A stretch of 64,000 nucleotides of DNA from Clostridia bacterium (lineage in GTDB: Bacteria; Bacillota; Clostridia; Oscillospirales; Acutalibacteraceae). The notes under the pieces are model-generated. The model was not told where the DNA came from. It ran no database searches and worked only from the letters and a program-made list of their open reading frames with translations. The stretch is taken from the NCBI GenBank assembly GCA_017618135.1, contig JAFZUV010000011.1:62001-126000 (forward strand), given 5' to 3'. Shown here one piece after another: positions 1 through 64,000 of this stretch. Made by a program: the position numbers and the translations under genes. Within the stretch, counting starts at the first letter, position 1. The number at the start of each line of letters is the position of its first letter.

Positions 1-1
1 A

Positions 2-613
2 AGGGGCGTTCCGAATTTACTTCGTCATGTATCGAACATTAGAAATGTATATAAGCTTCCTTGCGTGGTGGCAATAAACCGTTTCCCGACCGATACCGAT
101 AATGAAATTGATTTCATTATGCATAAATGCAAAGAACTTGGGGTTAACACAGTGCTTTCTACAGTTTGGGCGGACGGAGGAAAGGGCGGCGAGGCTCTTG
201 CGCGGGAGGTTATAAGGCTTTGTGAAGAAGAACAGGGCGATTTTACCTATTCTTATGACGACGACCTTTCAATCACTCAAAAGATAGAGGCGGTTGTTAA
301 GAAGGTGTACGGAGGCGACAGCGTAGATATTGCACCGAACGCCAGAAAACAGATTGAAAAGCTTGAAAAGCTGGGTTTTTCACATTTTCCGGTATGTATA
401 GCAAAAACGCAGTACAGCTTTTCTGATAATCCGGTTCTGCTCGGCGCACCGGAGGGCTTTAGCATATCCGTTAAGAATGTAAAGGTATCCGCAGGCGCGG
501 AATTTATAGTTGTGCTCACAGGTGATATTATGACTATGCCGGGACTTCCAAAATCCCCTGCTGCCGAACTCATAGATGTTGATGAAAACGGCAAGATAAC
601 GGGGTTGTTTTGA
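2..613 (+). CDS. fhs: Formate--tetrahydrofolate ligase, C-terminal part (5' truncated by window edge)
   Basis: The frame is open from base 2, so the gene starts outside the window; about 203 residues of a normally ~550-residue enzyme remain. It ligates formate to tetrahydrofolate with ATP, giving 10-formyl-THF for one-carbon metabolism in the cytosol. Visible family signatures are VVAINRFPTDT, TVWADGGKGG and the C-terminal block LTGDIMTMPGLPKSPAA. An internal GTG at 65 is not the real start, because the upstream residues (NLLRHVSNIRN) still match the family. It ends one base before pepD and is probably cotranscribed with it. Confidence 0.95.
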   Translation, partial: RGVPNLLRHVSNIRNVYKLPCVVAINRFPTDTDNEIDFIMHKCKELGVNTVLSTVWADGGKGGEALAREVIRLCEEEQGDFTYSYDDDLSITQKIEAVVKKVYGGDSVDIAPNARKQIEKLEKLGFSHFPVCIAKTQYSFSDNPVLLGAPEGFSISVKNVKVSAGAEFIVVLTGDIMTMPGLPKSPAAELIDVDENGKITGLF

Positions 614-614
614 T

Positions 615-2030
615 ATGAACAGAGTTTTATCCGGGCTGAAACCCGGAAGAGTATTTGAAATTTTCGAGGATATATGCGCCATACCTCATGGTTCGGGAAA
701 CACTGAAGCCATAAGCAATTACTGCGTAGAATTTGCAGTGAAGCGCGGGCTTGATGTGTATCGCGACGACTTCAATAATGTTATTATAAAAAAACCTGCT
801 TCCGGGGGTTATGAAAACTCTGCTCCCGTTGTGCTGCAAGGTCACCTTGATATGGTTTGTGAGAAAGAACCCGGCTTTGATTTTGATTTTAAGAAGGACG
901 GGCTTTGCCTTAAAACGGAAGGTGATTTTGTAAGTGCTCACAATACAACTCTCGGAGGTGACGATGGTATAGCAATAGCTATCATTCTTAGTATACTTGA
1001 TGATGACAGTCTGTCTTGTCCTCCTGTTGAAGCTGTGTTTACTACCGATGAAGAAACCGGTATGTACGGCGCGGCAGGGCTTGATGTGTCAATTATAACC
1101 GCCAAGAGGTTTATTAACATTGATTCTGAGAATGAGGGTGTTTTTACTGTTGGTTGCGCCGGCGGAGCGCGGGTGGATATGAGTGTTCCTTTAAAAACCG
1201 AAGTCCTGCCAAAGTCGGCATACCGAATTAAAATTTCAGGGCTTTCGGGCGGTCATTCGGGTACGGAAATAAACAAGGGCAGGTTAAATGCGAATAAATT
1301 GCTCGGCAAATTTTTAGCCGAACTCGAAAAAGTGTTTATAGGCGAGATATACGGCGGCAGTAAGGATAACGCGATACCGGTGTTTGCAACATGTGTTATG
1401 GCAAGTGACGAAGATGTTATTGTTCGCGCGGCGGAATTCGAAAAGCAGAACCGGGTTTCGGCGGATGACGGTTTAAGGGTTACCGTTGAACGCTGTCGGT
1501 GTGACCGCTTTTTTGACCTTGAATCTTCGAACAAAATAATAGGTTTAATAAATGCTCTGCCCTTTGGCGTTATTGCGTTAAGCCGGGATATTAAAGGGTT
1601 GGTGGAAACTTCACTTAATGTAGGTATCATTAAATCTTGTAATGATAATTTTTCCGTATCCTTATCGGTAAGAAGCTCAAAATCCGCAGAAAAAGAGGCG
1701 ATTATAAACAATCTTAAAATTATAGGCGGGGACTTCGGTGCGCGTGTGACTGTGCGAGGAGATTATCCGGCTTGGGAGTATCGTCAAACCTCTCCTTTAC
1801 GCGAAACAATGACTTCGGTTTACAAAAGAATGTACGGCAAGGAGCCGTGTATAGAGGTGATTCACGCCGGTCTGGAGTGTGGGCTTTTCAGTCAAAAAAT
1901 AGACGATATTGACGCCGTTTCGGTTGGGCCCGACCTTTTTGATGTTCATACACCACGGGAAAGATTGTCAATATCTTCGGTAAAAAGGACTTATAAATTT
2001 ATATGTGGTGTTCTGGAGGAGCTTAAATGA
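615..2030 (+). CDS. pepD: Aminoacyl-histidine dipeptidase (M20C, PepD)
   Basis: A 471-residue cytosolic di-zinc dipeptidase that cleaves Xaa-His and other dipeptides. Metal and active-site motifs are in order: QGHLDMV (H77, D79), TTLGGDDGIA (metal Asp near 116), and TDEETGM (E146 catalytic, E147 metal). The dimerisation-domain signature SGLSGGHSGTEI and the C-terminal VIHAGLECGLF follow, as in PepD. Length fits the family. The ATG lies one base after the fhs stop, and the gene overlaps the next by four bases (ATGA), so peptide breakdown is translationally coupled to the downstream aminopeptidase. Confidence 0.95.
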   Translation: MNRVLSGLKPGRVFEIFEDICAIPHGSGNTEAISNYCVEFAVKRGLDVYRDDFNNVIIKKPASGGYENSAPVVLQGHLDMVCEKEPGFDFDFKKDGLCLKTEGDFVSAHNTTLGGDDGIAIAIILSILDDDSLSCPPVEAVFTTDEETGMYGAAGLDVSIITAKRFINIDSENEGVFTVGCAGGARVDMSVPLKTEVLPKSAYRIKISGLSGGHSGTEINKGRLNANKLLGKFLAELEKVFIGEIYGGSKDNAIPVFATCVMASDEDVIVRAAEFEKQNRVSADDGLRVTVERCRCDRFFDLESSNKIIGLINALPFGVIALSRDIKGLVETSLNVGIIKSCNDNFSVSLSVRSSKSAEKEAIINNLKIIGGDFGARVTVRGDYPAWEYRQTSPLRETMTSVYKRMYGKEPCIEVIHAGLECGLFSQKIDDIDAVSVGPDLFDVHTPRERLSISSVKRTYKFICGVLEELK

Positions 2031-3094
2031 TTGAAAAAAGAATAGAAAACATAAGAAAAGCATTAGCTGATAACTCGGCGGGGCTTATAACAAACGAGTC
2101 TGACTGCTTTTATTTCTCAGGCTTTAATAGAAGCGAGGGTATGGTGCTTGTAACTCCCGATACCGCAACTCTATTTGTCGATTTCCGCTATATTGAAGCG
2201 GCGAAAAAGGCAAGCAAAATAGATGTAAGGCTGACAGATAACTTTTTTCGTGATATTTATTCACTTTTAAAAAACGAAAGCATAACGACGGTTTTTGTCC
2301 AAAGCGAAAGTGTGACTCTGAGTAAAAAAAAGTTGCTGGATGAAGCTTTTGACGGAATTCATGTTTCAACAGATATAAATCTTGATAAAATTATCAGAGA
2401 GATGAGAGCCGTCAAATCAGCAGAGGAAATAGCTCTTATTAAATCAGCTCAGGATATAACCGACAGAGCGTTTTCATATATCCTTACTAAAATCAACGCC
2501 GGCAAAACTGAAAGGGAAATAGCTCTTGAGTTAGAGCTTTTTATGAAAAAAGAGGGCAGTGAAGGGGTCGCTTTTGATACTATTTGCGTGTCGGGGGAAA
2601 ATTCTTCAAAGCCGCACGGGATACCGGGCAATAAAATAATAGAAGACGGTGATTTTTTAACCCTCGATTTCGGCGCCATAGTCGGCGGTTACCGTTCAGA
2701 TATGACAAGAACAGTATGTGTCGGCAAACCGACAGATAAAATGACATATGTCTATAATACTGTGCTAAAAGCGCAGACGGAGGCAATCGCCTCTGTTAAA
2801 TCCGGCGTGGCTTGTAAGTGTGTAGATAAAGTGGCACGCGATATAATAGAAACAGCCGGATTTAAAGGTTGCTTCGGTCACGGACTCGGTCACAGTGTGG
2901 GTATTGATATACACGAAAGTCCGTATTTTAATACAAGATGTGAAGCTCTTACAAAGCCCGGTATGGTGATAACCGTAGAGCCGGGAATATATCTCCAAAA
3001 CGAATTCGGCGTTCGTATCGAGGATATGATAGTCGTAACCGAAAACGGTTGCGAGGATATAACCAAGAGCAATAAATCGCTCGTTATCATATAA
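2027..3094 (+). CDS. Xaa-Pro aminopeptidase family protein (M24B)
   Basis: A 355-residue two-domain pita-bread metallopeptidase that removes the N-terminal residue ahead of proline. The N-terminal creatinase-like domain occupies about residues 1-120. The catalytic domain shows LDFGAIVGGYRSDMTRT (two metal Asp), GHGLGHSVG (metal His), VEPGIY and GVRIEDM (metal Glu pair). It overlaps pepD by four bases, consistent with a peptide-utilisation pair. PepQ or a plain PepP are the alternatives; substrate preference cannot be read from sequence. Confidence 0.93.
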   Translation: MIEKRIENIRKALADNSAGLITNESDCFYFSGFNRSEGMVLVTPDTATLFVDFRYIEAAKKASKIDVRLTDNFFRDIYSLLKNESITTVFVQSESVTLSKKKLLDEAFDGIHVSTDINLDKIIREMRAVKSAEEIALIKSAQDITDRAFSYILTKINAGKTEREIALELELFMKKEGSEGVAFDTICVSGENSSKPHGIPGNKIIEDGDFLTLDFGAIVGGYRSDMTRTVCVGKPTDKMTYVYNTVLKAQTEAIASVKSGVACKCVDKVARDIIETAGFKGCFGHGLGHSVGIDIHESPYFNTRCEALTKPGMVITVEPGIYLQNEFGVRIEDMIVVTENGCEDITKSNKSLVII

Positions 3095-3109
3095 TAATCA
3101 CAAAACAAC

Positions 3110-3171
3110 TGCCTCCCGCGTATAATGTAAAGCAAGAGAAGTAATCTCGAGTTTACTATATGCAGGAGGCA
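3110..3171 (+). promoter_or_regulatory. Promoter -10 and possible RBS-sequestering leader of the DUF11 gene
   Basis: A perfect TATAAT lies at 3121-3126, without a convincing -35. TGCCTCC at 3110-3116 is the exact reverse complement of the Shine-Dalgarno GGAGGCA at 3165-3171. The two could pair only if transcription starts upstream of 3110. The pairing is seen; its function is inference. Confidence 0.4.
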
Positions 3172-3176
3172 ATTTT

Positions 3177-4025
3177 ATGGCAACTTTTACCAATCAGGCA
3201 ACGCTGACCTATAACGGCGTTACGGTAAGTTCAAATATAACAACGGGCGAAATGCTCGAGGTTTTGGAAATAAGCAAAACAGCGGCGCACAGCACATATG
3301 TCCCGGGAGATGAGTTGACCTATACGGTATCTCTTATCAATACCGGTGCTACTACGCTTAACGGTATAACGCTCACAGATGATTTGGGCGGTTATAACTT
3401 TGGTCAGATAGGCACTCTTTATCCGCTCAGCTTTATAGACGATTCACTGCTCTATTATGTGAACGGGGTGTTACAGGCAACTCCCACGGTAACATCCGGA
3501 CCGCCGATGAGCGTTACAGGTCTTAATATTCCTGCCGGCGGCAATGCGATTTTGGTCTACAGGGCGAGCATAACCGGATTTGCTCCGCTTCAGTCAGGTG
3601 CCCGGATTGTAAACACTGTAACAGCCGGCACAGCTCCCGACACGCTTGTAGCAGCTTCTGATACGGTGACAGCAGCGGGCGTTGCCAATCTTGATATTAC
3701 CAAGAGTATGTCGCCTACGGTAGTGAGTGAAAATGATACGATAACCTATGCCTTTGAAATTACCAATACAGGTAATACGGCGGCGGATACCACAGTGGTT
3801 TTAAGCGACACATTTAATCCGGTACTGGCAAATATTACTGTATCGCTTGACGGCGTCGAAATGGCTCGCAGCACTCAGTACACCTATGATGAGCAAACCG
3901 GAGAATTCAATACCGTTCCGGGAGCTGTAACAGTACCGGCGGCAACCTATACTCAGGATTCGTCAACCGGACTAATAACGGTTACTCCTGGCGTTACAAC
4001 GCTAACCGTGAGCGGAACAATTTAA
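3177..4025 (+). CDS. DUF11 (conserved repeat) protein
   Basis: A 282-residue protein rich in Thr, Val, Asn and Gly with two DUF11-like beta-sandwich repeats. The first is around residues 30-145 (YTVSLINTGATTLNGITLTD) and the second around 170-280 (YAFEITNTGNTAADTTVVLSD). DUF11 repeats are normally found in cell-envelope or spore-surface proteins. This one has no signal peptide, membrane anchor or sorting signal, which is odd for a surface protein and would fit release on mother-cell lysis, though that is inference. It is monocistronic: a strong RBS (GGAGGC) and its own terminator frame it. The specific function is unknown. Confidence 0.8.
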   Translation: MATFTNQATLTYNGVTVSSNITTGEMLEVLEISKTAAHSTYVPGDELTYTVSLINTGATTLNGITLTDDLGGYNFGQIGTLYPLSFIDDSLLYYVNGVLQATPTVTSGPPMSVTGLNIPAGGNAILVYRASITGFAPLQSGARIVNTVTAGTAPDTLVAASDTVTAAGVANLDITKSMSPTVVSENDTITYAFEITNTGNTAADTTVVLSDTFNPVLANITVSLDGVEMARSTQYTYDEQTGEFNTVPGAVTVPAATYTQDSSTGLITVTPGVTTLTVSGTI

Positions 4026-4046
4026 TAATTGCAAAGCTTAAACTAA

Positions 4047-4080
4047 GGAGCCGCCCGTCGCGGCTCCGTTATCTTTTTCT
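4047..4080 (+). terminator. Rho-independent terminator after the DUF11 gene
   Basis: Stem GGAGCCG / CGGCTCC with a 7-base loop, followed by a T-rich run. Confidence 0.85.
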
Positions 4081-4137
4081 TGTATTTATGCAAATTATGT
4101 TATATAATAACTGTATACTTAATTTGGAGTGGTATGT

Positions 4138-4818
4138 TTGCTTTTAAGTCTTATAAGAGGCGGCGCTGATGTATGGACTATCGTCGGTGCGATAATGTCG
4201 GTAATAATAGTTGTTTTTTTAACACTTCCGGTGCATGAATTTGCTCATGGGTTTGTGGCGTATAAGTTGGGCGATCCGACTCCACGGTATCAGGGCAGAT
4301 TAACGCTTAATCCTATAGCCCATCTTGACCCGATAGGTTCTCTTGGTATTTTGCTTTTCGGCATTGGTTGGGCAAAGCCGGTAAGTGTAAACGCAAGGTA
4401 TTTCAAAAATCCTAAGTGGGGAATGGCGCTTACCGCTTTGGCAGGACCTGTTTCAAATGTCATTATGGCGTTTATAGCCCTCGTCTTGATGAATACATTT
4501 GCTCTTATCAGTAATAACTTTGGTATCTCGGGCGGCATTTATCTGCTGTTTATATACTTTTTCACTTATATTGCGAAGATAAATGTGTACCTCGCGGTAT
4601 TTAATTTTATCCCGATACCTCCGTTTGACGGCTCCCGTATTCTTTTTGCGTTTTTACCCTCAAAATATTATTTCGGTATAATGCGGTATGAGAGGTTTAT
4701 TTTTATCGGCCTGCTTGTGATTTTATATTTAGGTGTTTTGAGCTATCCTATATCGTATGTTTCAAATCTTATTTTAGGCGGTTTGGCTTTTATCGCAGGA
4801 TTGCCGTTTGGTTTTTAG
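4138..4818 (+). CDS. Site-2 protease family (M50) membrane peptidase
   Basis: A 226-residue polytopic zinc protease of the YwhC/S2P group that cuts within the membrane. The zinc motif HEFAH is near residue 32. The third ligand motif NFIPIPPFDGSRIL lies late in the protein, and about five hydrophobic segments are visible. A TTG at 4138 is chosen because GGAG (4126-4129) sits eight bases upstream; the GTG at 4129 overlaps that RBS. It lies nine bases before scpA, a frequent Clostridia arrangement. Its substrate is unknown. Confidence 0.9.
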   Translation: MLLSLIRGGADVWTIVGAIMSVIIVVFLTLPVHEFAHGFVAYKLGDPTPRYQGRLTLNPIAHLDPIGSLGILLFGIGWAKPVSVNARYFKNPKWGMALTALAGPVSNVIMAFIALVLMNTFALISNNFGISGGIYLLFIYFFTYIAKINVYLAVFNFIPIPPFDGSRILFAFLPSKYYFGIMRYERFIFIGLLVILYLGVLSYPISYVSNLILGGLAFIAGLPFGF

Positions 4819-4826
4819 GAGAAAAA

Positions 4827-5555
4827 ATGGAAACTAAGTTGATGTATAGGCTTGATGATTTTGAAGGACCTCTTGATTTGCTGCTTCAACTCATCTCAAA
4901 GAATAAACTCAATATTTATGATATTAAGCTTTCTGTGCTTATAGATCAGTATCTTGAACAGATTGAGTGTTTTCGCCGGCAGGAACTGGAGATAGCCAGC
5001 GAGTTCTTGGAAATGTCATCAAGGCTAATATATATGAAGACCGTAAGTTTGCTTCCTCGCCACGAGGAAATCGAGAGGCTTAAAGAGGAACTTACCGGCG
5101 AATTGCTTGAATACAGTATTTGCAGGGAAATGGCGGGTAAGCTATCAGAAATGACGGATGGCTTCGATAAGTTTGTAAAGCCTCCTACCGCTTATGATTT
5201 TGACAGCGCATACGAGCTTACGCATGAAAGCGAAACCCTTGTTAACGCTTACCTTTCCGCCGTTAACCGCGCAAAAAGATTTGCTCCTGTAAGCGTTGCT
5301 CCGTTTACCAGAATTGTGGCTAAAAAAATAGTTTCGGTATCTACTAAAATAGTGTATGTCATAAGAAAGCTTGCTTTCTCGGGGAAAACCCGTTTAAGCT
5401 CGCTTTATAAGGAAGCTAAAAGCCGTTCCGAGCTGGTTGCTACCTTTTTAGCGGTGTTGGAGCTTTGCAAAGCAAACCGTGTAAAAATCGGAGCTTCCGA
5501 TATGGCAGACGCGGAAATAAAACTTGTTAAGGGACATAAGAGAAATGAACAATAA
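4827..5555 (+). CDS. scpA: Segregation and condensation protein A
   Basis: A 242-residue kleisin subunit of the SMC-ScpAB condensin, which bridges SMC heads and compacts the chromosome. The diagnostic N terminus FEGPLDLLLQLI and the helical LEMSSRLIYMKTVSLLP segment are intact, followed by an acidic linker and a C-terminal winged-helix (about 170-240). Its 3' end overlaps scpB by 11 bases, giving the coupled expression expected for a fixed-stoichiometry complex. Confidence 0.97.
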   Translation: METKLMYRLDDFEGPLDLLLQLISKNKLNIYDIKLSVLIDQYLEQIECFRRQELEIASEFLEMSSRLIYMKTVSLLPRHEEIERLKEELTGELLEYSICREMAGKLSEMTDGFDKFVKPPTAYDFDSAYELTHESETLVNAYLSAVNRAKRFAPVSVAPFTRIVAKKIVSVSTKIVYVIRKLAFSGKTRLSSLYKEAKSRSELVATFLAVLELCKANRVKIGASDMADAEIKLVKGHKRNEQ

Positions 5556-6144
5556 AGAGATTATTTCGGCACTTGAAGCGGTTCTCTACGCCTCAGGCGA
5601 TCCTATAAGTATTGACCGTTTATCGCAGATTTTTGAGATTAAACCGGAAACGGTAGAAAAAGCCGCTGATAAGCTTAAAGGGCGCCTTGATAACGATAAG
5701 TGCGGAATTGAACTTTTAAGACTTGATAATGCATATCAACTTGCCACGAGAAAAGAATTTGCCGATTATATTAAGAAAGCGTTTGATTTAAAGCGCAGAA
5801 CTCCATTATCCGGCGCGGCATTTGAGGTGTTATCGGTTATAGCCTATAATCAGCCGGTCACCCGGGCTTTCATAGAGCAGGTCAGAGGCGTTGATTGTTC
5901 AGGCGTTATAGCGACTCTTTTAGAAAAAGAACTGATTGAAGAGCATGGAAGATTAGAGTTACCCGGCAGACCTTTGCTTTATGTTACTACTAAAAACTTC
6001 CTCCGTTGTTTCGGTCTTATGGATTTATCTGATCTGCCACCGTTGCCGAAGGACCAAAACGCGGTAAATGATGTGGGTGAGCAGTTACCTATTTCGGAAG
6101 AATTGAACGGTAAAGCGGCAGAGTCGGAGGAAACCGCGTCGTGA
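5545..6144 (+). CDS. scpB: Segregation and condensation protein B
   Basis: A 199-residue dimeric winged-helix partner of ScpA in condensin. Conserved features are the start MNNKEIISALEAVLYASG, the central TPLSGAAFEVLSVIAYNQPV, and the C-terminal GRPLLYVTTKNFLRCFGL. The ATG at 5545, within the end of scpA, is preferred over an upstream in-frame codon because conservation begins there. A nonconserved acidic tail (residues 165-199) follows the second winged helix. Confidence 0.97.
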   Translation: MNNKEIISALEAVLYASGDPISIDRLSQIFEIKPETVEKAADKLKGRLDNDKCGIELLRLDNAYQLATRKEFADYIKKAFDLKRRTPLSGAAFEVLSVIAYNQPVTRAFIEQVRGVDCSGVIATLLEKELIEEHGRLELPGRPLLYVTTKNFLRCFGLMDLSDLPPLPKDQNAVNDVGEQLPISEELNGKAAESEETAS

Positions 6145-6764
6145 CGGCTATTTACATTGTTGGCGGTATTCTTATTTTTTTCTTTATACTGCTGCTGATT
6201 CCGGTCGGGGTTCACTTCAACTATCGTGATAAATTGTTTTTTGCCGTGAAATATGCCGGAATTAAACTTTTTGACAATTCAAAGGTTAAAAAACGGAAAA
6301 CTTCAAAGGTTGAAAAAGAAGAAGTAAAAGAGGATACGCCCGCTTCAGAGAAAAAAAACTATATAACCCGTATTTTCAGTGATAAGGGTAAGATAGAGGG
6401 TATAAAGTTTATTGCAAAACTTATAAAATCTGCGCTTTCACGAATAATATGGGTGATTAAAAAGATAAAATTCAGAGAGTTTTGCCTAAGCATAGGCGTA
6501 TCAAGTGACGATGCCGCTAAAACCGCAATATCATACGGCGCTGTGTGCGGTGTTGTGTATCCTGTGATAAATCTTATAGAACATAACACTGATTTTTCAG
6601 TTAAAAAGGTAAATGTTTATACGGATTTTGATAAAATGAGCCCCGAAATTTCAGTTTCGGTTTCCGCAAAGACGCGATTAATTTATGCGGTTATTGCCGC
6701 TGTTTCATTGTTCTTTGAGTTTTTAAGATTAAAAAAGGAAAGTGATAAGAATGGGAGAGAATAA
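6141..6764 (+). CDS. DUF2953 family membrane protein
   Basis: A 207-residue protein with one N-terminal transmembrane helix (about 4-24, IYIVGGILIFFFILLLIPVG), a long Lys/Glu-rich cytoplasmic stretch and a weak hydrophobic segment near the C terminus. It matches in size and position the DUF2953 proteins found between scpB and ytfJ in spore formers. The GTG start overlaps the scpB stop (GTGA). Function is unknown, but this conserved linkage suggests a sporulation or envelope role. Confidence 0.8.
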   Translation: MTAIYIVGGILIFFFILLLIPVGVHFNYRDKLFFAVKYAGIKLFDNSKVKKRKTSKVEKEEVKEDTPASEKKNYITRIFSDKGKIEGIKFIAKLIKSALSRIIWVIKKIKFREFCLSIGVSSDDAAKTAISYGAVCGVVYPVINLIEHNTDFSVKKVNVYTDFDKMSPEISVSVSAKTRLIYAVIAAVSLFFEFLRLKKESDKNGRE

Positions 6765-7140
6765 TTTAAGCAACCTTATGGAAATTGCAACTGAAAAGCT
6801 GCGTGCGATGGTTGACGCCGATACGATAATTGGAACGCCGTTGACGGTTGGAAAAATAACTCTGATACCCGTATCTAAGATTTCTTTTGGACTTGCTACG
6901 GGCGGCAGTGATTTTCCCACAAAGAATGCCGGCACAGTATTCGGAGGAGGCGGCGGAGCCGGTATGACAGTTAGCCCTGTCGCGTTTATCGCAGTGAACG
7001 GTGAAAGTGTTCATATGTTGCCGGTTTACAACGAAATGGGTACGATGGACAAGGCTATAAATATGGCTCCCGAGCTTATTGATAAGGTCAAAAGCTTGTT
7101 TTCAAAGAAAAAAGATACAGGTATGGATACTCTTGAATAA
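6751..7140 (+). CDS. ytfJ: GerW/YtfJ family sporulation protein
   Basis: A 129-residue protein. In Bacillus the YtfJ/GerW family is expressed in the forespore and needed for germinant response. Typical features are the N-terminal VDADTIIGTPL, then ITLIPVSKISFGLATGGSDF, a glycine-rich block (FGGGGGAGMTV), and SPVAFIAVNGESV. The ATG at 6751 is chosen because GGAA (6737-6740) lies ten bases upstream, whereas the GTG at 6742 is too close to any RBS. It overlaps the DUF2953 gene by 14 bases. Confidence 0.9.
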   Translation: MGENNLSNLMEIATEKLRAMVDADTIIGTPLTVGKITLIPVSKISFGLATGGSDFPTKNAGTVFGGGGGAGMTVSPVAFIAVNGESVHMLPVYNEMGTMDKAINMAPELIDKVKSLFSKKKDTGMDTLE

Positions 7141-7178
7141 TTTTGTCCGCCCACTCATAAGATTTATGGGTGTTGCGG

Positions 7179-8285
7179 ATGAAAAAATTACTTTGCTTGA
7201 TACTTTTAGTTGTAGTTTTAACTATAAATTCTTACCCTGTGAGCGGAATTTCAGCGGGCGCCGCGGTTGTTATAAACGGTGACAACGGCGATATATTATA
7301 TTCGCATAATTCGGATGTTCGCTTGCCTATGGCAAGCACAACAAAGATTATGACGGCGCTTGTAATGCTTGAAAACTGTAAAAACCTTGATAGTGAAATA
7401 GTTACCACCAAAGAAATGGTAACTGTTGAAGGCTCATCTATGGGACTTATTGAAGGAGACAGAGTATCATACCGGGCTTTGCTCTACGGTATGCTTTTAT
7501 CTTCCGGTAATGATGCGGCAAATACCGCGGCGATAGCAATATCCGGAAGTATAGAGGGCTTTGTTGAACTTATGAATAAAAGGGCACGGGATTTAGAACT
7601 TTCAAACACTAATTTTGTAACGCCCTCCGGTCTTGATGCCGAAGGGCATTATACAACAGCATATGAGTTGGCGCTTGTTGCACGCGAGGCACTTAAAAAT
7701 CCCGAATTTGCCAAGGCCGCGTCGGCTAAGAGTGCAACTCTGTGCTTTGGAAATCCGCCCTACAACAGAAATATAAGCAACCATAACCGCTTGCTTAGTA
7801 TGTATGACGATATTGTAGGCGTTAAAACCGGATTTACAAAGAAATCCGGCAGATGCCTTGTATCTGCCGCTAAGAAGGACGGAAAGTATGTTGTTGCGGT
7901 AACACTTAACGACGGAAATGATTGGGCGGATCATCGTTTTTTACTCGATGCCGGACTTGGCGCAATAGAGGTTTATGAGTATAAGCCGAAATCCGAGAGC
8001 CTAAGCGTCCCTATTGTTTCGGGAGAAAAAGGCTTTGTAAAGGCGAGCGTTTCCGCCGCGGAATTTTCCAAGCCCAAAGGTCAAAGCGTAACTTCAATTA
8101 CATACCTTCCTCATTTTTTATACGCACCGGTCAATTCCGGCGAAATAATAGGAAATATCGAGTATTACTGTTTTGACAGGCTCGTTTACAAAAGTAACAT
8201 TATTTCAAAAGGCGTAAAAAAGACTCAGGATGATATGTTCAATCTTATATATGAAAATGTAAGGCTGATTCTTTCGTTTGTTTAG
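7179..8285 (+). CDS. D-alanyl-D-alanine carboxypeptidase (PBP5/DacF type)
   Basis: A 368-residue exported enzyme that trims the terminal D-Ala of peptidoglycan stem peptides. A signal peptide is visible at residues 1-26 (MKKLLCLILLVVVLTINSYP). All three S11 motifs are present: S-T-T-K-I near 55, S-G-N (SSGNDAAN) near 110, and KTG (VKTGFTKKSG) near 220. The C-terminal domain is a beta-rich PBP5 type without a clear amphipathic anchor. It follows ytfJ in the same orientation, which suits a sporulation-linked DacF, but dacF versus dacA cannot be settled. Confidence 0.92.
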   Translation: MKKLLCLILLVVVLTINSYPVSGISAGAAVVINGDNGDILYSHNSDVRLPMASTTKIMTALVMLENCKNLDSEIVTTKEMVTVEGSSMGLIEGDRVSYRALLYGMLLSSGNDAANTAAIAISGSIEGFVELMNKRARDLELSNTNFVTPSGLDAEGHYTTAYELALVAREALKNPEFAKAASAKSATLCFGNPPYNRNISNHNRLLSMYDDIVGVKTGFTKKSGRCLVSAAKKDGKYVVAVTLNDGNDWADHRFLLDAGLGAIEVYEYKPKSESLSVPIVSGEKGFVKASVSAAEFSKPKGQSVTSITYLPHFLYAPVNSGEIIGNIEYYCFDRLVYKSNIISKGVKKTQDDMFNLIYENVRLILSFV

Positions 8286-8293
8286 GAGTTAAT

Positions 8294-9034
8294 ATGAAGG
8301 ACAATAAAGTGAGACTTCAAAAGTTTTTATCTGAGTGTGAAGTTGCTTCCAGGCGTAAGGCTGAGGAGTTGATTTTGCTCGGAAAAGTCAAGGTTAACGG
8401 CCATCTCGCAAGCATTGGAGATAAGGTTGACCCAAAGTATGATAAGGTGATGGTCAGAGGAAAGCGTGTTACAGCACAGAGTAAAAAGGTTTACATAATG
8501 CTTAATAAGCCGCGAGGATATGTTACAACGCTTAAGGATGAGTACGACCGCAAAACAGTAAATGATCTTGTACGGGATGTTGGTGTTAAGGTTTATCCTG
8601 TAGGCAGGCTTGACCGCGACTCAGAAGGGCTTTTATTTCTCACAAACGATGGGGAGTTTGCAAACGGAATAACCCATCCTTCTAAAAATGTGAATAAAAC
8701 TTATTTGGTTACGGTTAAGGGTGATGTGTCTGATGCACAGACAAACGAAATGTCATCAGGCGTTCTTATAGACGGCAAGAGAACAGCACCCTGCGAGGTA
8801 TTTGTGACTGAGCGTAAACCTGATAGAACTATTGTAAAGTTTATCATAAACGAAGGGCGTAATCGTCAGATAAGGAAAATGTGTGACTGTGTAGGACTGC
8901 AGGTAATTCGCCTAAAAAGGCTTGAAATTGCCGGTGTTAAGCTTGGAGGACTTAAACTTGGAGCGTGGAGAGATCTTAACGAGCGAGAAATGACCAGACT
9001 TACAAATATATCCGGTAAAAGGGAAAAGATATGA
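8294..9034 (+). CDS. rluB: Pseudouridine synthase, RsuA/RluB/RluE family
   Basis: A 246-residue enzyme that isomerises uridine in rRNA. An S4 RNA-binding domain is at residues 5-65 (RLQKFLSECEVASRRKAEELI). The catalytic domain has GRLDRDSEGLLFLTNDG, whose Asp is the nucleophile, and the C-terminal GRNRQIRKMC motif. Family size and domain order are normal. RluB (23S, position 2605 region) is the usual Gram-positive annotation, but RsuA cannot be excluded. It overlaps the next gene by four bases. Confidence 0.92.
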   Translation: MKDNKVRLQKFLSECEVASRRKAEELILLGKVKVNGHLASIGDKVDPKYDKVMVRGKRVTAQSKKVYIMLNKPRGYVTTLKDEYDRKTVNDLVRDVGVKVYPVGRLDRDSEGLLFLTNDGEFANGITHPSKNVNKTYLVTVKGDVSDAQTNEMSSGVLIDGKRTAPCEVFVTERKPDRTIVKFIINEGRNRQIRKMCDCVGLQVIRLKRLEIAGVKLGGLKLGAWRDLNEREMTRLTNISGKREKI

Positions 9035-9402
9035 TTACAATTTCACCGATAGGCAATAAAATGCAAATTGATTATTATTTTCAAAACGCAGGACTAAAGG
9101 CTGATTATAATTCCGGTTGTGTTGAGGCGCGGTTATCGGACAAAGTGATAGGTTATTGCCTTTACAATTTGTATGATAAGGGAATAACCATATTCAGAAT
9201 AATCCCTGAAAATGATGTTTTGTTGGCTGACGGTATATTAAGGTCAACTCTTTATGTCGCAGCGCAAAGGTGCGCTATGGACGCAAGGTATGAAGGCGCT
9301 GATGTTGAAATCCTGCTTGAAAAACTCGACTTTATTCTTGATAAAAGCAACAGGACTATTGATATTGATAAGCTATTCAGAGGTTGTTCGTGTAATGTTT
9401 AA
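9031..9402 (+). CDS. Conserved hypothetical protein, possibly GNAT-like fragment
   Basis: A 123-residue cytosolic protein that I do not recognise. A two-strand element (VIGYCLYNLYDKGITIFRI) followed by a helix (GILRSTLYVAAQRCAMDARY) resembles the central strands and long helix of an acetyltransferase fold, but the acetyl-CoA loop is absent. The C-terminal half is a short helical region ending in CSCNV. It is translationally coupled to rluB (ATGA overlap). Confidence 0.65.
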   Translation: MITISPIGNKMQIDYYFQNAGLKADYNSGCVEARLSDKVIGYCLYNLYDKGITIFRIIPENDVLLADGILRSTLYVAAQRCAMDARYEGADVEILLEKLDFILDKSNRTIDIDKLFRGCSCNV

Positions 9403-9410
9403 AAAAGTTC

Positions 9411-9439
9411 TTGCAAATTTGGGAAAAGTGTGATATCAT
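9411..9439 (+). promoter_or_regulatory. Promoter of secG
   Basis: TTGCAA at 9411-9416 and TATCAT at 9434-9439 are separated by 17 bases, a good vegetative promoter ahead of secG. Confidence 0.75.
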
Positions 9440-9491
9440 ATCCTTTACTGAAATGTTGCGATTTCGCGCTTTATATACGGAGGTTATTAAA

Positions 9492-9740
9492 ATGAGTGTT
9501 TGGGAAATAATTTTGGGTATAGCCGTTGTTTTGGTTTCATTGTTCATTATTGTTGTTATCCTGCTTCAGCAGGGTCACAGAGCCGGTATTACGGGTGCAA
9601 TATCCGGCGGTGCCGATACATTCCTTTCGAAAAACAAAGCACGAACCTTTGATGCTACTCTCGCGCGTTTTACAAAGTACATTGCGATATTGTTCTTTAT
9701 ACTTGCGCTTGTGGCAAACTTTATTGCGCTTAAAAAGTAA
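9492..9740 (+). CDS. secG: Preprotein translocase subunit SecG
   Basis: An 82-residue membrane subunit of the SecYEG channel that stimulates preprotein translocation. Two hydrophobic helices (about 4-24 and 56-76) flank the conserved loop LLQQGHRAGITGAISGGADTF. The ATG at 9492 has an ideal RBS (GGAGG at 9478-9482). It has its own promoter and a strong terminator, so it is monocistronic here; in many Firmicutes rnr and smpB follow it, and they are absent. Confidence 0.95.
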   Translation: MSVWEIILGIAVVLVSLFIIVVILLQQGHRAGITGAISGGADTFLSKNKARTFDATLARFTKYIAILFFILALVANFIALKK

Positions 9741-9755
9741 AAACAAAAAAGTGAT

Positions 9756-9787
9756 TACTTCCCGGATTTTTCGGGAAGTATTTTTTT
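9756..9787 (+). terminator. Terminator after secG
   Basis: Perfect nine-base stem TACTTCCCG / CGGGAAGTA followed by seven T. Confidence 0.92.
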
Positions 9788-9864
9788 GCCTTCAATTAAG
9801 TAGTGCAATAAAGCAAATTTCATATATATTTTTTGTGCAGGCATACAAAAATGCGCAAAGGCAC

Positions 9865-9893
9865 TTTACAACTTTAGCGTAATAAAGTATAAT
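9865..9893 (+). promoter_or_regulatory. Promoter of the amino-acid ABC operon
   Basis: TTTACA (9865-9870), a 17-base spacer and a perfect TATAAT (9888-9893). A small GAGC/GCTC hairpin lies in the short leader ahead of the RBS AAGGAG. Confidence 0.8.
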
Positions 9894-9933
9894 TTTATCA
9901 TTAAAAGGAGCGTTTGCTCAAAAGGAGATTGAA

Positions 9934-10725
9934 ATGAAAAAAATTATTGCGATTATGTTGGCACTCGTTATGATGCTTTCTTTTGCCGCATGCGGCAAGG
10001 ATAGCTCTAAAAAGACCTTTACAATGGGAATTGATCCCGAATATCCGCCCTTCAGCAGCATCGGGGATGACGGTGAGTATACCGGGTTTGATGTTGAGGT
10101 ATGTAAAGCTGTTTGTGATAAGCTCGGTTGGGAATTTGAGGTGTTTGGCGTTAACTGGGATCAAAAACTTGTTCAGCTTGATGCCAAAGAATGCGATTGT
10201 GTATGGTCCGGTATGACTATTCTTGATAGCATGAAAAAATCAGGCTATGTAATATCCGAGCCTTATTATTACAATACCCAAGTGCTCGTTGTAGGAGCTG
10301 ATAGTGACATCAAATCTTCTAAAGACCTTAAAAACAAGGTGGTTGCGGTTCAGCTCGGCACTTCCGGTGAGTCTTTGCTCAATGAGGATTTAAGCGGTTT
10401 AAAAGATACATTTAAAGAGCTTGTCACTTGCGACAGCTTCCTTAAATGCTTTACTGAGCTCGAGGGCGGCGCTGTTGACGCGGTATTTGTTGATTACCCG
10501 GTTGCCAAATCTTATGTTGAGGATAAGACGGACAAGCTTTCGATAATAAATGAAGAATTGGGTGCTGAGGAATACGGAATTGCTTTCAGAAAGGGCGACG
10601 AAGAGACTTGCAAGGCTGTAGATGATGCGGTTCAGGAGCTTGTTAAAGACGGGACCTATGCAAAGATTGCTGAAAAGTATCCCGATATTATTGACAATTT
10701 GATTTTCCTGAATACCGATAAATAG
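9934..10725 (+). CDS. Amino-acid ABC transporter substrate-binding lipoprotein
   Basis: A 263-residue lipoprotein of the SBP_bac_3 family that captures a polar amino acid outside the cell. The signal peptide ends in the lipobox SFAAC, with the lipidated Cys at residue 20. Domain signatures TMGIDPEYPPFSS, YTGFDVEVCKAVCDKLG and the C-terminal GIAFRKGDEE follow. The ligand (cystine, polar amino acid or other) cannot be assigned. It heads the operon with its own promoter, and a hairpin downstream probably sets its higher mRNA level relative to the permease. Confidence 0.93.
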   Translation: MKKIIAIMLALVMMLSFAACGKDSSKKTFTMGIDPEYPPFSSIGDDGEYTGFDVEVCKAVCDKLGWEFEVFGVNWDQKLVQLDAKECDCVWSGMTILDSMKKSGYVISEPYYYNTQVLVVGADSDIKSSKDLKNKVVAVQLGTSGESLLNEDLSGLKDTFKELVTCDSFLKCFTELEGGAVDAVFVDYPVAKSYVEDKTDKLSIINEELGAEEYGIAFRKGDEETCKAVDDAVQELVKDGTYAKIAEKYPDIIDNLIFLNTDK

Positions 10726-10741
10726 TGTAGAAAATAAAGGA

Positions 10742-10770
10742 TTAAAGCCTCCCGTGAAAGGAGGCTTTAA
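10742..10770 (+). terminator. Intercistronic hairpin (attenuator or mRNA stabiliser)
   Basis: An 11-base perfect stem TTAAAGCCTCC / GGAGGCTTTAA with a seven-base loop sits between the binding-protein and permease genes. No T-run follows, so it more likely protects the upstream mRNA or partly attenuates than terminates. Confidence 0.6.
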
Positions 10771-10798
10771 CTTGCGCTTATAGAAATGAGGTTTAGCA

Positions 10799-11449
10799 TT
10801 GTCTTTGCAAATGATTTTTATAAAAATGGGCGAGGGCTTCGGGAAGACTTGCGCTATTTTCTTTTTGACCTTGCTTTTTTCATTGCCGCTCGGTATGATC
10901 ATATCCTTTATGCGTATGAGCAAAAATACGGTAGTTTCAAAAATTACGCAATTTGTTGTTTCGGTGCTTCGAGGAACACCGCTTATGCTTCAGTTGCTTG
11001 CTGTTACATACGGTCCTTATTACCTTTTTAATATCAGCGTTTCAAGAAATAAGCTTATACCCGTTGTCATAGCATTTTCAGTAAATTATGCCGCGTATTT
11101 TTCCGAGATATATCGGGGCGGTATTGAATCTATATCCGTAGGTCAGTATGAAGCCGCCGCAATATTAGGCTATAGCAAAGTGCAAACATTTATAAGGATT
11201 ATCTTACCACAGGTTATAAGAAGGATTTTGCCAAGTGTTACAAATGAAATAGTGACGCTTGTTAAGGATACTTCCATAGCGTTTACCGTTTCATATCAGG
11301 AAATGTTTACAATAGGTAAGCAGATAGCAAATTCCCAAACAAGTTTTACTCCTTTTTTAGTGGCAGGAGTGTTCTATTATGTGTTCAACGCAATAGTGGG
11401 ATTAGTTATGGGTAAAATTGAAAAATCAATGAGCTATTATAAGCAGTAG
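10799..11449 (+). CDS. Amino-acid ABC transporter permease
   Basis: A 216-residue inner-membrane permease of the HisM/GlnP family with about five transmembrane helices. The EAA loop that contacts the ATPase reads [35 protein letters not shown] and [20 protein letters not shown] are further family hallmarks. The start is TTG at 10799, supported by GAGG (10788-10791). It sits after the intercistronic hairpin and ten bases before the ATPase gene. Confidence 0.93.
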
Positions 11450-11459
11450 GAGCGGCAAA

Positions 11460-12215
11460 ATGAATGTTTTGGAAATGACAAATATAAAAAAATCATTCGG
11501 CGATAATAATGTGTTAAAAGGTATATCCTTTCATGTCGACAGTGGCGAAGTAGTGTCGATTATAGGTACATCAGGGGGCGGTAAATCAACATTGCTCAGA
11601 TGTGCCACATTACTTGAAACTGTTGATGACGGAATAATATCCTATATGGGCGAGAATGTAACATATAAAGATGGTAACGGGAAGCTTTGTTACGCTAAAG
11701 ATCTCAATCGTTTTAAAAAGGTTTTCGGTCTCGTTTTTCAAAGCTTTAATCTGTTTCCTCATTTTTCAGTACTCAAAAATGTAATGGACGCGCCTGTAAC
11801 CGTGTTGAATCGTAATAAGGCAGAAGTAAAAGAAGAGTGCTTGGAGCTGCTTGAGAAAATGGGGCTTTCAGATAAAGTGGACGCGTATCCGTGCGAGTTG
11901 TCCGGCGGTCAGCAACAGAGAGTATCAATAGTAAGAGCACTTGCAATGAAACCGGATATACTGTTCTTTGATGAGCCTACAAGTGCGCTTGACCCCGAGC
12001 TTACAGGTGAAGTTTTAAAGGTTATCAAACAACTTGCAGAAGAGAAAATGACCATGGTAATAGTGACTCACGAAATGGCGTTTGCGCGTGCTGTATCCGA
12101 CAGGGTGGTTTTCATTGACAAGGGAATGATTGCCGAGCAGGGAACTCCTGAGGAGGTTTTCGGCAACACAAGAAACGAAAGGACAAAGCAGTTCTTACAG
12201 AACTATGGCAAATAA
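11460..12215 (+). CDS. Amino-acid ABC transporter ATP-binding protein
   Basis: A 251-residue ATPase that drives the importer from the cytosolic face. Walker [10 protein letters not shown], the Q-loop [11 protein letters not shown], signature [11 protein letters not shown], Walker [13 protein letters not shown] and switch His (VTHEMAFAR) are all intact. It is closest to the GlnQ/HisP/TcyN group. The stop overlaps the start of the racemase-like gene by one base, so the two are coupled. Confidence 0.95.
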
Positions 12216-12976
12216 TGGAAGTTAAGTATTATTTAGCGGATCCTGCCGGTAATATAACCGCGCTTGTTATTTACTGTTCAAATATGGACATTAAATTGGT
12301 TACAAAAAAGATAATGCAGGAAAATAAAAGTGTTGAACAGGTTGGCTTTGTGCATTTTTCGGATAGCAATATAAAGCTTCGTATGTCCGGTGATGAGTTT
12401 TGCGGTAACGCCACGATGTCCGCCGCCGCGCTCTGTTATTTGTTGTCAGGCAAGCGAGGAGTGTATGAAACAAGCGTAAGTGTATTCGGAACAAAAAAAC
12501 CGATTGATGTTTCTGTAGAGGCCAAAGACGGCTGTTTTAAATGCAAATGTGAGATTAAAAAGCCTTATGAGGAAAAAACGATTAAGTTCTGCGCAAACGG
12601 TTATGAGTATCAGTACCCCCTTGTTGTTTTTGAGGGGATTATGCATATTGTTGCTGATGAAATGTTAAATGAGCCCATAGCTGAAAGCGTAATTAGGAAT
12701 TTGGCGTACAAACTTGATACAAAGGCGCTTGGAATTATGCTTTTAAGCAAAGATAAAACACATTTAAACCCCCTTGTCTATGTTAAAGATACCGATACTT
12801 TGTTTTTCGAAAAGTCCTGTGCAAGCGGGAGCTGCGCTGTGGGAACGCTTATATGTAAGCCCGGAGAGGAAATAAATTTATATCAGCCCGGCGGAGTTAT
12901 AAATGTATTGAACGGGGACGACCTAAAGCTTTCAGTGGATATCAGAATCGGCAACTGTCACTTTATGGAGGTTTAG
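12215..12976 (+). CDS. DapF-fold amino-acid racemase/epimerase-like protein
   Basis: A 253-residue PLP-independent racemase-like protein. DapF-fold enzymes invert the alpha carbon using two cysteines; here they appear as SGDEFCGNATMSAA (C63) and KSCASGSCAVG (C202). The sequence is divergent from housekeeping diaminopimelate epimerase, lacking its usual N-terminal Asn motifs, and is nearer in layout to histidine-racemase (CntK) or hydroxyproline-epimerase relatives. Its one-base overlap with an amino-acid importer ATPase suggests it acts on the imported amino acid, which is inference. A true DapF role remains possible. Confidence 0.75.
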   Translation: MEVKYYLADPAGNITALVIYCSNMDIKLVTKKIMQENKSVEQVGFVHFSDSNIKLRMSGDEFCGNATMSAAALCYLLSGKRGVYETSVSVFGTKKPIDVSVEAKDGCFKCKCEIKKPYEEKTIKFCANGYEYQYPLVVFEGIMHIVADEMLNEPIAESVIRNLAYKLDTKALGIMLLSKDKTHLNPLVYVKDTDTLFFEKSCASGSCAVGTLICKPGEEINLYQPGGVINVLNGDDLKLSVDIRIGNCHFMEV

Positions 12977-12977
12977 A

Positions 12978-13253
12978 ATGCAAAAGAAATCAGTCTCAAA
13001 AAAAGATATTGAAAACCTTTTTGAAGTAATTGTTAAAATAAATTCCGTAAAGGACTGCAAAACTCTTTTTGAGGATCTGTGTACGGATAAAGAAATTGAA
13101 CAGATGGCGCAGCGTATCAAGGCGGCAAAATTGCTTATAGACGGTAATACTTATAATCAAGTAATTGAGCAGACTGATATATCCTCAGCTACACTATGCA
13201 GAGTCTCACGCTGCGTTCAGTACGGTAAAGGCTATAAGAATTTTGTAAAATAG
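12978..13253 (+). CDS. YerC/YecD family TrpR-related transcriptional regulator
   Basis: A 91-residue helical DNA-binding protein of the TrpR superfamily. The helix-turn-helix lies at about 50-80 (NTYNQVIEQTDISSATLCRV), and the preceding LCTDKEIEQMAQRIKAAKLL is typical of the YerC branch. It follows the racemase by one base and closes the operon, so it may regulate the amino-acid importer. No effector can be named from sequence. Confidence 0.88.
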   Translation: MQKKSVSKKDIENLFEVIVKINSVKDCKTLFEDLCTDKEIEQMAQRIKAAKLLIDGNTYNQVIEQTDISSATLCRVSRCVQYGKGYKNFVK

Positions 13254-13284
13254 GCGCAAAAACTGTCAAATCGCATAAAAATAC

Positions 13285-13313
13285 TTGACAATATGGTAAA
13301 ACTAATGTATCAT
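13285..13313 (+). promoter_or_regulatory. Promoter of the sigma-factor gene
   Basis: Consensus TTGACA (13285-13290), 17-base spacer, TATCAT (13308-13313). It fixes the sigma start at the ATG at 13353, because upstream in-frame codons overlap the promoter. Confidence 0.85.
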
Positions 13314-13352
13314 TGGTATAAATGTACATTAAGTTTAGAATTTGGTAACCGG

Positions 13353-13925
13353 ATGGAAGATGTAAAATTTGAAAACTGCTCGGATGAGCAGTTAGCGGCT
13401 CATATAAAGTCTGGAGATTATGCGCACTTTTTTGTGTTGCGTAACAGATATATGCCCTACATAATTAAGTCTGCTTCAAAATACAAGTCTCTTGTTGATG
13501 AGGAGGATTTAATAAGTGAGGGCGTATTGGCGCTTTTTGTGGCTGCTAAGTCGTACAAGCAGGAAAAATCATCTTTTAAAGCTTTTGCGTTTTTGTGTAT
13601 TGAAAGGGCGATTGTTAATCAGTATCGGCGTTCAAAAGCGTTAAAACGCATACCTGCTGAGCTGATATCTTCAATAGATGGTTTGGATATTGCCGACAGC
13701 AATAATCCCGAGAGTTTATTTATTGAAAAAGAAAGTACAGATAGTATTATTTGCACGGTGAAAGATAGGCTTTCGGATTATGAGTACAAAGTTTTTTGCG
13801 AATTCATATGCGGCAAGAGCTATAAAGAAATCGCGCAAGAGTTTAATAAGTCAAACAAGTCTGTAGATAATGCGTTAAAGCGCGTTAGGGCAAAAATTGC
13901 AGGTTTTATGGTTGATAATAAATAA
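13353..13925 (+). CDS. RNA polymerase sigma-70 family factor, SigH-like
   Basis: A 190-residue sigma factor with region 2 (IKSASKYKSLVDEEDLISEG, then FKAFAFLCIERAIVNQYRR) and region 4 (LSDYEYKVFCEFICGKSYKEIAQ with a helix-turn-helix through NKSVDNALKRVRAKI). Layout and length match SigH, which starts the sporulation cascade in Firmicutes. In many genomes sigH lies between rpmG and mrnC; it is here alone, so a SigH paralogue is possible. It has its own consensus promoter. Confidence 0.85.
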   Translation: MEDVKFENCSDEQLAAHIKSGDYAHFFVLRNRYMPYIIKSASKYKSLVDEEDLISEGVLALFVAAKSYKQEKSSFKAFAFLCIERAIVNQYRRSKALKRIPAELISSIDGLDIADSNNPESLFIEKESTDSIICTVKDRLSDYEYKVFCEFICGKSYKEIAQEFNKSNKSVDNALKRVRAKIAGFMVDNK

Positions 13926-14037
13926 GCGGCAGTATTGTCGTATATATGCCCAAGTAGCTTAAGTAAGCAAAGCGTTGTATTCAGAGATGTCGGTGCAATT
14001 CCGTCCGGGGCTATTAAAACAAGAGAGGTACAAAAGG
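13926..14037 (+). other. Unassigned 5' leader of the zinc-ribbon gene
   Basis: The 112-base gap holds a short palindrome (GCTTAAGTAAGC, 13958-13969 region) and GGTGCAATTCC (about 14000-14010) inside a CGG/CCG mini-stem. That 11-mer resembles the conserved GGTGNAANTCC segment of cobalamin riboswitches, but the remaining conserved boxes are missing. I do not assign a riboswitch. Confidence 0.3.
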
Positions 14038-14406
14038 ATGTTTGAGGACAAAACTTTAGTCTGCAAGGACTGCGGAGAGGAGTTTGTTTTCACAGCCCGT
14101 GAACAGGAATTTTATGAATCCAAAGGCTTTGAAAATGAACCGTTGCGTTGCAAACCGTGCCGCGATAAGCGCAAGAATGCTGCAAGGGGTCCGCGCGAGA
14201 TGCATGAGGCGACCTGCGCCGCTTGCGGTGGTGTTGCGCGTATTCCGTTTGCTCCGCGTGAGGATCGACCGGTATATTGCAGCGAATGCTTCGCGAAAAT
14301 GAAGGAAAATGAAGCTACGGCGGCTGTTGCCACCGAAGAATCGGCTGAAGCTCCTGATACTGAAGTGGTTACTGAGGAACCCGCAGTAGAAGAGTCGGCT
14401 GAATAA
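14038..14406 (+). CDS. Zinc-ribbon domain protein (zf-trcl type)
   Basis: A 122-residue protein with two zinc knuckles. The first, LVCKDCGEEFVFTAREQEFY followed by LRCKPCRDKRK (residues 6-45), is the probable zinc-ribbon trcl domain. The second is CAACGGVARIPFAPREDRPV then YCSECF (about 58-88). A 30-residue Glu/Ala/Val tail follows. Such proteins probably bind nucleic acid or RNA polymerase, but function is unproven. The ATG at 14038 has GAGG at 14024-14027. Confidence 0.85.
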   Translation: MFEDKTLVCKDCGEEFVFTAREQEFYESKGFENEPLRCKPCRDKRKNAARGPREMHEATCAACGGVARIPFAPREDRPVYCSECFAKMKENEATAAVATEESAEAPDTEVVTEEPAVEESAE

Positions 14407-14420
14407 TTTTTCGCATTTAT

Positions 14421-14450
14421 GGCGCTCTCATTGTTGGGGGCGTCTTTTTT
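14421..14450 (+). terminator. Terminator after the zinc-ribbon gene
   Basis: Stem GGCGCTC / GGGCGTC with G-U wobbles, followed by six T. Confidence 0.7.
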
Positions 14451-14535
14451 AATTTAATAATTTAAGAACTGATTATTCATATTTTTGTAATAATATTATT
14501 GTAGAATTGTGTCGTAAAAACATTAGGAGTGGATT

Positions 14536-15225
14536 ATGGAAAACCAGAAAATACTTATAGTAGACGATGATTCGAATATATGTGAGCTTTTGCGTATGTA
14601 TCTCCAAAAGGATGGCTTTGATACTGCAATCGCTTCAGATGGAGAACAGGCAGTAGAGCTTGCCGCGCGTTATAATCCTGATTTGATACTGCTTGATATT
14701 ATGATGCCGCGACTTGACGGTTGGCAGGTATGCAGAGCGGTCAGAAAAACAAGCGAAGTGCCCATTATTATGATTACGGCAAAAGGCGAAGTGTTTGATA
14801 AAATATTGGGACTTGAACTGGGAGCTGATGATTACATAAGCAAACCCTTTGATAGCAAGGAGGTAATTGCGCGTATAAAAGCCGTGCTAAGGCGGAGCAG
14901 TGAAAAATTGAAGAACAACGCTATAAAAGAGGTCCGCTTTGATAAACTTGTTATAAATCTTACTAATTATGAGCTTGCGGTGGATGGTAAGCGTATAGAT
15001 ACGCCTCCTAAGGAACTTGAGCTGATATTTCATCTCGCAAGTAATCCCAACCGTGTATATACACGTGATCAGTTGCTGGATGAGGTTTGGGGATTTGATT
15101 ATTATGGCGATTCCCGCACGGTTGATGTCCATGTTAAACGGCTTCGTGAAAAGCTTGAAAATGTATCTGATAAATGGTCGCTGAAAACCGTTTGGGGCGT
15201 AGGATATAAGTTTGAGGTCAGATGA
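14536..15225 (+). CDS. OmpR-family response regulator
   Basis: A 229-residue DNA-binding response regulator. The receiver domain (1-118) has the acidic pocket VDDD, phosphoacceptor LLDIMMPRLDG (D near 54), the switch Thr in IMITAKG and Lys in ISKPFD. The winged-helix output domain (about 130-229) ends in RTVDVHVKRLREKLE and GVGYKFE. It overlaps the kinase gene by four bases. The HtrA and SpoIVB genes downstream suggest envelope stress as the signal, which is inference. Confidence 0.95.
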   Translation: MENQKILIVDDDSNICELLRMYLQKDGFDTAIASDGEQAVELAARYNPDLILLDIMMPRLDGWQVCRAVRKTSEVPIIMITAKGEVFDKILGLELGADDYISKPFDSKEVIARIKAVLRRSSEKLKNNAIKEVRFDKLVINLTNYELAVDGKRIDTPPKELELIFHLASNPNRVYTRDQLLDEVWGFDYYGDSRTVDVHVKRLREKLENVSDKWSLKTVWGVGYKFEVR

Positions 15226-16643
15226 TGAGAAGCCGCATATTTAAAAAGTATTTTTTCGGTTTCGCTTTCATAGTGATTATAAGCTTTTCCGTTATGTTGC
15301 TTTTGTTGTTTATTACATATAACAACCGGTTATCAGAGGAGAAACATACCGAGCTTAAAAGCGCATGCAATTCCGTTTCCGATATTCTGACAGATTTGAA
15401 AGAAGGCAATATAGCCGAAAGCGCCAGAGCCGCTCATTTCTTTATGGCAAATATATCGGAGGTGATGAATTGTGATGTATATGTAACCGACAAAAGCGGA
15501 AAAATTATTATATGTATGTGCAACGAGTATGAGGAAAACGGTAGTTGTGAGCATACGGGGAATAAAATCAAAGCCGAACAATTAAAGCGCATAGCTGCAG
15601 ATAAAGAAAGCTTTGGCACGGTGGGGATATATTCTACACCCCGTTATATTGCGGCGGAAGTTATAGAATTTGATGAAGAGATTAAAGGGTATGTTTTTGC
15701 TTCATCTTCATCCGAATCGGTAAAAGGTTTGCTTATAAAATCGCTAAAAATCTATGTGCTGTGTGCAACACCTCCACTTGTTATAATGTTTTTGGCGCTT
15801 TATGTTTTAACATATAGGATGAATAAGCCGTTAAAGCTTATGTCGCAAGCCGCGCACGCTATGTCAAAAGGCGATTTTTCAATTAGGATACCCGTTACAG
15901 GAGATGATGAAATCGGAGAGCTTGCCGCGTCGTTTAATAAAATGACTAACTCGCTTTCCCGCCTCGAGGAAACACGGAAGAGCTTTATTGCCAATGTATC
16001 GCATGAGATGAGAACTCCTATGACTACCATCGGCGGATTTATTGACGGAATTGTTGACGGTACGATTGAACCGGAAAAACAAAGCTATTATTTGAATATT
16101 GTATCCGGTGAGATAAAGAGATTGTCCCGGATGATACAGTCTATGCTTGACCTTTCCAGGCTTGAATCAAGTGAATTCGTGCTGAAAAGAGATGTTTTCG
16201 ATTTAAGGGAACAAATACTTAATATTGTAATAAGCCAAGAACAGCGTATTGAAGAAAAGAAAATAGAGATTAAAGGGCTTGACTCCTTGCCGTCCGTAAC
16301 CGTTAACGCTGATAAGGATCTTATTTACCAAGCGGTATATAATCTTCTTGATAACGCAATTAAATTTACCAATGAGGGTGGATATATACAGTTTGAGCTT
16401 AGTGTTGATACTGCAGGTGTAAACTTTAATATAACCAACAGCGGAAAAGGCATACCACAAGCAGATTTACCGTATATTTTTGACAGGTTTTATAAGCTTG
16501 ACAAGTCGCGTGCGGCAAATAAGAGCAGTATGGGGTTGGGACTCTATATAGTAAAAACAATTATTAAAAATCACGGCGGAACAGTCAGCGTAACAAGTAT
16601 AGAAAATAAGTTTACGCGTTTCAGCTTTGTTTTAAAGATTTGA
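15222..16643 (+). CDS. Sensor histidine kinase (HAMP-HisKA-HATPase)
   Basis: A 473-residue membrane kinase. TM1 is at about 9-30, then an extracellular sensor region of ~150 residues, TM2 around 175-197, HAMP (KPLKLMSQAAHAMSKGDFSI), HisKA (FIANVSHEMRTPMTTIGG, phospho-His) and HATPase_c (VYNLLDNAIKFT, GKGIPQ, GLGLYIVK). The extracellular loop has three cysteines plus a histidine in close spacing (CMCNEYEENGSCEH), which could bind metal or form a redox-sensitive disulfide. It pairs with the overlapping response regulator. Confidence 0.95.
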   Translation: MMRSRIFKKYFFGFAFIVIISFSVMLLLLFITYNNRLSEEKHTELKSACNSVSDILTDLKEGNIAESARAAHFFMANISEVMNCDVYVTDKSGKIIICMCNEYEENGSCEHTGNKIKAEQLKRIAADKESFGTVGIYSTPRYIAAEVIEFDEEIKGYVFASSSSESVKGLLIKSLKIYVLCATPPLVIMFLALYVLTYRMNKPLKLMSQAAHAMSKGDFSIRIPVTGDDEIGELAASFNKMTNSLSRLEETRKSFIANVSHEMRTPMTTIGGFIDGIVDGTIEPEKQSYYLNIVSGEIKRLSRMIQSMLDLSRLESSEFVLKRDVFDLREQILNIVISQEQRIEEKKIEIKGLDSLPSVTVNADKDLIYQAVYNLLDNAIKFTNEGGYIQFELSVDTAGVNFNITNSGKGIPQADLPYIFDRFYKLDKSRAANKSSMGLGLYIVKTIIKNHGGTVSVTSIENKFTRFSFVLKI

Positions 16644-16657
16644 AGGTGGGTATAAAA

Positions 16658-18109
16658 ATGGAAGACTACAATGAAAATGTTAATGTTGAGCCGAATAAAG
16701 AAACCACGCCCTACGTCAACCAAAGCACTACGGAAAAAGAACAAATAATCGATAGTGTTAAAGAATCACCGGTGGTTGATGATGAATTGGGCAGTGATGC
16801 CGAGAATTTAAATGAGCAGACCCATACTGATAGTGTACACATTGAAAAAATACCGGATGTTAGCGCCAATAATGGCTTTGAGAGCTTTAATAAAATAACC
16901 TATACTGATAAAAAACCGATTAGCAATTATACGCCATTTAGTAAAGGGTTAAAGTTATTCTGCGCCGCGTTGGCTTTGGTGATACTTCTTGTTGGTGCTT
17001 GTTGGGGCGGATATGCCGTGGGCAGAAACGGTAATCATAAAAGCTTTTACAATAGTGATGTTAAACTTGATCTTTCTGCTAAGCCTAAGGGCGACGGTAT
17101 GACGGCCGCTGAGGTATATAAAGAGCTTAACCCTTCAATAGTCGGTATCAGAGTTTATAATTCGAGTAATGCCTTTGATGCTTCAGGAGTGGTGTATACT
17201 AAGGACGGTTATATTATAACAAACGACCACATATATTCAGAGGTAGGCGCTCCTAAGTTTAAGATTTACACCTTTGACGGTAAGGAGTATGACGCTGAAT
17301 ATGTCGCCGGTGATACAGTGAGTGATTTAGCGGTTTTAAAGATAAAGGGCTCGGTAAGCTTTAAGGTGCCGCAGTTCGGTGATTCAAATGAACTTGTGTG
17401 TGGCGAAGATGTTTTTGCCATAGGCAGACCGAGTGACGCGTCGGATGATACTTCAATTACCGCAGGCACTGTATCTCTTACATCACGCAGGGTAAAATCA
17501 AAAACTAACTATTCATCGCGTTTTATACAGACTGACAGTGCCATAAATCCCGGTTCTTCGGGTGGTGCGCTCAGTAATATGTACGGTCAGGTAGTCGGTA
17601 TTACATCCTCAAAGCTTGCGGGTGATGAATACGACAGGATAGGATTTGCTATCCCTACTGTTACAGTAAAGCGTGTTGTCGATCAGCTGATTTCAAACGG
17701 TAAAGTGACCGATAGGGCAAAGCTCGGCATAACTTATACTGAGATCAATTCTGTTGTAAAACAGCGTGAAAACCGTGCGGCAACGGGTCTGCTAGTTGCA
17801 TCTGTCAGCTCTGACAGCGACCTTTCAGGTAAAGTTTCAAAAGATGATATAATAACCCATGTAAACGGAATTGAGATAACAAAGGATGATGTGGTTCTTG
17901 ATGTTATTGAATCAAGCAAACCGGGTGACACTATTAAGCTGACTGTTATAACTTCTTCGGGGGACGAAAAAGAAATTAACGCTAAGCTCGGAGCCAACAT
18001 TGGTGAATCATGCTTTAATGCTGATGAGTCGCAAGCGGCAAGTTCATCAGAAGATGGTAGCTCCGAAGAACAACCCGGCGGAACTTTTGATTTCCCATTC
18101 GGCGAATAA
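16658..18109 (+). CDS. HtrA/DegP-like membrane-anchored serine protease with PDZ domain
   Basis: A 483-residue quality-control protease. A ~95-residue acidic cytoplasmic N terminus leads to one transmembrane helix (about 100-122), then a trypsin-like domain with His (TNDHIYSE), Asp (SDLAVL) and Ser (NPGSSGGALS), then one PDZ domain (about 360-455) and a Ser/Glu tail. This is the usual Firmicute HtrA layout. The ATG at 16658 has AGGTGG upstream. It lies directly after the two-component pair, so it is probably in the same operon, as with CssRS-HtrA. Confidence 0.93.
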   Translation: MEDYNENVNVEPNKETTPYVNQSTTEKEQIIDSVKESPVVDDELGSDAENLNEQTHTDSVHIEKIPDVSANNGFESFNKITYTDKKPISNYTPFSKGLKLFCAALALVILLVGACWGGYAVGRNGNHKSFYNSDVKLDLSAKPKGDGMTAAEVYKELNPSIVGIRVYNSSNAFDASGVVYTKDGYIITNDHIYSEVGAPKFKIYTFDGKEYDAEYVAGDTVSDLAVLKIKGSVSFKVPQFGDSNELVCGEDVFAIGRPSDASDDTSITAGTVSLTSRRVKSKTNYSSRFIQTDSAINPGSSGGALSNMYGQVVGITSSKLAGDEYDRIGFAIPTVTVKRVVDQLISNGKVTDRAKLGITYTEINSVVKQRENRAATGLLVASVSSDSDLSGKVSKDDIITHVNGIEITKDDVVLDVIESSKPGDTIKLTVITSSGDEKEINAKLGANIGESCFNADESQAASSSEDGSSEEQPGGTFDFPFGE

Positions 18110-18128
18110 TAAACAACACATTGATTTT

Positions 18129-18157
18129 CGGCAGTTTATAACTGCCGGATTTTTTTG
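18129..18157 (+). terminator. Terminator after the HtrA gene
   Basis: Stem CGGCAGT / ACTGCCG with a five-base loop, then a T-run. Confidence 0.9.
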
Positions 18158-18217
18158 CCTTATTTTTTCAATGTGGTTTTTTGTAAATTTGGGCAAGTTA
18201 TATATAGAGGTGTTTTT

Positions 18218-19474
18218 ATGCGATATGTAAATCTTGCTTTCAAATTTATATTTTTTTCGGCTTTGCTGGTTTGTATAACAATATTTACCGCTGTTTTTAT
18301 TCTGAACAAAACAGTAAGCCGCGAATATAAAATAAACAGAGGCGATGTGTTCCGCATAGATTCCGCTATACCTGTAACGGCTGATTTTCCGGGTGTAAAA
18401 GCCCAAAATACTGATTTCAAAAATGTTGGCGATTGCTTTGATGTTGATCTCAAAATTTTTGGTATTATACCGTTTAGTACAGCGAGCGTTACAGTTGTTG
18501 ATGAAACTTATGTGTCGGTGCTTGGTAAACCTTTCGGGATGAAGGTTTATACAAACGGCGTACTTGTGATTTCTGCGGGAGATGTTGAAACGATAGACGG
18601 TGCGGTCAATCCCGCAAAGGAAGCGGGGATAAAGGTTGGAGATTATATAGTCAGCGTAAACGATGAAAAGATAAGCTGTAATGAAGATTTATCACAAATT
18701 GTCGCCGAAAGCGCCGGCGAACCTTTGTCTGTAAGTATAACAAGAAACGGCAAGCACAAAGAACTTACAGTTAAACCTGTGCGCTCTAAAGAGGAGGGCC
18801 TTTACAGAATAGGTATTTGGGTGCGTGACAGCTCGGCGGGCGTAGGTACGCTTACATTTTACAGTGCGGCGAGTGATATAATTTGCGGTCTCGGGCACGG
18901 TATATGCGACAGCGATACAGGTGAACTCTTACAGCCTGAGCACGGTGAGCTTGTAAGTGCCGAAATTATTTCGGTAAAAAAAGGCGCTTCTGGTGATCCC
19001 GGAGAGCTTAAGGGCAGATTTGCTTTGGAAAAAATATCAAACATACTCCTCAATGCCGAAAATGGTGTTTACGGCAGACCGTATACGCCGCTTGAAACAT
19101 CTGATTTAACTAAAGTGGCTCTTAAACAGGAAGTAAAAAACGGCAAAGCACAAATTCTTTGTGCTGTTTCGGGAAATACACCCGAGCTTTATTCCTGTAC
19201 TGTACAAAAGCGTGCCAGCTTTTTAAATTCCCAGACGCAAAATATGGTGGTAACGGTAACCGATGAGCGACTCATAAATCTGACAGGGGGTATCATACAG
19301 GGAATGTCAGGCAGCCCTATTTTGCAGGACGGAAAACTGATAGGAGCCGTAACACATGTTTTTGTAGATGACCCCCAAAAGGGATATGCGGTCTATGCTG
19401 AAAATATGCTTGAAACAGCACAAAAGGTTGCTGATGTTGAGAATGATTCAAACGGGCTTAAAAAGGCGTCCTGA
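18218..19474 (+). CDS. spoIVB: SpoIVB peptidase (S55)
   Basis: A 418-residue secreted sporulation protease. In Bacillus it is made in the forespore and cleaves SpoIVFA to trigger sigma-K processing. An N-terminal signal anchor (1-28) precedes a PDZ domain (about 115-200). The S55 domain has GLGHGICDSDTG (His) and GIIQGMSGSPILQDGKLIGA (Ser), ending TLTHVF-like as AVTHVFVDDPQKGYAVY. The ATG at 18218 has GAGG eight bases upstream. spo0A, which often follows, is absent. Confidence 0.95.
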   Translation: MRYVNLAFKFIFFSALLVCITIFTAVFILNKTVSREYKINRGDVFRIDSAIPVTADFPGVKAQNTDFKNVGDCFDVDLKIFGIIPFSTASVTVVDETYVSVLGKPFGMKVYTNGVLVISAGDVETIDGAVNPAKEAGIKVGDYIVSVNDEKISCNEDLSQIVAESAGEPLSVSITRNGKHKELTVKPVRSKEEGLYRIGIWVRDSSAGVGTLTFYSAASDIICGLGHGICDSDTGELLQPEHGELVSAEIISVKKGASGDPGELKGRFALEKISNILLNAENGVYGRPYTPLETSDLTKVALKQEVKNGKAQILCAVSGNTPELYSCTVQKRASFLNSQTQNMVVTVTDERLINLTGGIIQGMSGSPILQDGKLIGAVTHVFVDDPQKGYAVYAENMLETAQKVADVENDSNGLKKAS

Positions 19475-19491
19475 TTGTGAATTGCTTTTTT

Positions 19492-19520
19492 GTGCGGCCG
19501 CTTGGGTGGCCGCACTGTTG
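19492..19520 (+). terminator. Hairpin after spoIVB, probable terminator
   Basis: Eight-base GC-rich stem GTGCGGCC / GGCCGCAC with an eight-base loop; the following T content is weak. Confidence 0.6.
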
Positions 19521-19634
19521 ATATATTAGTCAATAATCATAATTATTACATCGTATTTAAAAAATTTACATATTATACTTTATAAATCTGAAAATTTATG
19601 GTAACATTAAAATATAAAGTTTAGGAGGTGGCTT

Positions 19635-19832
19635 ATGGCTGTAAGACTAAACCCGGACAGTAATGTTGTAAAAGTAATAAAAGAAGGACTCGAGAGGACC
19701 GGCGGTTATTGTCCGTGCAGAACTGTGCGAACAGAGGAATACAAGTGTATGTGTAAGGAATTTCGCGAGCAAATAGCCGACCCTGATTTTGAGGGCTTTT
19801 GCCACTGTATGCTTTATTACAAATCAAAATAA
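19635..19832 (+). CDS. Ferredoxin-thioredoxin reductase catalytic-subunit-like protein
   Basis: A 65-residue protein with the three cysteine pairs of the FTR catalytic subunit: CPC near 25, CMC near 37 and CHC near 55 (GFCHCMLYYK). In plant-type FTR these bind a 4Fe-4S cluster beside a redox disulfide that reduces thioredoxin. The protein is shorter than the chloroplast subunit and the spacing between pairs differs (9 and 15 residues). The thioredoxin gene begins 13 bases downstream with a strong RBS, supporting a redox partnership. RBS AGGAGGTGG is excellent. Confidence 0.8.
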   Translation: MAVRLNPDSNVVKVIKEGLERTGGYCPCRTVRTEEYKCMCKEFREQIADPDFEGFCHCMLYYKSK

Positions 19833-19845
19833 AGGAGTGTTTAAT

Positions 19846-20160
19846 TTGACAGACTTTGAAATCAAAATTACAGATGAAAACTTTAGCGGTATAGTAGAAA
19901 AATCCGATAAACCGGTGTTGGTCGACTTTTATGCCGATTGGTGCGGACCGTGCCAGATGTTGTCACCGATCATTTCACGGATTGCACAAGATCGTGATGA
20001 TATAATAGTAGGTAAGGTGAATGTTGACGATAACCCTCTGCTTACAGCCAAGTTCGGCATAATGAGTATTCCGATGGTTGCGGTTTTCAAAAACGGAGAA
20101 ATCAAAGCTCAGAAAGTCGGTTATTGTGATAGAGAAGAAATAGAGGATATGCTCGTATGA
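19846..20160 (+). CDS. trxA: Thioredoxin
   Basis: A 104-residue cytosolic disulfide reductase. The active site is WCGPC in VDFYADWCGPCQML, with the cis-Pro loop at SIPMVAVFKNG. The start is TTG at 19846, because AAAGGAG at 19831-19837 lies eight bases upstream and the mature N terminus begins there. It overlaps the dehydrogenase gene by four bases. It is probably reduced by the FTR-like protein encoded just upstream. Confidence 0.93.
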   Translation: MTDFEIKITDENFSGIVEKSDKPVLVDFYADWCGPCQMLSPIISRIAQDRDDIIVGKVNVDDNPLLTAKFGIMSIPMVAVFKNGEIKAQKVGYCDREEIEDMLV

Positions 20161-21191
20161 AAGTTGCATTTTTTGATACAAAATCTTACGACCGTCGTGC
20201 ATTCGAATCGGTTGGAGAAAGTGAAGATATAGAGTTTAAGTTTTTTGAAAGCAAACTAAATCTTGATACCGCTTCACTTGCTTTCGGTTGTGAAGGCGTT
20301 TGTATTTTTGTGAATGATACGGCGGACTCTCAGGTAATTGATAAGCTTTATGAATTGGGTGTTAAGTTAATAGCGCTTCGTTGTGCGGGGTATAATAATG
20401 TTGATGTCAGACATGCTTTCGGAAAGATTCATGTGTTTCATGTTCCGGCGTATTCGCCGCACGCCGTTGCTGAGCACGCTATGGCTTTACTGCTTACAAG
20501 TATCAGGCGTATTCATAAGGCATATATCAGAACCAGGGATTTCAACTTTAGTCTTGACGGACTTACCGGGTTTGACCTTTACGGAAAAACTGTAGGTATT
20601 GTCGGTACAGGTCGTATAGGGAAGGCGTTTGCAGATATATGCAAAGGTTTTGGTATGAACGTTTTGGCTTATGATAAATATCCTGACAGCGAGTTAAGCG
20701 TCAGGTATGTAACTCTTGACGAGTTGTTGGGATGCAGTGAAATAATATCGCTTCATTGTCCGCTAAATAAAGAAACTTATCATATGATAGATTCAAATGC
20801 CATTGAAAAGATGAAAAAGGGCGCCGTAATAATTAACACCTCGCGCGGCGCTCTTATAGACGCAGATGAGCTTTTAGAGGGTATAAAATCACGCAAAATA
20901 GGTGCTGCCTGTCTCGATGTTTATGAGGAAGAAGCGGATATTTTCTTTGAGGATTTTTCAGGTCACATTGTTGACGATGATACTATCGCTCGTCTTATTT
21001 CAATGCCGAATGTTATAGTTACATCACATCAGGCTTTTTTAACAAACGAGGCTTTAGAGAACATTGCAGAGACTACCGTAGAAAACATTAAGGCGTTTTA
21101 CAAAAACGGCACCTGTAAGAACGAGCTTTGCTACAGATGCGGGAAAGCCTCTCATTGCGGCGATGGTTCCAGACCTGAAAAATGCTTTTAG
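20157..21191 (+). CDS. ldhA: D-lactate dehydrogenase family 2-hydroxyacid dehydrogenase
   Basis: A 344-residue NAD-dependent enzyme of the fermentative D-lactate dehydrogenase branch that reduces pyruvate to D-lactate. Motifs are IALRCAGYNNVD (substrate Arg region), the Rossmann GIVGTGRIGKAFADI near 150, NTSRGALID (catalytic Arg), and TSHQAFLTNEAL (catalytic His). It is about 15 residues longer than usual; the extra C-terminal tail has five cysteines (CYRCG, HCGDG, CF) and resembles a metal or redox knuckle. Coupling to thioredoxin hints at redox control, which is inference. Confidence 0.9.
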   Translation: MKVAFFDTKSYDRRAFESVGESEDIEFKFFESKLNLDTASLAFGCEGVCIFVNDTADSQVIDKLYELGVKLIALRCAGYNNVDVRHAFGKIHVFHVPAYSPHAVAEHAMALLLTSIRRIHKAYIRTRDFNFSLDGLTGFDLYGKTVGIVGTGRIGKAFADICKGFGMNVLAYDKYPDSELSVRYVTLDELLGCSEIISLHCPLNKETYHMIDSNAIEKMKKGAVIINTSRGALIDADELLEGIKSRKIGAACLDVYEEEADIFFEDFSGHIVDDDTIARLISMPNVIVTSHQAFLTNEALENIAETTVENIKAFYKNGTCKNELCYRCGKASHCGDGSRPEKCF

Positions 21192-21211
21192 TCTTTTATA
21201 AATTAAATAGA

Positions 21212-21246
21212 AACAGGCGGCTGCATTTGCAGTCGCCTGTTTTTGT
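21212..21246 (+). terminator. Bidirectional terminator between ldhA and the converging ABC gene
   Basis: Stem ACAGGCGNCTGC / GCAGNCGCCTGT with a four-base loop and T-run on the + strand. Confidence 0.9.
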
Positions 21247-21261
21247 AAATACAAAAAATAT

Positions 21262-23862
21262 TTATTCTGTTCTGAGTGCGATTACCGGATCACGCTTCGC
21301 CGCCATACGAGAAGGTAACAATCCGGCAATAAATGTCAGAAGCATACTGATAATTACAAGAGCGATACCGCCGGCAGTCGGTAAAACGGCAAGACCGCCA
21401 ATGTTGGTTATTGCCTCTATAATTGCATTTATGGGAATTAGCAACAGCAGCGTTACTCCGATGCCTATACCACCGGCAAAAAGACCGATAATTATCGTTT
21501 CCGCATTGAATACATTTGATATATCACGCTTTGATGCACCCATTGCTCTGAGAATTCCTATTTCTTTGGTGCGTTCAAGAACCGAAATATAGGTTATAAT
21601 GCCTATCATAATTGATGAAACGACAAGTGAAATGCTGACAAATGCTATCAGTATATAGCTTATTGCATTTATTATAGTTGTTACTGAAGATAGCATAAGA
21701 CCGATGTAATCGGTATAGGTTATACGGTCTTTTTCTTTCACACCCCTGTTATATTTGTTTATTATATTCGCGATGTCTTCTTTTGAATTAAAATCTTTAG
21801 GGTATATGCTTATACCGCTTGGCTCTTCTAAATCAGATATTCCAAGCTTTTTGCAGTTGTCTTCGTAAGTTGCACTGCTTTGTCCGGCTTTTAAATAGTT
21901 TTCAAATTTTAATACTATTTGCTTGTCATCAAGACCTTCAGCCCGCATTGACGAAATGTATCCTTTAAATTGGAGTTGTGCCTGCTGTGGAAGAGTACTT
22001 ACATATGCGTTAAGATCTTCCATTGTATATTCCTTATCTGTTGCAAACGGAAGACCGGTAAACACATCAATATCCGTTTTCTCTTTCTGTTTTTCAACAA
22101 TTTCGGTTTTGTTTATCTCGTTAATCAGCTCGGTCATTAATGAGCTTAAATATCCTACGCTTCCGCTGGATGATGTGTTAGCCGCCGAGTTGCTTTGGGC
22201 TTTAAGTATCCCTGCGACTCTTATTTCTCGAGCACTTCCGAGAGCGTTTTGTAAATAAAGCTCATCTTCGCTCATATCATCGTATGTTCCCATATCATTA
22301 ATCTTATAATAGTCAGTGTTCAGCAGCACCTTAAATCGCAAATTCAATATTTCATCAAAAGTGTAACTGGTTTCGGTAGGCTTTTTAAGTTTTTCACCGT
22401 TTTGTGCCTTTTTAATCATTTCTTTAAGCTCGTCTGCGTCTTTAAGGCCCAGGCAGTACAGCGTATAATCGCTGATTTGGTTGTTTTTGTCAACAATCAC
22501 AACGACCTCATTCGGACTTTGCGGCATGCCTCCTGCCAGTATTTCATACTGTTTTTCCAGCAACTCTTTATTATCGATAAGCTCCTGCCAAACATCACTG
22601 TTACTCATTGTCATACTTGAAGAGTAGGGGGTACTGCCTCTTGTAAAGCCTAAATCCTCAAATATACTGCTGGGGTTCACCTTATAGCCCTCAGGCGTAT
22701 AGACATTCAGCGCTGTCTTGTATGAGTATTTAATATCAGAACTGTAGTTTTTAATTTTAGATTTTTTGTTTTCTATATATTCTTTGAAAAGCTTAAGATT
22801 GTTTTCGTTTGAACCGTTTATCATAGATGTCATCATATCGGTCATAATGTTATTTGAATAGATTTTATTCTCATCTCGTCCTTCTTTAGGTTTGTTAGAG
22901 TCCATAAGTTCAGAGATAATATCACCGATGTTTGTTCCACTTTGTTCAATCACAATAGGATAGCTTGAAAGTGTATCTTCTTCAACACGGTTGATATAGG
23001 CGTTTACGCCGTTTGAAAGTGAGAGAATAAGCGCAATACCAATTATACCGATTGACCCTGCAAATGCAGTAAGTATGGTTCGGGCTTTTTTGGTCATAAG
23101 ATTATTAAGCGAGAGTGAAAAAGCCGTAAACCACGACATTGAAGGTTTTTTGACCTTTTTTGCCGCTTCCTGCTCATATGATGGTGAATATGGGTTTGTA
23201 TCACCTGTAATTCTGCCGTCCAAAAGATTAACAATTCTCGTAGAATAATTATGGGCGAGTTCGGGATTGTGAGTTACCATAATTACCAGCCGATCCTCTG
23301 CAATCTCTTTTAAAAGTTCCATAATTTGAACGCTGGTTTCACTATCCAATGCTCCGGTTGGCTCGTCGGCAAGCAGTATTTTCGGGTTGTTAACAAGAGC
23401 GCGTGCAATAGCCACCCGCTGCATTTGACCGCCCGACATCTGGTTGGGCTTCTTATTGATTTGGTCGCCCAGACCTACGCGGTTTAGAACTTCGATTGCG
23501 CGTTTTCTGCGTTCGGCACGCGACACACCTGATAATGTCAATGAAAGCTCAACATTTTTAAGCACGCTTTGATGAGGAATAAGATTATAGCTTTGAAAAA
23601 CAAAACCTATTGTGTGGTTTCGGTAGGTGTCCCAATCACGATCACGATATTTTTCTGTTGAAATCCCGGATATTTCCATAACACCGCTTTCGTAGCGATC
23701 AAGACCTCCTATTATATTAAGTAATGTGGTTTTGCCACAACCGGAAGGTCCGAGTATCGAGACAAATTCGCTATCTCTGAATGCAATACTTACACCGTTA
23801 AGCGCGGTAACCCAAGTATCACCCGTTTTATATATTTTGGTTATATTTTTGAGCTCCAGCAT
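21262..23862 (-). CDS. ABC transporter, fused ATPase-FtsX permease (MacB-like)
   Basis: An 866-residue single-chain exporter half. The ATPase domain (1-225) has Walker A GPSGCGKTT, signature MSGGQMQRVAIARAL and Walker B ILLADEPTGALD. TM1 is at about 262-285, then a ~440-residue extracellular domain, then three C-terminal TMs with the FtsX motif SVLERTKEIGILRAMGAS. MacB-type proteins transmit conformational change across the membrane to extrude peptides or regulate hydrolases. The ATG at 23862 is chosen because GGAGA lies six bases upstream; the ATG at 23880 has a poorly spaced RBS. Confidence 0.93.
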   Translation of the reverse strand: MLELKNITKIYKTGDTWVTALNGVSIAFRDSEFVSILGPSGCGKTTLLNIIGGLDRYESGVMEISGISTEKYRDRDWDTYRNHTIGFVFQSYNLIPHQSVLKNVELSLTLSGVSRAERRKRAIEVLNRVGLGDQINKKPNQMSGGQMQRVAIARALVNNPKILLADEPTGALDSETSVQIMELLKEIAEDRLVIMVTHNPELAHNYSTRIVNLLDGRITGDTNPYSPSYEQEAAKKVKKPSMSWFTAFSLSLNNLMTKKARTILTAFAGSIGIIGIALILSLSNGVNAYINRVEEDTLSSYPIVIEQSGTNIGDIISELMDSNKPKEGRDENKIYSNNIMTDMMTSMINGSNENNLKLFKEYIENKKSKIKNYSSDIKYSYKTALNVYTPEGYKVNPSSIFEDLGFTRGSTPYSSSMTMSNSDVWQELIDNKELLEKQYEILAGGMPQSPNEVVVIVDKNNQISDYTLYCLGLKDADELKEMIKKAQNGEKLKKPTETSYTFDEILNLRFKVLLNTDYYKINDMGTYDDMSEDELYLQNALGSAREIRVAGILKAQSNSAANTSSSGSVGYLSSLMTELINEINKTEIVEKQKEKTDIDVFTGLPFATDKEYTMEDLNAYVSTLPQQAQLQFKGYISSMRAEGLDDKQIVLKFENYLKAGQSSATYEDNCKKLGISDLEEPSGISIYPKDFNSKEDIANIINKYNRGVKEKDRITYTDYIGLMLSSVTTIINAISYILIAFVSISLVVSSIMIGIITYISVLERTKEIGILRAMGASKRDISNVFNAETIIIGLFAGGIGIGVTLLLLIPINAIIEAITNIGGLAVLPTAGGIALVIISMLLTFIAGLLPSRMAAKRDPVIALRTE

Positions 23863-23939
23863 ATGATCTCTCCGTTTCATTAGTCCTGTTAATATTATAT
23901 CAATAGTTTATAACAAAAATATGAACTGAATAAAAATAA

Positions 23940-23968
23940 TTGCCAAATTTAAAAAATGGTGATATAAT
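23940..23968 (+). promoter_or_regulatory. Promoter of the class A PBP gene
   Basis: TTGCCA (23940-23945), 17 bases, TATAAT (23963-23968). The RBS downstream lies in a run of seven G (23992-23998). Confidence 0.85.
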
Positions 23969-24007
23969 ATTTGAGTAGGTTTTATAATTCTGGGGGGGTG
24001 AAGTGCT

Positions 24008-26302
24008 TTGGAAAAACCTTTTAAATGGCTGTGCTTGTTTATGACGGTTGTAATACTCGTTTCCTCGGTACTTCTTGCTTCATCGGTAAAAGATTTTTTG
24101 AATACGATTGATAGTATTGTCGGCGGTAAGGAAGTAGTGACCGACATTAAGAACTATGAGCTTAACATGACTTCAGTGGTTTATTTTCAAAATGATATGG
24201 GCGCTTGGGAAGAGTATCAACGGCTTCATGGTGACGAAAACCGTATTTGGGTAGACATAGAGAATATTCCTCAGCGGCTTATTGATGCATTTATTGCCAT
24301 TGAGGATCAGCGTTTTTACAAGCATGGCGGCGTTGACTGGAAACGCACATTATCAGCGTTTATAAACTATCTGCCTTTCGTTAATATTTATAATTCAAAT
24401 CAGGGTGGCTCTACTATTACACAGCAGCTTATAAAAAATATAACTAACGATAGAGACAAGAGCGTTAACCGTAAATTCAGGGAAATATTGCGTGCCCAGT
24501 ATATTGAGAAAGAGTTGAGCAAAAAGGAAATACTCGAGGCGTATCTCAACACAATATCTCTCGGAAGCGGTATTTGCGGTGTTCAGGTTGCCGCTAACTA
24601 TTACTTCAATAAGGATGTTGCTCAGTTATCCATAGCCGAATGTGCTTCGCTTGCGGCAATAACCAAAAACCCTTCTAAATACAATCCCGATACTAAACCT
24701 GCTGATAATCAGAAGCGCCGTAAATCCGTTTTGGATAAAATGTTTGATTTAGGTATGATAAGCTCCAAAGAATACCAAACCGCGGTCGAAAGCGAAGTTA
24801 TTGTCAATAAGGCGCAACAAAGCAATTTTGAATTACCAATAAACAGTTATTACATTGACACGCTTATCAGCGATATTTCAGCCGATTTGGCGCAATTAAA
24901 AGGTATTACAGAAGAGTCTGCGTCAAAGCTTTTATATAACGGCGGTTTCAGAATTTATTCCACAATTAATCCATCAATACAAGAGAAAATGGAAGAGGTC
25001 TACAAAGACGTGGATAAATATTTCCCAATAAAATCGCGCAAGGATAAAGAAAAAAGTGTTCAATCCGCAATGACGATTTTGGATTATGAGGGTAATATAA
25101 AAGGTATTATCGGCGGCGTTGGTGAAAAAAAGGTGAATAGGGGTCTTAATCGTGCGTGGGAGTCTCCGCGTCAGCCCGGATCTACTATGAAACCGCTCGG
25201 CGCGTATTCTCTCGCGATTGACAGAGGCATTATTTCTTATTCCAGTGTAGTTGATGATAAACCCGTACCTAATTATTACGGAAACGGCAAAGCGGGTCCG
25301 CGCGAATGGTACGGTGGTTACGAGGGCAGAATAAAGGTTCGTCGTGCGATTGCACATTCCGCTAATACCATACCCATACAGCTTATAAGCAAAATAGGGC
25401 TTGAAGATGCATACTCATTTTTAAAATATGATTTGAACTTTACCTATTTATCTGAGGTTGACATAAATCCCGCCTCTCTTGCAATAGGTGGTTGTGAGTA
25501 CGGAATTACAACTACACAGTCAGCAGCCGCATATTCGATTTTTGGTAATCACGGTATATACAATAAGCCGAAAACCTATTATAAGGTAACGGATGCAAAC
25601 GGAAGTATCGTATTATCCAGAGAAGAGGGAAGACAGGTTTTGAAACCTGAGGCGGCTGATATTATGAACAAGCTGCTTCAGGGAGTTATATATGACGAGG
25701 GCGGAACCGGCAGAAAAGCCGCAGGTTATAGCAGTATGCGCGCGTACGGTAAAACAGGTACCTCTTCAGAGGCTAATGACTCCTGGTTTGTAGGCGGCAG
25801 TCCTTATTATTTTGCGAGCGTATGGTGCGGTTTTGACCAACCTGAGAATATGAAGGTCACAACTCTGGCGTCCACCGTTTGGCGGACGGTTATGTCAGAA
25901 ATTCATAAAAAACTTCCAAAAAAAGATTTTGAGATGAGCAACAGTATTATCAAGGCAAGCTTTTGTACTAATACGGGACTGAAAGCCGGACCTAATTGCA
26001 ATACAGAGACCGGATACTGCGTTCCGGGTGTATATTATAAGCAATGTGATGGTGTTCATATTTACGAGGACGAGAAAACACCCGATTTTGTCGGTGAGTT
26101 AACATCTTCGCAGGATACAACCACACAGTCCTCTTCGCAGGCGGCAACGCCTGATATGCAGAATAATGAGTCGTCTTCAGGTACGGCTTCTTCTGGTAGT
26201 GAGACTTCATCATTGACATCATCCTCATCATCCGGGGCAGGTTCGTCAACTGCCTCAGATAGTTCGCAACAAGGTACAGGTTCTACAAATTCATCTAATT
26301 AA
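24008..26302 (+). CDS. Class A penicillin-binding protein (PBP1A family)
   Basis: A 764-residue bifunctional peptidoglycan synthase. A signal anchor (about 8-28) is followed by the GT51 glycosyltransferase: AIEDQRFYKHGGVDW (catalytic Glu near 98), QGGSTITQQLIKN and EILEAYLN. The transpeptidase has SxxK (PGSTMKP, near 391), SxN (HSANTIP) and KTG (YGKTGTSS, near 581). The last ~80 residues are a Ser/Thr-rich low-complexity wall-spanning tail. The start is TTG at 24008. Confidence 0.95.
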   Translation: MEKPFKWLCLFMTVVILVSSVLLASSVKDFLNTIDSIVGGKEVVTDIKNYELNMTSVVYFQNDMGAWEEYQRLHGDENRIWVDIENIPQRLIDAFIAIEDQRFYKHGGVDWKRTLSAFINYLPFVNIYNSNQGGSTITQQLIKNITNDRDKSVNRKFREILRAQYIEKELSKKEILEAYLNTISLGSGICGVQVAANYYFNKDVAQLSIAECASLAAITKNPSKYNPDTKPADNQKRRKSVLDKMFDLGMISSKEYQTAVESEVIVNKAQQSNFELPINSYYIDTLISDISADLAQLKGITEESASKLLYNGGFRIYSTINPSIQEKMEEVYKDVDKYFPIKSRKDKEKSVQSAMTILDYEGNIKGIIGGVGEKKVNRGLNRAWESPRQPGSTMKPLGAYSLAIDRGIISYSSVVDDKPVPNYYGNGKAGPREWYGGYEGRIKVRRAIAHSANTIPIQLISKIGLEDAYSFLKYDLNFTYLSEVDINPASLAIGGCEYGITTTQSAAAYSIFGNHGIYNKPKTYYKVTDANGSIVLSREEGRQVLKPEAADIMNKLLQGVIYDEGGTGRKAAGYSSMRAYGKTGTSSEANDSWFVGGSPYYFASVWCGFDQPENMKVTTLASTVWRTVMSEIHKKLPKKDFEMSNSIIKASFCTNTGLKAGPNCNTETGYCVPGVYYKQCDGVHIYEDEKTPDFVGELTSSQDTTTQSSSQAATPDMQNNESSSGTASSGSETSSLTSSSSSGAGSSTASDSSQQGTGSTNSSN

Positions 26303-26332
26303 TTGTTTAGCGATAAGTCATTTTATTATGTT

Positions 26333-26386
26333 ACAAAAGGCGGAAGCAAAAGTAGCTTACTTGTACGATGCTTCTGCTTTTTTGTA
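26333..26386 (+). terminator. Terminator after the PBP gene
   Basis: Long imperfect stem (GCGGAAGCA / TGCTTCTGC) enclosing a smaller AGTA/TACT hairpin, then six T. Confidence 0.8.
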
Positions 26387-26398
26387 ATAAAAACATAC

Positions 26399-26426
26399 TT
26401 GACAAACACTTGTGTTGTGGTATAAT
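26399..26426 (+). promoter_or_regulatory. Promoter of tRNA-His
   Basis: TTGACA (26399-26404), 16-base spacer, TATAAT (26421-26426). Confidence 0.88.
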
Positions 26427-26440
26427 AGTCATTGCGTTAC

Positions 26441-26518
26441 GGTGGATGTAGCTTAGTTGGTTAAAGCGCTGGTTTGTGGCACCAGAGATCGTGGGTTCGA
26501 GTCCCATCTTCCACCCCA
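26441..26518 (+). tRNA. tRNA-His (GTG)
   Basis: Cloverleaf with anticodon GTG in loop TTGTGGC between CTGGT and ACCAG. The extra 5' G (-1) and discriminator C typical of tRNA-His are present, and CCA is encoded. One acceptor pair (position 6 with 67) is a T-T mismatch. Confidence 0.95.
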
Positions 26519-26541
26519 AAAGTACCGCATAAGCGGCTTAT

Positions 26542-26623
26542 GAAGAATGAATAATGAGTAACGAGTAGGGGAATTGACCTGTGCGGCATTTCTGAAATAT
26601 TCAATATTCATTATTCATCTTTC
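26542..26623 (+). repeat. Short inverted-repeat element between tRNA-His and tRNA-Gln
   Basis: GAAGAATGAATAATGAG (26542-26558) pairs imperfectly (14 of 17) with TTCATTATTCATCTTTC (26607-26623) around a 48-base loop. It is non-coding and MITE-like in size; its mobility is not demonstrated. Confidence 0.45.
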
Positions 26624-26699
26624 ATATTATTGGCTAATTTATACACAGCGCATAGTATCCTTCCAATTGTGGCAGGATTGAGGAATACAAATTTAATAT

Positions 26700-26774
26700 T
26701 GGGGTGTCGTCAAGCGGTAAGACACAGCACTTTGACTGCTGCATTCGTAGGTTCGAATCCTGCCACCCCAGCCA
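26700..26774 (+). tRNA. tRNA-Gln (TTG)
   Basis: Perfect acceptor stem TGGGGTG / CACCCCA, anticodon TTG, T-arm GTAGG/CCTGC, discriminator G and encoded CCA. Confidence 0.96.
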
Positions 26775-26867
26775 AAGGCAGGGTCTGACCCAATCCGGGT
26801 TAGGCTCTGTTCTTACCTAAAACCTCTACCTCAATGCCGATAACTTGCATATGAGAGTTTAGGAAGT

Positions 26868-26980
26868 ATCTATTGACAATAATGGTGAGTATGAAGTAAA
26901 ATATTCTGCGTGAAATGAATATCGTACAAACGCTATGATATCGGTTAATGCCGCTGACGGTTAAAGCAGTTATTCGGAAA
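26868..26980 (+). pseudogene. Remnant of an ART-type polyvalent protein gene downstream of tRNA-Gln
   Basis: About 110 bases are clearly homologous to the gene at 56492-58370 (segment near 57120-57200). The shared reading is VKYS then NEYRTNAMI and NAAD, interrupted here by a stop (TGA). A GC hairpin (about 26780-26812) separates it from the tRNA. The fragment also supplies TTGACA (26873-26878) and TAAAAT (26897-26902), an 18-base-spaced promoter-like pair ahead of thrC. No other gene is visible in the gap 26775-27043. Confidence 0.75.
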
Positions 26981-27043
26981 AGCGGTTGGTCTTTCAGTTT
27001 GTGTTCCCGTAACAGCGAGGATAAGTTTTTCGGAGGTAAAAAA

Positions 27044-28528
27044 ATGAAATATGTAAGTACGAGAGATAATAATAAAAGCGTCAGCTCTTCGTTTGCAATA
27101 GCGCATGGAATATCAGAGGAGGGCGGTTTGTTTTTGCCAGAAACAATACCTGCTCTAAATGCGGATGAATTCAGCAAGCTTTGCAATATGAAATATACCG
27201 AGCGTGCGGAATATATACTGGGAAAATTTCTGACGGATTTTACAGAAGACGAAATAGACTATTGTGTAGCAGGGGCATATTCCGGTAGCTTTGAAAAAAA
27301 CAATCCCGCCCCGTTGGTACCCTTGGGGGACAATGTGGAAATGCTTGAGCTTTGGCACGGGCCAACCTGTGCATTTAAGGATTTAGCACTTCAGCTTCTT
27401 CCGTATCTTATGGTAACAGCTGCTAAAAAACAGTCGGACGGTAAAAATATAGTAATACTTGTGGCAACCTCCGGCGACACAGGTAAGGCTGCTCTCGAAG
27501 GGTTCAGAGATGTAGAAAACACTGAAATTATCGTTTTTTATCCGTGTGACGGCGTAAGCCCCATGCAAAAGTTGCAAATGACAACCCAAGCGGGCAAAAA
27601 TGTTCATGTCTACGGAATTAAAGGTAATTTTGACGATGCACAGTCCGGCGTAAAAACGCTGTTTACGGATGAAAATGTAAAGGCGGTTCTGAGTAAACAC
27701 GGTTTTGAGTTTTCTTCTGCAAATTCCATAAATTGGGGACGGCTTGCGCCCCAAATAGTTTACTACATTTCAGCTTACTGTGATATGATAAATCAAGGTA
27801 GGGATTTATCAGGTGGCTTCAATGTAGTGGTACCGACCGGCAACTTTGGCAACATACTGGCAGCATACTACGCAAAAGCAATGGGTACTCCGATTAAAAA
27901 ATTGATTTGTGCCTCAAACAAAAATAATGTACTTACAGATTTTATTAATACCGGTATTTACGATAAAAACAGAGAGTTTTATACCACAATTTCACCGTCT
28001 ATGGATATTCTTATATCAAGTAATCTTGAGCGAATGCTTTATATTCTTTCCGGTGGGAATGCGAAGTATGTAACAGCCCTCGAGAATTTACTGAAAGAAA
28101 CCGGTAAATTTGAAATCAGTGAGGATATGAAGGAAAAATCTGCTTCGGTATTCTATGGCGGCTATTGTGATGATGAGCAAACATTAAAGACAATCAGTGA
28201 CACATTCAGGGAATACGGATATTTACTTGATACCCATACTGCCGTTGCGCTTCGTGTCTATGAAAACTATGTAGATGAAACCGGCGACAAGACTACTACT
28301 GTAATTGCCTCCACCGCGTCGCCGTACAAGTTTCCAAAGAGCGTTCTGTCAGCCATACAAAAAGATGTGCCGGCAGAAGATTTTGAGGCGGCATACAAAC
28401 TAAGTGAAATCACGAATGTTACCATACCGCAACAAATACTTGAACTTAAAAACGCCAACTTGCGTTTCAATGATGTTATTTGTAAAAACGATTTAAAGGA
28501 CGCTGTTTTCAGCTCGCTTGGTATATAG
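27044..28528 (+). CDS. thrC: Threonine synthase
   Basis: A 494-residue PLP enzyme converting O-phosphohomoserine to threonine. The PLP lysine lies in the family motif TCAFKDLALQLLP, and the phosphate-binding loop is ILVATSGDTGKAALEGF. NFGNILAAYYAK and the N-terminal YVSTRDN also match the long (yeast/E. coli-type) family. The ATG at 27044 has RBS CGGAGG. The gene stands alone, without hom or thrB. Upstream in-frame extensions run through phage debris and are rejected. Confidence 0.95.
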   Translation: MKYVSTRDNNKSVSSSFAIAHGISEEGGLFLPETIPALNADEFSKLCNMKYTERAEYILGKFLTDFTEDEIDYCVAGAYSGSFEKNNPAPLVPLGDNVEMLELWHGPTCAFKDLALQLLPYLMVTAAKKQSDGKNIVILVATSGDTGKAALEGFRDVENTEIIVFYPCDGVSPMQKLQMTTQAGKNVHVYGIKGNFDDAQSGVKTLFTDENVKAVLSKHGFEFSSANSINWGRLAPQIVYYISAYCDMINQGRDLSGGFNVVVPTGNFGNILAAYYAKAMGTPIKKLICASNKNNVLTDFINTGIYDKNREFYTTISPSMDILISSNLERMLYILSGGNAKYVTALENLLKETGKFEISEDMKEKSASVFYGGYCDDEQTLKTISDTFREYGYLLDTHTAVALRVYENYVDETGDKTTTVIASTASPYKFPKSVLSAIQKDVPAEDFEAAYKLSEITNVTIPQQILELKNANLRFNDVICKNDLKDAVFSSLGI

Positions 28529-28540
28529 CGCATTTAACTA

Positions 28541-28582
28541 AAAAGCAGAAAATCATCTGACGGTGATTTTCTGCTTTTGAAG
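28541..28582 (+). terminator. Bidirectional terminator between thrC and the AraC gene
   Basis: Perfect 15-base stem AAAAGCAGAAAATCA / TGATTTTCTGCTTTT with an eight-base loop. Confidence 0.92.
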
Positions 28583-28601
28583 CATAACCTGAATTATAGT
28601 A

Positions 28602-29474
28602 TTATTTCGGTGTGGTGATAGCTCGGAATTGTTTAGGAGTCATACCTTTTTCAGCACTGAAACACTTAATAAAGTGACTGAGATTAGCAAATCCACATTC
28701 AAGCGCAATGTCGTTAAGACTTAAATTCGTTTCCTGCATTAGTTTTAGTGAGTTGCTGATACGCTTTTTTATTACATAATTGGAGAAAGATATTTTAAAA
28801 ATTGATTTAAATGTACGACTAAAATAGCTGTAGGAAAGCGAACAATAATCTGCGGCTTCTTCAAGCGATATCGTCGCAGTGTTCTCATCAATATATTTAA
28901 GCACATTCAAAAACACACTGGGTATATTTTTTTGAGAGCTTTTTGATTCAACGGTAATAGAATTGCTGAACACATAAGACATTAAAAGCATTATATTAGC
29001 CCTGAATATAAGCCTTTTAAAATAATCGGTATGCGAATAATTGACAGATGAGCTGACAAAGAGATTTGATATGTAATTCCTGTCCTTATCCGGCACCCTA
29101 AAAACTTTATAATCATCTAAATTTAAAATATAGTGACTCGCAGGCGGTATTTTTCTGCTCGCCGGAACACTTATGATTTCCGGCAAAAATTTTATGCAAA
29201 TATGCTCATTTGTATCGCTAATGCTGCTTGTTGCGTGGGGTGTGTTCGGAGCCAAATAAATAAAATCTCCGGCGTTAAGGATTATTCTTTCTGATGGCAG
29301 AGTTACGACTATTTCGCCCTCAATGCAGAACAATAACTCTATATTATCGTGATAATGGTATGCGGAAATCGGTGCTTTTTTTTTCATTTTATAACGCAGG
29401 CATTCCATGTAGACGCCTACTTGTTCATCAGTGAGATGAAAGGTTCTTTTTTCATTGATGGCATCTAAATTCAT
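28602..29474 (-). CDS. AraC-family transcriptional regulator
   Basis: A 290-residue activator-type regulator. An N-terminal cupin domain (about 20-110; AYHYHDNIELLFCIEGEI, NAGDFIYLAPNTPHA) senses a small molecule. The C-terminal double helix-turn-helix (190-287) reads SLEEAADYCSLSYSYFSRTF and NDIALECGFANLSHFIKCF. The ATG at 29474 has RBS AGAGG. It is divergent from the sugar isomerase gene across a ~215-base AT-rich intergenic region, so it probably controls that gene. Confidence 0.92.
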   Translation of the reverse strand: MNLDAINEKRTFHLTDEQVGVYMECLRYKMKKKAPISAYHYHDNIELLFCIEGEIVVTLPSERIILNAGDFIYLAPNTPHATSSISDTNEHICIKFLPEIISVPASRKIPPASHYILNLDDYKVFRVPDKDRNYISNLFVSSSVNYSHTDYFKRLIFRANIMLLMSYVFSNSITVESKSSQKNIPSVFLNVLKYIDENTATISLEEAADYCSLSYSYFSRTFKSIFKISFSNYVIKKRISNSLKLMQETNLSLNDIALECGFANLSHFIKCFSAEKGMTPKQFRAITTPK

Positions 29475-29690
29475 CGTATCACCTCTTTGATAAAAGAATA
29501 GCATTTTTTATATAAAAAATCAACAATATTTTTTTGGCACTTTTGTTCTTTGTTTACTAAAAAGGAAAAAATATGATATAAATTAGCAAATTTTTGATAT
29601 ACAAATTTTTTGAAGTGGTGTAAAATATGGCTGTGCTCTAATGCTTTTGCTAAGGCTATTAACGGTTTTTTATTGGATAGGAGGTACATT

Positions 29691-30479
29691 ATGGACAGAA
29701 AGTTCGGTATAGAGCTTGAATGCTTAAGGCATAGCGGTTTGGATGACGGTGAAGTGCTCAAAAAAATAAAGGCCGCCGGCTTTGACACGGTTTTCAGTGA
29801 CAAATATGATATTCATGAGGTGGAATATATTAGTAACGAGGCAACAAAAGTTGGACTTGAAGTTGAATTCCTGCACGCGCCTTTTAGGGGAGTTAACGAT
29901 TTTTGGTGTGCCGGGCTTGACTATCTTCCGCTTAAAAAGGGTGTATACCAGACCATAGACAGTGCGTCTCATTTCAATATACCGATTATAATTATGCATG
30001 TTGATTCCGGTTGGAATCCCCCTAAAATATGTGATATAGGTCTTAATCGTTTTGATGATATGGTCGAATATGCTGATAAGAAGGGTGTAAAAGTCGCGTT
30101 TGAGAATATACGCAACTTTGGCACGCTTGCGGCCATGATGCAGAGATATCGCTCGGTAGAAAATGTAGGGTACTGTTATGATTGCGGTCATGAGCATTGT
30201 TATACCGAAACAGTACATTTTACTGACCTTTTCGGTTCAAAAATACTTTGTACCCATATACATGATAATTTTGGTAAGGACAGTAACGATCCTGATTATC
30301 ATCTTATGATGTTTGACGGTAATATTGATTATGCTGATATGATGGGAAGACTTCGATGCGTAGGCTATGAAGGTAGCCTTATGGCTGAACTCGTAAAGAA
30401 TGATAGATATGCCCATATGACTGACGATGAATATATTAAGACTGCTTATGAAAGGTTAGTCAAAATTTCTAAGCTATAG
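29691..30479 (+). CDS. Sugar phosphate isomerase/epimerase (xylose isomerase-like TIM barrel)
   Basis: A 262-residue AP-endonuclease-2/xylose-isomerase-like TIM barrel. Candidate metal ligands occur as VAFENIRN (Glu), YCYDCGHEH (Asp, His), CTHIHDNFG (His, Asp) and SLMAELVKN (Glu), the standard arrangement. The ATG at 29691 has RBS AGGAGG. No -35 box is convincing ahead of a TAAAAT at 29621-29626, which would suit activation by the divergent AraC protein. The sugar is unknown. Confidence 0.85.
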   Translation: MDRKFGIELECLRHSGLDDGEVLKKIKAAGFDTVFSDKYDIHEVEYISNEATKVGLEVEFLHAPFRGVNDFWCAGLDYLPLKKGVYQTIDSASHFNIPIIIMHVDSGWNPPKICDIGLNRFDDMVEYADKKGVKVAFENIRNFGTLAAMMQRYRSVENVGYCYDCGHEHCYTETVHFTDLFGSKILCTHIHDNFGKDSNDPDYHLMMFDGNIDYADMMGRLRCVGYEGSLMAELVKNDRYAHMTDDEYIKTAYERLVKISKL

Positions 30480-30485
30480 TGCTTG

Positions 30486-30528
30486 TTCCTGCCAAACCCG
30501 TTGTGATTTGGCAGGAATTTTGTTTTTG
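30486..30528 (+). terminator. Terminator after the sugar isomerase gene
   Basis: Perfect stem TTCCTGCCAAA / TTTGGCAGGAA followed by TTTTGTTTTT. Confidence 0.92.
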
Positions 30529-30540
30529 CAAATATAACAC

Positions 30541-30569
30541 TTGATTTTTTAAGTTAGTTAATCTATAAT
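30541..30569 (+). promoter_or_regulatory. Promoter of tRNA-Ser
   Basis: TTGATT (30541-30546), 17 bases, TATAAT (30564-30569). Confidence 0.8.
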
Positions 30570-30582
30570 AGTTAGGTCGTAC

Positions 30583-30675
30583 GGAGATGTCGCCTAGTCC
30601 GGTCGAGGGCGCACGATTGGAAATCGTGTAACTGCTACAAACAGTTCGAGGGTTCGAATCCCTCCATCTCCGCCA
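30583..30675 (+). tRNA. tRNA-Ser (GGA)
   Basis: Acceptor GGAGATG / CATCTCC, anticodon GGA between CACGA and TCGTG, a long class II variable arm, and encoded CCA. Confidence 0.96.
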
Positions 30676-30900
30676 GAAAAAGTCCGACGCGTGAGCGCCG
30701 GACTTTTTCAACTAAATCCGTCCTGCGGACGGGTGAAACCCATCTTCAATGGGTGAAATCGCTTCGCGGTGAAACTCGACTTTGTCGGGTTAAGAGGACG
30801 GATTTAATTTCACCGAACACAAAGTGTTCGATTTCACCTGAGGGCAAAGCCCGAAGATTTCACCGTGCCAAAAGGCACGATTTCACTTTTGTACTACTTC
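30674..30900 (+). repeat. Mosaic hairpin array, copy A (next to tRNA-Ser)
   Basis: Seven to eight short hairpins are strung together. After a terminator-like GTCCG/CGGAC stem (30681-30704) come hairpins separated by GGTGAAA in the left half and TTTCACC in the right half. Examples are CCCATcttcaATGGG, GAACACaaaGTGTTC, GGGCaaaGCCC and GTGCCaaaaGGCAC. An outer stem AAATCCGTCC / GGACGGATTT (30714-30723 with 30796-30805) can enclose the left hairpins. A homologous copy B lies at 55962-56158 with compensatory stem changes and one hairpin fewer. Any reading frame through it is considered fortuitous. Confidence 0.8.
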
Positions 30901-30902
30901 AT

Positions 30903-31700
30903 TTTTTATCCATTGCGAGGCGGCTGTATATTATATCGCACAGCCCGTGGGCGGTAGCCGAGGCAACGCTGAGCGGCGATAACGAACTCGCCCGCCAATG
31001 TGATATAAAAATAAACGCCTGCCTTAAAAAGTATAAAGAAATATCCGATGTAACCGGTATACCTATGGACTATAAACGCCTTGCAAGCGTGCAGGTGAAA
31101 ACAGCGGCAAAATCAGCATTAAAAAATACACACAAAGCGCTTACATTCAATCCAGAAGCAGATTTTTCTGTTAAACTAAATTCTTTAAGCGCAATTGCCA
31201 ATGATGGGATATCAAAAGCGGCGAGAAAAGTGGCGGAGTTGGGTGGTACTACTAAAACAGAACACTTAAGCGTTGTAAATCTTAGCACAGGGAAAGAGGA
31301 ATATTATGAAATAGGGGATTACGGAAGCGTGGGTGGCGACAAGTTTTGGAAATTTATATCAGATAATTCAGATAAGGAACTTGCCTTTATTCACAACCAT
31401 AATACAGATGGTTTTTTGTCCGAGACTGATATGTGGACTCTTTTATCAAATAAATGCATTAAAGTAATGGGTGCTGTTAGAATAGATGGCGTAAAATACT
31501 TTGCTGAAAAAACGAAAGAATTGCCGGGCGTTTATTATTATGACAAACTGTTTGAAAATGAATTAAAAGGCTTGAACAACGAGGTAAAAAACGGTATAAT
31601 AACAATGGCTGAAAGAACACATAAGAGAGAAGAAATCATTGTAGATTTATTGTTGAAAAGGTATACGAAAGGACTTGTTGAAATTGACGGAAGGAAATGA
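30903..31700 (+). pseudogene. Truncated phage minor head (MuF-like) protein with C-terminal toxin-like domain
   Basis: About 265 residues remain, with no credible start; the frame merely continues upstream through the hairpin array. The first part (AVAEATLSGDNELARQCDIK, then KYKEISDVTGIPMDYKR) resembles the C-terminal part of phage minor capsid proteins. The C-terminal domain contains ELAFIHNHNTDGFLSETD, similar to a JAB/MPN-type metal motif (HxH...S..D). MuF-fused toxins are known in Firmicute prophages. Missing capsid portion and lack of neighbouring phage genes mark a relic. Domain activity is inference. Confidence 0.6.
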
Positions 31701-31863
31701 TTGGGCAAGAGAAACGCTTAAAGAAGTGCCGTTTTGGCGTGATGATATGTCTCCAGAGGAATATGAAAAAGAGCGTGAATATTGGCTGACTCATTATGAC
31801 GATTATCGTAATGGAGACTACATTCCTTTGTGGAAACAAGAAAGAGTCCATAGCCGCCTCTAA
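31684..31863 (+). CDS. Small acidic protein, possible immunity partner
   Basis: About 59 residues from TTG at 31684 (AAAGGA at 31668-31673); a TTG at 31675 or 31678 is also possible. It is rich in Glu, Asp, Trp and Arg (EYEKEREYWLTHYDDYRNGD), has no membrane segment, and overlaps the end of the MuF-like toxin gene by 17 bases. Overlap and size fit a toxin-immunity pair, but the family is not recognised. Confidence 0.45.
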   Translation: MTEGNDWARETLKEVPFWRDDMSPEEYEKEREYWLTHYDDYRNGDYIPLWKQERVHSRL

Positions 31864-31882
31864 TGATTGAAGTATCTTGTAT

Positions 31883-32029
31883 ATGCAGGTAAAGTTATCA
31901 GTCATTTGGCCATCCTCTTCCTTTTTTGATATTGAACAGATAAGTGCCGAAAAGCTTAAAATAAGTGAAACACGCCTTTCAAAGTATATCGAAATGTTAA
32001 ACGATAGCGGATACATAAAGGGTGCGTAA
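31883..32029 (+). pseudogene. Fragment of a phage/YjcQ-type winged-helix protein
   Basis: A 48-codon frame ends in AEKLKISETRLSKYIEMLND and GYIKGA, typical of the winged-helix core of YjcQ-like phage proteins. The N-terminal part is unrelated sequence and the C-terminal part is missing, so it is read as a decayed remnant. Confidence 0.4.
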
Positions 32030-32047
32030 ATAAGGTACAAATAAAGG

Positions 32048-32071
32048 AAAAGCCCGCAAATGCGGGCTTTT
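32048..32071 (+). terminator. Bidirectional terminator-like hairpin
   Basis: AAAAGCCCGCA / TGCGGGCTTTT, ten or more pairs, two-base loop; T-rich on both strands. Confidence 0.85.
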
Positions 32072-32076
32072 CATAG

Positions 32077-32208
32077 TTGGCGCGCTGAAAGGGACTCGCT
32101 ACGCCGCAACTGTTGTGGCTACACGCCCACGCGCTTTGCAACCGTTCACTGAAAGGTTGCAATTTGCCTTTGGCAAACCGCGCTTTTCGAGTCCCTCTCA
32201 TACAACTT
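32077..32208 (-). repeat. Structured module with a 22-bp duplication of the tRNA-Arg 3' end
   Basis: Bases 32077-32098 are identical to 32245-32266, which covers the 3' end and T-arm of tRNA-Arg, as in an integrase attachment site. Inside lie hairpins GCCGCAA/TTGTGGC, GCAACC/GGTTGC and TTTGCC/GGCAAA. CGAGTCCCTCTC near 32188 is complementary (11 of 12) to GAAAGGGACTCG, giving an outer stem. Nothing here codes for a protein. Confidence 0.65.
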
Positions 32209-32245
32209 AAAAAGAAACCCGATGCAAAAGCATCGGATCTCTTTT
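32209..32245 (-). terminator. Terminator of tRNA-Arg
   Basis: On the minus strand a stem GATCCGATGC / GCATCGGGTTTC closes over TTTT and runs into five T. Confidence 0.85.
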
Positions 32246-32322
32246 TGGCGCGCTGAAAGGGACTCGAACCCCCGACCCTCTGCTTAGAAGGCAGATGCTC
32301 TATCCAGCTGAGCTATCAGCGC
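32246..32322 (-). tRNA. tRNA-Arg (TCT)
   Basis: The minus strand gives acceptor GCGCTGA / TCAGCGC, D-arm with AGCTCAGCTGG, anticodon TCT in loop CTTCTAA, T-arm with GTTCGAGTCC, and encoded CCA. Confidence 0.95.
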
Positions 32323-32344
32323 AGGTCATATAAGCGACCTATGT

Positions 32345-32373
32345 ATAATATCACAGATTTGCGCAAAAATCAA
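32345..32373 (-). promoter_or_regulatory. Promoter of tRNA-Arg
   Basis: Minus-strand TTGATT (32373-32368), 17 bases, TATTAT (32350-32345), 22 bases before the tRNA. Confidence 0.75.
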
Positions 32374-32382
32374 GGTAAAATA

Positions 32383-32859
32383 TTAAAGTTCAAAAGAGAT
32401 TTTTTTGCCGGTGAATCTATGAATACGGTATTTTACACCTGCGCTGTCAAACATACGCTTAGATGCCTTGACGCCGTCAGTATCAGCATATTTATCACTC
32501 ATATACACAACCTCTTTTATACCTGATTGTATAATGGCCTTTGCGCACTCGTTACAAGGAAAAAGAGTGCTGTATACAGTACAACCCTTAACCGTTCCGT
32601 AATGGCAGTTTAAAATAGCGTTTAGCTCTGCGTGGCATACATAAAGATATTTTGAGTCAAGACCGTCGCCTCTGTCCCATGGATAGACATCATCGCTGCA
32701 GGAGTGGGGCATACCGTTATATCCAACCGATACGATTTTATTATCATTGTCAACTATGCAGGCTCCGACCTGAGTAGATGGGTCCTTACTTCGCATTGAG
32801 GAAAGAACAGCAAGACCCATAAAGTATTCATCCCAATTAAGATAATCGCTTTTTTTCAT
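32383..32859 (-). CDS. dCMP deaminase (ComEB-like)
   Basis: A 158-residue zinc deaminase converting dCMP to dUMP for thymidylate synthesis. Zinc and catalytic motifs are CHAELNAI (His, Glu) and PCNECAKAI (two Cys). The N-terminal [16 protein letters not shown] is characteristic of the dCMP branch, as is the [12 protein letters not shown] loop. It lies 20 bases after a HAD phosphatase gene in the same direction with RBS GAGG. Confidence 0.93.
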
Positions 32860-32879
32860 AAAAACACCTCAAGGCTATT

Positions 32880-33536
32880 TTAGTTGAATTCATCAACTAT
32901 TGCAAGTATTTCTTGCGGCTTTTTTATAATTGATCTGGCACCGCCCGAAATCAGCTCGTCCTCACTTCTAAAGCCCCATAGCACGCCAACCGGATATGCG
33001 CCGCTGTTTACACCGGTCATAACATCCATTTTGCTATCGCCCACAAAAATACACTCTTCAGGTTTTACATTCAAGGCATCCATAGTAATAAAAGCGGCAG
33101 TTGGATCAGGCTTAGCCGGTAAGTTTTCTCTTTTACCAAATATAAAATCGAAAGTTTTACCGTACAGTTTATTGATAACCTTGTCAGCCATTTCCTGGTT
33201 TTTGTTGGTGACAACGGCAATCTTTACGCCTTTAAGCTTCAATTTATTTATAACTTCCGGCATACCGCAATATGCGGAAGTATTATCGCAGTAGTGTTTT
33301 CCGTAATATTCCAAAAAAGTTGGCATAATTTGTGATACTGTTTTTGCGTCTTTATGATTTTCCGGCAGGGCACGCTCAATCATTTTAGGCATACCGTCGC
33401 CGGCAAAATACTTAAACTCTTCTGTTTCTCGTGAAGGAAAGCCGAAAACTCCCATAGCATAATTTGTAGCGGCGGCAAGATCGGCAAGTGAGTTTGCCAG
33501 TGTGCCGTCTAAATCAAACAAAACCGCTTTTATCAT
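32880..33536 (-). CDS. gph: HAD hydrolase, phosphoglycolate phosphatase-like
   Basis: A 218-residue HAD enzyme. Motif I is FDLDGTLANS (nucleophile Asp near 8), motif II VVTNKN, motif III Lys near KPDP, motif IV VGDSKMDVMTG. The cap is alpha-helical (subclass I), as in Gph. It probably clears phosphoglycolate or another phosphoester; specificity cannot be decided. It is likely cotranscribed with the dCMP deaminase, while rpmB upstream ends in its own terminator. Confidence 0.9.
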   Translation of the reverse strand: MIKAVLFDLDGTLANSLADLAAATNYAMGVFGFPSRETEEFKYFAGDGMPKMIERALPENHKDAKTVSQIMPTFLEYYGKHYCDNTSAYCGMPEVINKLKLKGVKIAVVTNKNQEMADKVINKLYGKTFDFIFGKRENLPAKPDPTAAFITMDALNVKPEECIFVGDSKMDVMTGVNSGAYPVGVLWGFRSEDELISGGARSIIKKPQEILAIVDEFN

Positions 33537-33548
33537 AGATTAACACTC

Positions 33549-33576
33549 CAAAAAAAACCGCGGTGTTTAACCGCGG
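33549..33576 (-). terminator. Terminator of rpmB
   Basis: Minus-strand stem CCGCGG / CCGCGG with a seven-base loop, followed by a run of T. Confidence 0.88.
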
Positions 33577-33592
33577 AAATCTTGAAAAACAA

Positions 33593-33781
33593 TTATATAG
33601 CTCTTGTAACCTTGCCTGAGCGTAAGCAACGGGTGCAAACATTTACACGACGCGGTGTTCCGTTTACAATTGCCTTAACCTTTTTAACATTGGGCTTCCA
33701 TGTTCTGTTGGAACGCCTGTGTGAGTGAGAAACCTTAATACCAAAAGCAATTTCCTTATTGCAGATATCACATTTTGCCAT
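33593..33781 (-). CDS. rpmB: 50S ribosomal protein L28
   Basis: A 62-residue large-subunit protein. It is the zinc-binding form: CDIC near residue 4 and CTRC near 50 hold the metal. HSHRRSNRTWKPNV is the family core. The ATG at 33781 follows AAGGAGG with eight bases of spacing; a GTG nine bases upstream lies in the RBS. It is monocistronic with its own terminator, as usual. Confidence 0.97.
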   Translation of the reverse strand: MAKCDICNKEIAFGIKVSHSHRRSNRTWKPNVKKVKAIVNGTPRRVNVCTRCLRSGKVTRAI

Positions 33782-33904
33782 GGTACGCACCTCCTTGAAA
33801 TCTTAGAATAACCTATAATATAGGACAGCAACACATATAATAACAGATAATGCCGCATTTTGCAAGAGTTTTTTTGTATTTTTATGTTTTTTTGCATAAA
33901 ACAT

Positions 33905-34732
33905 TTATTTTTTAGTGCTTTCCCTTATGTAGTAAAAAATATACTGTTGAGCTATGCCTGCCGCACCTTTGGCGCATTCCGGGATTTCCCCCCCGAAATA
34001 AGCAGTGAGAGCTCTGTTTATCCACACATCTTTTGGGAACGCCTCAATATGACCGCAACCGTAAAGCAATGCGCAGTCGGCAACCTTCGGTCCGACTCCT
34101 TTGATTTTAAGAAGTGCTGTGCGCGCTTCATCATAGCTGAGGTTTTTAAGTGAGTTAAGGTCAATTTCACCCCCGGCGACGCGTCTTGCGGCGTCGATTA
34201 TGTATTTTGCTCGAAAACCGCTTCTTATTGGTGCTAAATCCTCAATAGAAAGTGCGGCAAGCCGTTCTGCCGTTGGAAAAGTGTAGCTGTTTATTATTGG
34301 CTCGCCAAAGCTTGTACATAGTCGGTTTATTATACCTTTTATTCGGGGTATATTATTGTTTTGAGATATTATGAATGAGCAAAGCGCCTCAAACGGTTCT
34401 TGTCTTAATATTCGGATACCACCGGAGATCAAAGCGGCCTTTTTCAGCACTTCATTTGATGAAAAATCCTTGATTACAGCACCATAATCTCGTGAAAGAT
34501 CAAAGTAATCCGACCAGAAATTTATAAAATCATCTTTATTTGATCCGTCTATAACTATATCGCCGTTATCTTCGTACAATTCAATATACTTTCCACCCGC
34601 GACGCCGGACCATACGCCTTTATCATTCACGCTCCAACGAAATGTTTGTCCGCAGTCAAGTGTCTGTGAGAGGTTAAAGTTCTTAACATTTATTATTCGT
34701 ATACAGTTTTGATTGAAAACAATGTCGTTCAT
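33905..34732 (-). CDS. ogg: 8-oxoguanine DNA glycosylase/AP lyase (OGG1 type)
   Basis: A 275-residue bifunctional base-excision repair enzyme. The N-terminal OGG domain (about 15-110; LSQTLDCGQTFRW) precedes the HhH-GPD core with LLKIKGVGPKVADC, whose Lys is the Schiff-base nucleophile, and the catalytic Asp in FPKDVWINR. The start ATG 34732 has RBS AGAGG; an upstream frame extension crosses the promoter and is rejected. Confidence 0.93.
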   Translation of the reverse strand: MNDIVFNQNCIRIINVKNFNLSQTLDCGQTFRWSVNDKGVWSGVAGGKYIELYEDNGDIVIDGSNKDDFINFWSDYFDLSRDYGAVIKDFSSNEVLKKAALISGGIRILRQEPFEALCSFIISQNNNIPRIKGIINRLCTSFGEPIINSYTFPTAERLAALSIEDLAPIRSGFRAKYIIDAARRVAGGEIDLNSLKNLSYDEARTALLKIKGVGPKVADCALLYGCGHIEAFPKDVWINRALTAYFGGEIPECAKGAAGIAQQYIFYYIRESTKK

Positions 34733-34753
34733 TATGTCACCTCTGATTACTCT

Positions 34754-34782
34754 ATTATAAACCGAGCTTTTATTCTTTACAA
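34754..34782 (-). promoter_or_regulatory. Promoter of the ogg gene
   Basis: Minus-strand TTGTAA (34782-34777), 17 bases, TATAAT (34759-34754). A perfect palindrome ATGTCAATTGACAT lies further upstream at 34804-34817, possibly an operator. The rest of the gap to 35019 shows nothing else convincing. Confidence 0.78.
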
Positions 34783-35019
34783 GATATATTTTGTTTAAAT
34801 CACATGTCAATTGACATATTTTGACTTTAAGCTTCAAATTTTAAGTTCACATAAAGCGGTAAATTGTAACCATTGTGAGGTCTTAAATTGCTGAGTTATC
34901 AGTGTTTTTAAACATTTCCACCGAGTTATCCACTTTTTTATGTTAACTGAGTTTGGATGAATAAAGCAAATTAAAACTGCCAAAAATATCATATATTTAG
35001 ATTGAAAGGCGGTATTAGG

Positions 35020-35307
35020 TTGGTAAAAGGTGTAAATAAAACAGTAATTGAAGTTAACAATACGGGAAGTAAAATATTTGACAGAATAGTTTTTTATGTT
35101 ACGGCACAATACGGGAATTTATCTGCAAAAGAACTTATGAAAGCAACTGAAAGCTTTACTTTTCAGTTTGACAAGAGATCCGGAAGGGGATACAAACGAT
35201 TGCGCCGAAGAATGCTGCGCAAAAGAGTTATGAAATTTCTTCTTCTGATACTTTCCTCCGCCGTTTTAGTTTCTATCGCTGTATTTTTGTTAAAGTCGGT
35301 TTTATAG
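35020..35307 (+). CDS. Conserved hypothetical protein with C-terminal membrane helix
   Basis: About 95 residues from TTG at 35020 (AAAGGCGG upstream). The N terminus MVKGVNKTVIEVNNTGSKIF, followed by FDRIVFYV, resembles a small uncharacterised family common in Clostridia. A basic stretch (GYKRLRRRMLRKR) precedes one transmembrane helix at about 75-93, so it is probably a tail-anchored inner-membrane protein. Function is unknown. Confidence 0.7.
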   Translation: MVKGVNKTVIEVNNTGSKIFDRIVFYVTAQYGNLSAKELMKATESFTFQFDKRSGRGYKRLRRRMLRKRVMKFLLLILSSAVLVSIAVFLLKSVL

Positions 35308-35351
35308 TTGCATTAAGCCGAGGTTTATTGTATAATAGCCTCGGTGATTTT

Positions 35352-35915
35352 ATGAGTGATATCTTGAAAAATTCGTTCAAACTATTTCTTTCGGTTTTAT
35401 TTGCAACTTTTGCATCTTTTATGATAACAATATCTTTCGCAGCAATTTTTGCCAAGTCAAGTTTATGCCTTTTTTATGTTTTAACACAATTTTTTAATAT
35501 AATTGTACTTATAACTCTTGTTTGGCAGAATACATATCATATCGGGTTTAAGGACAGTAATATGGTCAGAACCGGACATAAAACAGAAGATTTGTACACA
35601 GGGTTTAAAATTGGAATAATTGCACAGATACCCTGGCTTATTTTTCTTATAGTTTCTTTTATATTTAACATACGATTTGGTGTTTACAGAATAATAAACA
35701 GCACCTATTGGTCATTTTTGACACTTATTTCCGGCAGTATAAGGACCGAAAAGATTACCGTATTGAAAATGTGCGATTTAGGTGCTTTAAAGAGTATTGA
35801 ATTTGGGGCACTTCTGCTTATTGTGCCGATTATTTCAGGTTTTGTCTATATTCTCGGCTATAAAGGTATCGATATTTTTTCAAATGTCGTTTATAAGAGA
35901 AAAAAAGGGGAATAG
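35352..35915 (+). CDS. Polytopic membrane protein of unknown function
   Basis: A 187-residue protein with four hydrophobic helices (about 12-35, 40-62, 95-115, 150-172) and short charged loops; not recognised. The ATG at 35352 follows GGTGA. It precedes the DUF624 gene by three bases and is probably cotranscribed with it, suggesting a shared membrane role. Confidence 0.65.
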   Translation: MSDILKNSFKLFLSVLFATFASFMITISFAAIFAKSSLCLFYVLTQFFNIIVLITLVWQNTYHIGFKDSNMVRTGHKTEDLYTGFKIGIIAQIPWLIFLIVSFIFNIRFGVYRIINSTYWSFLTLISGSIRTEKITVLKMCDLGALKSIEFGALLLIVPIISGFVYILGYKGIDIFSNVVYKRKKGE

Positions 35916-35918
35916 TTT

Positions 35919-36698
35919 ATGGCGGGTTTTTTCGGCTTTTTTAATTATGAAAAAGAGGGACCGGGCATTGCGAAAGACGCACCGAAGAAAAAAACATTTA
36001 TAATCTTCTTTGAAATGCTCAAAATTAATTTCTGGAAATTTGTACCTATAAGTTTTGTATATATCATACTGAGTCTACCCATAGTTACTAACGGTATTGC
36101 AAACGCGGGTATTACAAATGTTGCGAGAAATACGGCAAGAGATAAGCATTCCTTTGGTATGAGTGATTTTTTTGAAACAATTAAAAAGAACTGGAAACAA
36201 TCGTTAATCGCGGGTATAGTGAATGCTGTTATAACGGTGCTGGCATTCTTCGCGGCTCGGTTTTATTACCGGTCATACGCGCAAGCCGAGTCTTTTCTCT
36301 GGCTTGCAGGGTTGGGTGTTACATTATCGCTTCTTTTGCTTTTTACATTTGCGAAGTATTATATATGGACTATGATAATAACATTCGATTTACCGCTTTT
36401 TACCATTTATAAAAACGGTTTTAAACTTGCTATTGCAAATCTTTGGCGTAATTTCGTTGTTGGTACACTGCTGATGCTTACTTATGCTCTGTATTTTTGT
36501 GTAGTATACTTCCTACCGTACGCGATAGCATGGGTAATGGCGGCATTTTTTGCGATTTGCACATTGCCCGCATACCGATTTCTTATGATTCAGTTTGCGG
36601 CGTTTCCGGCGATAAAAAAGTATATGATTGATCCTTACTATAAAGAGCATCCTGACCTTGATATTGAAAAGCGTAAAAACTTAGGTTTGATAGATTAG
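35919..36698 (+). CDS. DUF624 (YesL-like) membrane protein
   Basis: A 259-residue polytopic protein with about five transmembrane helices. The N-terminal FFGFFNYEKEGPGI and the LSLPIVTNGIANAGITNVAR region fit the DUF624/YesL family. Relatives often lie beside carbohydrate transporters, and glycogen genes follow here 400 bases away. Function is not established. Confidence 0.75.
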   Translation: MAGFFGFFNYEKEGPGIAKDAPKKKTFIIFFEMLKINFWKFVPISFVYIILSLPIVTNGIANAGITNVARNTARDKHSFGMSDFFETIKKNWKQSLIAGIVNAVITVLAFFAARFYYRSYAQAESFLWLAGLGVTLSLLLLFTFAKYYIWTMIITFDLPLFTIYKNGFKLAIANLWRNFVVGTLLMLTYALYFCVVYFLPYAIAWVMAAFFAICTLPAYRFLMIQFAAFPAIKKYMIDPYYKEHPDLDIEKRKNLGLID

Positions 36699-36750
36699 CT
36701 TTGATATTTAACACCCTTTCGTCATAGTATTTAGGCGGGAGGGTGTATTA

Positions 36751-37038
36751 ATGATTTGCAGAATTGATGAAATGAAAAACAAACAGGTAGTATGCGTGAG
36801 GGATGGTTGTGTTCTGGGATATATTTCCGATATTGAGCTTGATACCGAAAAGGGAACGCTGACATCAATTATTATTTATGGTAAATTGCGTTTTTTTGGA
36901 CTTTTTGGCAGGGAAAATGATATTATTATTCCGTATGATGATATTAAGGTAATTGGTGCGGAAACAGTTCTCGTTTCGACCTCGGTTAACCTAAGTTTAA
37001 ACGATTCAAGAGGCAAAAAACGGTTTACTAATCTATGA
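36751..37038 (+). CDS. PRC-barrel protein, YlmC/YmxH family
   Basis: A 95-residue beta-barrel protein. Start MICRIDEMKNKQVVCVRDG then LGYISDIELD and IIPYDDIKVIGAETVLV match YlmC/YmxH sporulation-associated proteins. RBS GGGAGGG is strong. In other spore formers these lie near sporulation or peptidase genes; no partner is evident here. Confidence 0.88.
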   Translation: MICRIDEMKNKQVVCVRDGCVLGYISDIELDTEKGTLTSIIIYGKLRFFGLFGRENDIIIPYDDIKVIGAETVLVSTSVNLSLNDSRGKKRFTNL

Positions 37039-37106
37039 TTTGGCTAAAATGCACAAAACATAATGCAAATTATCTAATTGTATTTTAAAAAATAGACAAA
37101 ATACGG

Positions 37107-37135
37107 TTGAAAATAGTCGATAACAGTGGTATAAT
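37107..37135 (+). promoter_or_regulatory. Promoter of the glycogen operon
   Basis: TTGAAA (37107-37112), 17 bases, TATAAT (37130-37135). It places the glgB start at the ATG at 37173. Confidence 0.85.
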
Positions 37136-37172
37136 ACTAAAGATACAAAGTACTTATGGAAGGACTCTCAAA

Positions 37173-39047
37173 ATGTGCGAATATTTTAAAAATTTTGACA
37201 GTTCGGTCAAAAATGATGTTTATGAGCATTTAGGCTCTTTTTTGTCGGGCGACAGTGCCGTGTTTCGGGTTTGGGCGCCTAATGCCGATAGCGTTAGCGT
37301 TGTTGGCGATTTTAACGGTTGGAATGCAGGAACTAACCCGATGAATAAAACTTATTGCGGTATATGGGAAACTTGTATTAGCGGTATAAAAAATTTTGAT
37401 GCTTATAAATACGCGGTGAAAAGCTTTGATGGAAAAATCACTCTGAAAAGCGATCCTTACGCTCGCCATTTTGAAACATCGCCGGCTAATGCTTCAAAGG
37501 TATACATTTCCGGCGGATTTAACTGGAGTGACGAAGATTGGAGCAACAGGTTTTCAGATAAAAGTGTTTATGAAATGCCGGTAAATATTTATGAAGTTCA
37601 TTTAGGCTCCTGGCAGAGATTCAGTGACGGTAACACCTATGACTATGTTACTGCGGCTAAAAAGCTCGCTGCTTATGTAAAAAAAATGGGATATACACAT
37701 GTTGAGCTCATGCCTATAACAGAGCATCCTTTTGAGGGATCTTGGGGTTATCAGGTGACGGGATATTTTGCGCCAACCTCGCGTTACGGTACGCCGGATG
37801 ATTTTAAAGAATTTGTAAATATAATGCATAATAACGGCATAGGGGTAATTTTTGACTGGGTTCCGGCACATATGCCGAAGGATGAGTTTGGGTTATATCG
37901 GTTTGACGGCACCCCTTGTTATGAGTATGCCAATCCAAGAATGGGTGAGCATAAGGAGTGGGGAACCGCGGTTTTTGATTACGGCAAACCGCAGGTAATG
38001 AGCTTTCTTATCTCAAGCGCATGCTTTTGGCTTAAGGAATTTCACATTGACGGGCTTCGCGTTGATGCCGTGGCTTCAATGCTTTATCTTGATTACGGCA
38101 GGAAGGACGGCGAATGGATACCGAATTCTTATGGCGGCAGAGAAAATCTTGACGCGGTAGAACTGCTCAGACAAATAAACCGTGCGGCGTTTGGCGTAAA
38201 TCCGAATGTTTTGATGATAGCGGAGGAATCAACTGCTTGGCCGCTTGTAACCAAACCGGCGGAGAGCGGCGGGTTAGGTTTTAATTTCAAGTGGAATATG
38301 GGTTGGATGAATGATATGCTTCGTTATATGTCGCTTGATCCACTTTTCAGGAAAGATAATCACGACTGTCTTACATTTTCATTTTTTTATGCTTTTTCGG
38401 AAAATTTCATTCTCCCCATATCGCATGATGAAGTTGTGCACGGCAAGTGCTCTATGATTAACAAAATGCCGGGTGATTATGATGATAAGTTTTCAAATTT
38501 AAAAGCATTTTATGCATATATGATGGGTCATCCCGGCAAAAAGTTGCTTTTTATGGGTCAGGAATTCGCGCAGTTTATTGAGTGGCGGTATGATGAACCG
38601 CTTGAATGGTTTATGCTTAACTATCCGGCGCACAAGAATATGCAGAATTTTGTTAAAGACCTTAACAAATTCTATGCAAAAAACAGTCCTCTTTGGCAGA
38701 TAGATTGTTCTTGGGAGGGCTTTAGGTGGATATCAAATGACGATAATTCTCAAAGCATTATTTCATTCTTGCGCAGAGATAAATCAGGCAAGGAAATATT
38801 ATGCGTGTGCAATTTTGTGCCGGTTGACCGCCAAAACTATAGGATAGGGGCACCGGTCAGCGGAAGATACAAACCGGTATTTTGCAGTGATGATATAAAA
38901 TACGGGGGTAAAACCGAAAAGTCTGAAGTTATCGTCAGCGAACAAATACCAATGCATGGCTTTGATAATTCAATATTGCTTAATATACCTGCTATGTCGG
39001 TAACATTTTATAAAATTTCGGGCAGAAGTAAAAATACGGAAGTTTGA
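37173..39047 (+). CDS. glgB: 1,4-alpha-glucan branching enzyme
   Basis: A 624-residue GH13 enzyme that creates alpha-1,6 branches in glycogen. An N-terminal CBM48 (about 22-115; FRVWAPNADSVSVVGDFNGW) precedes the (beta/alpha)8 catalytic barrel with GLRVDAVASMLY (nucleophile Asp), MIAEES (acid-base Glu) and ISHDEVVHGK (transition-state Asp). RBS GGAAGGA supports the start. It is first in glgB-orf-glgC-glgD-glgA. Confidence 0.97.
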   Translation: MCEYFKNFDSSVKNDVYEHLGSFLSGDSAVFRVWAPNADSVSVVGDFNGWNAGTNPMNKTYCGIWETCISGIKNFDAYKYAVKSFDGKITLKSDPYARHFETSPANASKVYISGGFNWSDEDWSNRFSDKSVYEMPVNIYEVHLGSWQRFSDGNTYDYVTAAKKLAAYVKKMGYTHVELMPITEHPFEGSWGYQVTGYFAPTSRYGTPDDFKEFVNIMHNNGIGVIFDWVPAHMPKDEFGLYRFDGTPCYEYANPRMGEHKEWGTAVFDYGKPQVMSFLISSACFWLKEFHIDGLRVDAVASMLYLDYGRKDGEWIPNSYGGRENLDAVELLRQINRAAFGVNPNVLMIAEESTAWPLVTKPAESGGLGFNFKWNMGWMNDMLRYMSLDPLFRKDNHDCLTFSFFYAFSENFILPISHDEVVHGKCSMINKMPGDYDDKFSNLKAFYAYMMGHPGKKLLFMGQEFAQFIEWRYDEPLEWFMLNYPAHKNMQNFVKDLNKFYAKNSPLWQIDCSWEGFRWISNDDNSQSIISFLRRDKSGKEILCVCNFVPVDRQNYRIGAPVSGRYKPVFCSDDIKYGGKTEKSEVIVSEQIPMHGFDNSILLNIPAMSVTFYKISGRSKNTEV

Positions 39048-39050
39048 TAT

Positions 39051-39224
39051 ATGCAGGTTTTCCGATTAAATCTTAAATATAATTATGATTTTTCGGGTGA
39101 TAACGGGCGAAACCTTTATGCGGATAATGATTTTTCAAAAGAGCTTTTGAAAACAAGCGACTGGATAATTAAAGTCAAAAAATGGCTGAACTTAATTTTT
39201 GATATAGGTATAGACGGACTTTGA
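39051..39224 (+). CDS. 57-residue hypothetical protein between glgB and glgC
   Basis: An ATG three bases after the glgB stop opens 57 codons (start MQVFRLNLKYNYDFSG, end FDIGIDGL). Composition is protein-like and the frame fills the glgB-glgC gap. There is no strong RBS. It could be a real small glycogen-operon protein, or a remnant of a longer C-terminal extension of glgB. Unrecognised. Confidence 0.45.
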   Translation: MQVFRLNLKYNYDFSGDNGRNLYADNDFSKELLKTSDWIIKVKKWLNLIFDIGIDGL

Positions 39225-39254
39225 TTTTAAATACTTAATATAGGAGATGTTTTT

Positions 39255-40469
39255 GTGATAAAAAAGAAGTGCGTTGCAATGCTGCTTGCAGGGGGGCAGG
39301 GCAGCAGACTTGGTGTGTTAACCGAAAAAATTGCCAAGCCTGCCGTTCCTTACGGGGGAAAATACAGAATAATTGATTTTCCGCTTTCAAACTGCATTAA
39401 TTCAGGCATTGATACAGTAGGCATACTTACACAGTATAAACCGCTTGAGCTAAATGATTACATCGGTTCGGGTAAGGCATGGGATCTTGACAGACTTTCC
39501 GGAGGCGTGCATATATTGCCCCCGTATCAGGGGCAAAAGGGCGGAGACTGGTATAAGGGCACCGCAAACGCCATATACCAGAATATGATGTTTATAGAGC
39601 GGTATGATCCGGAATATGTACTCATACTGTCGGGAGATCATATTTATAAGATGGACTACTCCAAGATGATAAATCAGCACATCAGAACCAATGCGGCATG
39701 CACAATAGCAGTTATTGAGGTTCCGCTTGATGAGGCCTGTCGTTTCGGCATTATGAATACTGATTCTGACGGAAGCATTTACGAATTTGAAGAAAAGCCT
39801 GAAAACCCAAAGAGCAATCTCGCCTCTATGGGCGTTTATGTATTTTCGTGGGATAAGCTTAAAAAGTATCTTGTTGATGATGAAGAAACCCCTGATTCAT
39901 CAAATGATTTTGGTAAAAACATTATTCCCGCAATGCTTAAGAGTAAAGAGAAGCTTCAGGTTTATAAATTCGGGGATTATTGGAAAGATGTCGGTACTGT
40001 TGATTCGCTCTGGGAAGCAAATCTTGATCTTTTAAATCCTAAAATCAATCTTAATCTTTCAGATCCTAATTGGCGCATTTATTCTCGTGCGGGCGCATTC
40101 CCGCCGCACTATATTTCGGATTCTGCAACTGTGGAGAATTCGCTTGTGACCGACGGATGTGAGGTTTACGGCAATCTTGATTATTCCATACTTTTTGAAA
40201 ATGTTATGGTCGAAGAGGGTGCTTCGGTTGAATACTCTTTGGTTATGCCGGGTGCGATAATAAAAAGAGGCGCAAAGGTGCGATATTCTATTATTGCCGA
40301 AAACGCGGTTATCGGGGAAAATGCGGAGGTCGGAGCATTGCCTGAATCTGTATCACCGGATGAATTCGGTATTTCAGTTGTCGGTGATAATATAGAGGTC
40401 GGCAGAAACGCACAAATCGGACCGAAGACAATGATAACCGATAATGTCAGAGAGGGGGCAAAAATATGA
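39255..40469 (+). CDS. glgC: Glucose-1-phosphate adenylyltransferase
   Basis: A 404-residue enzyme making ADP-glucose, the glycogen precursor. The nucleotidyltransferase domain has [24 protein letters not shown] and [15 protein letters not shown] and the left-handed beta-helix C terminus follow. GTG start with RBS TAGGAG. It overlaps glgD by four bases. Confidence 0.96.
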
Positions 40470-41584
40470 GAGCTTCTGCTGTGTCGGGTATAGTATTTGC
40501 AAATGCAAGAGATGAAGCTGTCGGAAGAATGACCAATTACAGATCAATGGCGTCAGTTCCATTTGGCGGAAGATACCGTCTTATTGATTTTTGCCTTTCT
40601 AATCTTGTAAATGCGGGTATTACAAATATCGGCGTGATAACAAAAGCAAATTATCGTTCCCTTATGGACCATATAGGAAGCGGTGCTTTCTGGGATCTTG
40701 ATCGCAAGCAAGGCGGTGTACATCTCTTACCACCATTTAACATAAGCGGGGCTCGCCGTTATCACGGATATATTGAGGCGCTTTACGGCGCTATGGATTT
40801 TTTGAACCGTTGCAATTCAGAGTATATAGTTTTGTGTGACGGATGTGTCGCGGCAAATGTCGATATATCGGCGGCAGTTGATTTTCATATAAGAAAGGAT
40901 GCTGATATCACAGTTGTTTACCGTACCGGCGCGGCATTGGAAAAAGTCAACAATATGATGACAATGACCGTCGATAGTGACGATCGGCTTGTTTCGGTCG
41001 ATTTCCCCGACAGCATCTCAAAGAATGAACTCAGCAGTCTGGGCGTTTTGGTTTTCGGGCGTGAATTGCTTATTGAACTTGTTAACAACGCATATGAGAA
41101 CGGCGGTAGAAATATTGATGTTGATATAATAGCTGACCGCATAAACGCACTTAAAATTTGCGGATTCAGGCATAATGGGTTTTCTGCAATTATGACAGAT
41201 ATTGAAACATATACCGCCGCTAATATGAGCCTTTTAAGCAAAGAGGTCAGAGATGATTTGTTTAATCCGGAGCGCCGGATTATGACAAAAAATCGTGATG
41301 ATATGCCTACAAGATACGGAACTAAGGCGGAAGTTAAAGACTCATTTGTGGCAGACGGATGTGTTATTGACGGAGAGGTTTTCCGAAGTGTTCTTTCCCG
41401 CGGGGTTATCGTTAAAAGGGGAGCCACGGTCAAAAATTCAATAATAATGCAGGATTGTGTTATTGGCGAGAACGCAATAGTGTGTGACGCTATATTTGAT
41501 AAATCGGTTACACTTAACAATAATACAGTGATAAGAGGTACTACCGAGCGTACTATCTATGTTGAAAAGAATCAGATAATTTAG
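40466..41584 (+). CDS. glgD: GlgD, non-catalytic partner of glucose-1-phosphate adenylyltransferase
   Basis: A 372-residue GlgC paralogue. It keeps the fold ([17 protein letters not shown], a beta-helix tail) but the nucleotide-binding loop is degraded to [14 protein letters not shown], as in Firmicute GlgD, which forms a heterotetramer with GlgC and raises its activity. Overlap with glgC supports equimolar production. Confidence 0.95.
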
Positions 41585-41596
41585 GAGAATTATTTT

Positions 41597-43015
41597 ATGA
41601 AGGTTTTATTTGCGGCGAGCGAGGCGCTTCCTTTTGCTATGTCGGGCGGTCTTGCCGATGTTGCGGGCGCTTTGCCGAAAGCACTCAGACGCCGTCTTAT
41701 TGGTTGTCGTGTAATTATGCCGCTTTACAGCAGTATTAGTGAAGAACTGAAAGAAAAAATGAAGTTTATATGCCATATAACCGTACCGGTTTCATGGAGA
41801 AGGCAGTATTGTGGTATCTTTGAGGCGCATATTGACGGTATGATTTATTACCTGATTGATAACCAGTATTATTTTAAGCGTGACGGTCTTTATGGTTATT
41901 ATGATGACGCCGAGCGATATGCCTTCTTTTCGCGTGCAGTGCTTGAAGTGATACCTCATATAGGTTTTATACCTGATATAATTCACTGTAACGATTGGCA
42001 AACCGCTATGATACCGGTTTATCTTAATGAGATGTACAAGTCCGATAAGCGTTACAGCAATATCAAGACAGTGTTTACTATACATAATATCCAGTATCAG
42101 GGTAAGTACGGTATGGAGCTTTACGGTGACGTCTTAGGTCTGCCTGAGGGCAGAGAAAGTATAGTGGAGTATGATTCTTGCGTTAATCTTATGAAAGGCG
42201 CGATACAGTGTGCGGATAAAGTGACAACGGTTTCTCCTACCTATGCTAAAGAAATATTAAATCCATATTATTCTCATGGTCTTGATGAAATATTAAAGCA
42301 GTTTACCTATAAGCTTACAGGCATTGTTAACGGAATAGATACTGATGTTTATAATCCTGAGACCGATAGTATGATTTATAAAAACTATACGGTTGATACA
42401 ATAAATGACAAGGCGATTAATAAAAAACAGCTTCAAAAGCAGATGAATTTGCCGCAAAAAAACGCTCCGCTCATAGGAATTGTGAGCCGGCTTGTTAAGC
42501 ATAAGGGCTTTGACCTTGTCAAATGCGTATTTGAGGAATTACTCAAGGCAGACCTGCAGTTTGTAATTTTAGGCTCCGGCGAGTGGGAGTTTGAAACTTT
42601 CTTTTATGATATGGCAGGAAAGTATAAGAATAAAGTTGCGCTTAAACTTGGGTTTGATGCATCACTTGCGCATCGTATATATGCAGGTGCGGATATATTT
42701 CTTATGCCCAGCCTTAGTGAGCCTTGCGGTCTGGCGCAAATGGTAGCTTTGCGTTACGGTACCGTGCCGATAGTCCGTAAAACAGGCGGTCTTAATGATA
42801 CTATCAGCGACAGCGGTGACGGTAAAGGTAACGGTTTTACTTTTTCCGATTTTAATGCTCACGATATGCAGAACGCGGTTTGGCGCGCAGTTGGAGGTTA
42901 TGCGGATACTGACGGGTGGAATGTTCTTCGCACGAGATGTATGAAATGCGATAACAGTTGGGGTTCATCAGCGCGAGCATATATCGGGTTGTACAAGGAA
43001 CTTTTAGACAAATAA
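41597..43015 (+). CDS. glgA: Glycogen synthase (GT5)
   Basis: A 472-residue glycosyltransferase adding glucose from ADP-glucose to alpha-1,4 chains. The substrate loop usually written KxGGL appears as FAMSGGLADVAGALPKAL, so the usual Lys is Met here. HNIQYQGKYG, the acceptor KHKGFDL, and the C-terminal PSLSEPCGLAQM with catalytic Glu are intact. Last gene of the glycogen operon. Confidence 0.95.
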   Translation: MKVLFAASEALPFAMSGGLADVAGALPKALRRRLIGCRVIMPLYSSISEELKEKMKFICHITVPVSWRRQYCGIFEAHIDGMIYYLIDNQYYFKRDGLYGYYDDAERYAFFSRAVLEVIPHIGFIPDIIHCNDWQTAMIPVYLNEMYKSDKRYSNIKTVFTIHNIQYQGKYGMELYGDVLGLPEGRESIVEYDSCVNLMKGAIQCADKVTTVSPTYAKEILNPYYSHGLDEILKQFTYKLTGIVNGIDTDVYNPETDSMIYKNYTVDTINDKAINKKQLQKQMNLPQKNAPLIGIVSRLVKHKGFDLVKCVFEELLKADLQFVILGSGEWEFETFFYDMAGKYKNKVALKLGFDASLAHRIYAGADIFLMPSLSEPCGLAQMVALRYGTVPIVRKTGGLNDTISDSGDGKGNGFTFSDFNAHDMQNAVWRAVGGYADTDGWNVLRTRCMKCDNSWGSSARAYIGLYKELLDK

Positions 43016-43024
43016 TTACTTATT

Positions 43025-43060
43025 GCGGCGGCGTGACTATCATCACGCCGCCGCATATTT
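43025..43060 (+). terminator. Terminator of the glycogen operon
   Basis: Perfect 12-base GC stem GCGGCGGCGTGA / TCACGCCGCCGC, then a short T-rich tract. Confidence 0.85.
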
Positions 43061-43090
43061 TCACATAGACTGTATTAAAGAATTTTGTTG

Positions 43091-43105
43091 TGTTTAGAAA
43101 TTCTA
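43091..43105 (+). promoter_or_regulatory. Palindrome upstream of mazF
   Basis: TTTAGAAATTCTAAA is a near-perfect palindrome about 48 bases before the mazF start, possibly an operator. No convincing -35/-10 pair was found nearby. Confidence 0.35.
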
Positions 43106-43152
43106 AAAACGGGCAACAATAAATTCAGAACAGTTCGGAGTGTGAAAGTAAA

Positions 43153-43497
43153 ATGAATGTAAAACGCGGGGAAATATATTATGCCGACTTAAGCCCGGTA
43201 ATAGGCTCAGAGCAAGGTGGTATTCGTCCGGTGTTAATTGTTCAAAATGATGTTGGCAATAAATACAGTCCAACGGTTATTGCTGCCGCGATTACAAGTC
43301 AGCAAGACAAAAGTAATCTGCCTACACACATAAATCTTAGTGCGTCAGGCAGCGGTTTGGCAAAGGATTCTATAGTTTTGCTTGAGCAGGTTCGTACAAT
43401 CGATAAAGCACGCCTGAAAGAAAAAATGGGAACGCTTGATAACCGGTCTATGAATATGGTGGACAAGGCAATTTCCGTCAGTTTTGGACTCAATTAA
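43153..43497 (+). CDS. Type II toxin MazF/PemK family endoribonuclease
   Basis: A 114-residue RNase toxin of the NdoA/EndoA group. Hallmarks are VKRGEIYYADLSPVIGSEQGG with IRPVLIVQND, the ITSQ loop, and LEQVRTIDKARL. No antitoxin frame (NdoAI/MazE-like) is visible in the 137 bases upstream or downstream before tRNA-Leu, so it is an orphan or uses a distant antitoxin. RBS GGAG. Confidence 0.92.
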   Translation: MNVKRGEIYYADLSPVIGSEQGGIRPVLIVQNDVGNKYSPTVIAAAITSQQDKSNLPTHINLSASGSGLAKDSIVLLEQVRTIDKARLKEKMGTLDNRSMNMVDKAISVSFGLN

Positions 43498-43503
43498 AAT
43501 AGC

Positions 43504-43532
43504 TTGACATTTTAATTGAATTAAGGTAAAAT
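43504..43532 (+). promoter_or_regulatory. Promoter of tRNA-Leu
   Basis: TTGACA (43504-43509), 17 bases, TAAAAT (43527-43532). Confidence 0.88.
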
Positions 43533-43554
43533 ATGTTGGTCATAGACCAATAAT

Positions 43555-43639
43555 GCGGGCGTGGCGGAATTGGCAGACGCGCCAGACTTAGGATCTGGTG
43601 TCGAAAGACTTGCAGGTTCGATTCCTGTCGCCCGCACCA
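43555..43639 (+). tRNA. tRNA-Leu (TAG)
   Basis: Acceptor GCGGGCG / CGCCCGC, anticodon TAG between CCAGA and TCTGG, class II variable arm, encoded CCA. Confidence 0.96.
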
Positions 43640-43641
43640 TG

Positions 43642-43686
43642 CTGAGTGTTCATAACGCAAGTGAGTTATGGACACTCAGTTTTTCT
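43642..43686 (+). terminator. Terminator of tRNA-Leu
   Basis: Stem CTGAGTGTtCATAAC / GTTATGgACACTCAG followed by TTTTTCT. Its left arm (43644-43664) reappears inverted at 55938-55958. Confidence 0.88.
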
Positions 43687-43720
43687 ATATATTCAACTTA
43701 TCTGATATTCGTATGTAGGT

Positions 43721-43751
43721 GAGCAGGCTCTGTGAGTCTGCTCGTTTTTTT
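43721..43751 (+). terminator. Second terminator-like hairpin at the left end of the transposon
   Basis: GAGCAG / CTGCTC stem then seven T on the + strand, just outside the tnpX stop. It would block read-through from tRNA-Leu into the element. Confidence 0.65.
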
Positions 43752-43752
43752 G

Positions 43753-45459
43753 TCAGGCGGTCACGGTATTGGGGATATATTCGACCGCAACGCCCCGACG
43801 GGTATCGAGCTTGTGGAACTTCTGCAACGGTGTTGCAGGAATTTCCAATGCCCCGATAAAACGATAATGGATCTTGATTCGCTGGGTTCTGTTTTTGCCG
43901 GTGCCTTCGATGTTGTACACCTCAATCTTTTCGATTAGTTCTCGCAGAAGTACAGGCGTGAGCGTCTGCATCTTCATAAAGGTTCTTATGGCGGATACAA
44001 AATGGTCTTTCTCGTGCCTGATGTCTTCTAAATTCAGAAGCCGCATCCGAAATTGCTTTGTTTTGTCCTGCAATTCGCCGCGCTCGAGCTCGTACTTCTG
44101 CGACATGTGCATATACCACTGTTCCGTGACCTTGCCGTTTACCATATTCTCATACAGTCCTTCATACAGCCGGTCCACATCTTTGCTGCGGACGATGGCT
44201 TTTTGAAGCGCTTCCTGCGTGGCTTTCTGTTGTGCGGCAATGTCGCTGTTCGTCTTGGATTCCAGCAGGTCGGCAAAGGAATCTTCGTCGTCTCTCAAAA
44301 AGTCGGTCAGACGTTTCAGTTCCATCAGCACAACGGTTTCAAGCGAATCGGCACGGATATAGTGCGTTCCCTCACAGGTGCCTCTGTTGCTCTTGTAGTT
44401 GGAGCATTTGAAGTGGGTAATGCTTGTGTTCGGATGACAAACGTTGAACCACATCTTATGACCGCAATCGGCGCAGAAAAGAATATCGCAGAACATATTC
44501 TTCTCAGCCAGTTTCTTGTTCGGCGCGCGGCGCTTTGTCTTGGCAATATGCGCCTGCACCTGCTCAAAGGTGTCGCGATTGATGATCGGCTCGTGAACAT
44601 CCTTGAAAATCTTCCATTTTGACGGATCGTTCGGGATGCGCGTCTTGTTCTTGAAAGATTTCGAGTAGGATTTGAAGTTAATTACATCACCGCAGTATTC
44701 CTGCTGAGCAAGAATCCTGGCAACCGTCGATTTGCACCACTTGTACGGGTTTTCCTGCGTTTTCTTTCCTCCGCGCGGTAACCCTTTGCTCTGCCAGTAC
44801 GCCATCGGGACGAGCACCTGTCGTTCCTGTAAAAGCCGCGCGATGGTCTCGTTGCCCTTGCCCTCGATGCACATACGGAAGATATCCCGCACGATACCGG
44901 CGGCTTCCGGGTCGATAACCCACTTCTTTTTATTCAGCGGGTCCTTCATATATCCGTAAGGAGGTGGAGATAACGGCTCGCCCATATTGCCTCTAAGACG
45001 GTGTGATGTTTTAATCTTTTGTGAAATATCCCTCGCATACATCTCGTTCATAACGTTTTTGAACGGCGCGATCTCGTTTTCTCCCTCCGCGCTGTCCACC
45101 ATATCGTTTACGGCGATAAAGCGGACGCCGTGTTCAGGAAAGTAACTGTCGAGAAAGGTGCCGACCGCAACATAGTCACGGCCAAGACGGGACAGGTCTT
45201 TGACCATAACGGTACTGACGAAGCCCATATCAATGTCGTCAAGCATCGACTGAAAGCCCGGACGGTTGATATTAGTCCCCGTATAACCGTCGTCAAGGTA
45301 ATACTTGGTATTGGTAAGCCCGTATTCCTTGGCTTTCTGTGCCAGATACTTTTTCTGATTGGCAATGGAATTGCTCTCGCATTCAGTGCCGTCGTCACGG
45401 GAAAGACGGCAGTAAAGAGCGGTGATTCCCGCGTTTTGCTTTTTCTTGTTCGACTGCAT
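43753..45459 (-). CDS. tnpX: Large serine recombinase (TnpX-like)
   Basis: A 568-residue site-specific recombinase that excises and integrates the transposon. The resolvase domain has YCRLSRDDG with catalytic Ser near residue 18 and GYTGTNINRPGFQ. A recombinase domain and zinc ribbon (CADCG, then CEGTHYIRAD), a coiled coil (~400-460) and a DUF4368-like C terminus follow. The ATG at 45459 has RBS AAAGGAGG and overlaps the tnpW stop by one base. Confidence 0.92.
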   Translation of the reverse strand: MQSNKKKQNAGITALYCRLSRDDGTECESNSIANQKKYLAQKAKEYGLTNTKYYLDDGYTGTNINRPGFQSMLDDIDMGFVSTVMVKDLSRLGRDYVAVGTFLDSYFPEHGVRFIAVNDMVDSAEGENEIAPFKNVMNEMYARDISQKIKTSHRLRGNMGEPLSPPPYGYMKDPLNKKKWVIDPEAAGIVRDIFRMCIEGKGNETIARLLQERQVLVPMAYWQSKGLPRGGKKTQENPYKWCKSTVARILAQQEYCGDVINFKSYSKSFKNKTRIPNDPSKWKIFKDVHEPIINRDTFEQVQAHIAKTKRRAPNKKLAEKNMFCDILFCADCGHKMWFNVCHPNTSITHFKCSNYKSNRGTCEGTHYIRADSLETVVLMELKRLTDFLRDDEDSFADLLESKTNSDIAAQQKATQEALQKAIVRSKDVDRLYEGLYENMVNGKVTEQWYMHMSQKYELERGELQDKTKQFRMRLLNLEDIRHEKDHFVSAIRTFMKMQTLTPVLLRELIEKIEVYNIEGTGKNRTQRIKIHYRFIGALEIPATPLQKFHKLDTRRGVAVEYIPNTVTA

Positions 45460-45695
45460 TAGTCCTCCTTTCCGGCAGTCGATACACATTCTGTGCTCAT
45501 TATACCACCGTTTTCTTCATTTGTCCATTGTGCGAGGTCGTTTTGAATATATTTTCCGATGACCTCCGCAAGCGTATCTTTGAAATTATTCAAGTCAACT
45601 TTTTTAAACTGGGAGTTTACGATATATTTCACGCCGTTGACGGTGTATTCATGCTCTCCCTGTCCGATACCTACAATAAATCTGTCCTTACTCAT
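45459..45695 (-). CDS. tnpW: Transposon-encoded TnpW family protein
   Basis: A 78-residue protein with the TnpW signature EHEYTVNGVKYIVNSQF. Function is unknown, but the gene is consistently next to tnpX in Tn4451-like elements. It overlaps tnpZ by four bases and tnpX by one, forming a tightly coupled mobilisation-recombination operon. Confidence 0.85.
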   Translation of the reverse strand: MSKDRFIVGIGQGEHEYTVNGVKYIVNSQFKKVDLNNFKDTLAEVIGKYIQNDLAQWTNEENGGIMSTECVSTAGKED

Positions 45696-46915
45696 CTTTC
45701 AATATCCTCCTTCTTTTTTCTTGTTCTTTTAGGTTGTAATTCGGGTTGTTCTTTTGGCTTGTCCTTTGGTTTCAGCAGGTTTGTAAAGAATTCCTTGACC
45801 TTTTCGGGAAACCGTTTCATCGCTTCCAGATACGGGCGGCAGAAGTTTTCAAGTCTTTCAAGCTGGCTCTGCAACCGTTTGATTTGGCTTTCAAGACTCC
45901 AGACACGATTCCGTAACCGACCGTTCTCGTCTTTCAGATCCCGTATTTTGCCTCTGCTCGAAATACCTTCCTTTGCCAGTGCGGTGAGGGCTTCATAATC
46001 TTCCTTCGCCACTGTGTACTTGCCGGTGATACCTTTCTTGCCCATGCCGTCAATTTCCATAAAGGTCTTGTGTTCGGGGCTTACGACATCGTATTGAACG
46101 GTTTCCTCTTTGACCTTTTTCTGAATCTCGTTCAGCCGCTCTGTGTCTTTCTTGATTTGGTAATCAAGAGAAGAAAGGTGTTCTGTGGTACTGCCCTTCT
46201 CGCCCCGAATAAAATCTTTGAATCCGGCACTGCTCATATGCTCGAAAAACCTGTCCTGCAAAAGACTGTACGACGGTATAAGCGCAGGTTTGCCGTTTGG
46301 CAATATGACAGGCGAACCCCGTTCGTCCAACTGCGGCAAAGACTTCCACTTTTTCGAGTGGCTTATTTGTTGGATGGTTTCCTTTACCGTGCCGACAAGA
46401 TTTTTGTCCTTGCATCGCTTCGTCCAGAGTATCTTTTTCTCCACAACAGGTATCGCCACAATGTGCATATGATAGTGATACACCGGATAACCGTAATGCC
46501 CGGTCATTGCCTTATTCAGCTCGTCGGCGTGCATAACGGCGGATATGATGTTTTCTTCACCGAATTCTTTTACGGCGAAACGGTATGCTTCTTCATAGAA
46601 CCGGACAGCATAATCGTAGCCGCCGTGCTCTTCGAAATACTGCGTGTTGATATCCACCACCATTTCGTCAAAGACTTTCGCATTTTCTTTCAGCCCTCGC
46701 GTTGATACCTTACCTTCTTCAAGCATCTTTTTCAGCGTTTCGTTGTAGGTCATATTGCCGGTATCTTTGAAATGCACGTTCATAGGCGATCTTTCCGGGA
46801 CGACGTTCAGATTCGCATAGTTCTTGTTTTTGCGTTCGTTGTGGCGTTCGATTTTTCCTACGCCCTCCGTCGTGTACGCCTTTACGCGGGCGACGCTGTA
46901 GTTCTTTTTTGCGAT
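45692..46915 (-). CDS. tnpZ: MobV family relaxase (TnpZ-like), start codon altered
   Basis: The protein nicks oriT and allows mobilisation by a coresident conjugative element. MobV motif I (GKIERHNERKNKNYANL) and motif III (YHYHMHIVAIP, three His) are present, with a coiled coil at about 260-370 and a Lys/Glu-rich tail. The conserved N terminus (AKKNYSVARVKAYTTEGVG) lies in frame upstream of the first ATG (46783). The expected start position is ATC (46915-46913), nine bases after AAGGAG, with a stop just upstream. Either ATC is used as a weak start, or the gene is translated from 46783 without motif I and is inactive. Confidence 0.8.
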   Translation of the reverse strand: MAKKNYSVARVKAYTTEGVGKIERHNERKNKNYANLNVVPERSPMNVHFKDTGNMTYNETLKKMLEEGKVSTRGLKENAKVFDEMVVDINTQYFEEHGGYDYAVRFYEEAYRFAVKEFGEENIISAVMHADELNKAMTGHYGYPVYHYHMHIVAIPVVEKKILWTKRCKDKNLVGTVKETIQQISHSKKWKSLPQLDERGSPVILPNGKPALIPSYSLLQDRFFEHMSSAGFKDFIRGEKGSTTEHLSSLDYQIKKDTERLNEIQKKVKEETVQYDVVSPEHKTFMEIDGMGKKGITGKYTVAKEDYEALTALAKEGISSRGKIRDLKDENGRLRNRVWSLESQIKRLQSQLERLENFCRPYLEAMKRFPEKVKEFFTNLLKPKDKPKEQPELQPKRTRKKKEDIER

Positions 46916-46959
46916 AGTTCATCGCTCCTTTCCTTATTTTTTCTTACAATGGTTCGCTT

Positions 46960-47000
46960 CGCGGTTACGCAACTTTAAAAAGTGCGTAACCCACTATGAC
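46960..47000 (-). other. Candidate oriT of the MobV relaxase
   Basis: Minus strand reads CATAGTGGGTTACGCACTT followed by an inverted repeat (GGTTACGCA / TGCGTAACC). MobV origins in plasmids such as pMV158 carry TAGTGTGTTA next to an inverted repeat, just upstream of mob. Position and layout fit; the nick site is inferred. Confidence 0.55.
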
Positions 47001-47087
47001 ACTTTCAGCAAAGCTGTAAAGATGTCAGTGGGCTCTGCGAGGCGGGTTGCGATATCTGCGGATACCGCCTTTGCCTGCGGAGAATAT

Positions 47088-47117
47088 GACGCGCCATTAC
47101 CGTCGGCGCGTCATATT
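47088..47117. repeat. Perfect inverted repeat upstream of the relaxase
   Basis: ATATGACGCGC / GCGCGTCATAT with an eight-to-ten base loop lies between the candidate oriT and the gene at 47165; it may be a terminator stem or protein-binding site. Confidence 0.55.
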
Positions 47118-47138
47118 TCCTTCGGTGGAGACACAATG

Positions 47139-47163
47139 AATTTCGGAAGCGGTTTCCGAAATT
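47139..47163. repeat. 25-bp palindrome, copy 1 of 2
   Basis: AATTTCGGAA-gcggt-TTCCGAAATT just beyond the stop of the gene at 47165-47602. It recurs inverted (24 of 25 identical) at 47546-47570 inside that gene. Confidence 0.7.
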
Positions 47164-47164
47164 A

Positions 47165-47602
47165 TTAAACGTCCCAACTTTTTTCTTTTCTGACACGCCG
47201 TAAATATGCCGCAATTTCTTTTACGGTATTACCGTTGTGATAGAATCTTGCCGCAAGTGTAGCGGCGTAAATGATGGTGTCTTCGCCGTAGCCGTCCTGC
47301 ACGTGCATACGTCCGAGCTGCTCGATGATTTCACATTTTTCAATGCAGGAGTTTCCATCGATTCGAAAGATTCCTTCAAGGTGGGGAATGTCATTGTGAT
47401 CCTCTAAAATGCCGAACACAGCACTGCGGTAATAATGGGCGACAATTGTTCTTCGAGTTTTTTTCCTATACGCACCTGTAATAAGGCGGTCGAAATCTTC
47501 CATATGATCGCGCTCAAATACAGTCGGTCTGCCACGGCGCCGCTTATTTTCGGAAACCGCTTCCGAAATTGCGTCACTCGCCGAATTGCTTTCTTTTTCC
47601 AT
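47165..47602 (-). CDS. Transposon-associated hypothetical protein, possible DNA-binding protein
   Basis: A 145-residue protein I cannot name. The N terminus is Ser/Glu-rich, followed by a basic motif (NKRRRGRPTVFERDH) like an AT-hook or DNA-binding arm. A helical core ends with NTVKEIAAYLRRVRKEK, which resembles a helix-turn-helix. RBS AAGGGGG supports the ATG at 47602. It lies upstream of the relaxase in the same direction, so a role in transfer regulation is plausible. GC-rich codons match tnpX and tnpZ. Confidence 0.65.
   Translation of the reverse strand: MEKESNSASDAISEAVSENKRRRGRPTVFERDHMEDFDRLITGAYRKKTRRTIVAHYYRSAVFGILEDHNDIPHLEGIFRIDGNSCIEKCEIIEQLGRMHVQDGYGEDTIIYAATLAARFYHNGNTVKEIAAYLRRVRKEKSWDV
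47546..47570. repeat. 25-bp palindrome, copy 2 of 2
   Basis: Palindromic half-sites TTTCGGAA and TTCCGAAA lie inside the 5' coding part of the gene at 47165-47602 (encoding SEAVSEN). See the copy at 47139. Confidence 0.7.
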
Positions 47603-47639
47603 TTTCTAACCCCCTTTCGTAATAAAATTTGCAAGGAAT

Positions 47640-47870
47640 GAAAAAAGCCGTTACACAGAAACACCAATAAGCGAGACAACTACCTCGCTTAAAAAAGTGT
47701 GTCTATGTAACGGCTCTTGTTAGGATTCCGGGATCACTTTCTTGCGTTCCAGCCTGTGATCCGAAGGCAGCGGAACGTGCGCGGTGATTTCGTTAGCCCA
47801 CCGCGAGCATTGTCGGGCGTAATGCTCGCTAAATATGTTGACACTAATATTCAGTTTTCGTGACTATCCC
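47640..47870 (-). promoter_or_regulatory. Highly structured untranslated region upstream of the 47165 gene
   Basis: Read on the minus strand, AGCCGTTACA / TGTAACGGCT closes over an inner AAGCGAG / CTCGCTT hairpin and runs into six T (47643-47716), a terminator or attenuator. Farther upstream lie GGATCAC / GTGATCC (47738-47765) and GCGAGCATT / AATGCTCGC (47807-47833) stems. The remaining stretch 47870-48129 shows no gene; at 48106-48126 ATAGGA and TCCTAT form a palindrome. Confidence 0.6.
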
Positions 47871-48105
47871 GCAAAAAAAGCGACAAAATCACAAATATCA
47901 TTATAGCGAACGAATGTTCGATTGTCAAGAGAAAATACGAACGATTTTTCGCATTATTTGACTGTTGGTATTTGGCGACAATAAGAGCATAAAGCAGAAT
48001 ATAGATGCAAGCTCTCCTTGCATAAGCACAAAAACAGCGGTCGCATCGACGCGACCGCTGAAACCTGATATTTTTATGTTTACTTTTTCACAATCTTAAG
48101 GTATA

Positions 48106-48126
48106 ATAGGATATATAATGTCCTAT
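48106..48126. promoter_or_regulatory. Candidate operator 1 of the XRE regulator
   Basis: ATAGGA-9 bases-TCCTAT containing TAGGATATATAA. The same exact 12-mer occurs at 48544-48555, and a partial site (TAGGATAG) at 48513-48520. Confidence 0.45.
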
Positions 48127-48129
48127 TTG

Positions 48130-48450
48130 CTATTTCTTCTTCAAATCCGTAATTCCATCGATTATAGATTTAAGGCCTTCGAGCTGTTCGGGTGTCATCC
48201 TCCGTATCTTCTCGGAAAGCTCATTAGCAAGGGTTGGATTTGTATTATTTTCCGTGAAGAATTCACCTGGAGTAATCTTGAGATATTCACAGATATAATA
48301 AAGTCCTTGTATAGACGGCATTGATTTCTGATTCTCAATACGGTTTATATAACTCGGGTTTTGTCCTATATCCAGTGACATTTCACGGGCAGTTACGCCC
48401 TTTAACTCGCGTAATTTTGCGAGACGTTTAGCAATTAAATCTTCATACAT
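48130..48450 (-). CDS. XRE-family helix-turn-helix regulator
   Basis: A 106-residue single-domain regulator. The HTH (about 8-65) reads IAKRLAKLRELKGVTAREMS then NPSYINRIENQKSMPS, with the helical tail EKIRRMTPEQLEGLKSIIDG. The ATG at 48450 follows GGTGG; a GTG further up lies within the RBS. It is divergent from the SLOG gene, with repeats of TAGGATATATAA on both sides. Confidence 0.9.
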   Translation of the reverse strand: MYEDLIAKRLAKLRELKGVTAREMSLDIGQNPSYINRIENQKSMPSIQGLYYICEYLKITPGEFFTENNTNPTLANELSEKIRRMTPEQLEGLKSIIDGITDLKKK

Positions 48451-48543
48451 ACGGCATTCCACCACCTATAATTCGTTCCATAAGATATTATATGGCATAG
48501 CCGCGCCCAATATAGGATAGTGGGTGTTTAATTTTGACCATAG

Positions 48544-48555
48544 TAGGATATATAA
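48544..48555 (+). promoter_or_regulatory. Candidate operator 2, upstream of the SLOG gene
   Basis: TAGGATATATAA, identical to bases 48107-48118, 31 bases before the SLOG start. Confidence 0.45.
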
Positions 48556-48585
48556 AATCTTAAACCGCAAGGAGTAAGGCATATA

Positions 48586-49086
48586 ATGCTAAATTATAGC
48601 CCTCTATTAGAAATATATACGGTGTCGTTCTTTGGGCACAGATATGTTGATCAATTCACAACAATTGAGAATAGACTTGAAGAATTGATTATAAAACTAC
48701 TCGAAGAACATGAATATGTCGATTTCCTCGTAGGTAGGAACGGCGACTTTGATCAAATTGTTTCAAGCACGATTAAAAGGGTGAAAAGAGATTATCGTGA
48801 TGATAATTGTACGCACATTTTAGTTTTACCATATAATTCGGCTGAATTTCAAAATAACGAAGACAGTTTTTCTGAGTATTACGATGAAATAGAGATTTGC
48901 CCGGAAGCACATGCGGCACATTTCAAAGCAGCAATACAAATTCGTAACCGAAATATGATTGACCGTTCTGATTTGTGTATCTTTTATGTTGAACATAATT
49001 CCGGCGGTGCTTTTCAAAGCTTACAGTACGCCATAAAACAAAACCGACAAATTACTAATATAGCTCGTTCGCCTGATTCGGATTGA
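48586..49086 (+). CDS. SLOG-fold (DUF1273/YpsA-related) protein
   Basis: A 166-residue Rossmann-like protein. Features of the SLOG superfamily are the N-terminal TVSFFGHRYV, the glycine/acid loop LVGRNGDFDQIVSSTIKR, ILVLPY, and IRNRNMIDRSDLCIFYVE followed by GGAFQSLQYAIKQ. SLOG proteins bind nucleotides or nucleotide-derived ligands, and several are tied to phage or stress responses. It may be controlled by the divergent XRE protein. RBS AAGGAG at 48569-48574. Confidence 0.75.
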   Translation: MLNYSPLLEIYTVSFFGHRYVDQFTTIENRLEELIIKLLEEHEYVDFLVGRNGDFDQIVSSTIKRVKRDYRDDNCTHILVLPYNSAEFQNNEDSFSEYYDEIEICPEAHAAHFKAAIQIRNRNMIDRSDLCIFYVEHNSGGAFQSLQYAIKQNRQITNIARSPDSD

Positions 49087-49111
49087 CTATTATGTATGTT
49101 TATAGTATAAT
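49083..49111 (+). promoter_or_regulatory. Promoter of the large secreted protein genes
   Basis: TTGACT (49083-49088), 17 bases, TATAAT (49106-49111), about 95 bases before the ATG at 49207. Confidence 0.8.
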
Positions 49112-49206
49112 TACGGTGTAAATTTTTAAAGAAAAACGCGTAAAAAACAACTGAAAAGAACTTATTCTATTTTTCATCAAATACATTTTTAAGGAGATTT
49201 AAGCAA

Positions 49207-52200
49207 ATGAAAACATCTTCAAAAAGGATCGTTTCGATTATTCTCGCTATAGCTTTGCTCATGGGCCTTATGCCTGTTGGAACGGTTACGGTTTTTGCCG
49301 AAACTGCAACATCCGGATATTGTGGCAGTAATCTTCTTTGGGAATACGACACATCAACATATACGCTTACCATAAGCAATCAAGGAACATCCAGCTCAAG
49401 TATGGGTAATTATTCCTACGGGAGTTCTCCATGGTTTTCTTTCAAAGATTCTATTAAAACTGTAATTGCAGACAATAAGGTGTCATCTGTAGGCAAGTTT
49501 GCTTTTATGGATTGCTCATCACTTGAAACTGTTAATATGCCCGGTGTTACTGATGTCGGCGATTATGCATTTGACAGCTGCGCATCATTGAAAAGCGTGA
49601 TATTATCATCAAACGCCAGTTGGAGCAATGCAAAAATCGGTGAAAGTGCGTTTGCCTTCTGTTCTTCATTAACGAAAATTGTGATACCATTTCAAAGGGC
49701 AACGATCGGGAAAAATGCGTTCGAATGGTGTGAAAATCTTACGACAATAGGCATTGACAACTATGCAAACATAGGAGACTATGCATTTGCACACTGTCCG
49801 ATATCTTCAATATATATGATAAGAAATGAGAACCCGTTTGCGGGCACTGTGTCTAAAAATGCTTTTTCCGGTGTAAATGCTGATGTTTATTATTTTTATG
49901 GTTACGCACCATATCAGAATAATGGTTTTGGTGGACAATTGACCTATAAAAAGGTTACATCAGGATTGATAGGATACAATGCTTTTTGGAATTATGATCA
50001 AACAAATGAGTTGCTCACCATCAGTGGCGAAGGTGAACTCTTCAAATATACGGGCGGCTCGGATTTGCCGTGGATGTACCTAAACAACGGTTCATATCAA
50101 AGCAGTATAAAAACAATTGTTGTTGAAGACGGAATTACTGTAATACCTCAATATGCCTTTGAGTATATGGGCAATGTAGAATCTGTGACATTGCCTAATA
50201 CATTGCTAAAACTCTACCCAAACGCTTTCAACGATTGTAAATCATTAACTGAACTTGTTATTCCGTCTTCGGTAGAATATGTCGACGGACAGTGGTATTG
50301 GTATAGATGCCCGAATCTCAATGATGTATATTATGTTGGAACCGAACAGGAGTGGAACAATGTTTACACTTGTAAAGAACCAAATTCCTACTGTATCACC
50401 CCTTATTTTCTTACATATCATGCTGCAACACAGTCTTGCACTACTGTAGGTTATCCGGCGCATTACGAATTTGATGGAACAACAAATCATACATTTTATG
50501 ATTTAAACAAGATCGCAATTGCAACGCCTGAGCCGAGCAAGTTGGATCACAGCTTTAACGATGTTTGGAACACGAATGCAACCAGGCATTGGCACACTTG
50601 CACGCTTTGCGGTACTGCAGTTTCAGACGACGCCAATCATTCCTACGATAACCCTTGTGATGAAACGTGCAATGTTTGTGGGTATACAAGGATAGTTAAC
50701 CATGAATTCAATAGTAAGTGGTCACAAGACTCTACCAATCATTGGCACGAATGCACAATTTGTGGGAATGCCGTTAAGGATGTGGGCAATCATATTTATT
50801 CGAACGCGTGCGATACAACCTGTAATACCTGCGGATACGAAAGATCAGTAACGCATTCTTTTGCCACCACTTGGACATCAGATAGCATGAACCACTGGCA
50901 CAAATGTACTGTTTGCGGCAAAGCAGATGTTCAACTGTATCATGTTTATGACAACTCCTGTGATGCAACATGTAATGTGTGCGGATATGTTAGGCAAATC
51001 GAGCATAATTACTCTGTATATTATTATGCTGATGACGATTCGCATTGGAGATTATGTTCTGTTTGCGGTGAAAAATCCGACTATGAACCTCATGCTTGGG
51101 ATGATGGAATTGTTACAAAGTCTCCTTCCTGTATTAAAACAGGTGTAAGAACCTACACTTGTTCGGTTTGCGGGAAAAAGAGTACAGAAACCATAGAAAC
51201 AACGGGACATACTATTGTTCGCGATGAAGCTGTTCCGGTATCATGCACGATAGACGGGATGACTGCTGGTTCGCATTGTTCTGTGTGCGGTGAAATCTTT
51301 GAACCACAAGAACCTATCCCTTCATCTGGCCATAATTTTAGCCGTTGGGGTTATAATTCCCTATGTCACTGGCTCGAGTGCTCTATTTGCGGAGAAAAAG
51401 ACGACTATCTATATCCTCATATTTATGATCATAATTATGATGAAGATTGTAATACATGCGGGTATGTTCGAACTGTCAATCCGGTGAACTCTCCAATAAA
51501 GAGCATCCAAGCAGGAAAGATAACTCTGATAGAAAACATTAGCGGATATAGGGATGATATGAATAACTGTTTTGTTTATACCATTCCTGAAACGCTGGAC
51601 ATTACCGTGACACTAAATAATGGAACAGTTTTGACGGCAGAAGAAAATCACGGTTTTATAATTGATTCCGAGTATTATTTCCCACGTTACAATCCCGATA
51701 CATCTGGATGGGTTGCAGGGAACACATATACTGTGAATGCGGAACTCTGTGGAAAAATCTTTTCTTTTGATGTAGAAATAATTGCGAACGATTATACTGG
51801 CTTGAATATTGAGCAAACAGATGATTTTTATCTTATATTCGAAAAAAGAGATGGAACAGAAGAAAGACACCGAGTGATTTCTTTTGATCCTCGCCTTGGC
51901 GATCAAGGATTGATAGGAGGTATTTTAAAAACCGATAAATACGAATTCCCGTTGGTTAAATTTCATTACTCTGCACCAGACAATGGTTATTCGGAATACG
52001 AGAAAAATGTATTTCTTGAGATTGGCAACATGACCAGCAATACAGTTAATAATTTCTATTGGTTAAAAGCACAATCGTTAAAGTCTGATTATATCATGGC
52101 AACTACGACGTATCGTTGGTACAGTAAGTATTCTAACAACCAGATTTTCAGAGGATATAACAAGAATGATTATGATCTGGATGTAGTTATCACGATTGCT

Positions 52201-53145
52201 GCAAACGCATTGCTTAAGTGGAGCGCACAGAGGTATGAGGTTGTAGACGATGTAAACTATGGTTATGTGAGTATAGATGACATAATGTATGCCTTACGGT
52301 ATATGTTTGGTTTGACCAAAGTAGATTTAACAGAATACAGTTTATATGATTACAATAATCCGAATCAGTTCAAGTTTGTATGTATTGATGGAGGATATGG
52401 TCCGAATATTGAAACTTTGACTTTTGAAAATGGACAATGGGATTTGACCTTCAAGGAATTAGAAGTAAATTACCCATACGATTACATTCACTTCGTTTTA
52501 GATGATACGTTCACAGTGCAATCCATAGAATTTGTTAATGATACCGATTGCGCGGCAGATACTGAGATTTTAGTTGAAAATCAGAAATCTCTTGTTGGAA
52601 ATGAGATTACGGTATCTGTGGATATAAGCAACAATGTCGGCATTGCGTATCTGAAACTAAATCTTGAGTATGATATGAATGCTCTTGAATTGATTTCTAC
52701 ATCCAATACAAATCTGTTGCACGGAAGTTATACCGAATCACAAAATATAAATGAAGTACCGTATGTTTTGCAATGGATGGGCGCTGATGACTCCAATGGC
52801 AATGGTACAATAGTTGATTTGACATTTAGAGTCAAAGACAATGCTTTGCCAGGCAATTATCCGGTTTCGTCGCGTGTGGCTGAAGCATATAATTCAAACT
52901 TTGAGTATGTTGATATCTTTATCAAAAGCGGAACTATTGCGGTATATGATTATTTGGTTGGAGACTTTAATGGAGATGGTGTAATAAACGGAAAAGACGG
53001 AATCCTTTGCTCTCAGGCGCTGGCAGGATGGAATATCGAATATTCTTTGGCAGCCGCTGATGTGAACGGAGACGGTGAATTCAACGGCAAGGATGGCATA
53101 CTCCTTTCGCAATATCTTGCCGGTTGGAATGTTACCCTCGGATAA
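49207..53145 (+). CDS. Giant secreted protein: BspA leucine-rich repeats, HWH-CxxC repeats, cohesin and dockerin
   Basis: A 1312-residue exported protein. Signal peptide 1-31 (cleavage near VFAE). Residues ~40-410 hold LRR_5/BspA-type repeats (VGKFAFMDCSSLETV, IGESAFAFCSSLTKI). Residues ~455-760 hold five or more cysteine/histidine repeats of the form HWHxCxxCG then CNxCGY. A poorly recognised region follows (760-1110), then a cohesin-like domain (~1118-1248, NNVGIAYLKLNLEYD) and a C-terminal type I dockerin (~1252-1310) with two calcium loops (GDFNGDGVINGKDG, ADVNGDGEFNGKDG). It presumably assembles with other cohesin or dockerin proteins on the cell surface; adhesion is inference. No LPXTG signal. 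Confidence 0.88.
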   Translation: MKTSSKRIVSIILAIALLMGLMPVGTVTVFAETATSGYCGSNLLWEYDTSTYTLTISNQGTSSSSMGNYSYGSSPWFSFKDSIKTVIADNKVSSVGKFAFMDCSSLETVNMPGVTDVGDYAFDSCASLKSVILSSNASWSNAKIGESAFAFCSSLTKIVIPFQRATIGKNAFEWCENLTTIGIDNYANIGDYAFAHCPISSIYMIRNENPFAGTVSKNAFSGVNADVYYFYGYAPYQNNGFGGQLTYKKVTSGLIGYNAFWNYDQTNELLTISGEGELFKYTGGSDLPWMYLNNGSYQSSIKTIVVEDGITVIPQYAFEYMGNVESVTLPNTLLKLYPNAFNDCKSLTELVIPSSVEYVDGQWYWYRCPNLNDVYYVGTEQEWNNVYTCKEPNSYCITPYFLTYHAATQSCTTVGYPAHYEFDGTTNHTFYDLNKIAIATPEPSKLDHSFNDVWNTNATRHWHTCTLCGTAVSDDANHSYDNPCDETCNVCGYTRIVNHEFNSKWSQDSTNHWHECTICGNAVKDVGNHIYSNACDTTCNTCGYERSVTHSFATTWTSDSMNHWHKCTVCGKADVQLYHVYDNSCDATCNVCGYVRQIEHNYSVYYYADDDSHWRLCSVCGEKSDYEPHAWDDGIVTKSPSCIKTGVRTYTCSVCGKKSTETIETTGHTIVRDEAVPVSCTIDGMTAGSHCSVCGEIFEPQEPIPSSGHNFSRWGYNSLCHWLECSICGEKDDYLYPHIYDHNYDEDCNTCGYVRTVNPVNSPIKSIQAGKITLIENISGYRDDMNNCFVYTIPETLDITVTLNNGTVLTAEENHGFIIDSEYYFPRYNPDTSGWVAGNTYTVNAELCGKIFSFDVEIIANDYTGLNIEQTDDFYLIFEKRDGTEERHRVISFDPRLGDQGLIGGILKTDKYEFPLVKFHYSAPDNGYSEYEKNVFLEIGNMTSNTVNNFYWLKAQSLKSDYIMATTTYRWYSKYSNNQIFRGYNKNDYDLDVVITIAANALLKWSAQRYEVVDDVNYGYVSIDDIMYALRYMFGLTKVDLTEYSLYDYNNPNQFKFVCIDGGYGPNIETLTFENGQWDLTFKELEVNYPYDYIHFVLDDTFTVQSIEFVNDTDCAADTEILVENQKSLVGNEITVSVDISNNVGIAYLKLNLEYDMNALELISTSNTNLLHGSYTESQNINEVPYVLQWMGADDSNGNGTIVDLTFRVKDNALPGNYPVSSRVAEAYNSNFEYVDIFIKSGTIAVYDYLVGDFNGDGVINGKDGILCSQALAGWNIEYSLAAADVNGDGEFNGKDGILLSQYLAGWNVTLG

Positions 53146-53156
53146 GGAGCAAGGAT

Positions 53157-55397
53157 ATGAATAAGTTGAATGTAAAAATAATTGCCATTATTACTGCAAT
53201 TTGTTGCTTACTAATTTCTCTGCCTGTTTATGCAATTTCAGACGGCACGGATATTCCGGAAATTACAATATCTTCAAGTAGCGCTTATCCCGGTGATGAG
53301 GTAAGTGTAAATATTTCTATTTCAAATAACCCCGGAATTGCATATCTAAAGCTGAATGTAGGATATGATTCGACTCTTACATTAAAAAGCGCCGAGAACA
53401 AAAGTGTCTTGTCGGGAACTTTTACAACAAGCGAGGCAACAACTGTAAAACCGTATGTTTTACAGTGGATGAATGCTTCTAATTCAAGTAAAAACGGAAT
53501 CGTTGCAACTATTTCTTTTGAGATTTCAAACCAAGCACCCGCAGGAGCAAAAAACTTAACAATATCGGTGGTCGAATGCTATAATGCATCGCTTGAAGAT
53601 ATTATTTTTACGTCGAGTAATGGCACTGTTACCGTTTTTGAAAGAGTATGCGCCCACACAAACACCACACTTACAGGTGCGAAAACTGCTACTTGTTGTG
53701 AGAACGGTTACACGGGAGATACTTATTGTGCTGACTGTGGTGTGAAGATTGCTGATGGAACAGTTATCCCCGCAACCAATAATCATGTTGATGCCGACGG
53801 CAAATGGGAAAGAGACGAAATTCAGCACTGGCACACTTGTTATTATGGTATGCAGTTTGATATTTCAGAACATTGTTATGACGATGATCAAGACGAAACA
53901 TGTAATGATTGCGGATATGTTAGAACAATTGATATTCCATCATCATTTACTGCTAAAAGCATTTCTACCGATAACCTGAGCAATTTCCAATACTGGCTAT
54001 ATACTCCCGTCAATCCTACAGATGATATGCCGTTACTCGTTTATCTTCACGGAGGTAGTGGAAAAGGTGATGATCTAAACCTCATCACAGCCGTCGATGG
54101 ATTTCCTAAATATTTGCAGGATGGCGATCTTGGAAACATTCCCGCCTATATAATCATACCGCAATTACCATCAAGCAAAAAAGGGTGGACAGATGTTGGG
54201 GCTGACTTAATGTCGCTAATTCGCTCAGTTCGTAATACTTATGGTATTTCCGCAGACCGAGTATCGCTTACAGGTCACAGCATGGGCGGAACCGGTACAT
54301 GGGGAATTGCGGCGGCGTATCCTGCAACCTTTTCGAGAATTGCGCCCTGTTCGGGAAGTATCAACAACACAACGATTAATGTCAATAAGATTAAAAATAT
54401 TCCTGTTCGCGCTTTTGTTGGGTCGGCGGATACGATTGTATCGCCCGATTCTTCAATCAGTTTTGTCGATTCGCTGAAAGCGGTGGGCGGAGATGCTGAT
54501 ATTACTGTTTTTGACGGCGCAGGGCACTTTGATGTTCCAGCGCTGGTATACTTGAACAGCAATATTGATATTATTAACTGGCTTATATCAGTCCCATGTT
54601 TTCATACTAATATAACATCAATACCCGAAAAATTATCGACCTGTTCAGAACAGGGTTGGTATGAATATTCACAATGTAATGATTGCGGTCAATTATTTGA
54701 TGAAAGCGGGAATAAAATATATGAGATTCCTTATCGTCCGCTGCTTTCGCACACTGCTACTGAACCTGTAAGAGAAAACGAAGTGGCCGCTACCTGTTCT
54801 GTTGCCGGAAGCTATGACGAAGTAGTATACTGTTCTGTCTGCCATGAAGAAGTTAGCAGAGAGAAAAAAACGATTCCGATTGACGAGGACGCACATGACT
54901 GGGGCGAGTGGGTACAAACCAAAGCACCCACCGAAACGGAACCCGGCGAAGAGACCCGCACCTGTAAAAACGATCCTAACCATACCGAGACGAGAGAAAT
55001 ACCCGCTCTCGGTCCGTCGCAGGTTGAACTTTCATTCCTTGATGACGAGGTCATAATAGTCGTTCCTAACGGCGCAGCACCGGACGGATCCGAATTTGAC
55101 GTGCAAAAGATCGTTCCTCCACCCGAAGAGGTGGTTGAAAAAGTAAAAGATCAGATGGGCACTTCTTCCGAAGTCCTTGCATATTATGAAATCCGACTTT
55201 TTGAAACAGACGGAACATTAATCATCCACCTTGACGGAGAGATCACAATCAAGACAAAAATGCCCGAGCAATACGTCAGGAGCAAATGTGTACGTATCTT
55301 GCAGGAAGATGAAACCGGAAAACTAATCATAATGGAATCCTGGTGGGAAGGCGAATACCTTTGCTACAAAACGGATTGGCTTGAAATTTATAACTGA
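53157..55397 (+). CDS. Secreted cohesin-esterase protein
   Basis: A 746-residue exported protein. Signal peptide 1-26 (cleavage near VYAIS). A cohesin-like domain (~33-160, NNPGIAYLKLNVGYD) closely resembles that of the upstream protein. One CxxC/HWHTC repeat region (~162-255) follows. An alpha/beta hydrolase of the esterase/PHB-depolymerase type covers ~262-478, with LLVYLHGGSGKG (oxyanion), TGHSMGGTGTW (nucleophile Ser near 375), Asp in VGSADTIV and His in DGAGHFDV. A second cysteine repeat region and a 110-residue beta domain end the protein. It starts 11 bases after the preceding gene, RBS AAGGAG, and is cotranscribed. Confidence 0.87.
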   Translation: MNKLNVKIIAIITAICCLLISLPVYAISDGTDIPEITISSSSAYPGDEVSVNISISNNPGIAYLKLNVGYDSTLTLKSAENKSVLSGTFTTSEATTVKPYVLQWMNASNSSKNGIVATISFEISNQAPAGAKNLTISVVECYNASLEDIIFTSSNGTVTVFERVCAHTNTTLTGAKTATCCENGYTGDTYCADCGVKIADGTVIPATNNHVDADGKWERDEIQHWHTCYYGMQFDISEHCYDDDQDETCNDCGYVRTIDIPSSFTAKSISTDNLSNFQYWLYTPVNPTDDMPLLVYLHGGSGKGDDLNLITAVDGFPKYLQDGDLGNIPAYIIIPQLPSSKKGWTDVGADLMSLIRSVRNTYGISADRVSLTGHSMGGTGTWGIAAAYPATFSRIAPCSGSINNTTINVNKIKNIPVRAFVGSADTIVSPDSSISFVDSLKAVGGDADITVFDGAGHFDVPALVYLNSNIDIINWLISVPCFHTNITSIPEKLSTCSEQGWYEYSQCNDCGQLFDESGNKIYEIPYRPLLSHTATEPVRENEVAATCSVAGSYDEVVYCSVCHEEVSREKKTIPIDEDAHDWGEWVQTKAPTETEPGEETRTCKNDPNHTETREIPALGPSQVELSFLDDEVIIVVPNGAAPDGSEFDVQKIVPPPEEVVEKVKDQMGTSSEVLAYYEIRLFETDGTLIIHLDGEITIKTKMPEQYVRSKCVRILQEDETGKLIIMESWWEGEYLCYKTDWLEIYN

Positions 55398-55407
55398 CAA
55401 ATAAGTG

Positions 55408-55439
55408 AGCGCGGCGAAACATTTCTGCTCCGCCGCGCT
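55408..55439. terminator. Bidirectional terminator between the cargo and tnpV
   Basis: Nine-base stem AGCGCGGCG / CGCCGCGCT between converging genes. Confidence 0.75.
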
Positions 55440-55450
55440 GTTCTATGAAA

Positions 55451-55831
55451 CTACGCGTATATTAGTTTATTCAATACAATCTCTTCGGCGCGGCCCCTGA
55501 TGGAGTTCATACGTCGCACCCATTCCATCTGGTCGGTGGCTTTGAGTTCTTCGCTAATACCTTCGGCTTGTTTCATCTGGTCCACAAGTTGAGAAAAGAT
55601 TTCCTCCGCCTGACGGTCAATATCCTCGATATGTTCTTTCAGTTTCCCCGAAAGCATAAGCCCCGAATATGTAACTCTCTTATTGTTACGCAGATAATCG
55701 TGATACAACATCCCGAATCTGCCGACCTTTGGTGCCTCCGGTGCTTCAAGGCAGGGATAATAGTAGTCGCCCACCAATTCATATTTCAGCCCGGTCTTTT
55801 CGTCAATAATATACTTTTCTAATTCTTTCAT
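55451..55831 (-). CDS. tnpV: TnpV transposon-encoded protein
   Basis: A 126-residue protein with the TnpV signature: KYIIDEKTGLKYELVGDYYY, PCLEAPE and YHDYLRNNKRVTYSGLMLSG, then a coiled coil. Function is not known; it is a marker of Tn4451-type elements. The ATG at 55831 follows GGAGG. It marks the right side of the transposon. Confidence 0.88.
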   Translation of the reverse strand: MKELEKYIIDEKTGLKYELVGDYYYPCLEAPEAPKVGRFGMLYHDYLRNNKRVTYSGLMLSGKLKEHIEDIDRQAEEIFSQLVDQMKQAEGISEELKATDQMEWVRRMNSIRGRAEEIVLNKLIYA

Positions 55832-55937
55832 AATCTGAAACCTCCAAAATTTCTTTGTTTTTGTTGTTTCAGACAAGTTGAATGCTTTTTCAGTCGGTTT
55901 CAGAATGTGTATCTCTGCCGGATTTCATAATAAAAAT

Positions 55938-55958
55938 TCACTTGCGTTATGAACACTC
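55938..55958. repeat. 21-bp inverted copy of the tRNA-Leu terminator arm
   Basis: These 21 bases are the exact reverse complement of 43644-43664. A related copy (ACTTGCGTTATAAACACTCC, then GACCA) lies at 56251-56275 in the same orientation, so copies at 55939 and 56251 flank hairpin array B as ~25-bp direct repeats. Confidence 0.75.
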
Positions 55959-55961
55959 CGA

Positions 55962-56158
55962 CCAGAAAAATCCATGCTTCGGCGTGGATTTTTCAATTGA
56001 ATCCGTACTTCGGACGGGTGAAATCGCTTCGCGGTGAAATCCGACTTCATCGGGTTTAGGGGCGGATTTGATTTCACCGAACACGGAGTGTTCGATTTCA
56101 CCAGAGGACGCAGTCCGAAGATTTCACCGTGCCGAAAGGCACAATTTCACTTTTAGGC
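55962..56158 (+). repeat. Mosaic hairpin array, copy B (upstream of tRNA-Thr)
   Basis: Homologous along its length to copy A at 30674-30900. Hairpins include ATCCA/TGGAT (where A has GTCCG/CGGAC), CGCTTCGCG, GAACACggaGTGTTC, GGACgcaGTCC (A has GGGC/GCCC) and GTGCCgaaaGGCAC, spaced by GGTGAAA then TTTCACC. The CCCAT/ATGGG unit of copy A is absent. The stretch 56159-56290 downstream is non-coding, with a CGAGAGCCTCG hairpin. Confidence 0.8.
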
Positions 56159-56250
56159 TATTTCGTCTGTTAATCACAGTCGAGAGCCTCGACGCGCAAC
56201 TTACACGGTTGCGGCTTTCATCTTTTTCAGTTTGTACCCGCGTGTCTTTA

Positions 56251-56275
56251 ACTTGCGTTATAAACACTCCGACCA
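56251..56275 (+). repeat. Direct repeat flanking hairpin array B
   Basis: 24 of 25 bases match 55940-55964, with A for G at position 12. Confidence 0.75.
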
Positions 56276-56299
56276 ATAAATATAACATATAATTTTTTC

Positions 56300-56328
56300 T
56301 TGACTTTATCGGCGCTGTATAATATAAT
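56300..56328 (+). promoter_or_regulatory. Promoter of tRNA-Thr
   Basis: TTGACT (56300-56305), 17 bases, TATAAT (56323-56328); a second overlapping TATAAT begins at 56318. Confidence 0.8.
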
Positions 56329-56344
56329 GATTGGGTCGCAGTTT

Positions 56345-56420
56345 GCTGCTATGGCTCAGTAGGCAGAGCACTTCCTTGGTAAGGAAGAGGTCACCGGTTC
56401 GAATCCGGTTAGCAGCTCCA
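56345..56420 (+). tRNA. tRNA-Thr (GGT)
   Basis: Acceptor GCTGCTA / TAGCAGC, anticodon GGT between CTTCC and GGAAG, T-arm ACCGG/CCGGT, encoded CCA. Confidence 0.96.
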
Positions 56421-56453
56421 GTCAGGACCTCCGGCTTAGCCGGAGGTCCTGAC
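56421..56453 (+). terminator. Perfect hairpin directly after tRNA-Thr
   Basis: 15-base perfect stem GTCAGGACCTCCGGC / GCCGGAGGTCCTGAC with a TTA loop and no T-run; terminator or processing stem. Confidence 0.65.
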
Positions 56454-56491
56454 TATTGTATAATGAAGAAAAAATCCTACATTTGTGATAG

Positions 56492-58370
56492 AATTGCAAT
56501 GACCTGCCGGGCAAAGCAAAGCTTTATAGTGAAATAAACGAGGTTGAGCATAATAAATTTAATGCATTTGCATATTATATTGCCAATGTAAAATACGATG
56601 AAGATTTTTATAAAATTCTTGTAAATGTGGGCAAAGCAAAAAACGACTCTACCTATCATTTATATGATATCACACAAAAGTTAAGAGATAAAGCCCACCG
56701 AATTAACGATGTGGAACGGCTCTCGAAGAGTATCGGTCTGGAAACTGTATCTCCTGCTGACACTATACCCACTTCGAAAGAAAAAAGCAACAGTATTCCA
56801 CCTATTTATAAAGATGCTATCCAAAAAAAAAGAAGGAATTGCTGAATTTCTCGCTGATCTAAAAGAGATCCACGAGGAGTACGCCCAAAGCGTTGTTAGC
56901 AATCCTTCCGGTAATAGTATACTCGAAACCTCTCTTTCTGCCTTAGAAGAAATCGCACACAAGGATAAAAACCTTTTTCACCGTATTATTGAAGCCGTGA
57001 AGCGGTTTATAAGCAACATAAAGGGGAATAAAACCACAAGAAAGCTTGAAGCCGACCTTGAAAGACTTGAGGCTAAGCTTCAGAAAGTATATGAAAACGC
57101 AGAAATTCCTGTTGACATCATAAATAAAAATGTAGTAAAATATTCCTTGCAAAACGAATATCGTACAAACGCTATGATATGGGCAAATGCCGCCGATAGA
57201 AAAGCCGGAGATTGCAAGCTTCTAAATCGTAATGGGAAAGATTTTGCTTTAATTGAAGCGGACGGTGAGGGCGGTTACACAGAATTTATAACCGGAAAAT
57301 ACAGCGAGGTGAAATCGGAATATGATGAGTACATTTCAGAGCAGACGGATAAGCTTGATGAAGTTGTTGAAGATTTTAGGTCTGGACAAAGACAGTATTA
57401 TGGGAATAGCCGCAATGATGAAAACGGAAGAAGAAATGCTGGAAATATTAGACCGATTAGAGGAAAAACAATTCAAAACAACGCCGCAGGAAACAATGAA
57501 TATTTGCGGTCAAGTGATAAAGGCTCATATACAGAATTAAATTATCAAACTGAAGCATCCGAAGAGGGTGCTTTTTCTATGCAAAAAAACATTACCGAAT
57601 CAGAGTCCTTTGAAAAATGGTTTGGTGACAGCAAGGCAGTAAATAAAGACGGTACACCTAAAAAGCTTTACCACAGAACCAATGCCGACTTTACTGTATT
57701 TGATACCGAAAGAAGCGGAAGCAACCAGGGCAAGACTAAAGGTGACGGAATATATCTTTCAAGCAGTAAAGATGAGTTCTCTTATGCCGGCAATAAGGTT
57801 ATGGAGCTTTATGTAAGTGTTAAAAGCCCGTTTGAAATGGAATTATCGGAAGAAGAAGCGAACCAAATTTATGATAAATATTTCAAACCTTATCACGAGG
57901 ATAAATATAATACATACCGACCGCATGTAATATCCTCGCTTACAAACCCGGTTAAGGTGTTTGATTATTTATCAGAAGCGGCGGAAAAGAACAATACAAA
58001 AACAAGCACTATTTTGTCCGAGCTTGGTTATGACGGTGTACATAGCGGCAGTGAATGGGTAGCATTTAACCCGGAACAGGTCAAATCTGCCGACCCGGTT
58101 ACTTATGACGATAACGGTAATGTTATACCGCTGTCAGAGAGGTTTAATGCGGAGAATGAGGATATAAGATACTCTCTCAAAGGCGACAGGTTAGAGGAGC
58201 TACGGTACCGACCGGAGATGTTTGCAAAACGGCTTATAAAGAAGTTTAGTCTTATAGGCGTTGATGTAGATGAGCTGGCAGGGAAGCTCCGCGAGTTGGT
58301 TGTTAAGCACAATAAGGGTGGAAAGGACTTTGAAATTATGAAAATGCCGACAAAGATAATAGATAAGTAA
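56492..58370 (+). pseudogene. Frameshifted phage polyvalent protein with ADP-ribosyltransferase domain
   Basis: Frame 1 runs 56492-56845 without a start codon (LYSEINEVEHNKFNAFAYYI onward). The homologous continuation (EGIAEFLADLKEIHEEYAQS) lies in another frame; removing one A from the nine-A run at 56823-56831 would join them. The C-terminal domain (about 57590-58170) has FEKWFGDSKAVNKDG, LYHRTNADF, GDGIYLSS, VKSPFEM and YDGVHSGSEWVAFNPEQVKS. This is the pattern of the ART-PolyVal family in large phage and conjugative-element proteins. Start and N-terminal domains are missing, so it is a relic; residual translation of the ART part from an internal start (e.g. 56817 or later) is possible. 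Confidence 0.75.
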
Positions 58371-58408
58371 GGCTACCTCGCCGTTATAGGTGGGGTAGCT
58401 GATTTTTT
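58370..58408 (+). terminator. Terminator after the ART polyvalent pseudogene
   Basis: Stem GCTACCTCGCC / GGTGGGGTAGC with wobbles, then six T. The gap 58409-58514 is AT-rich with nothing else evident. Confidence 0.75.
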
Positions 58409-58513
58409 ATTCGTTTGACTTTCGTGTGACTTTGAAAATGAAAAACGGTGCTTTTTGATGAATTTTTTTACATTTTCAAAACAATAAAAATGCCTTTAAA
58501 CCGGCATAAATAA

Positions 58514-58543
58514 AAGGAAATCCTTATTTTAAAGGATTTCCTA
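58514..58543 (-). terminator. Terminator of the second serine recombinase
   Basis: Minus-strand stem AGGAAATCC / GGATTTCCT overlapping the stop codon, followed by TTTTATTT. Confidence 0.8.
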
Positions 58544-60013
58544 AAGTGGTGCACCTAAATCGGTAATATCCGAACCGAGACCTGATGATTCGAGGTCTTT
58601 AAAGGTTATTTCCCTTGTCCCGTCTTTGTAGTTAAAGGTAATAACCATTTTGTCATCGTAAAGGAAAACTGCGTTTATAAAACTGTCAATTAACTTCCTA
58701 CGATGTTCAAGTTTGTTTGTGTTTAACTCTCGCAATTTTTGTAGCCAAAATACTATCTGCTCTTTTGTTAAAAGCGGTTTTACGCTTTCTTCCTTTGCGA
58801 TTTGTGAGTACAACTCGTTTTTCTGAAATTCTAACTCTTCGAGCCGTTTCTTTGTTGACTCGGTAATAATACCTTGTTCAATGGCAGTAAGCATATTTTT
58901 GATTGCCTTTTCAGTCTCAGCATATTGCTTTTGCAAAATCGGCAAAACTGTATTTTGTCTTGCTTGTACTTTTAACGCTTCGTCTGCAATCCTTTCAACA
59001 AGTTCGTCATCAAAGTAGATCTTCTTGATTTGCTCTATTACAAGATTTTCAATCCAGTCTTTCTTGACTGATTTTTTATGACATCCTCTGTGGTGCTTTA
59101 CGCTTACGCACTTATAGTATCGGTGAACCTTATTTCTCCCTGTTCCGCTTTCTCCTACCATAAAGCAACCGCATTCACCGCAATACAGTTTTGTTGTCAG
59201 CAGGTATTCGTCTTCGGCTTTGTGTTTAGCCGGAGATTTTTTATTTTGCACCATACGGTCTTGGACTTTATCGAATAAGTCTTTCGGCACGATTGCCGGA
59301 ATACCGTCTGGGATAACAACATCCTTAAACCTGTATTCACCGATATATTTTCTGTTGTGTAGCATACTTGTTATATTATCAACATCAAGTTTGCCGTTGT
59401 GCCTTTGAGTTCGCACACCTCTGATGTTAAGTTCATTTGCAATTTCTTGCATAGACTTACCGCCGGCATACATTTTGAATGCATCAAGCACAGCAGGTGC
59501 CGTAATGGGATCAATCTGAAAATGTTGCTCACTGTCAATTACAAAACCGATAGGAAGTGTTCCACCGTTATACTTGCATTTAAGAGCGTTTTCTTTCATT
59601 CCTCGATTTACTTTTTCAGCAAGTTCAACCGAATAATACTCTGCCATTCCTTCAAGCAAGGTTTCAAGCAGTACGCCCTCAGAACCGGCTGAAATCTTTT
59701 CAGTCGCAGAAATCACCGAAACATTATTCTTTTTGAGAATTCGTTTATAGTGGGTTGAATCATATCTGTCCCTTGCAAAACGGTCAAGTTTCCAAACAAT
59801 GACCGTTTCAAATGATTTAGAGGCACTATCTTTAATCATCCGTTGAAATTCAGGGCGGTTATCTGTTCTTGCGGACAATGCTCGGTCAATATATGTATCA
59901 ACGATTTGAATATCGTTTTTACTTGCGAATTCTTTGCACTCGCGGATTTGTCCTTCTATCGACTCTTCACGCTGATTATCGGAAGAATATCTTGCATAGA
60001 TAACACCGGTCAT
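58541..60013 (-). CDS. Serine site-specific recombinase (large resolvase family)
   Basis: A 490-residue recombinase. The catalytic domain has YARYSSDNQREESIEGQ (Ser near 9-10), RTDNRPEFQRMI and VWKLDRFARDRYDS. A recombinase domain, zinc ribbon (LYCGECGCFM, CVSVKHHRGC), coiled coil (~380-420) and C-terminal DNA-binding tail follow. RBS AAGGAG supports the ATG at 60013. No cargo is recognisable between it and neighbouring repeats, so it may be the survivor of a decayed element or the mover of the adjacent restriction-modification genes. Confidence 0.92.
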   Translation of the reverse strand: MTGVIYARYSSDNQREESIEGQIRECKEFASKNDIQIVDTYIDRALSARTDNRPEFQRMIKDSASKSFETVIVWKLDRFARDRYDSTHYKRILKKNNVSVISATEKISAGSEGVLLETLLEGMAEYYSVELAEKVNRGMKENALKCKYNGGTLPIGFVIDSEQHFQIDPITAPAVLDAFKMYAGGKSMQEIANELNIRGVRTQRHNGKLDVDNITSMLHNRKYIGEYRFKDVVIPDGIPAIVPKDLFDKVQDRMVQNKKSPAKHKAEDEYLLTTKLYCGECGCFMVGESGTGRNKVHRYYKCVSVKHHRGCHKKSVKKDWIENLVIEQIKKIYFDDELVERIADEALKVQARQNTVLPILQKQYAETEKAIKNMLTAIEQGIITESTKKRLEELEFQKNELYSQIAKEESVKPLLTKEQIVFWLQKLRELNTNKLEHRRKLIDSFINAVFLYDDKMVITFNYKDGTREITFKDLESSGLGSDITDLGAPL

Positions 60014-60112
60014 CGAAAACTCTCCTTTCTGCAACTATGATTTTACATTATTGTAAGTCCTTTCCTCAGGACAGTAAAAAATATTTTCTTTCGGGGTTTT
60101 AGGGGGTGTCCC

Positions 60113-60230
60113 TTAACAAGCGGCGGCGAAGCAGGCGACGTGTTTGCACAAGCAAACGCGATGCTTGCTGAGATATGAGCAAGACGGATTATGGAGACAT
60201 AATCCAATGCTTGCCAAGGTAATACTGCTT
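60113..60230 (+). repeat. Structured repeat, left copy, bordering the restriction-modification operon
   Basis: Hairpins TTTGCacaaGCAAA, CTTGCTgagatatgAGCAAG and GGATTATggagacATAATCC, then ATGCTTGCC and GGTAATACTGCT. The reverse complement of 63891-64000 follows the same order with different but still paired stems. The gap 60014-60112 between the recombinase and this repeat shows no gene. Confidence 0.7.
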
Positions 60231-60977
60231 CTATTTTTTAAAAACAAATAAGTATTCGTGAGCTATCAATAAGAAGTTATATTTAATGCTATTTGTTTTC
60301 CAATAACCCGTTGCTTTGCAGTTATGTTGTTCTTTTATTATGATTTCTTTAAGCTTAAATCCGGCATTTTCAAAGATTTTCATGACTTCAAAGGACATTG
60401 GAATCATACAACCCTTTTGCCTTGTATCACCCATAAGAATTGCGCAGAATTTATCTTTTTTTAAAACCCGGTGGCTTTCAGCCGCAACCTTTTTCATTTC
60501 TTCAAGAAAATCTTTTACTTTTAGTAACGATAGATCTTCTTTAATATTCTCGCTATATTTAATGATATCGGCATAAGGGGGATGCGTGCAAATCAAATCG
60601 ATACTACTGTCAGGTATAAAATTTAAATCTCGAGCATCACCTTTGTTAATATAGACTTTACCGTTTGCATTTTCATATTCAAAGTTTGTTTTTTCTTTGC
60701 AGCGATCAATAGCGGCATCGTTTACATCAACACCGATTATATCACGGTTAAGCAATTTTGCTTCTACCAGCGTTGTTCCGCCGCCGGCAAACTGATCTAA
60801 AACCAAATCATTCTCTTTTGAATATCGAAGTATTATATTACGAGGAATGTAAGGCGACCAATTTCCACGGTATTTTGCATCGTGGGTAGCCCAATCGCCT
60901 CGATTTGGAAAAGACCAATGTGTCGTCATTTGAAGCTCAAAATCATCCGGCTCCCACTTTTTAACCTTTGCTGACAT
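60231..60977 (-). CDS. DNA methyltransferase (N4-cytosine/N6-adenine, beta-like class)
   Basis: A 248-residue methylase. Motif I is LDQFAGGGTTLVEA (AdoMet binding) and motif IV is THPPYADI. N-terminal HWSFPNRGDWATHDAKYRGN resembles the target strand-binding region of small stand-alone methylases. There is no separate target-recognition domain. It starts on the last base of the DpnII-like gene stop and ends the operon. It may protect against the Mrr-like or the DpnII-like nuclease; specificity is unknown. Confidence 0.88.
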   Translation of the reverse strand: MSAKVKKWEPDDFELQMTTHWSFPNRGDWATHDAKYRGNWSPYIPRNIILRYSKENDLVLDQFAGGGTTLVEAKLLNRDIIGVDVNDAAIDRCKEKTNFEYENANGKVYINKGDARDLNFIPDSSIDLICTHPPYADIIKYSENIKEDLSLLKVKDFLEEMKKVAAESHRVLKKDKFCAILMGDTRQKGCMIPMSFEVMKIFENAGFKLKEIIIKEQHNCKATGYWKTNSIKYNFLLIAHEYLFVFKK

Positions 60978-61837
60978 TACTTGAAAACCCTTCCTATTAT
61001 GTTATTCTCCATATCTGAAATATTATAAATGTGTTCCATAACATCAAATGTTTCCTCAAGATTATGTCTTGCACTCGTCCAGCCCTTACCATCGGTGAAC
61101 CAAACAAATGTAAAACCATCAATCGAATTTGTTTCTAAAGCAAGCGTTTTATAACTTCTTGCCGTCTCATTTAGTTTGCTTCCTCCGCCACTATAGAAAT
61201 TAGTCTCAATACCATATATCATTTCAGGAGTTTTAACAACAAAATCAAACCGCTTTTCCATTTTCCCTTGATTAGAAATTGCTGATAAATCTATATCCCA
61301 TTTATCAGTTATTTGATGAATATACATCTCTTTAAAATATGTTTTTTCTTTTTCAAATCCAGCCTCTTGTATAAAACTTTCAACCAAATCTTCCATTAGG
61401 TGTCCACCACGATTTTTTCTGCCATTAGAATCAAGCCCGGTTTCAACACCAGTTGCGTAATCAACAAGATTGTTGATGATGTGATTTTCTAATAAATCAA
61501 ACAAACCGGTTTCACGCATGAAATATTTATAATGTGTTACCGGCAATGTTTGATTCCTGAAATCGTAGTAAAAAGAACCGTTTTTATCAATGGCATAAAT
61601 TTCACTTGCTCTTACAGCCAATAAAATCGGTATGCATTTAAGTACTTCGGGATATTTTTCAAGGATATTTTCAAAATCCGCCTCAATGCTCTTGGAGCCG
61701 ATAAGAGAGTTAAGAATATTGAGTTCAACCTTTATAGTATCCACATTTCTATGTACCTTTTTAAAATCTATATAGTATCCGTAATCGGCAATGCTTTCAC
61801 GAAAACCTGAAAGCCACTCGTTAAAATCTCTCATCAC
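60977..61837 (-). CDS. DpnII/MboI-family type II restriction endonuclease
   Basis: A 286-residue endonuclease. Family members cut GATC. Signatures are GLDSNGRKNRGGHLMEDLVE, RFDFVVKTPEMIYGIETNFY (the PD-(D/E)xK-like core), SGGGSKLNETARSYKTLA and FVWFTDGKGW. Length matches DpnII (~288). The start ATG overlaps the upstream stop (ATGA). GATC specificity is from family knowledge, supported by the Dam-type methylase in the same operon. Confidence 0.92.
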   Translation of the reverse strand: MMRDFNEWLSGFRESIADYGYYIDFKKVHRNVDTIKVELNILNSLIGSKSIEADFENILEKYPEVLKCIPILLAVRASEIYAIDKNGSFYYDFRNQTLPVTHYKYFMRETGLFDLLENHIINNLVDYATGVETGLDSNGRKNRGGHLMEDLVESFIQEAGFEKEKTYFKEMYIHQITDKWDIDLSAISNQGKMEKRFDFVVKTPEMIYGIETNFYSGGGSKLNETARSYKTLALETNSIDGFTFVWFTDGKGWTSARHNLEETFDVMEHIYNISDMENNIIGRVFK

Positions 61838-62676
61838 TCATTCACCTTTAAAGTTATTTCTACTTTATTTTCAAATATTTTCCAAATTGATTTTTTGGGT
61901 ACATATGTTCCGTCAGGACGTATAAGGCCCAGATTTCTATACAATTCAGTTACGCCAGACAAAAAGCAAGTTGTTTTGTCGATTCTTAACTTTTTCATTT
62001 CACTTCCATCAATGGAAACATTTACCGTTTGTTGTTCTGATTTAAGAATATCTATTAAAGCTTTTGGCATTCTCAATATTCTTGCTCGGATATCATTAGC
62101 TGTGATTTGCTTGTCAACAATGGCTATTGGTGCTGAATTATTACTCAAATCATCAATCTCAGTTAAATCATCTTCTGCGTTTTTTAATTCGTCCATTGCA
62201 TCTTTACTAAAAACTGGTTTATACACAAATCCAATTTCGTTGTCAATACAACTTTCAATCAAAGATCTACCATCAATTAGAATAATTGGACGTGATAAAT
62301 CATCCTTAATAAAATCTCTGGTCTTTGCAGAAAAGGTAGCGGTTGTTATGAATAATCCTTTATCACCGGATTTCATTACTCCCCTTAACGCCCTTACTTT
62401 TTCAATTGGTATCGTCGTTCCTGGTTTATTTCTTTTCGCTTGAACAAAATATGCAACAGAATCATCGCCATCTAATCCACCGACCCCATATCGTATAGCT
62501 TCAAGATCGATGCCTCCGTCAGACGAACGCTGAGTAACTCTAACCTCATCTAAACCTATTTTTTCAAGATATGCTTTTAAAAATTCTTCAAAATCATATC
62601 CGTTTTCAAAATAAGAATAAAAATCATTTAGTGTTTTGTCAAATTCTTCCGAAGTCAATTCAGTCGTTTTACGCAT
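61834..62676 (-). CDS. Mrr-like restriction endonuclease
   Basis: A 280-residue nuclease. The N-terminal Mrr_cat domain has YDFEEFLKAYLEKIG, SSDGGIDLEAI and YFVQAKR (catalytic Asp and Gln-x-Lys), then RALRGVMKSGDKGLFITTATF. The C-terminal ~100 residues (from ANDIRARILRMP) form a separate, unnamed domain, possibly DNA-recognising. RBS AAGGAGG. It may cut modified DNA (type IV) or be the partner of the last methylase. Confidence 0.88.
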   Translation of the reverse strand: MRKTTELTSEEFDKTLNDFYSYFENGYDFEEFLKAYLEKIGLDEVRVTQRSSDGGIDLEAIRYGVGGLDGDDSVAYFVQAKRNKPGTTIPIEKVRALRGVMKSGDKGLFITTATFSAKTRDFIKDDLSRPIILIDGRSLIESCIDNEIGFVYKPVFSKDAMDELKNAEDDLTEIDDLSNNSAPIAIVDKQITANDIRARILRMPKALIDILKSEQQTVNVSIDGSEMKKLRIDKTTCFLSGVTELYRNLGLIRPDGTYVPKKSIWKIFENKVEITLKVNE

Positions 62677-62687
62677 ATGATACCTCC

Positions 62688-63755
62688 TTAAAAATTGCTA
62701 ATAAGCAATTCTTTTATTTTCCCTCTTGCTTCACTATTGCAATTTATCATCCTATTTGCTTCGACACGCTTGATTTTTTGACTGGAATAAATGTTGTCAA
62801 AAAAGTCATCATCTGTGTTTGAATTTTTGGGATCAGAGTTGCTTACGACAACTTTTGCTCCTCTTTTATTAAGCATGGCAACATATTTTGAAAGCTCGAT
62901 TTGCTCATCATCGGTAAACAGATTTTCAGTATATGCCGTAAAACTCGCCGTGTCGGTTATGGGACGATATGGAGGATCAAAATACACAAAAGTATGCGAA
63001 TCAATAAAATCTTTTGATTCTCTGTAATCACCACAAACGATTGTAACATTGCTTAATTTCTTTGATACGGCATTCAGATTATTTTTATCACATATCAATG
63101 GGTTTTTATACGAGCCCATAGGAACATTAAACAGTCCTTTTCTGTTTACACGGAATAATCCGTTAAAACAAGTTTTATTCAAAAAAATCATCAGTGTCGC
63201 TTTCTCTACATTAACAGATTTGTTTCCATTAACTTTGAGATGATTAAATCTATCGCGTTTTGAGTTATAATATACTTTCCTATCATTTGTAGATAGGGGG
63301 ATAAACTGTTGTTGCAACAATTCAAGATGTTCAACAATGTCATCAACATGATCTCTTATCATGCAATATGTATTTATTAATTCTGCGTTAATATCGCTAA
63401 TATAAATCTCACTTAAATTGAACTTGCTGAGAATATCAAAAAGAACAGCACCGCCTCCAACAAAAGGCTCGGCATATTTAGTGACGTTTTTATCAAAGGG
63501 ATAGTATTTTTCTATTTCGTAAAGTAATTGCCCCTTCCCTCCGGCCCATTTTAAAAATGGCTTAACAGCTTTATTGTCTTTTTCAATATATCTCAAAGCC
63601 CGCGCATCAAGTGGCTTTTCGGCAGTTGTTGGAATAATCCACATATTGCCTATCATAGTCGCATCCTCAATTCTTTGCTCAGAACAAAGCACAGCAACTC
63701 TTCTTTGAGAAATACCCCACTTATCAGCAGCTTCTCTGGCAGACATATATTCCAT
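62688..63755 (-). CDS. HTH-Dam fusion DNA adenine methylase
   Basis: A 355-residue protein. Residues 1-55 form an excisionase/MerR-like helix-turn-helix (SAREAADKWGISQRRVAVLC, MIGNMWIIPTTAEKP). The rest is a D12-class Dam/DpnM methylase: FLKWAGGKGQLL, PFVGGGAVLFD (motif X/I), NKTCFNGLFRVNRKGLFNVP and YFDPPYRPI (motif IV, DPPY). Dam-type enzymes methylate adenine in GATC. The added HTH may autoregulate the operon. The ATG at 63755 follows GGAGG. It is first in the operon. Confidence 0.93.
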   Translation of the reverse strand: MEYMSAREAADKWGISQRRVAVLCSEQRIEDATMIGNMWIIPTTAEKPLDARALRYIEKDNKAVKPFLKWAGGKGQLLYEIEKYYPFDKNVTKYAEPFVGGGAVLFDILSKFNLSEIYISDINAELINTYCMIRDHVDDIVEHLELLQQQFIPLSTNDRKVYYNSKRDRFNHLKVNGNKSVNVEKATLMIFLNKTCFNGLFRVNRKGLFNVPMGSYKNPLICDKNNLNAVSKKLSNVTIVCGDYRESKDFIDSHTFVYFDPPYRPITDTASFTAYTENLFTDDEQIELSKYVAMLNKRGAKVVVSNSDPKNSNTDDDFFDNIYSSQKIKRVEANRMINCNSEARGKIKELLISNF

Positions 63756-63783
63756 AATATACCTCCACAACTCATTTTGTTAT

Positions 63784-63812
63784 ATTATATTCTAAATCGC
63801 GAATAATTGCAA
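63784..63812 (-). promoter_or_regulatory. Promoter of the restriction-modification operon
   Basis: Minus-strand TTGCAA (63812-63807), 17 bases, TATAAT (63789-63784), leaving a short leader before the ATG at 63755. Confidence 0.85.
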
Positions 63813-63890
63813 TACCAATTTTAAGAATTGAAAAAATTGTCGTTTCGTGGTATATTATGTTTGCATTAAAATGATATTTAAAAGATAATG

Positions 63891-64000
63891 TAGCATTACC
63901 CTGGCAAGCACTGGATTTGAGTGCTCAAATCCGGGATGACTTGCTACGGTATTACCTTAGCAAGCATCGCCGTTGTGTCCACACAAAGACACTTGTTAGG
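63891..64000 (-). repeat. Structured repeat, right copy (inverted), cut by window edge
   Basis: On the minus strand: GTGTC/GACAC hairpin, GCGATGCTTGCTA / TAGCAAG hairpin, GGATTTG / CAAATCC hairpin, then GTGCTTGCC and GGGTAATGCTA. Same module order as 60113-60230 in opposite orientation. It may extend past base 64000. Confidence 0.7.

What the first reader, a model, noticed from the sequence alone, without database searches (positions are those of the whole stretch)
30674..30900. Mosaic hairpin array with covarying stems, present twice in the window beside tRNA genes
Copies at 30674-30900 and 55962-56158 align along their length as strings of short hairpins joined by GGTGAAA (left half) and TTTCACC (right half). 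Stems differ by paired changes: GTCCG/CGGAC versus ATCCA/TGGAT, and GGGC/GCCC versus GGAC/GTCC. Loops vary freely and one entire hairpin unit (CCCAT/ATGGG) is present only in copy A. This is seen directly. Paired changes argue for selection on structure (RNA or single-stranded DNA), and unit gain or loss argues for modular growth. I do not recognise it as a named family. A mobile structured RNA or a hairpin-transposing element is inference.
Basis: partly seen in the sequence, partly recalled or inferred. Interest (0 to 1): 0.72.

Follow-up and report, generated by a model that had tools for sequence, protein, structure and literature searches.

The report
Hairpin arrays linked to S23 genes
A repeated string of small hairpins behind tRNA genes of gut bacteria, part of it already listed as the unexplained "Gut-1 RNA", looks like one half of a spreading element whose other half is a little-understood protein gene (S23), and both go with a seven-letter repeat that is also seen beside S23 genes of distant bacteria.

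Summary
Two related two-armed hairpin arrays (30709-30886, 55994-56150) carry inverted 7-nt linkers, GTGAAAT then ATTTCAC. Copy A's left arm is Rfam Gut-1. Gut-1 matches occur in 49 of 61 sampled genomes of the genus, up to 35 per genome. Of 85 arrays from named genomes, 48 lie directly behind a tRNA or tmRNA gene in sense orientation and 12 more behind a tRNA 3' tail. Near-identical copies have sharp edges, as a modular inserted element would.

The same architecture with other linkers precedes PF05635 (S23, four-helix-bundle) genes: 18 of 42 unselected genes have at least 3 hairpins per 200 nt upstream. Linker type follows the protein (23 of 27 nearest neighbours; shuffled mean 2.8). Elsewhere S23 genes are mostly flanked by plain 7-nt tandem repeats, some inside 23S rRNA or RNase P RNA, others on cyanobacterial plasmids.

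Best reading: Gut-1 arrays are the cis part, often gene-less, of S23-type elements, the 7-mer being the unit that S23 recognises. Recognition and the way of spreading are inferred. Loop types favour DNA hairpins; a functional RNA, as the Gut-1 authors held, remains a rival.

The parts
30583..30675 (+). tRNA-Ser(GGA), ending in the CCA behind which copy A begins
   Evidence: ARAGORN; sequence
30676..30708 (+). terminator-like hairpin of copy A (GAAAAAGTCC...GGACTTTTT), left module of the element
   Evidence: sequence; left identity edges at CCA or at the T-run in relatives
30709..30806 (+). copy A left arm: Gut-1 (model match 30709-30780), heptads GTGAAAY at 30733, 30753, 30769; closing stem 30714-30723 with 30796-30805
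   Evidence: Rfam; sequence; fold
30807..30886 (+). copy A right arm: heptads ATTTCAC and hairpins, Gut-1-like on the opposite strand
   Evidence: 48.4 bits on the minus strand; sequence
30887..30917 (+). copy A right flank, running into what looks like the broken start (TTTTTTATCCATTGCGA) of another array type
   Evidence: by eye, compared with L010
55940..55964 (+). CCA-ending fragment in front of copy B (ACTTGCGTTATGAACACTCCGACCA), repeated at 56251-56275
55965..55993 (+). terminator-like hairpin of copy B
   Evidence: sequence
55994..56150 (+). copy B two-armed array, one hairpin unit shorter than copy A
   Evidence: alignment; Gut-1 model 45.3 and 43.2 bits
56151..56178 (+). copy B tail (TTTTAGGCTATTTCGTCTGTTAATCACA), the same as the right end of S23-bearing stretches L329 and L277

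Best explanation
The array is the cis-acting half of an S23-type element: a modular, dispersed element of gut Clostridia that sits behind the CCA end of tRNA or tmRNA genes and brings its own terminator hairpin. Its body is two inverted arms of 7-nt heptads (GTGAAAT / ATTTCAC) with free-to-vary hairpins between them. Complete elements carry, behind a promoter, an S23 four-helix-bundle gene and often a passenger gene. Copies A and B are gene-less (MITE-like) relatives. The heptad is taken to be the unit that the matching S23 protein recognises, the hairpins acting as DNA (or RNA) spacers that expose the heptads. Shown: anatomy, repetition, tRNA context, S23 linkage, agreement of linker type and protein. 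Inferred: that S23 binds the heptads, that the array works as single-stranded or extruded DNA, and that S23 helps the element to spread with host enzymes.
For: Gut-1 matches in 49 of 61 genus genomes, up to 35 per genome. 48 of 85 arrays directly behind a complete tRNA/tmRNA in sense orientation; none of the other 37 has an antisense one within 120 nt, and 12 of the 37 follow a 17-nt tRNA tail with at most 1 mismatch. In 186 near-identical pairs the left identity edge lies 30-60 nt before the array (CCA in the cases printed) in 64 and at the terminator's T-run in 112. L181 (tmRNA), L208 (tRNA-Trp), L237 (tRNA-Ser): 96-98% identity over 263-301 bp. A terminator-like hairpin follows the tail in 12 of 19 tail-bearing copies vs 7 of 303 control windows. 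Behind ssrA: 2 of 18 resolved genomes carry it. S23: 18 of 42 unselected genes have at least 3 hairpins/200 nt upstream, random windows 178 of 2000. Linker type agrees with nearest S23 neighbour in 23 of 27, shuffled mean 2.8, maximum 14 in 10000 (tree). Gut-1 matches vs S23 genes per genome: Spearman 0.57, p 2e-6; Y1 0.08, RVT_1 0.11. Copy B's tail = right end of S23-bearing stretches. Period-7 repeats upstream of S23: 19 of 28 phylum loci and 21 of 24 genus loci without hairpin arrays vs 75 of 2170 controls; 13 of 16 plasmid/phage loci. Loops on the ATTTCAC strand: GN(N)A 136, TN(N)C 3, other 126 of 265.
Against: No S23 gene lies next to copy A or B, and few of the Gut-1-type arrays seen have one. 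The agreement of heptad and protein could be mere co-inheritance of neighbours. Linker labels were set by rules written after seeing the sequences; 15 of 50 genes got no label. Target duplication is not general: 19 of 72 vs about 12% in controls have a 6-nt or longer copy of the tRNA end downstream. The occupied/empty comparisons are between species. 27 of 50 S23 genes show no tRNA or tail within 700 nt, and none of 29 phylum-wide S23 loci lies behind a tRNA. 24 of 42 unselected S23 genes lack three hairpins. The Gut-1 authors rate it certainly an RNA. Folding energies favour the same strand with RNA and DNA parameters. No binding, transcription or transposition data.
Confidence: 0.6

Rival explanations
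1. It is a functional RNA, as Rfam files it: transcripts fold into the array, and its place behind tRNAs gives it read-through transcription. S23 genes are neighbours or RNA-binding partners.
For: Gut-1 was found as a structured RNA and rated certainly RNA (passages). The + strand of copy A folds at z -6.2 as RNA with a well-defined closing stem. RNA parameters also favour the ATTTCAC strand of hairpins, 95 to 28. 35 of 60 GNNA loops are GNRA.
Against: A terminator hairpin stands between tRNA and array. Preferred loops flip strand between the arms (left 60:1, right 76:2 on the ATTTCAC strand), so no single transcript has them throughout; 25 of 60 GNNA loops are GNYA, and GNA triloops have no known special stability in RNA (recalled).
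Confidence: 0.22
2. It is a BIME-like DNA element: inverted arms of hairpins behind strongly transcribed genes take up supercoiling or bind a host protein; S23 genes merely share the hot spots.
For: Position behind tRNA/tmRNA genes, opposed arms, DNA-type loops.
Against: Does not explain why linker type follows S23 lineage, the correlation of copy number with S23, or heptads at S23 genes elsewhere.
Confidence: 0.1
3. It has no function: short near-palindromes are perfected by template switching, and repeats spread by recombination at tRNA-linked islands.
For: Stem sequences are free; tRNA-site islands are frequent here; modules are exchanged at terminators.
Against: Loop polarity 136:3 and constant 7-nt linkers while S23 proteins of the same type diverge to 56% identity.
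Confidence: 0.08

Closest known systems
Rfam RF01706 Gut-1 RNA
   Same: Copy A's left arm scores above the cut-off, as does at least one arm in each of the 18 loci given.
   Different: Gut-1 is 77 nt and filed as an sRNA; here it is one arm of a two-armed array of about 160-180 bp with terminator and tail. The 2010 paper (passages read) rates it certainly RNA, human gut only, seen only in environmental sequences; the passages give no function.
S23-encoding intervening sequences (IVS) of 23S rRNA (PF05635, TIGR02436)
   Same: S23 gene with inverted heptad repeats, set at a stable-RNA gene; seen here in 23S rRNA (5) and RNase P RNA (2) among 12 other Bacillota loci scanned. The Coxiella IVS paper (passages read) reports terminal inverted repeats forming a 28-bp stem and an unclear origin.
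   Different: Behind tRNA genes, not inside rRNA; heptads interleaved with hairpins; both arms upstream of the gene; copies A and B have no gene.
Cyanobacterial STRR heptanucleotide repeats
   Same: 7-bp repeats of unknown function that can form hairpins (passage read), titled as present in RNase P RNA genes (reference title only); 7-nt-period repeats stand upstream of S23 genes on cyanobacterial plasmids.
   Different: Contiguous heptads without hairpins between. Whether STRRs in general belong to S23 was not tested.
Class C group II introns
   Same: Insert at transcription terminators (review passages read).
   Different: No intron or RT seen; RVT_1 absent from copy-rich genomes G009, G019, G034, G055, present in G060.
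REP/BIME with Y1 (RAYT) transposase
   Same: Intergenic palindromes in opposed orientation (recalled).
   Different: Stem sequences not conserved; no correlation with Y1 transposases.

Membership tests
Rfam Gut-1 (RF01706) | covariance-model score of at least 50 bits | tested here: met
   Copy A left arm 60.6 bits. Copy B 45.3: not met for that copy
Rfam Gut-1 (RF01706) | expressed as a small RNA | not testable with these tools
   No transcript data
S23 / 23S rRNA IVS element | carries an S23 (PF05635) ORF | tested here: not met
   None beside copies A or B: the ten neighbouring ORFs scanned have no PF05635, and the four PF05635 hits of G000 lie on contigs other than C2. Met in related arrays such as L176 and L277
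S23 / 23S rRNA IVS element | inverted heptad repeats | tested here: met
   GTGAAAT left, ATTTCAC right in both copies; contiguous inverted heptads at IVS loci
S23 / 23S rRNA IVS element | inserted in a 23S rRNA helix | tested here: not met
   Copies lie between tRNA or CCA fragment and the next gene
MITE (gene-less derivative of a gene-carrying element) | ends shared with a gene-carrying relative | tested here: met
   Copy B tail = right end of L329 and L277; same-flavour array stands before S23 in L176-type stretches
MITE (gene-less derivative of a gene-carrying element) | target site duplication | tested here: inconclusive
   19 of 72 vs about 12% in controls have at least 6 nt of the tRNA end again downstream
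REP/BIME | conserved REP stem and partner Y1 transposase | tested here: not met
   Stems vary; Y1 count uncorrelated
STRR | contiguous 7-bp tandem repeats | tested here: not met
   Heptads of copies A and B are separated by hairpins

The most novel reading that the evidence does not exclude
S23 (four-helix-bundle, Avd-like) proteins and 7-nt repeats form one widespread two-part mobile system. Each S23 lineage recognises its own heptad, and elements settle in or behind stable-RNA genes (23S rRNA, RNase P RNA, tRNA/tmRNA 3' ends). Gut-1 'RNA' of gut Clostridia, and perhaps the heptanucleotide STRRs of cyanobacteria, are gene-less footprints of it.
Probability: 0.5. Interest if true: 0.93.

Novelty: new variant of a known kind. 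Interest (0 to 1): 0.82.

Why it matters
Two old puzzles become testable together: what Gut-1 RNA is, and what the S23 proteins of 23S rRNA intervening sequences do. A heptad that changes in step with the protein predicts specific, swappable binding, which a gel shift can check. If the heptads upstream of cyanobacterial S23 genes are the known STRRs, a repeat class of unknown function gains a candidate partner protein. It would also show that covariation alone does not prove a functional RNA.

Tried and rejected
Wobble pairs as a strand test: the first count looked decisive but came from fixed linker letters at the stem foot. Only a weak inner signal remains on the ATTTCAC strand (my tally: G-T 18, A-C 8). 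Not used.

Target duplication: a copy of at least 6 nt of the tRNA end lies downstream in 19 of 72 cases, about 12% in controls: a modest excess, carried in part by a few clear cases (L081, L162), no general rule.

Reverse transcriptase or Y1 transposase as driver: RVT_1 in 16 of 61 and Y1_Tnp in 42 of 61 genomes, neither correlated with Gut-1 copy number. Other transposase or integrase families were not tested.

Viral carriage: no exact hit of one GTGAAAT-type pattern in the viral contigs; two unverified 'Bacteriophage sp.' records encode S23, with hairpin arrays upstream by eye.

tRNA 3' fragments in front of arrays: they look like ends displaced by other, T-loop or anticodon-loop integrating islands (attribution recalled), so they are not counted as part of this element.

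Empty site of copy A: orthologues of the gene upstream lack tRNA-Ser(GGA) there; only a between-species pair was informative (L123 without, L124 with array).

S23 behind tRNAs outside the genus: none of 29 phylum-wide loci. tRNA placing is a feature of this lineage.

Literature: searches for Gut-1, for palindromic or repetitive elements near tRNA genes and for S23/IVS, heptanucleotide repeats or Avd listed no paper that by its title or abstract start links heptads or Gut-1 to S23. Only open-licence papers are held.

Full report
What is there. Copy A follows tRNA-Ser(GGA) at once: CCA at 30673-30675, a terminator-like hairpin to 30708, then the array 30709-30886. Copy B has the same order (hairpin 55965-55993, array 55994-56150) behind a short CCA-ending fragment. 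Both have two arms. In the left arm hairpins are joined by GTGAAAT, in the right arm by ATTTCAC, so the arms are inverted copies in design, and a stem (AAATCCGTCC with GGACGGATTT in copy A) encloses the left arm. The alignment confirms the paired changes and the extra unit of copy A. Folding z-scores: -6.2 (A, RNA), -6.1 (A, DNA), -3.4 (B, RNA).

Name. Rfam's Gut-1 covers copy A's left arm at 60.6 bits. The right arm matches the same model on the opposite strand at 48.4 bits, copy B's arms at 45.3 and 43.2, all below the 50-bit cut-off. Gut-1 as filed is thus one arm of a larger two-armed element. The source paper (passages only) rates it 'certainly' an RNA, from human gut only; that counts against my DNA reading and is kept as a rival.

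Abundance and place. Gut-1 matches occur in 49 of 61 genomes sampled from the genus, over the cut-off in 41, up to 35 per genome. They hold 85 arrays of the pattern, which itself demands TTTT before CAAC. 48 of 85 lie within 90 nt behind a complete tRNA or tmRNA on the same strand; none of the other 37 has one on the other strand within 120 nt, and 12 of the 37 follow a 17-nt tRNA 3' tail with at most one mismatch. Many isotypes and tmRNA are used. The next ORF of at least 90 aa is codirectional in 71, convergent in 34, absent within 900 nt in 2 of 107. One pattern had no hit in the viral contigs.

Edges. In 186 pairs of near-identical arrays whose identity ends inside the sequence held, the left edge lies 30-60 nt before the array in 64, at the terminator's T-run in 112, elsewhere in 10; the right edge is within about 10 nt of the array's end in 62 and 60-80 nt further in 65 (binned). 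In the pairs printed the farther left edge is at CCA or a few bases before it. L181 (tmRNA), L208 (tRNA-Trp) and L237 (tRNA-Ser) are 96-98% identical over 263-301 bp and share at most a few tRNA-end letters upstream of CCA. A terminator-like hairpin begins within 14 nt of the tail's end in 12 of 19 tail-bearing copies, against 7 of 303 control windows; of the 12, L156's is the terminator of the next copy and L165's is doubtful. I read this as insertion between CCA and the resident terminator. At ssrA, resolved the tmRNA end in 18 of 30 loci: 2 carry a Gut-1-type array (G019, G014), 1 an array with another linker (G058), 15 neither in the stretch printed. A between-species pair shows the same two-tRNA locus without (L123) and with (L124) an array. 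No general target duplication was found.

Which strand? Of distinct inter-linker segments, 108 of 143 (left) and 157 of 240 (right) are perfectly self-complementary, re-paired halves 16% and 11%. Of the 265, loops on the ATTTCAC strand are GNA or GNNA in 136, TNC or TNNC in 3, other in 126; by arm 60:1 (left) and 76:2 (right). Of 125 triloops 76 are GAA, GCA, GTA or GGA; of 60 GNNA the third base is R in 35, Y in 25. That d(C-GNA-G) and d(C-GNNA-G) hairpins are unusually stable in DNA is recalled; one search gave listings only. Of 79 neighbouring terminators 19 have GN(N)A, 4 TN(N)C and 56 other loops, UUCG (9) and GAAA (9) being commonest. Because the polarity flips between arms, no single transcript has the preferred loops throughout. 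I take this as favouring DNA hairpins, not as proof: energies favour the same strand with RNA (95 to 28) and DNA parameters (96 to 23).

The partner gene. At least 9 distinct arrays are followed by a promoter-like stretch and an S23 gene (PF05635; TIGR02436 'four helix bundle protein'). Starting from the gene, 42 S23 genes of the genus not chosen for an array were examined: 18 have at least three hairpins per 200 nt upstream, 12 at least five; random windows from loci rich in arrays, 178 of 2000 with at least three. Linkers differ: RTGAAAT, RTGATGT, ATGATAT, GTKATAT, RTGAAGY, GCTAAAT and AT-rich ones, inverted between arms where I read them. Linker type goes with the protein: nearest neighbours share it in 23 of 27 labelled unselected genes, shuffled mean 2.8, maximum 14 in 10000; with selected genes 31 of 35, mean 5.2, maximum 15. 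On a quick tree (17 of 47 inner branches weakly supported) 9 changes account for the 9 labels. Within the RTGAAAT type, proteins diverge to 56% identity. 21 of 50 have a tRNA and 2 a tRNA tail within 700 nt upstream (17 of the 42 unselected, my count), random positions 50 of 2400. Per genome, Gut-1 matches correlate with S23 genes (Spearman 0.57, p 2e-6; presence by Fisher p 0.008), not with Y1_Tnp (0.08) or RVT_1 (0.11); genome quality may contribute.

Whole elements. L277 reads: tRNA 3' part and CCA, terminator, ATGATGT-type array, promoter, S23, another ORF, tail, terminator. The tails of L277 and of L329 (own genome) are that of copy B, which makes copy B look like a gene-less relative. 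In 7 of 16 S23 genes examined the next ORF starts 4 nt before the S23 ORF ends; passengers differ: VanZ-like, ASCH, GNAT, a sub-threshold transglutaminase-like hit, others unknown. Two own-genome loci, L331 and L332, share 448 bp at 95% from CCA into S23 and then part, so array and protein N-terminus can travel together.

Beyond the genus. Of 12 other-Bacillota loci scanned, S23 lies in 23S rRNA in 5 and in RNase P RNA in 2, with inverted heptad tracts at both ends where I read them. Period 7 is the single best period at a score of at least 18 of 28 upstream of S23 in 19 of 28 phylum loci (another period in 2) and in 21 of 24 genus loci without hairpin arrays (another in 0); control windows: 75 of 2170 with period 7, 148 with another. 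None of 29 phylum loci lies behind a tRNA. In plasmids and phage records S23 was found in 35 and 2 records; of 16 fetched, 13 show period 7 upstream; the two faecal phage records carry hairpin arrays by eye, the last is degenerate. So the feature common to most S23 genes is a 7-nt repeat; the Gut-1 arrays are heptads with hairpins put between them. Cyanobacterial STRRs are described as 7-bp repeats of unknown function that can form hairpins (passage) and are titled as lying in RNase P RNA genes (reference title).

How it most likely works. Homologues of S23 with solved structures are 2rld and 2gsc; the 2gsc paper's title, seen in a reference list, speaks of five four-helix bundles in one assembly, and a 2023 paper (passages) likens PF05635 to Avd of diversity-generating retroelements; NCBIfam gives only a sub-threshold Avd hit. 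I propose that S23 binds its own heptads, exposed between hairpins in single-stranded or extruded DNA, and that bound elements are copied by host enzymes into places behind stable-RNA 3' ends; the element's terminator keeps the tRNA gene's ending intact. Binding, strand state and copying are inference.

What it is not. Not a REP/BIME (variable stems, no Y1 link) and not an intron (no RT link). Copies A and B fail two defining features of a 23S rRNA IVS (no ORF, not in 23S), so they are filed as related to that family, not members.

Noticed in passing
L153, L157, L165, L166, L175, L184, L193, L213, L220, L227: Inserts of about 150-310 bp between a tRNA and a second copy of its 3' tail, holding a terminator, in most an inverted piece of the T-arm and often a GTCCGGTGGAC-like hairpin; in L220 twice in tandem. 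Looks like a separate family of tiny tRNA-site elements.
   Followed up: partly
L310, L311, L316, L320 behind tmRNA: Another short element that starts right behind the tmRNA CCA and ends in TGCTCCACCA, repeating the tmRNA end; tandem in L311.
   Followed up: no
window 56179-56275; L288: Element of about 100 bp, GTCGAGAGCCTCGACGCGC...GTTATRAACACTCCGACCA, abutting copy B; a similar one in L288.
   Followed up: partly
L364, L366: S23 gene with heptad repeats inside the RNase P RNA gene (model positions 1-367 spread over 775 nt).
   Followed up: partly
L389, L391, L392, L394 (plasmids): S23 genes between or beside genes of defence systems: hsdS/hsdR, drmD/pglX, cas2/cas1, and before cas1. A 2023 paper (passage) also calls PF05635 the most common Pfam in its aggregated neighbourhoods.
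   Followed up: no
L331 and L332 (G000:C20, G000:C17): Two own-genome S23 genes alike in array and N-terminal part but different towards the C-terminus, as if the front module were swapped.
   Followed up: partly
window 55451-55876 and 56709-58370: TnpV-like ORF upstream and ART-PolyVal ORF downstream of copy B.
   Followed up: no
L273, L297, L343, L176, L191, L192, L200: Unrelated passenger ORFs that begin 4 nt before the end of the S23 ORF, like coupled gene cassettes.
   Followed up: partly
window 30887-30917: Right behind copy A the start of another array type (TTTTTTATCCATTGCGA) seems broken off by a G+C-rich stretch.
   Followed up: no
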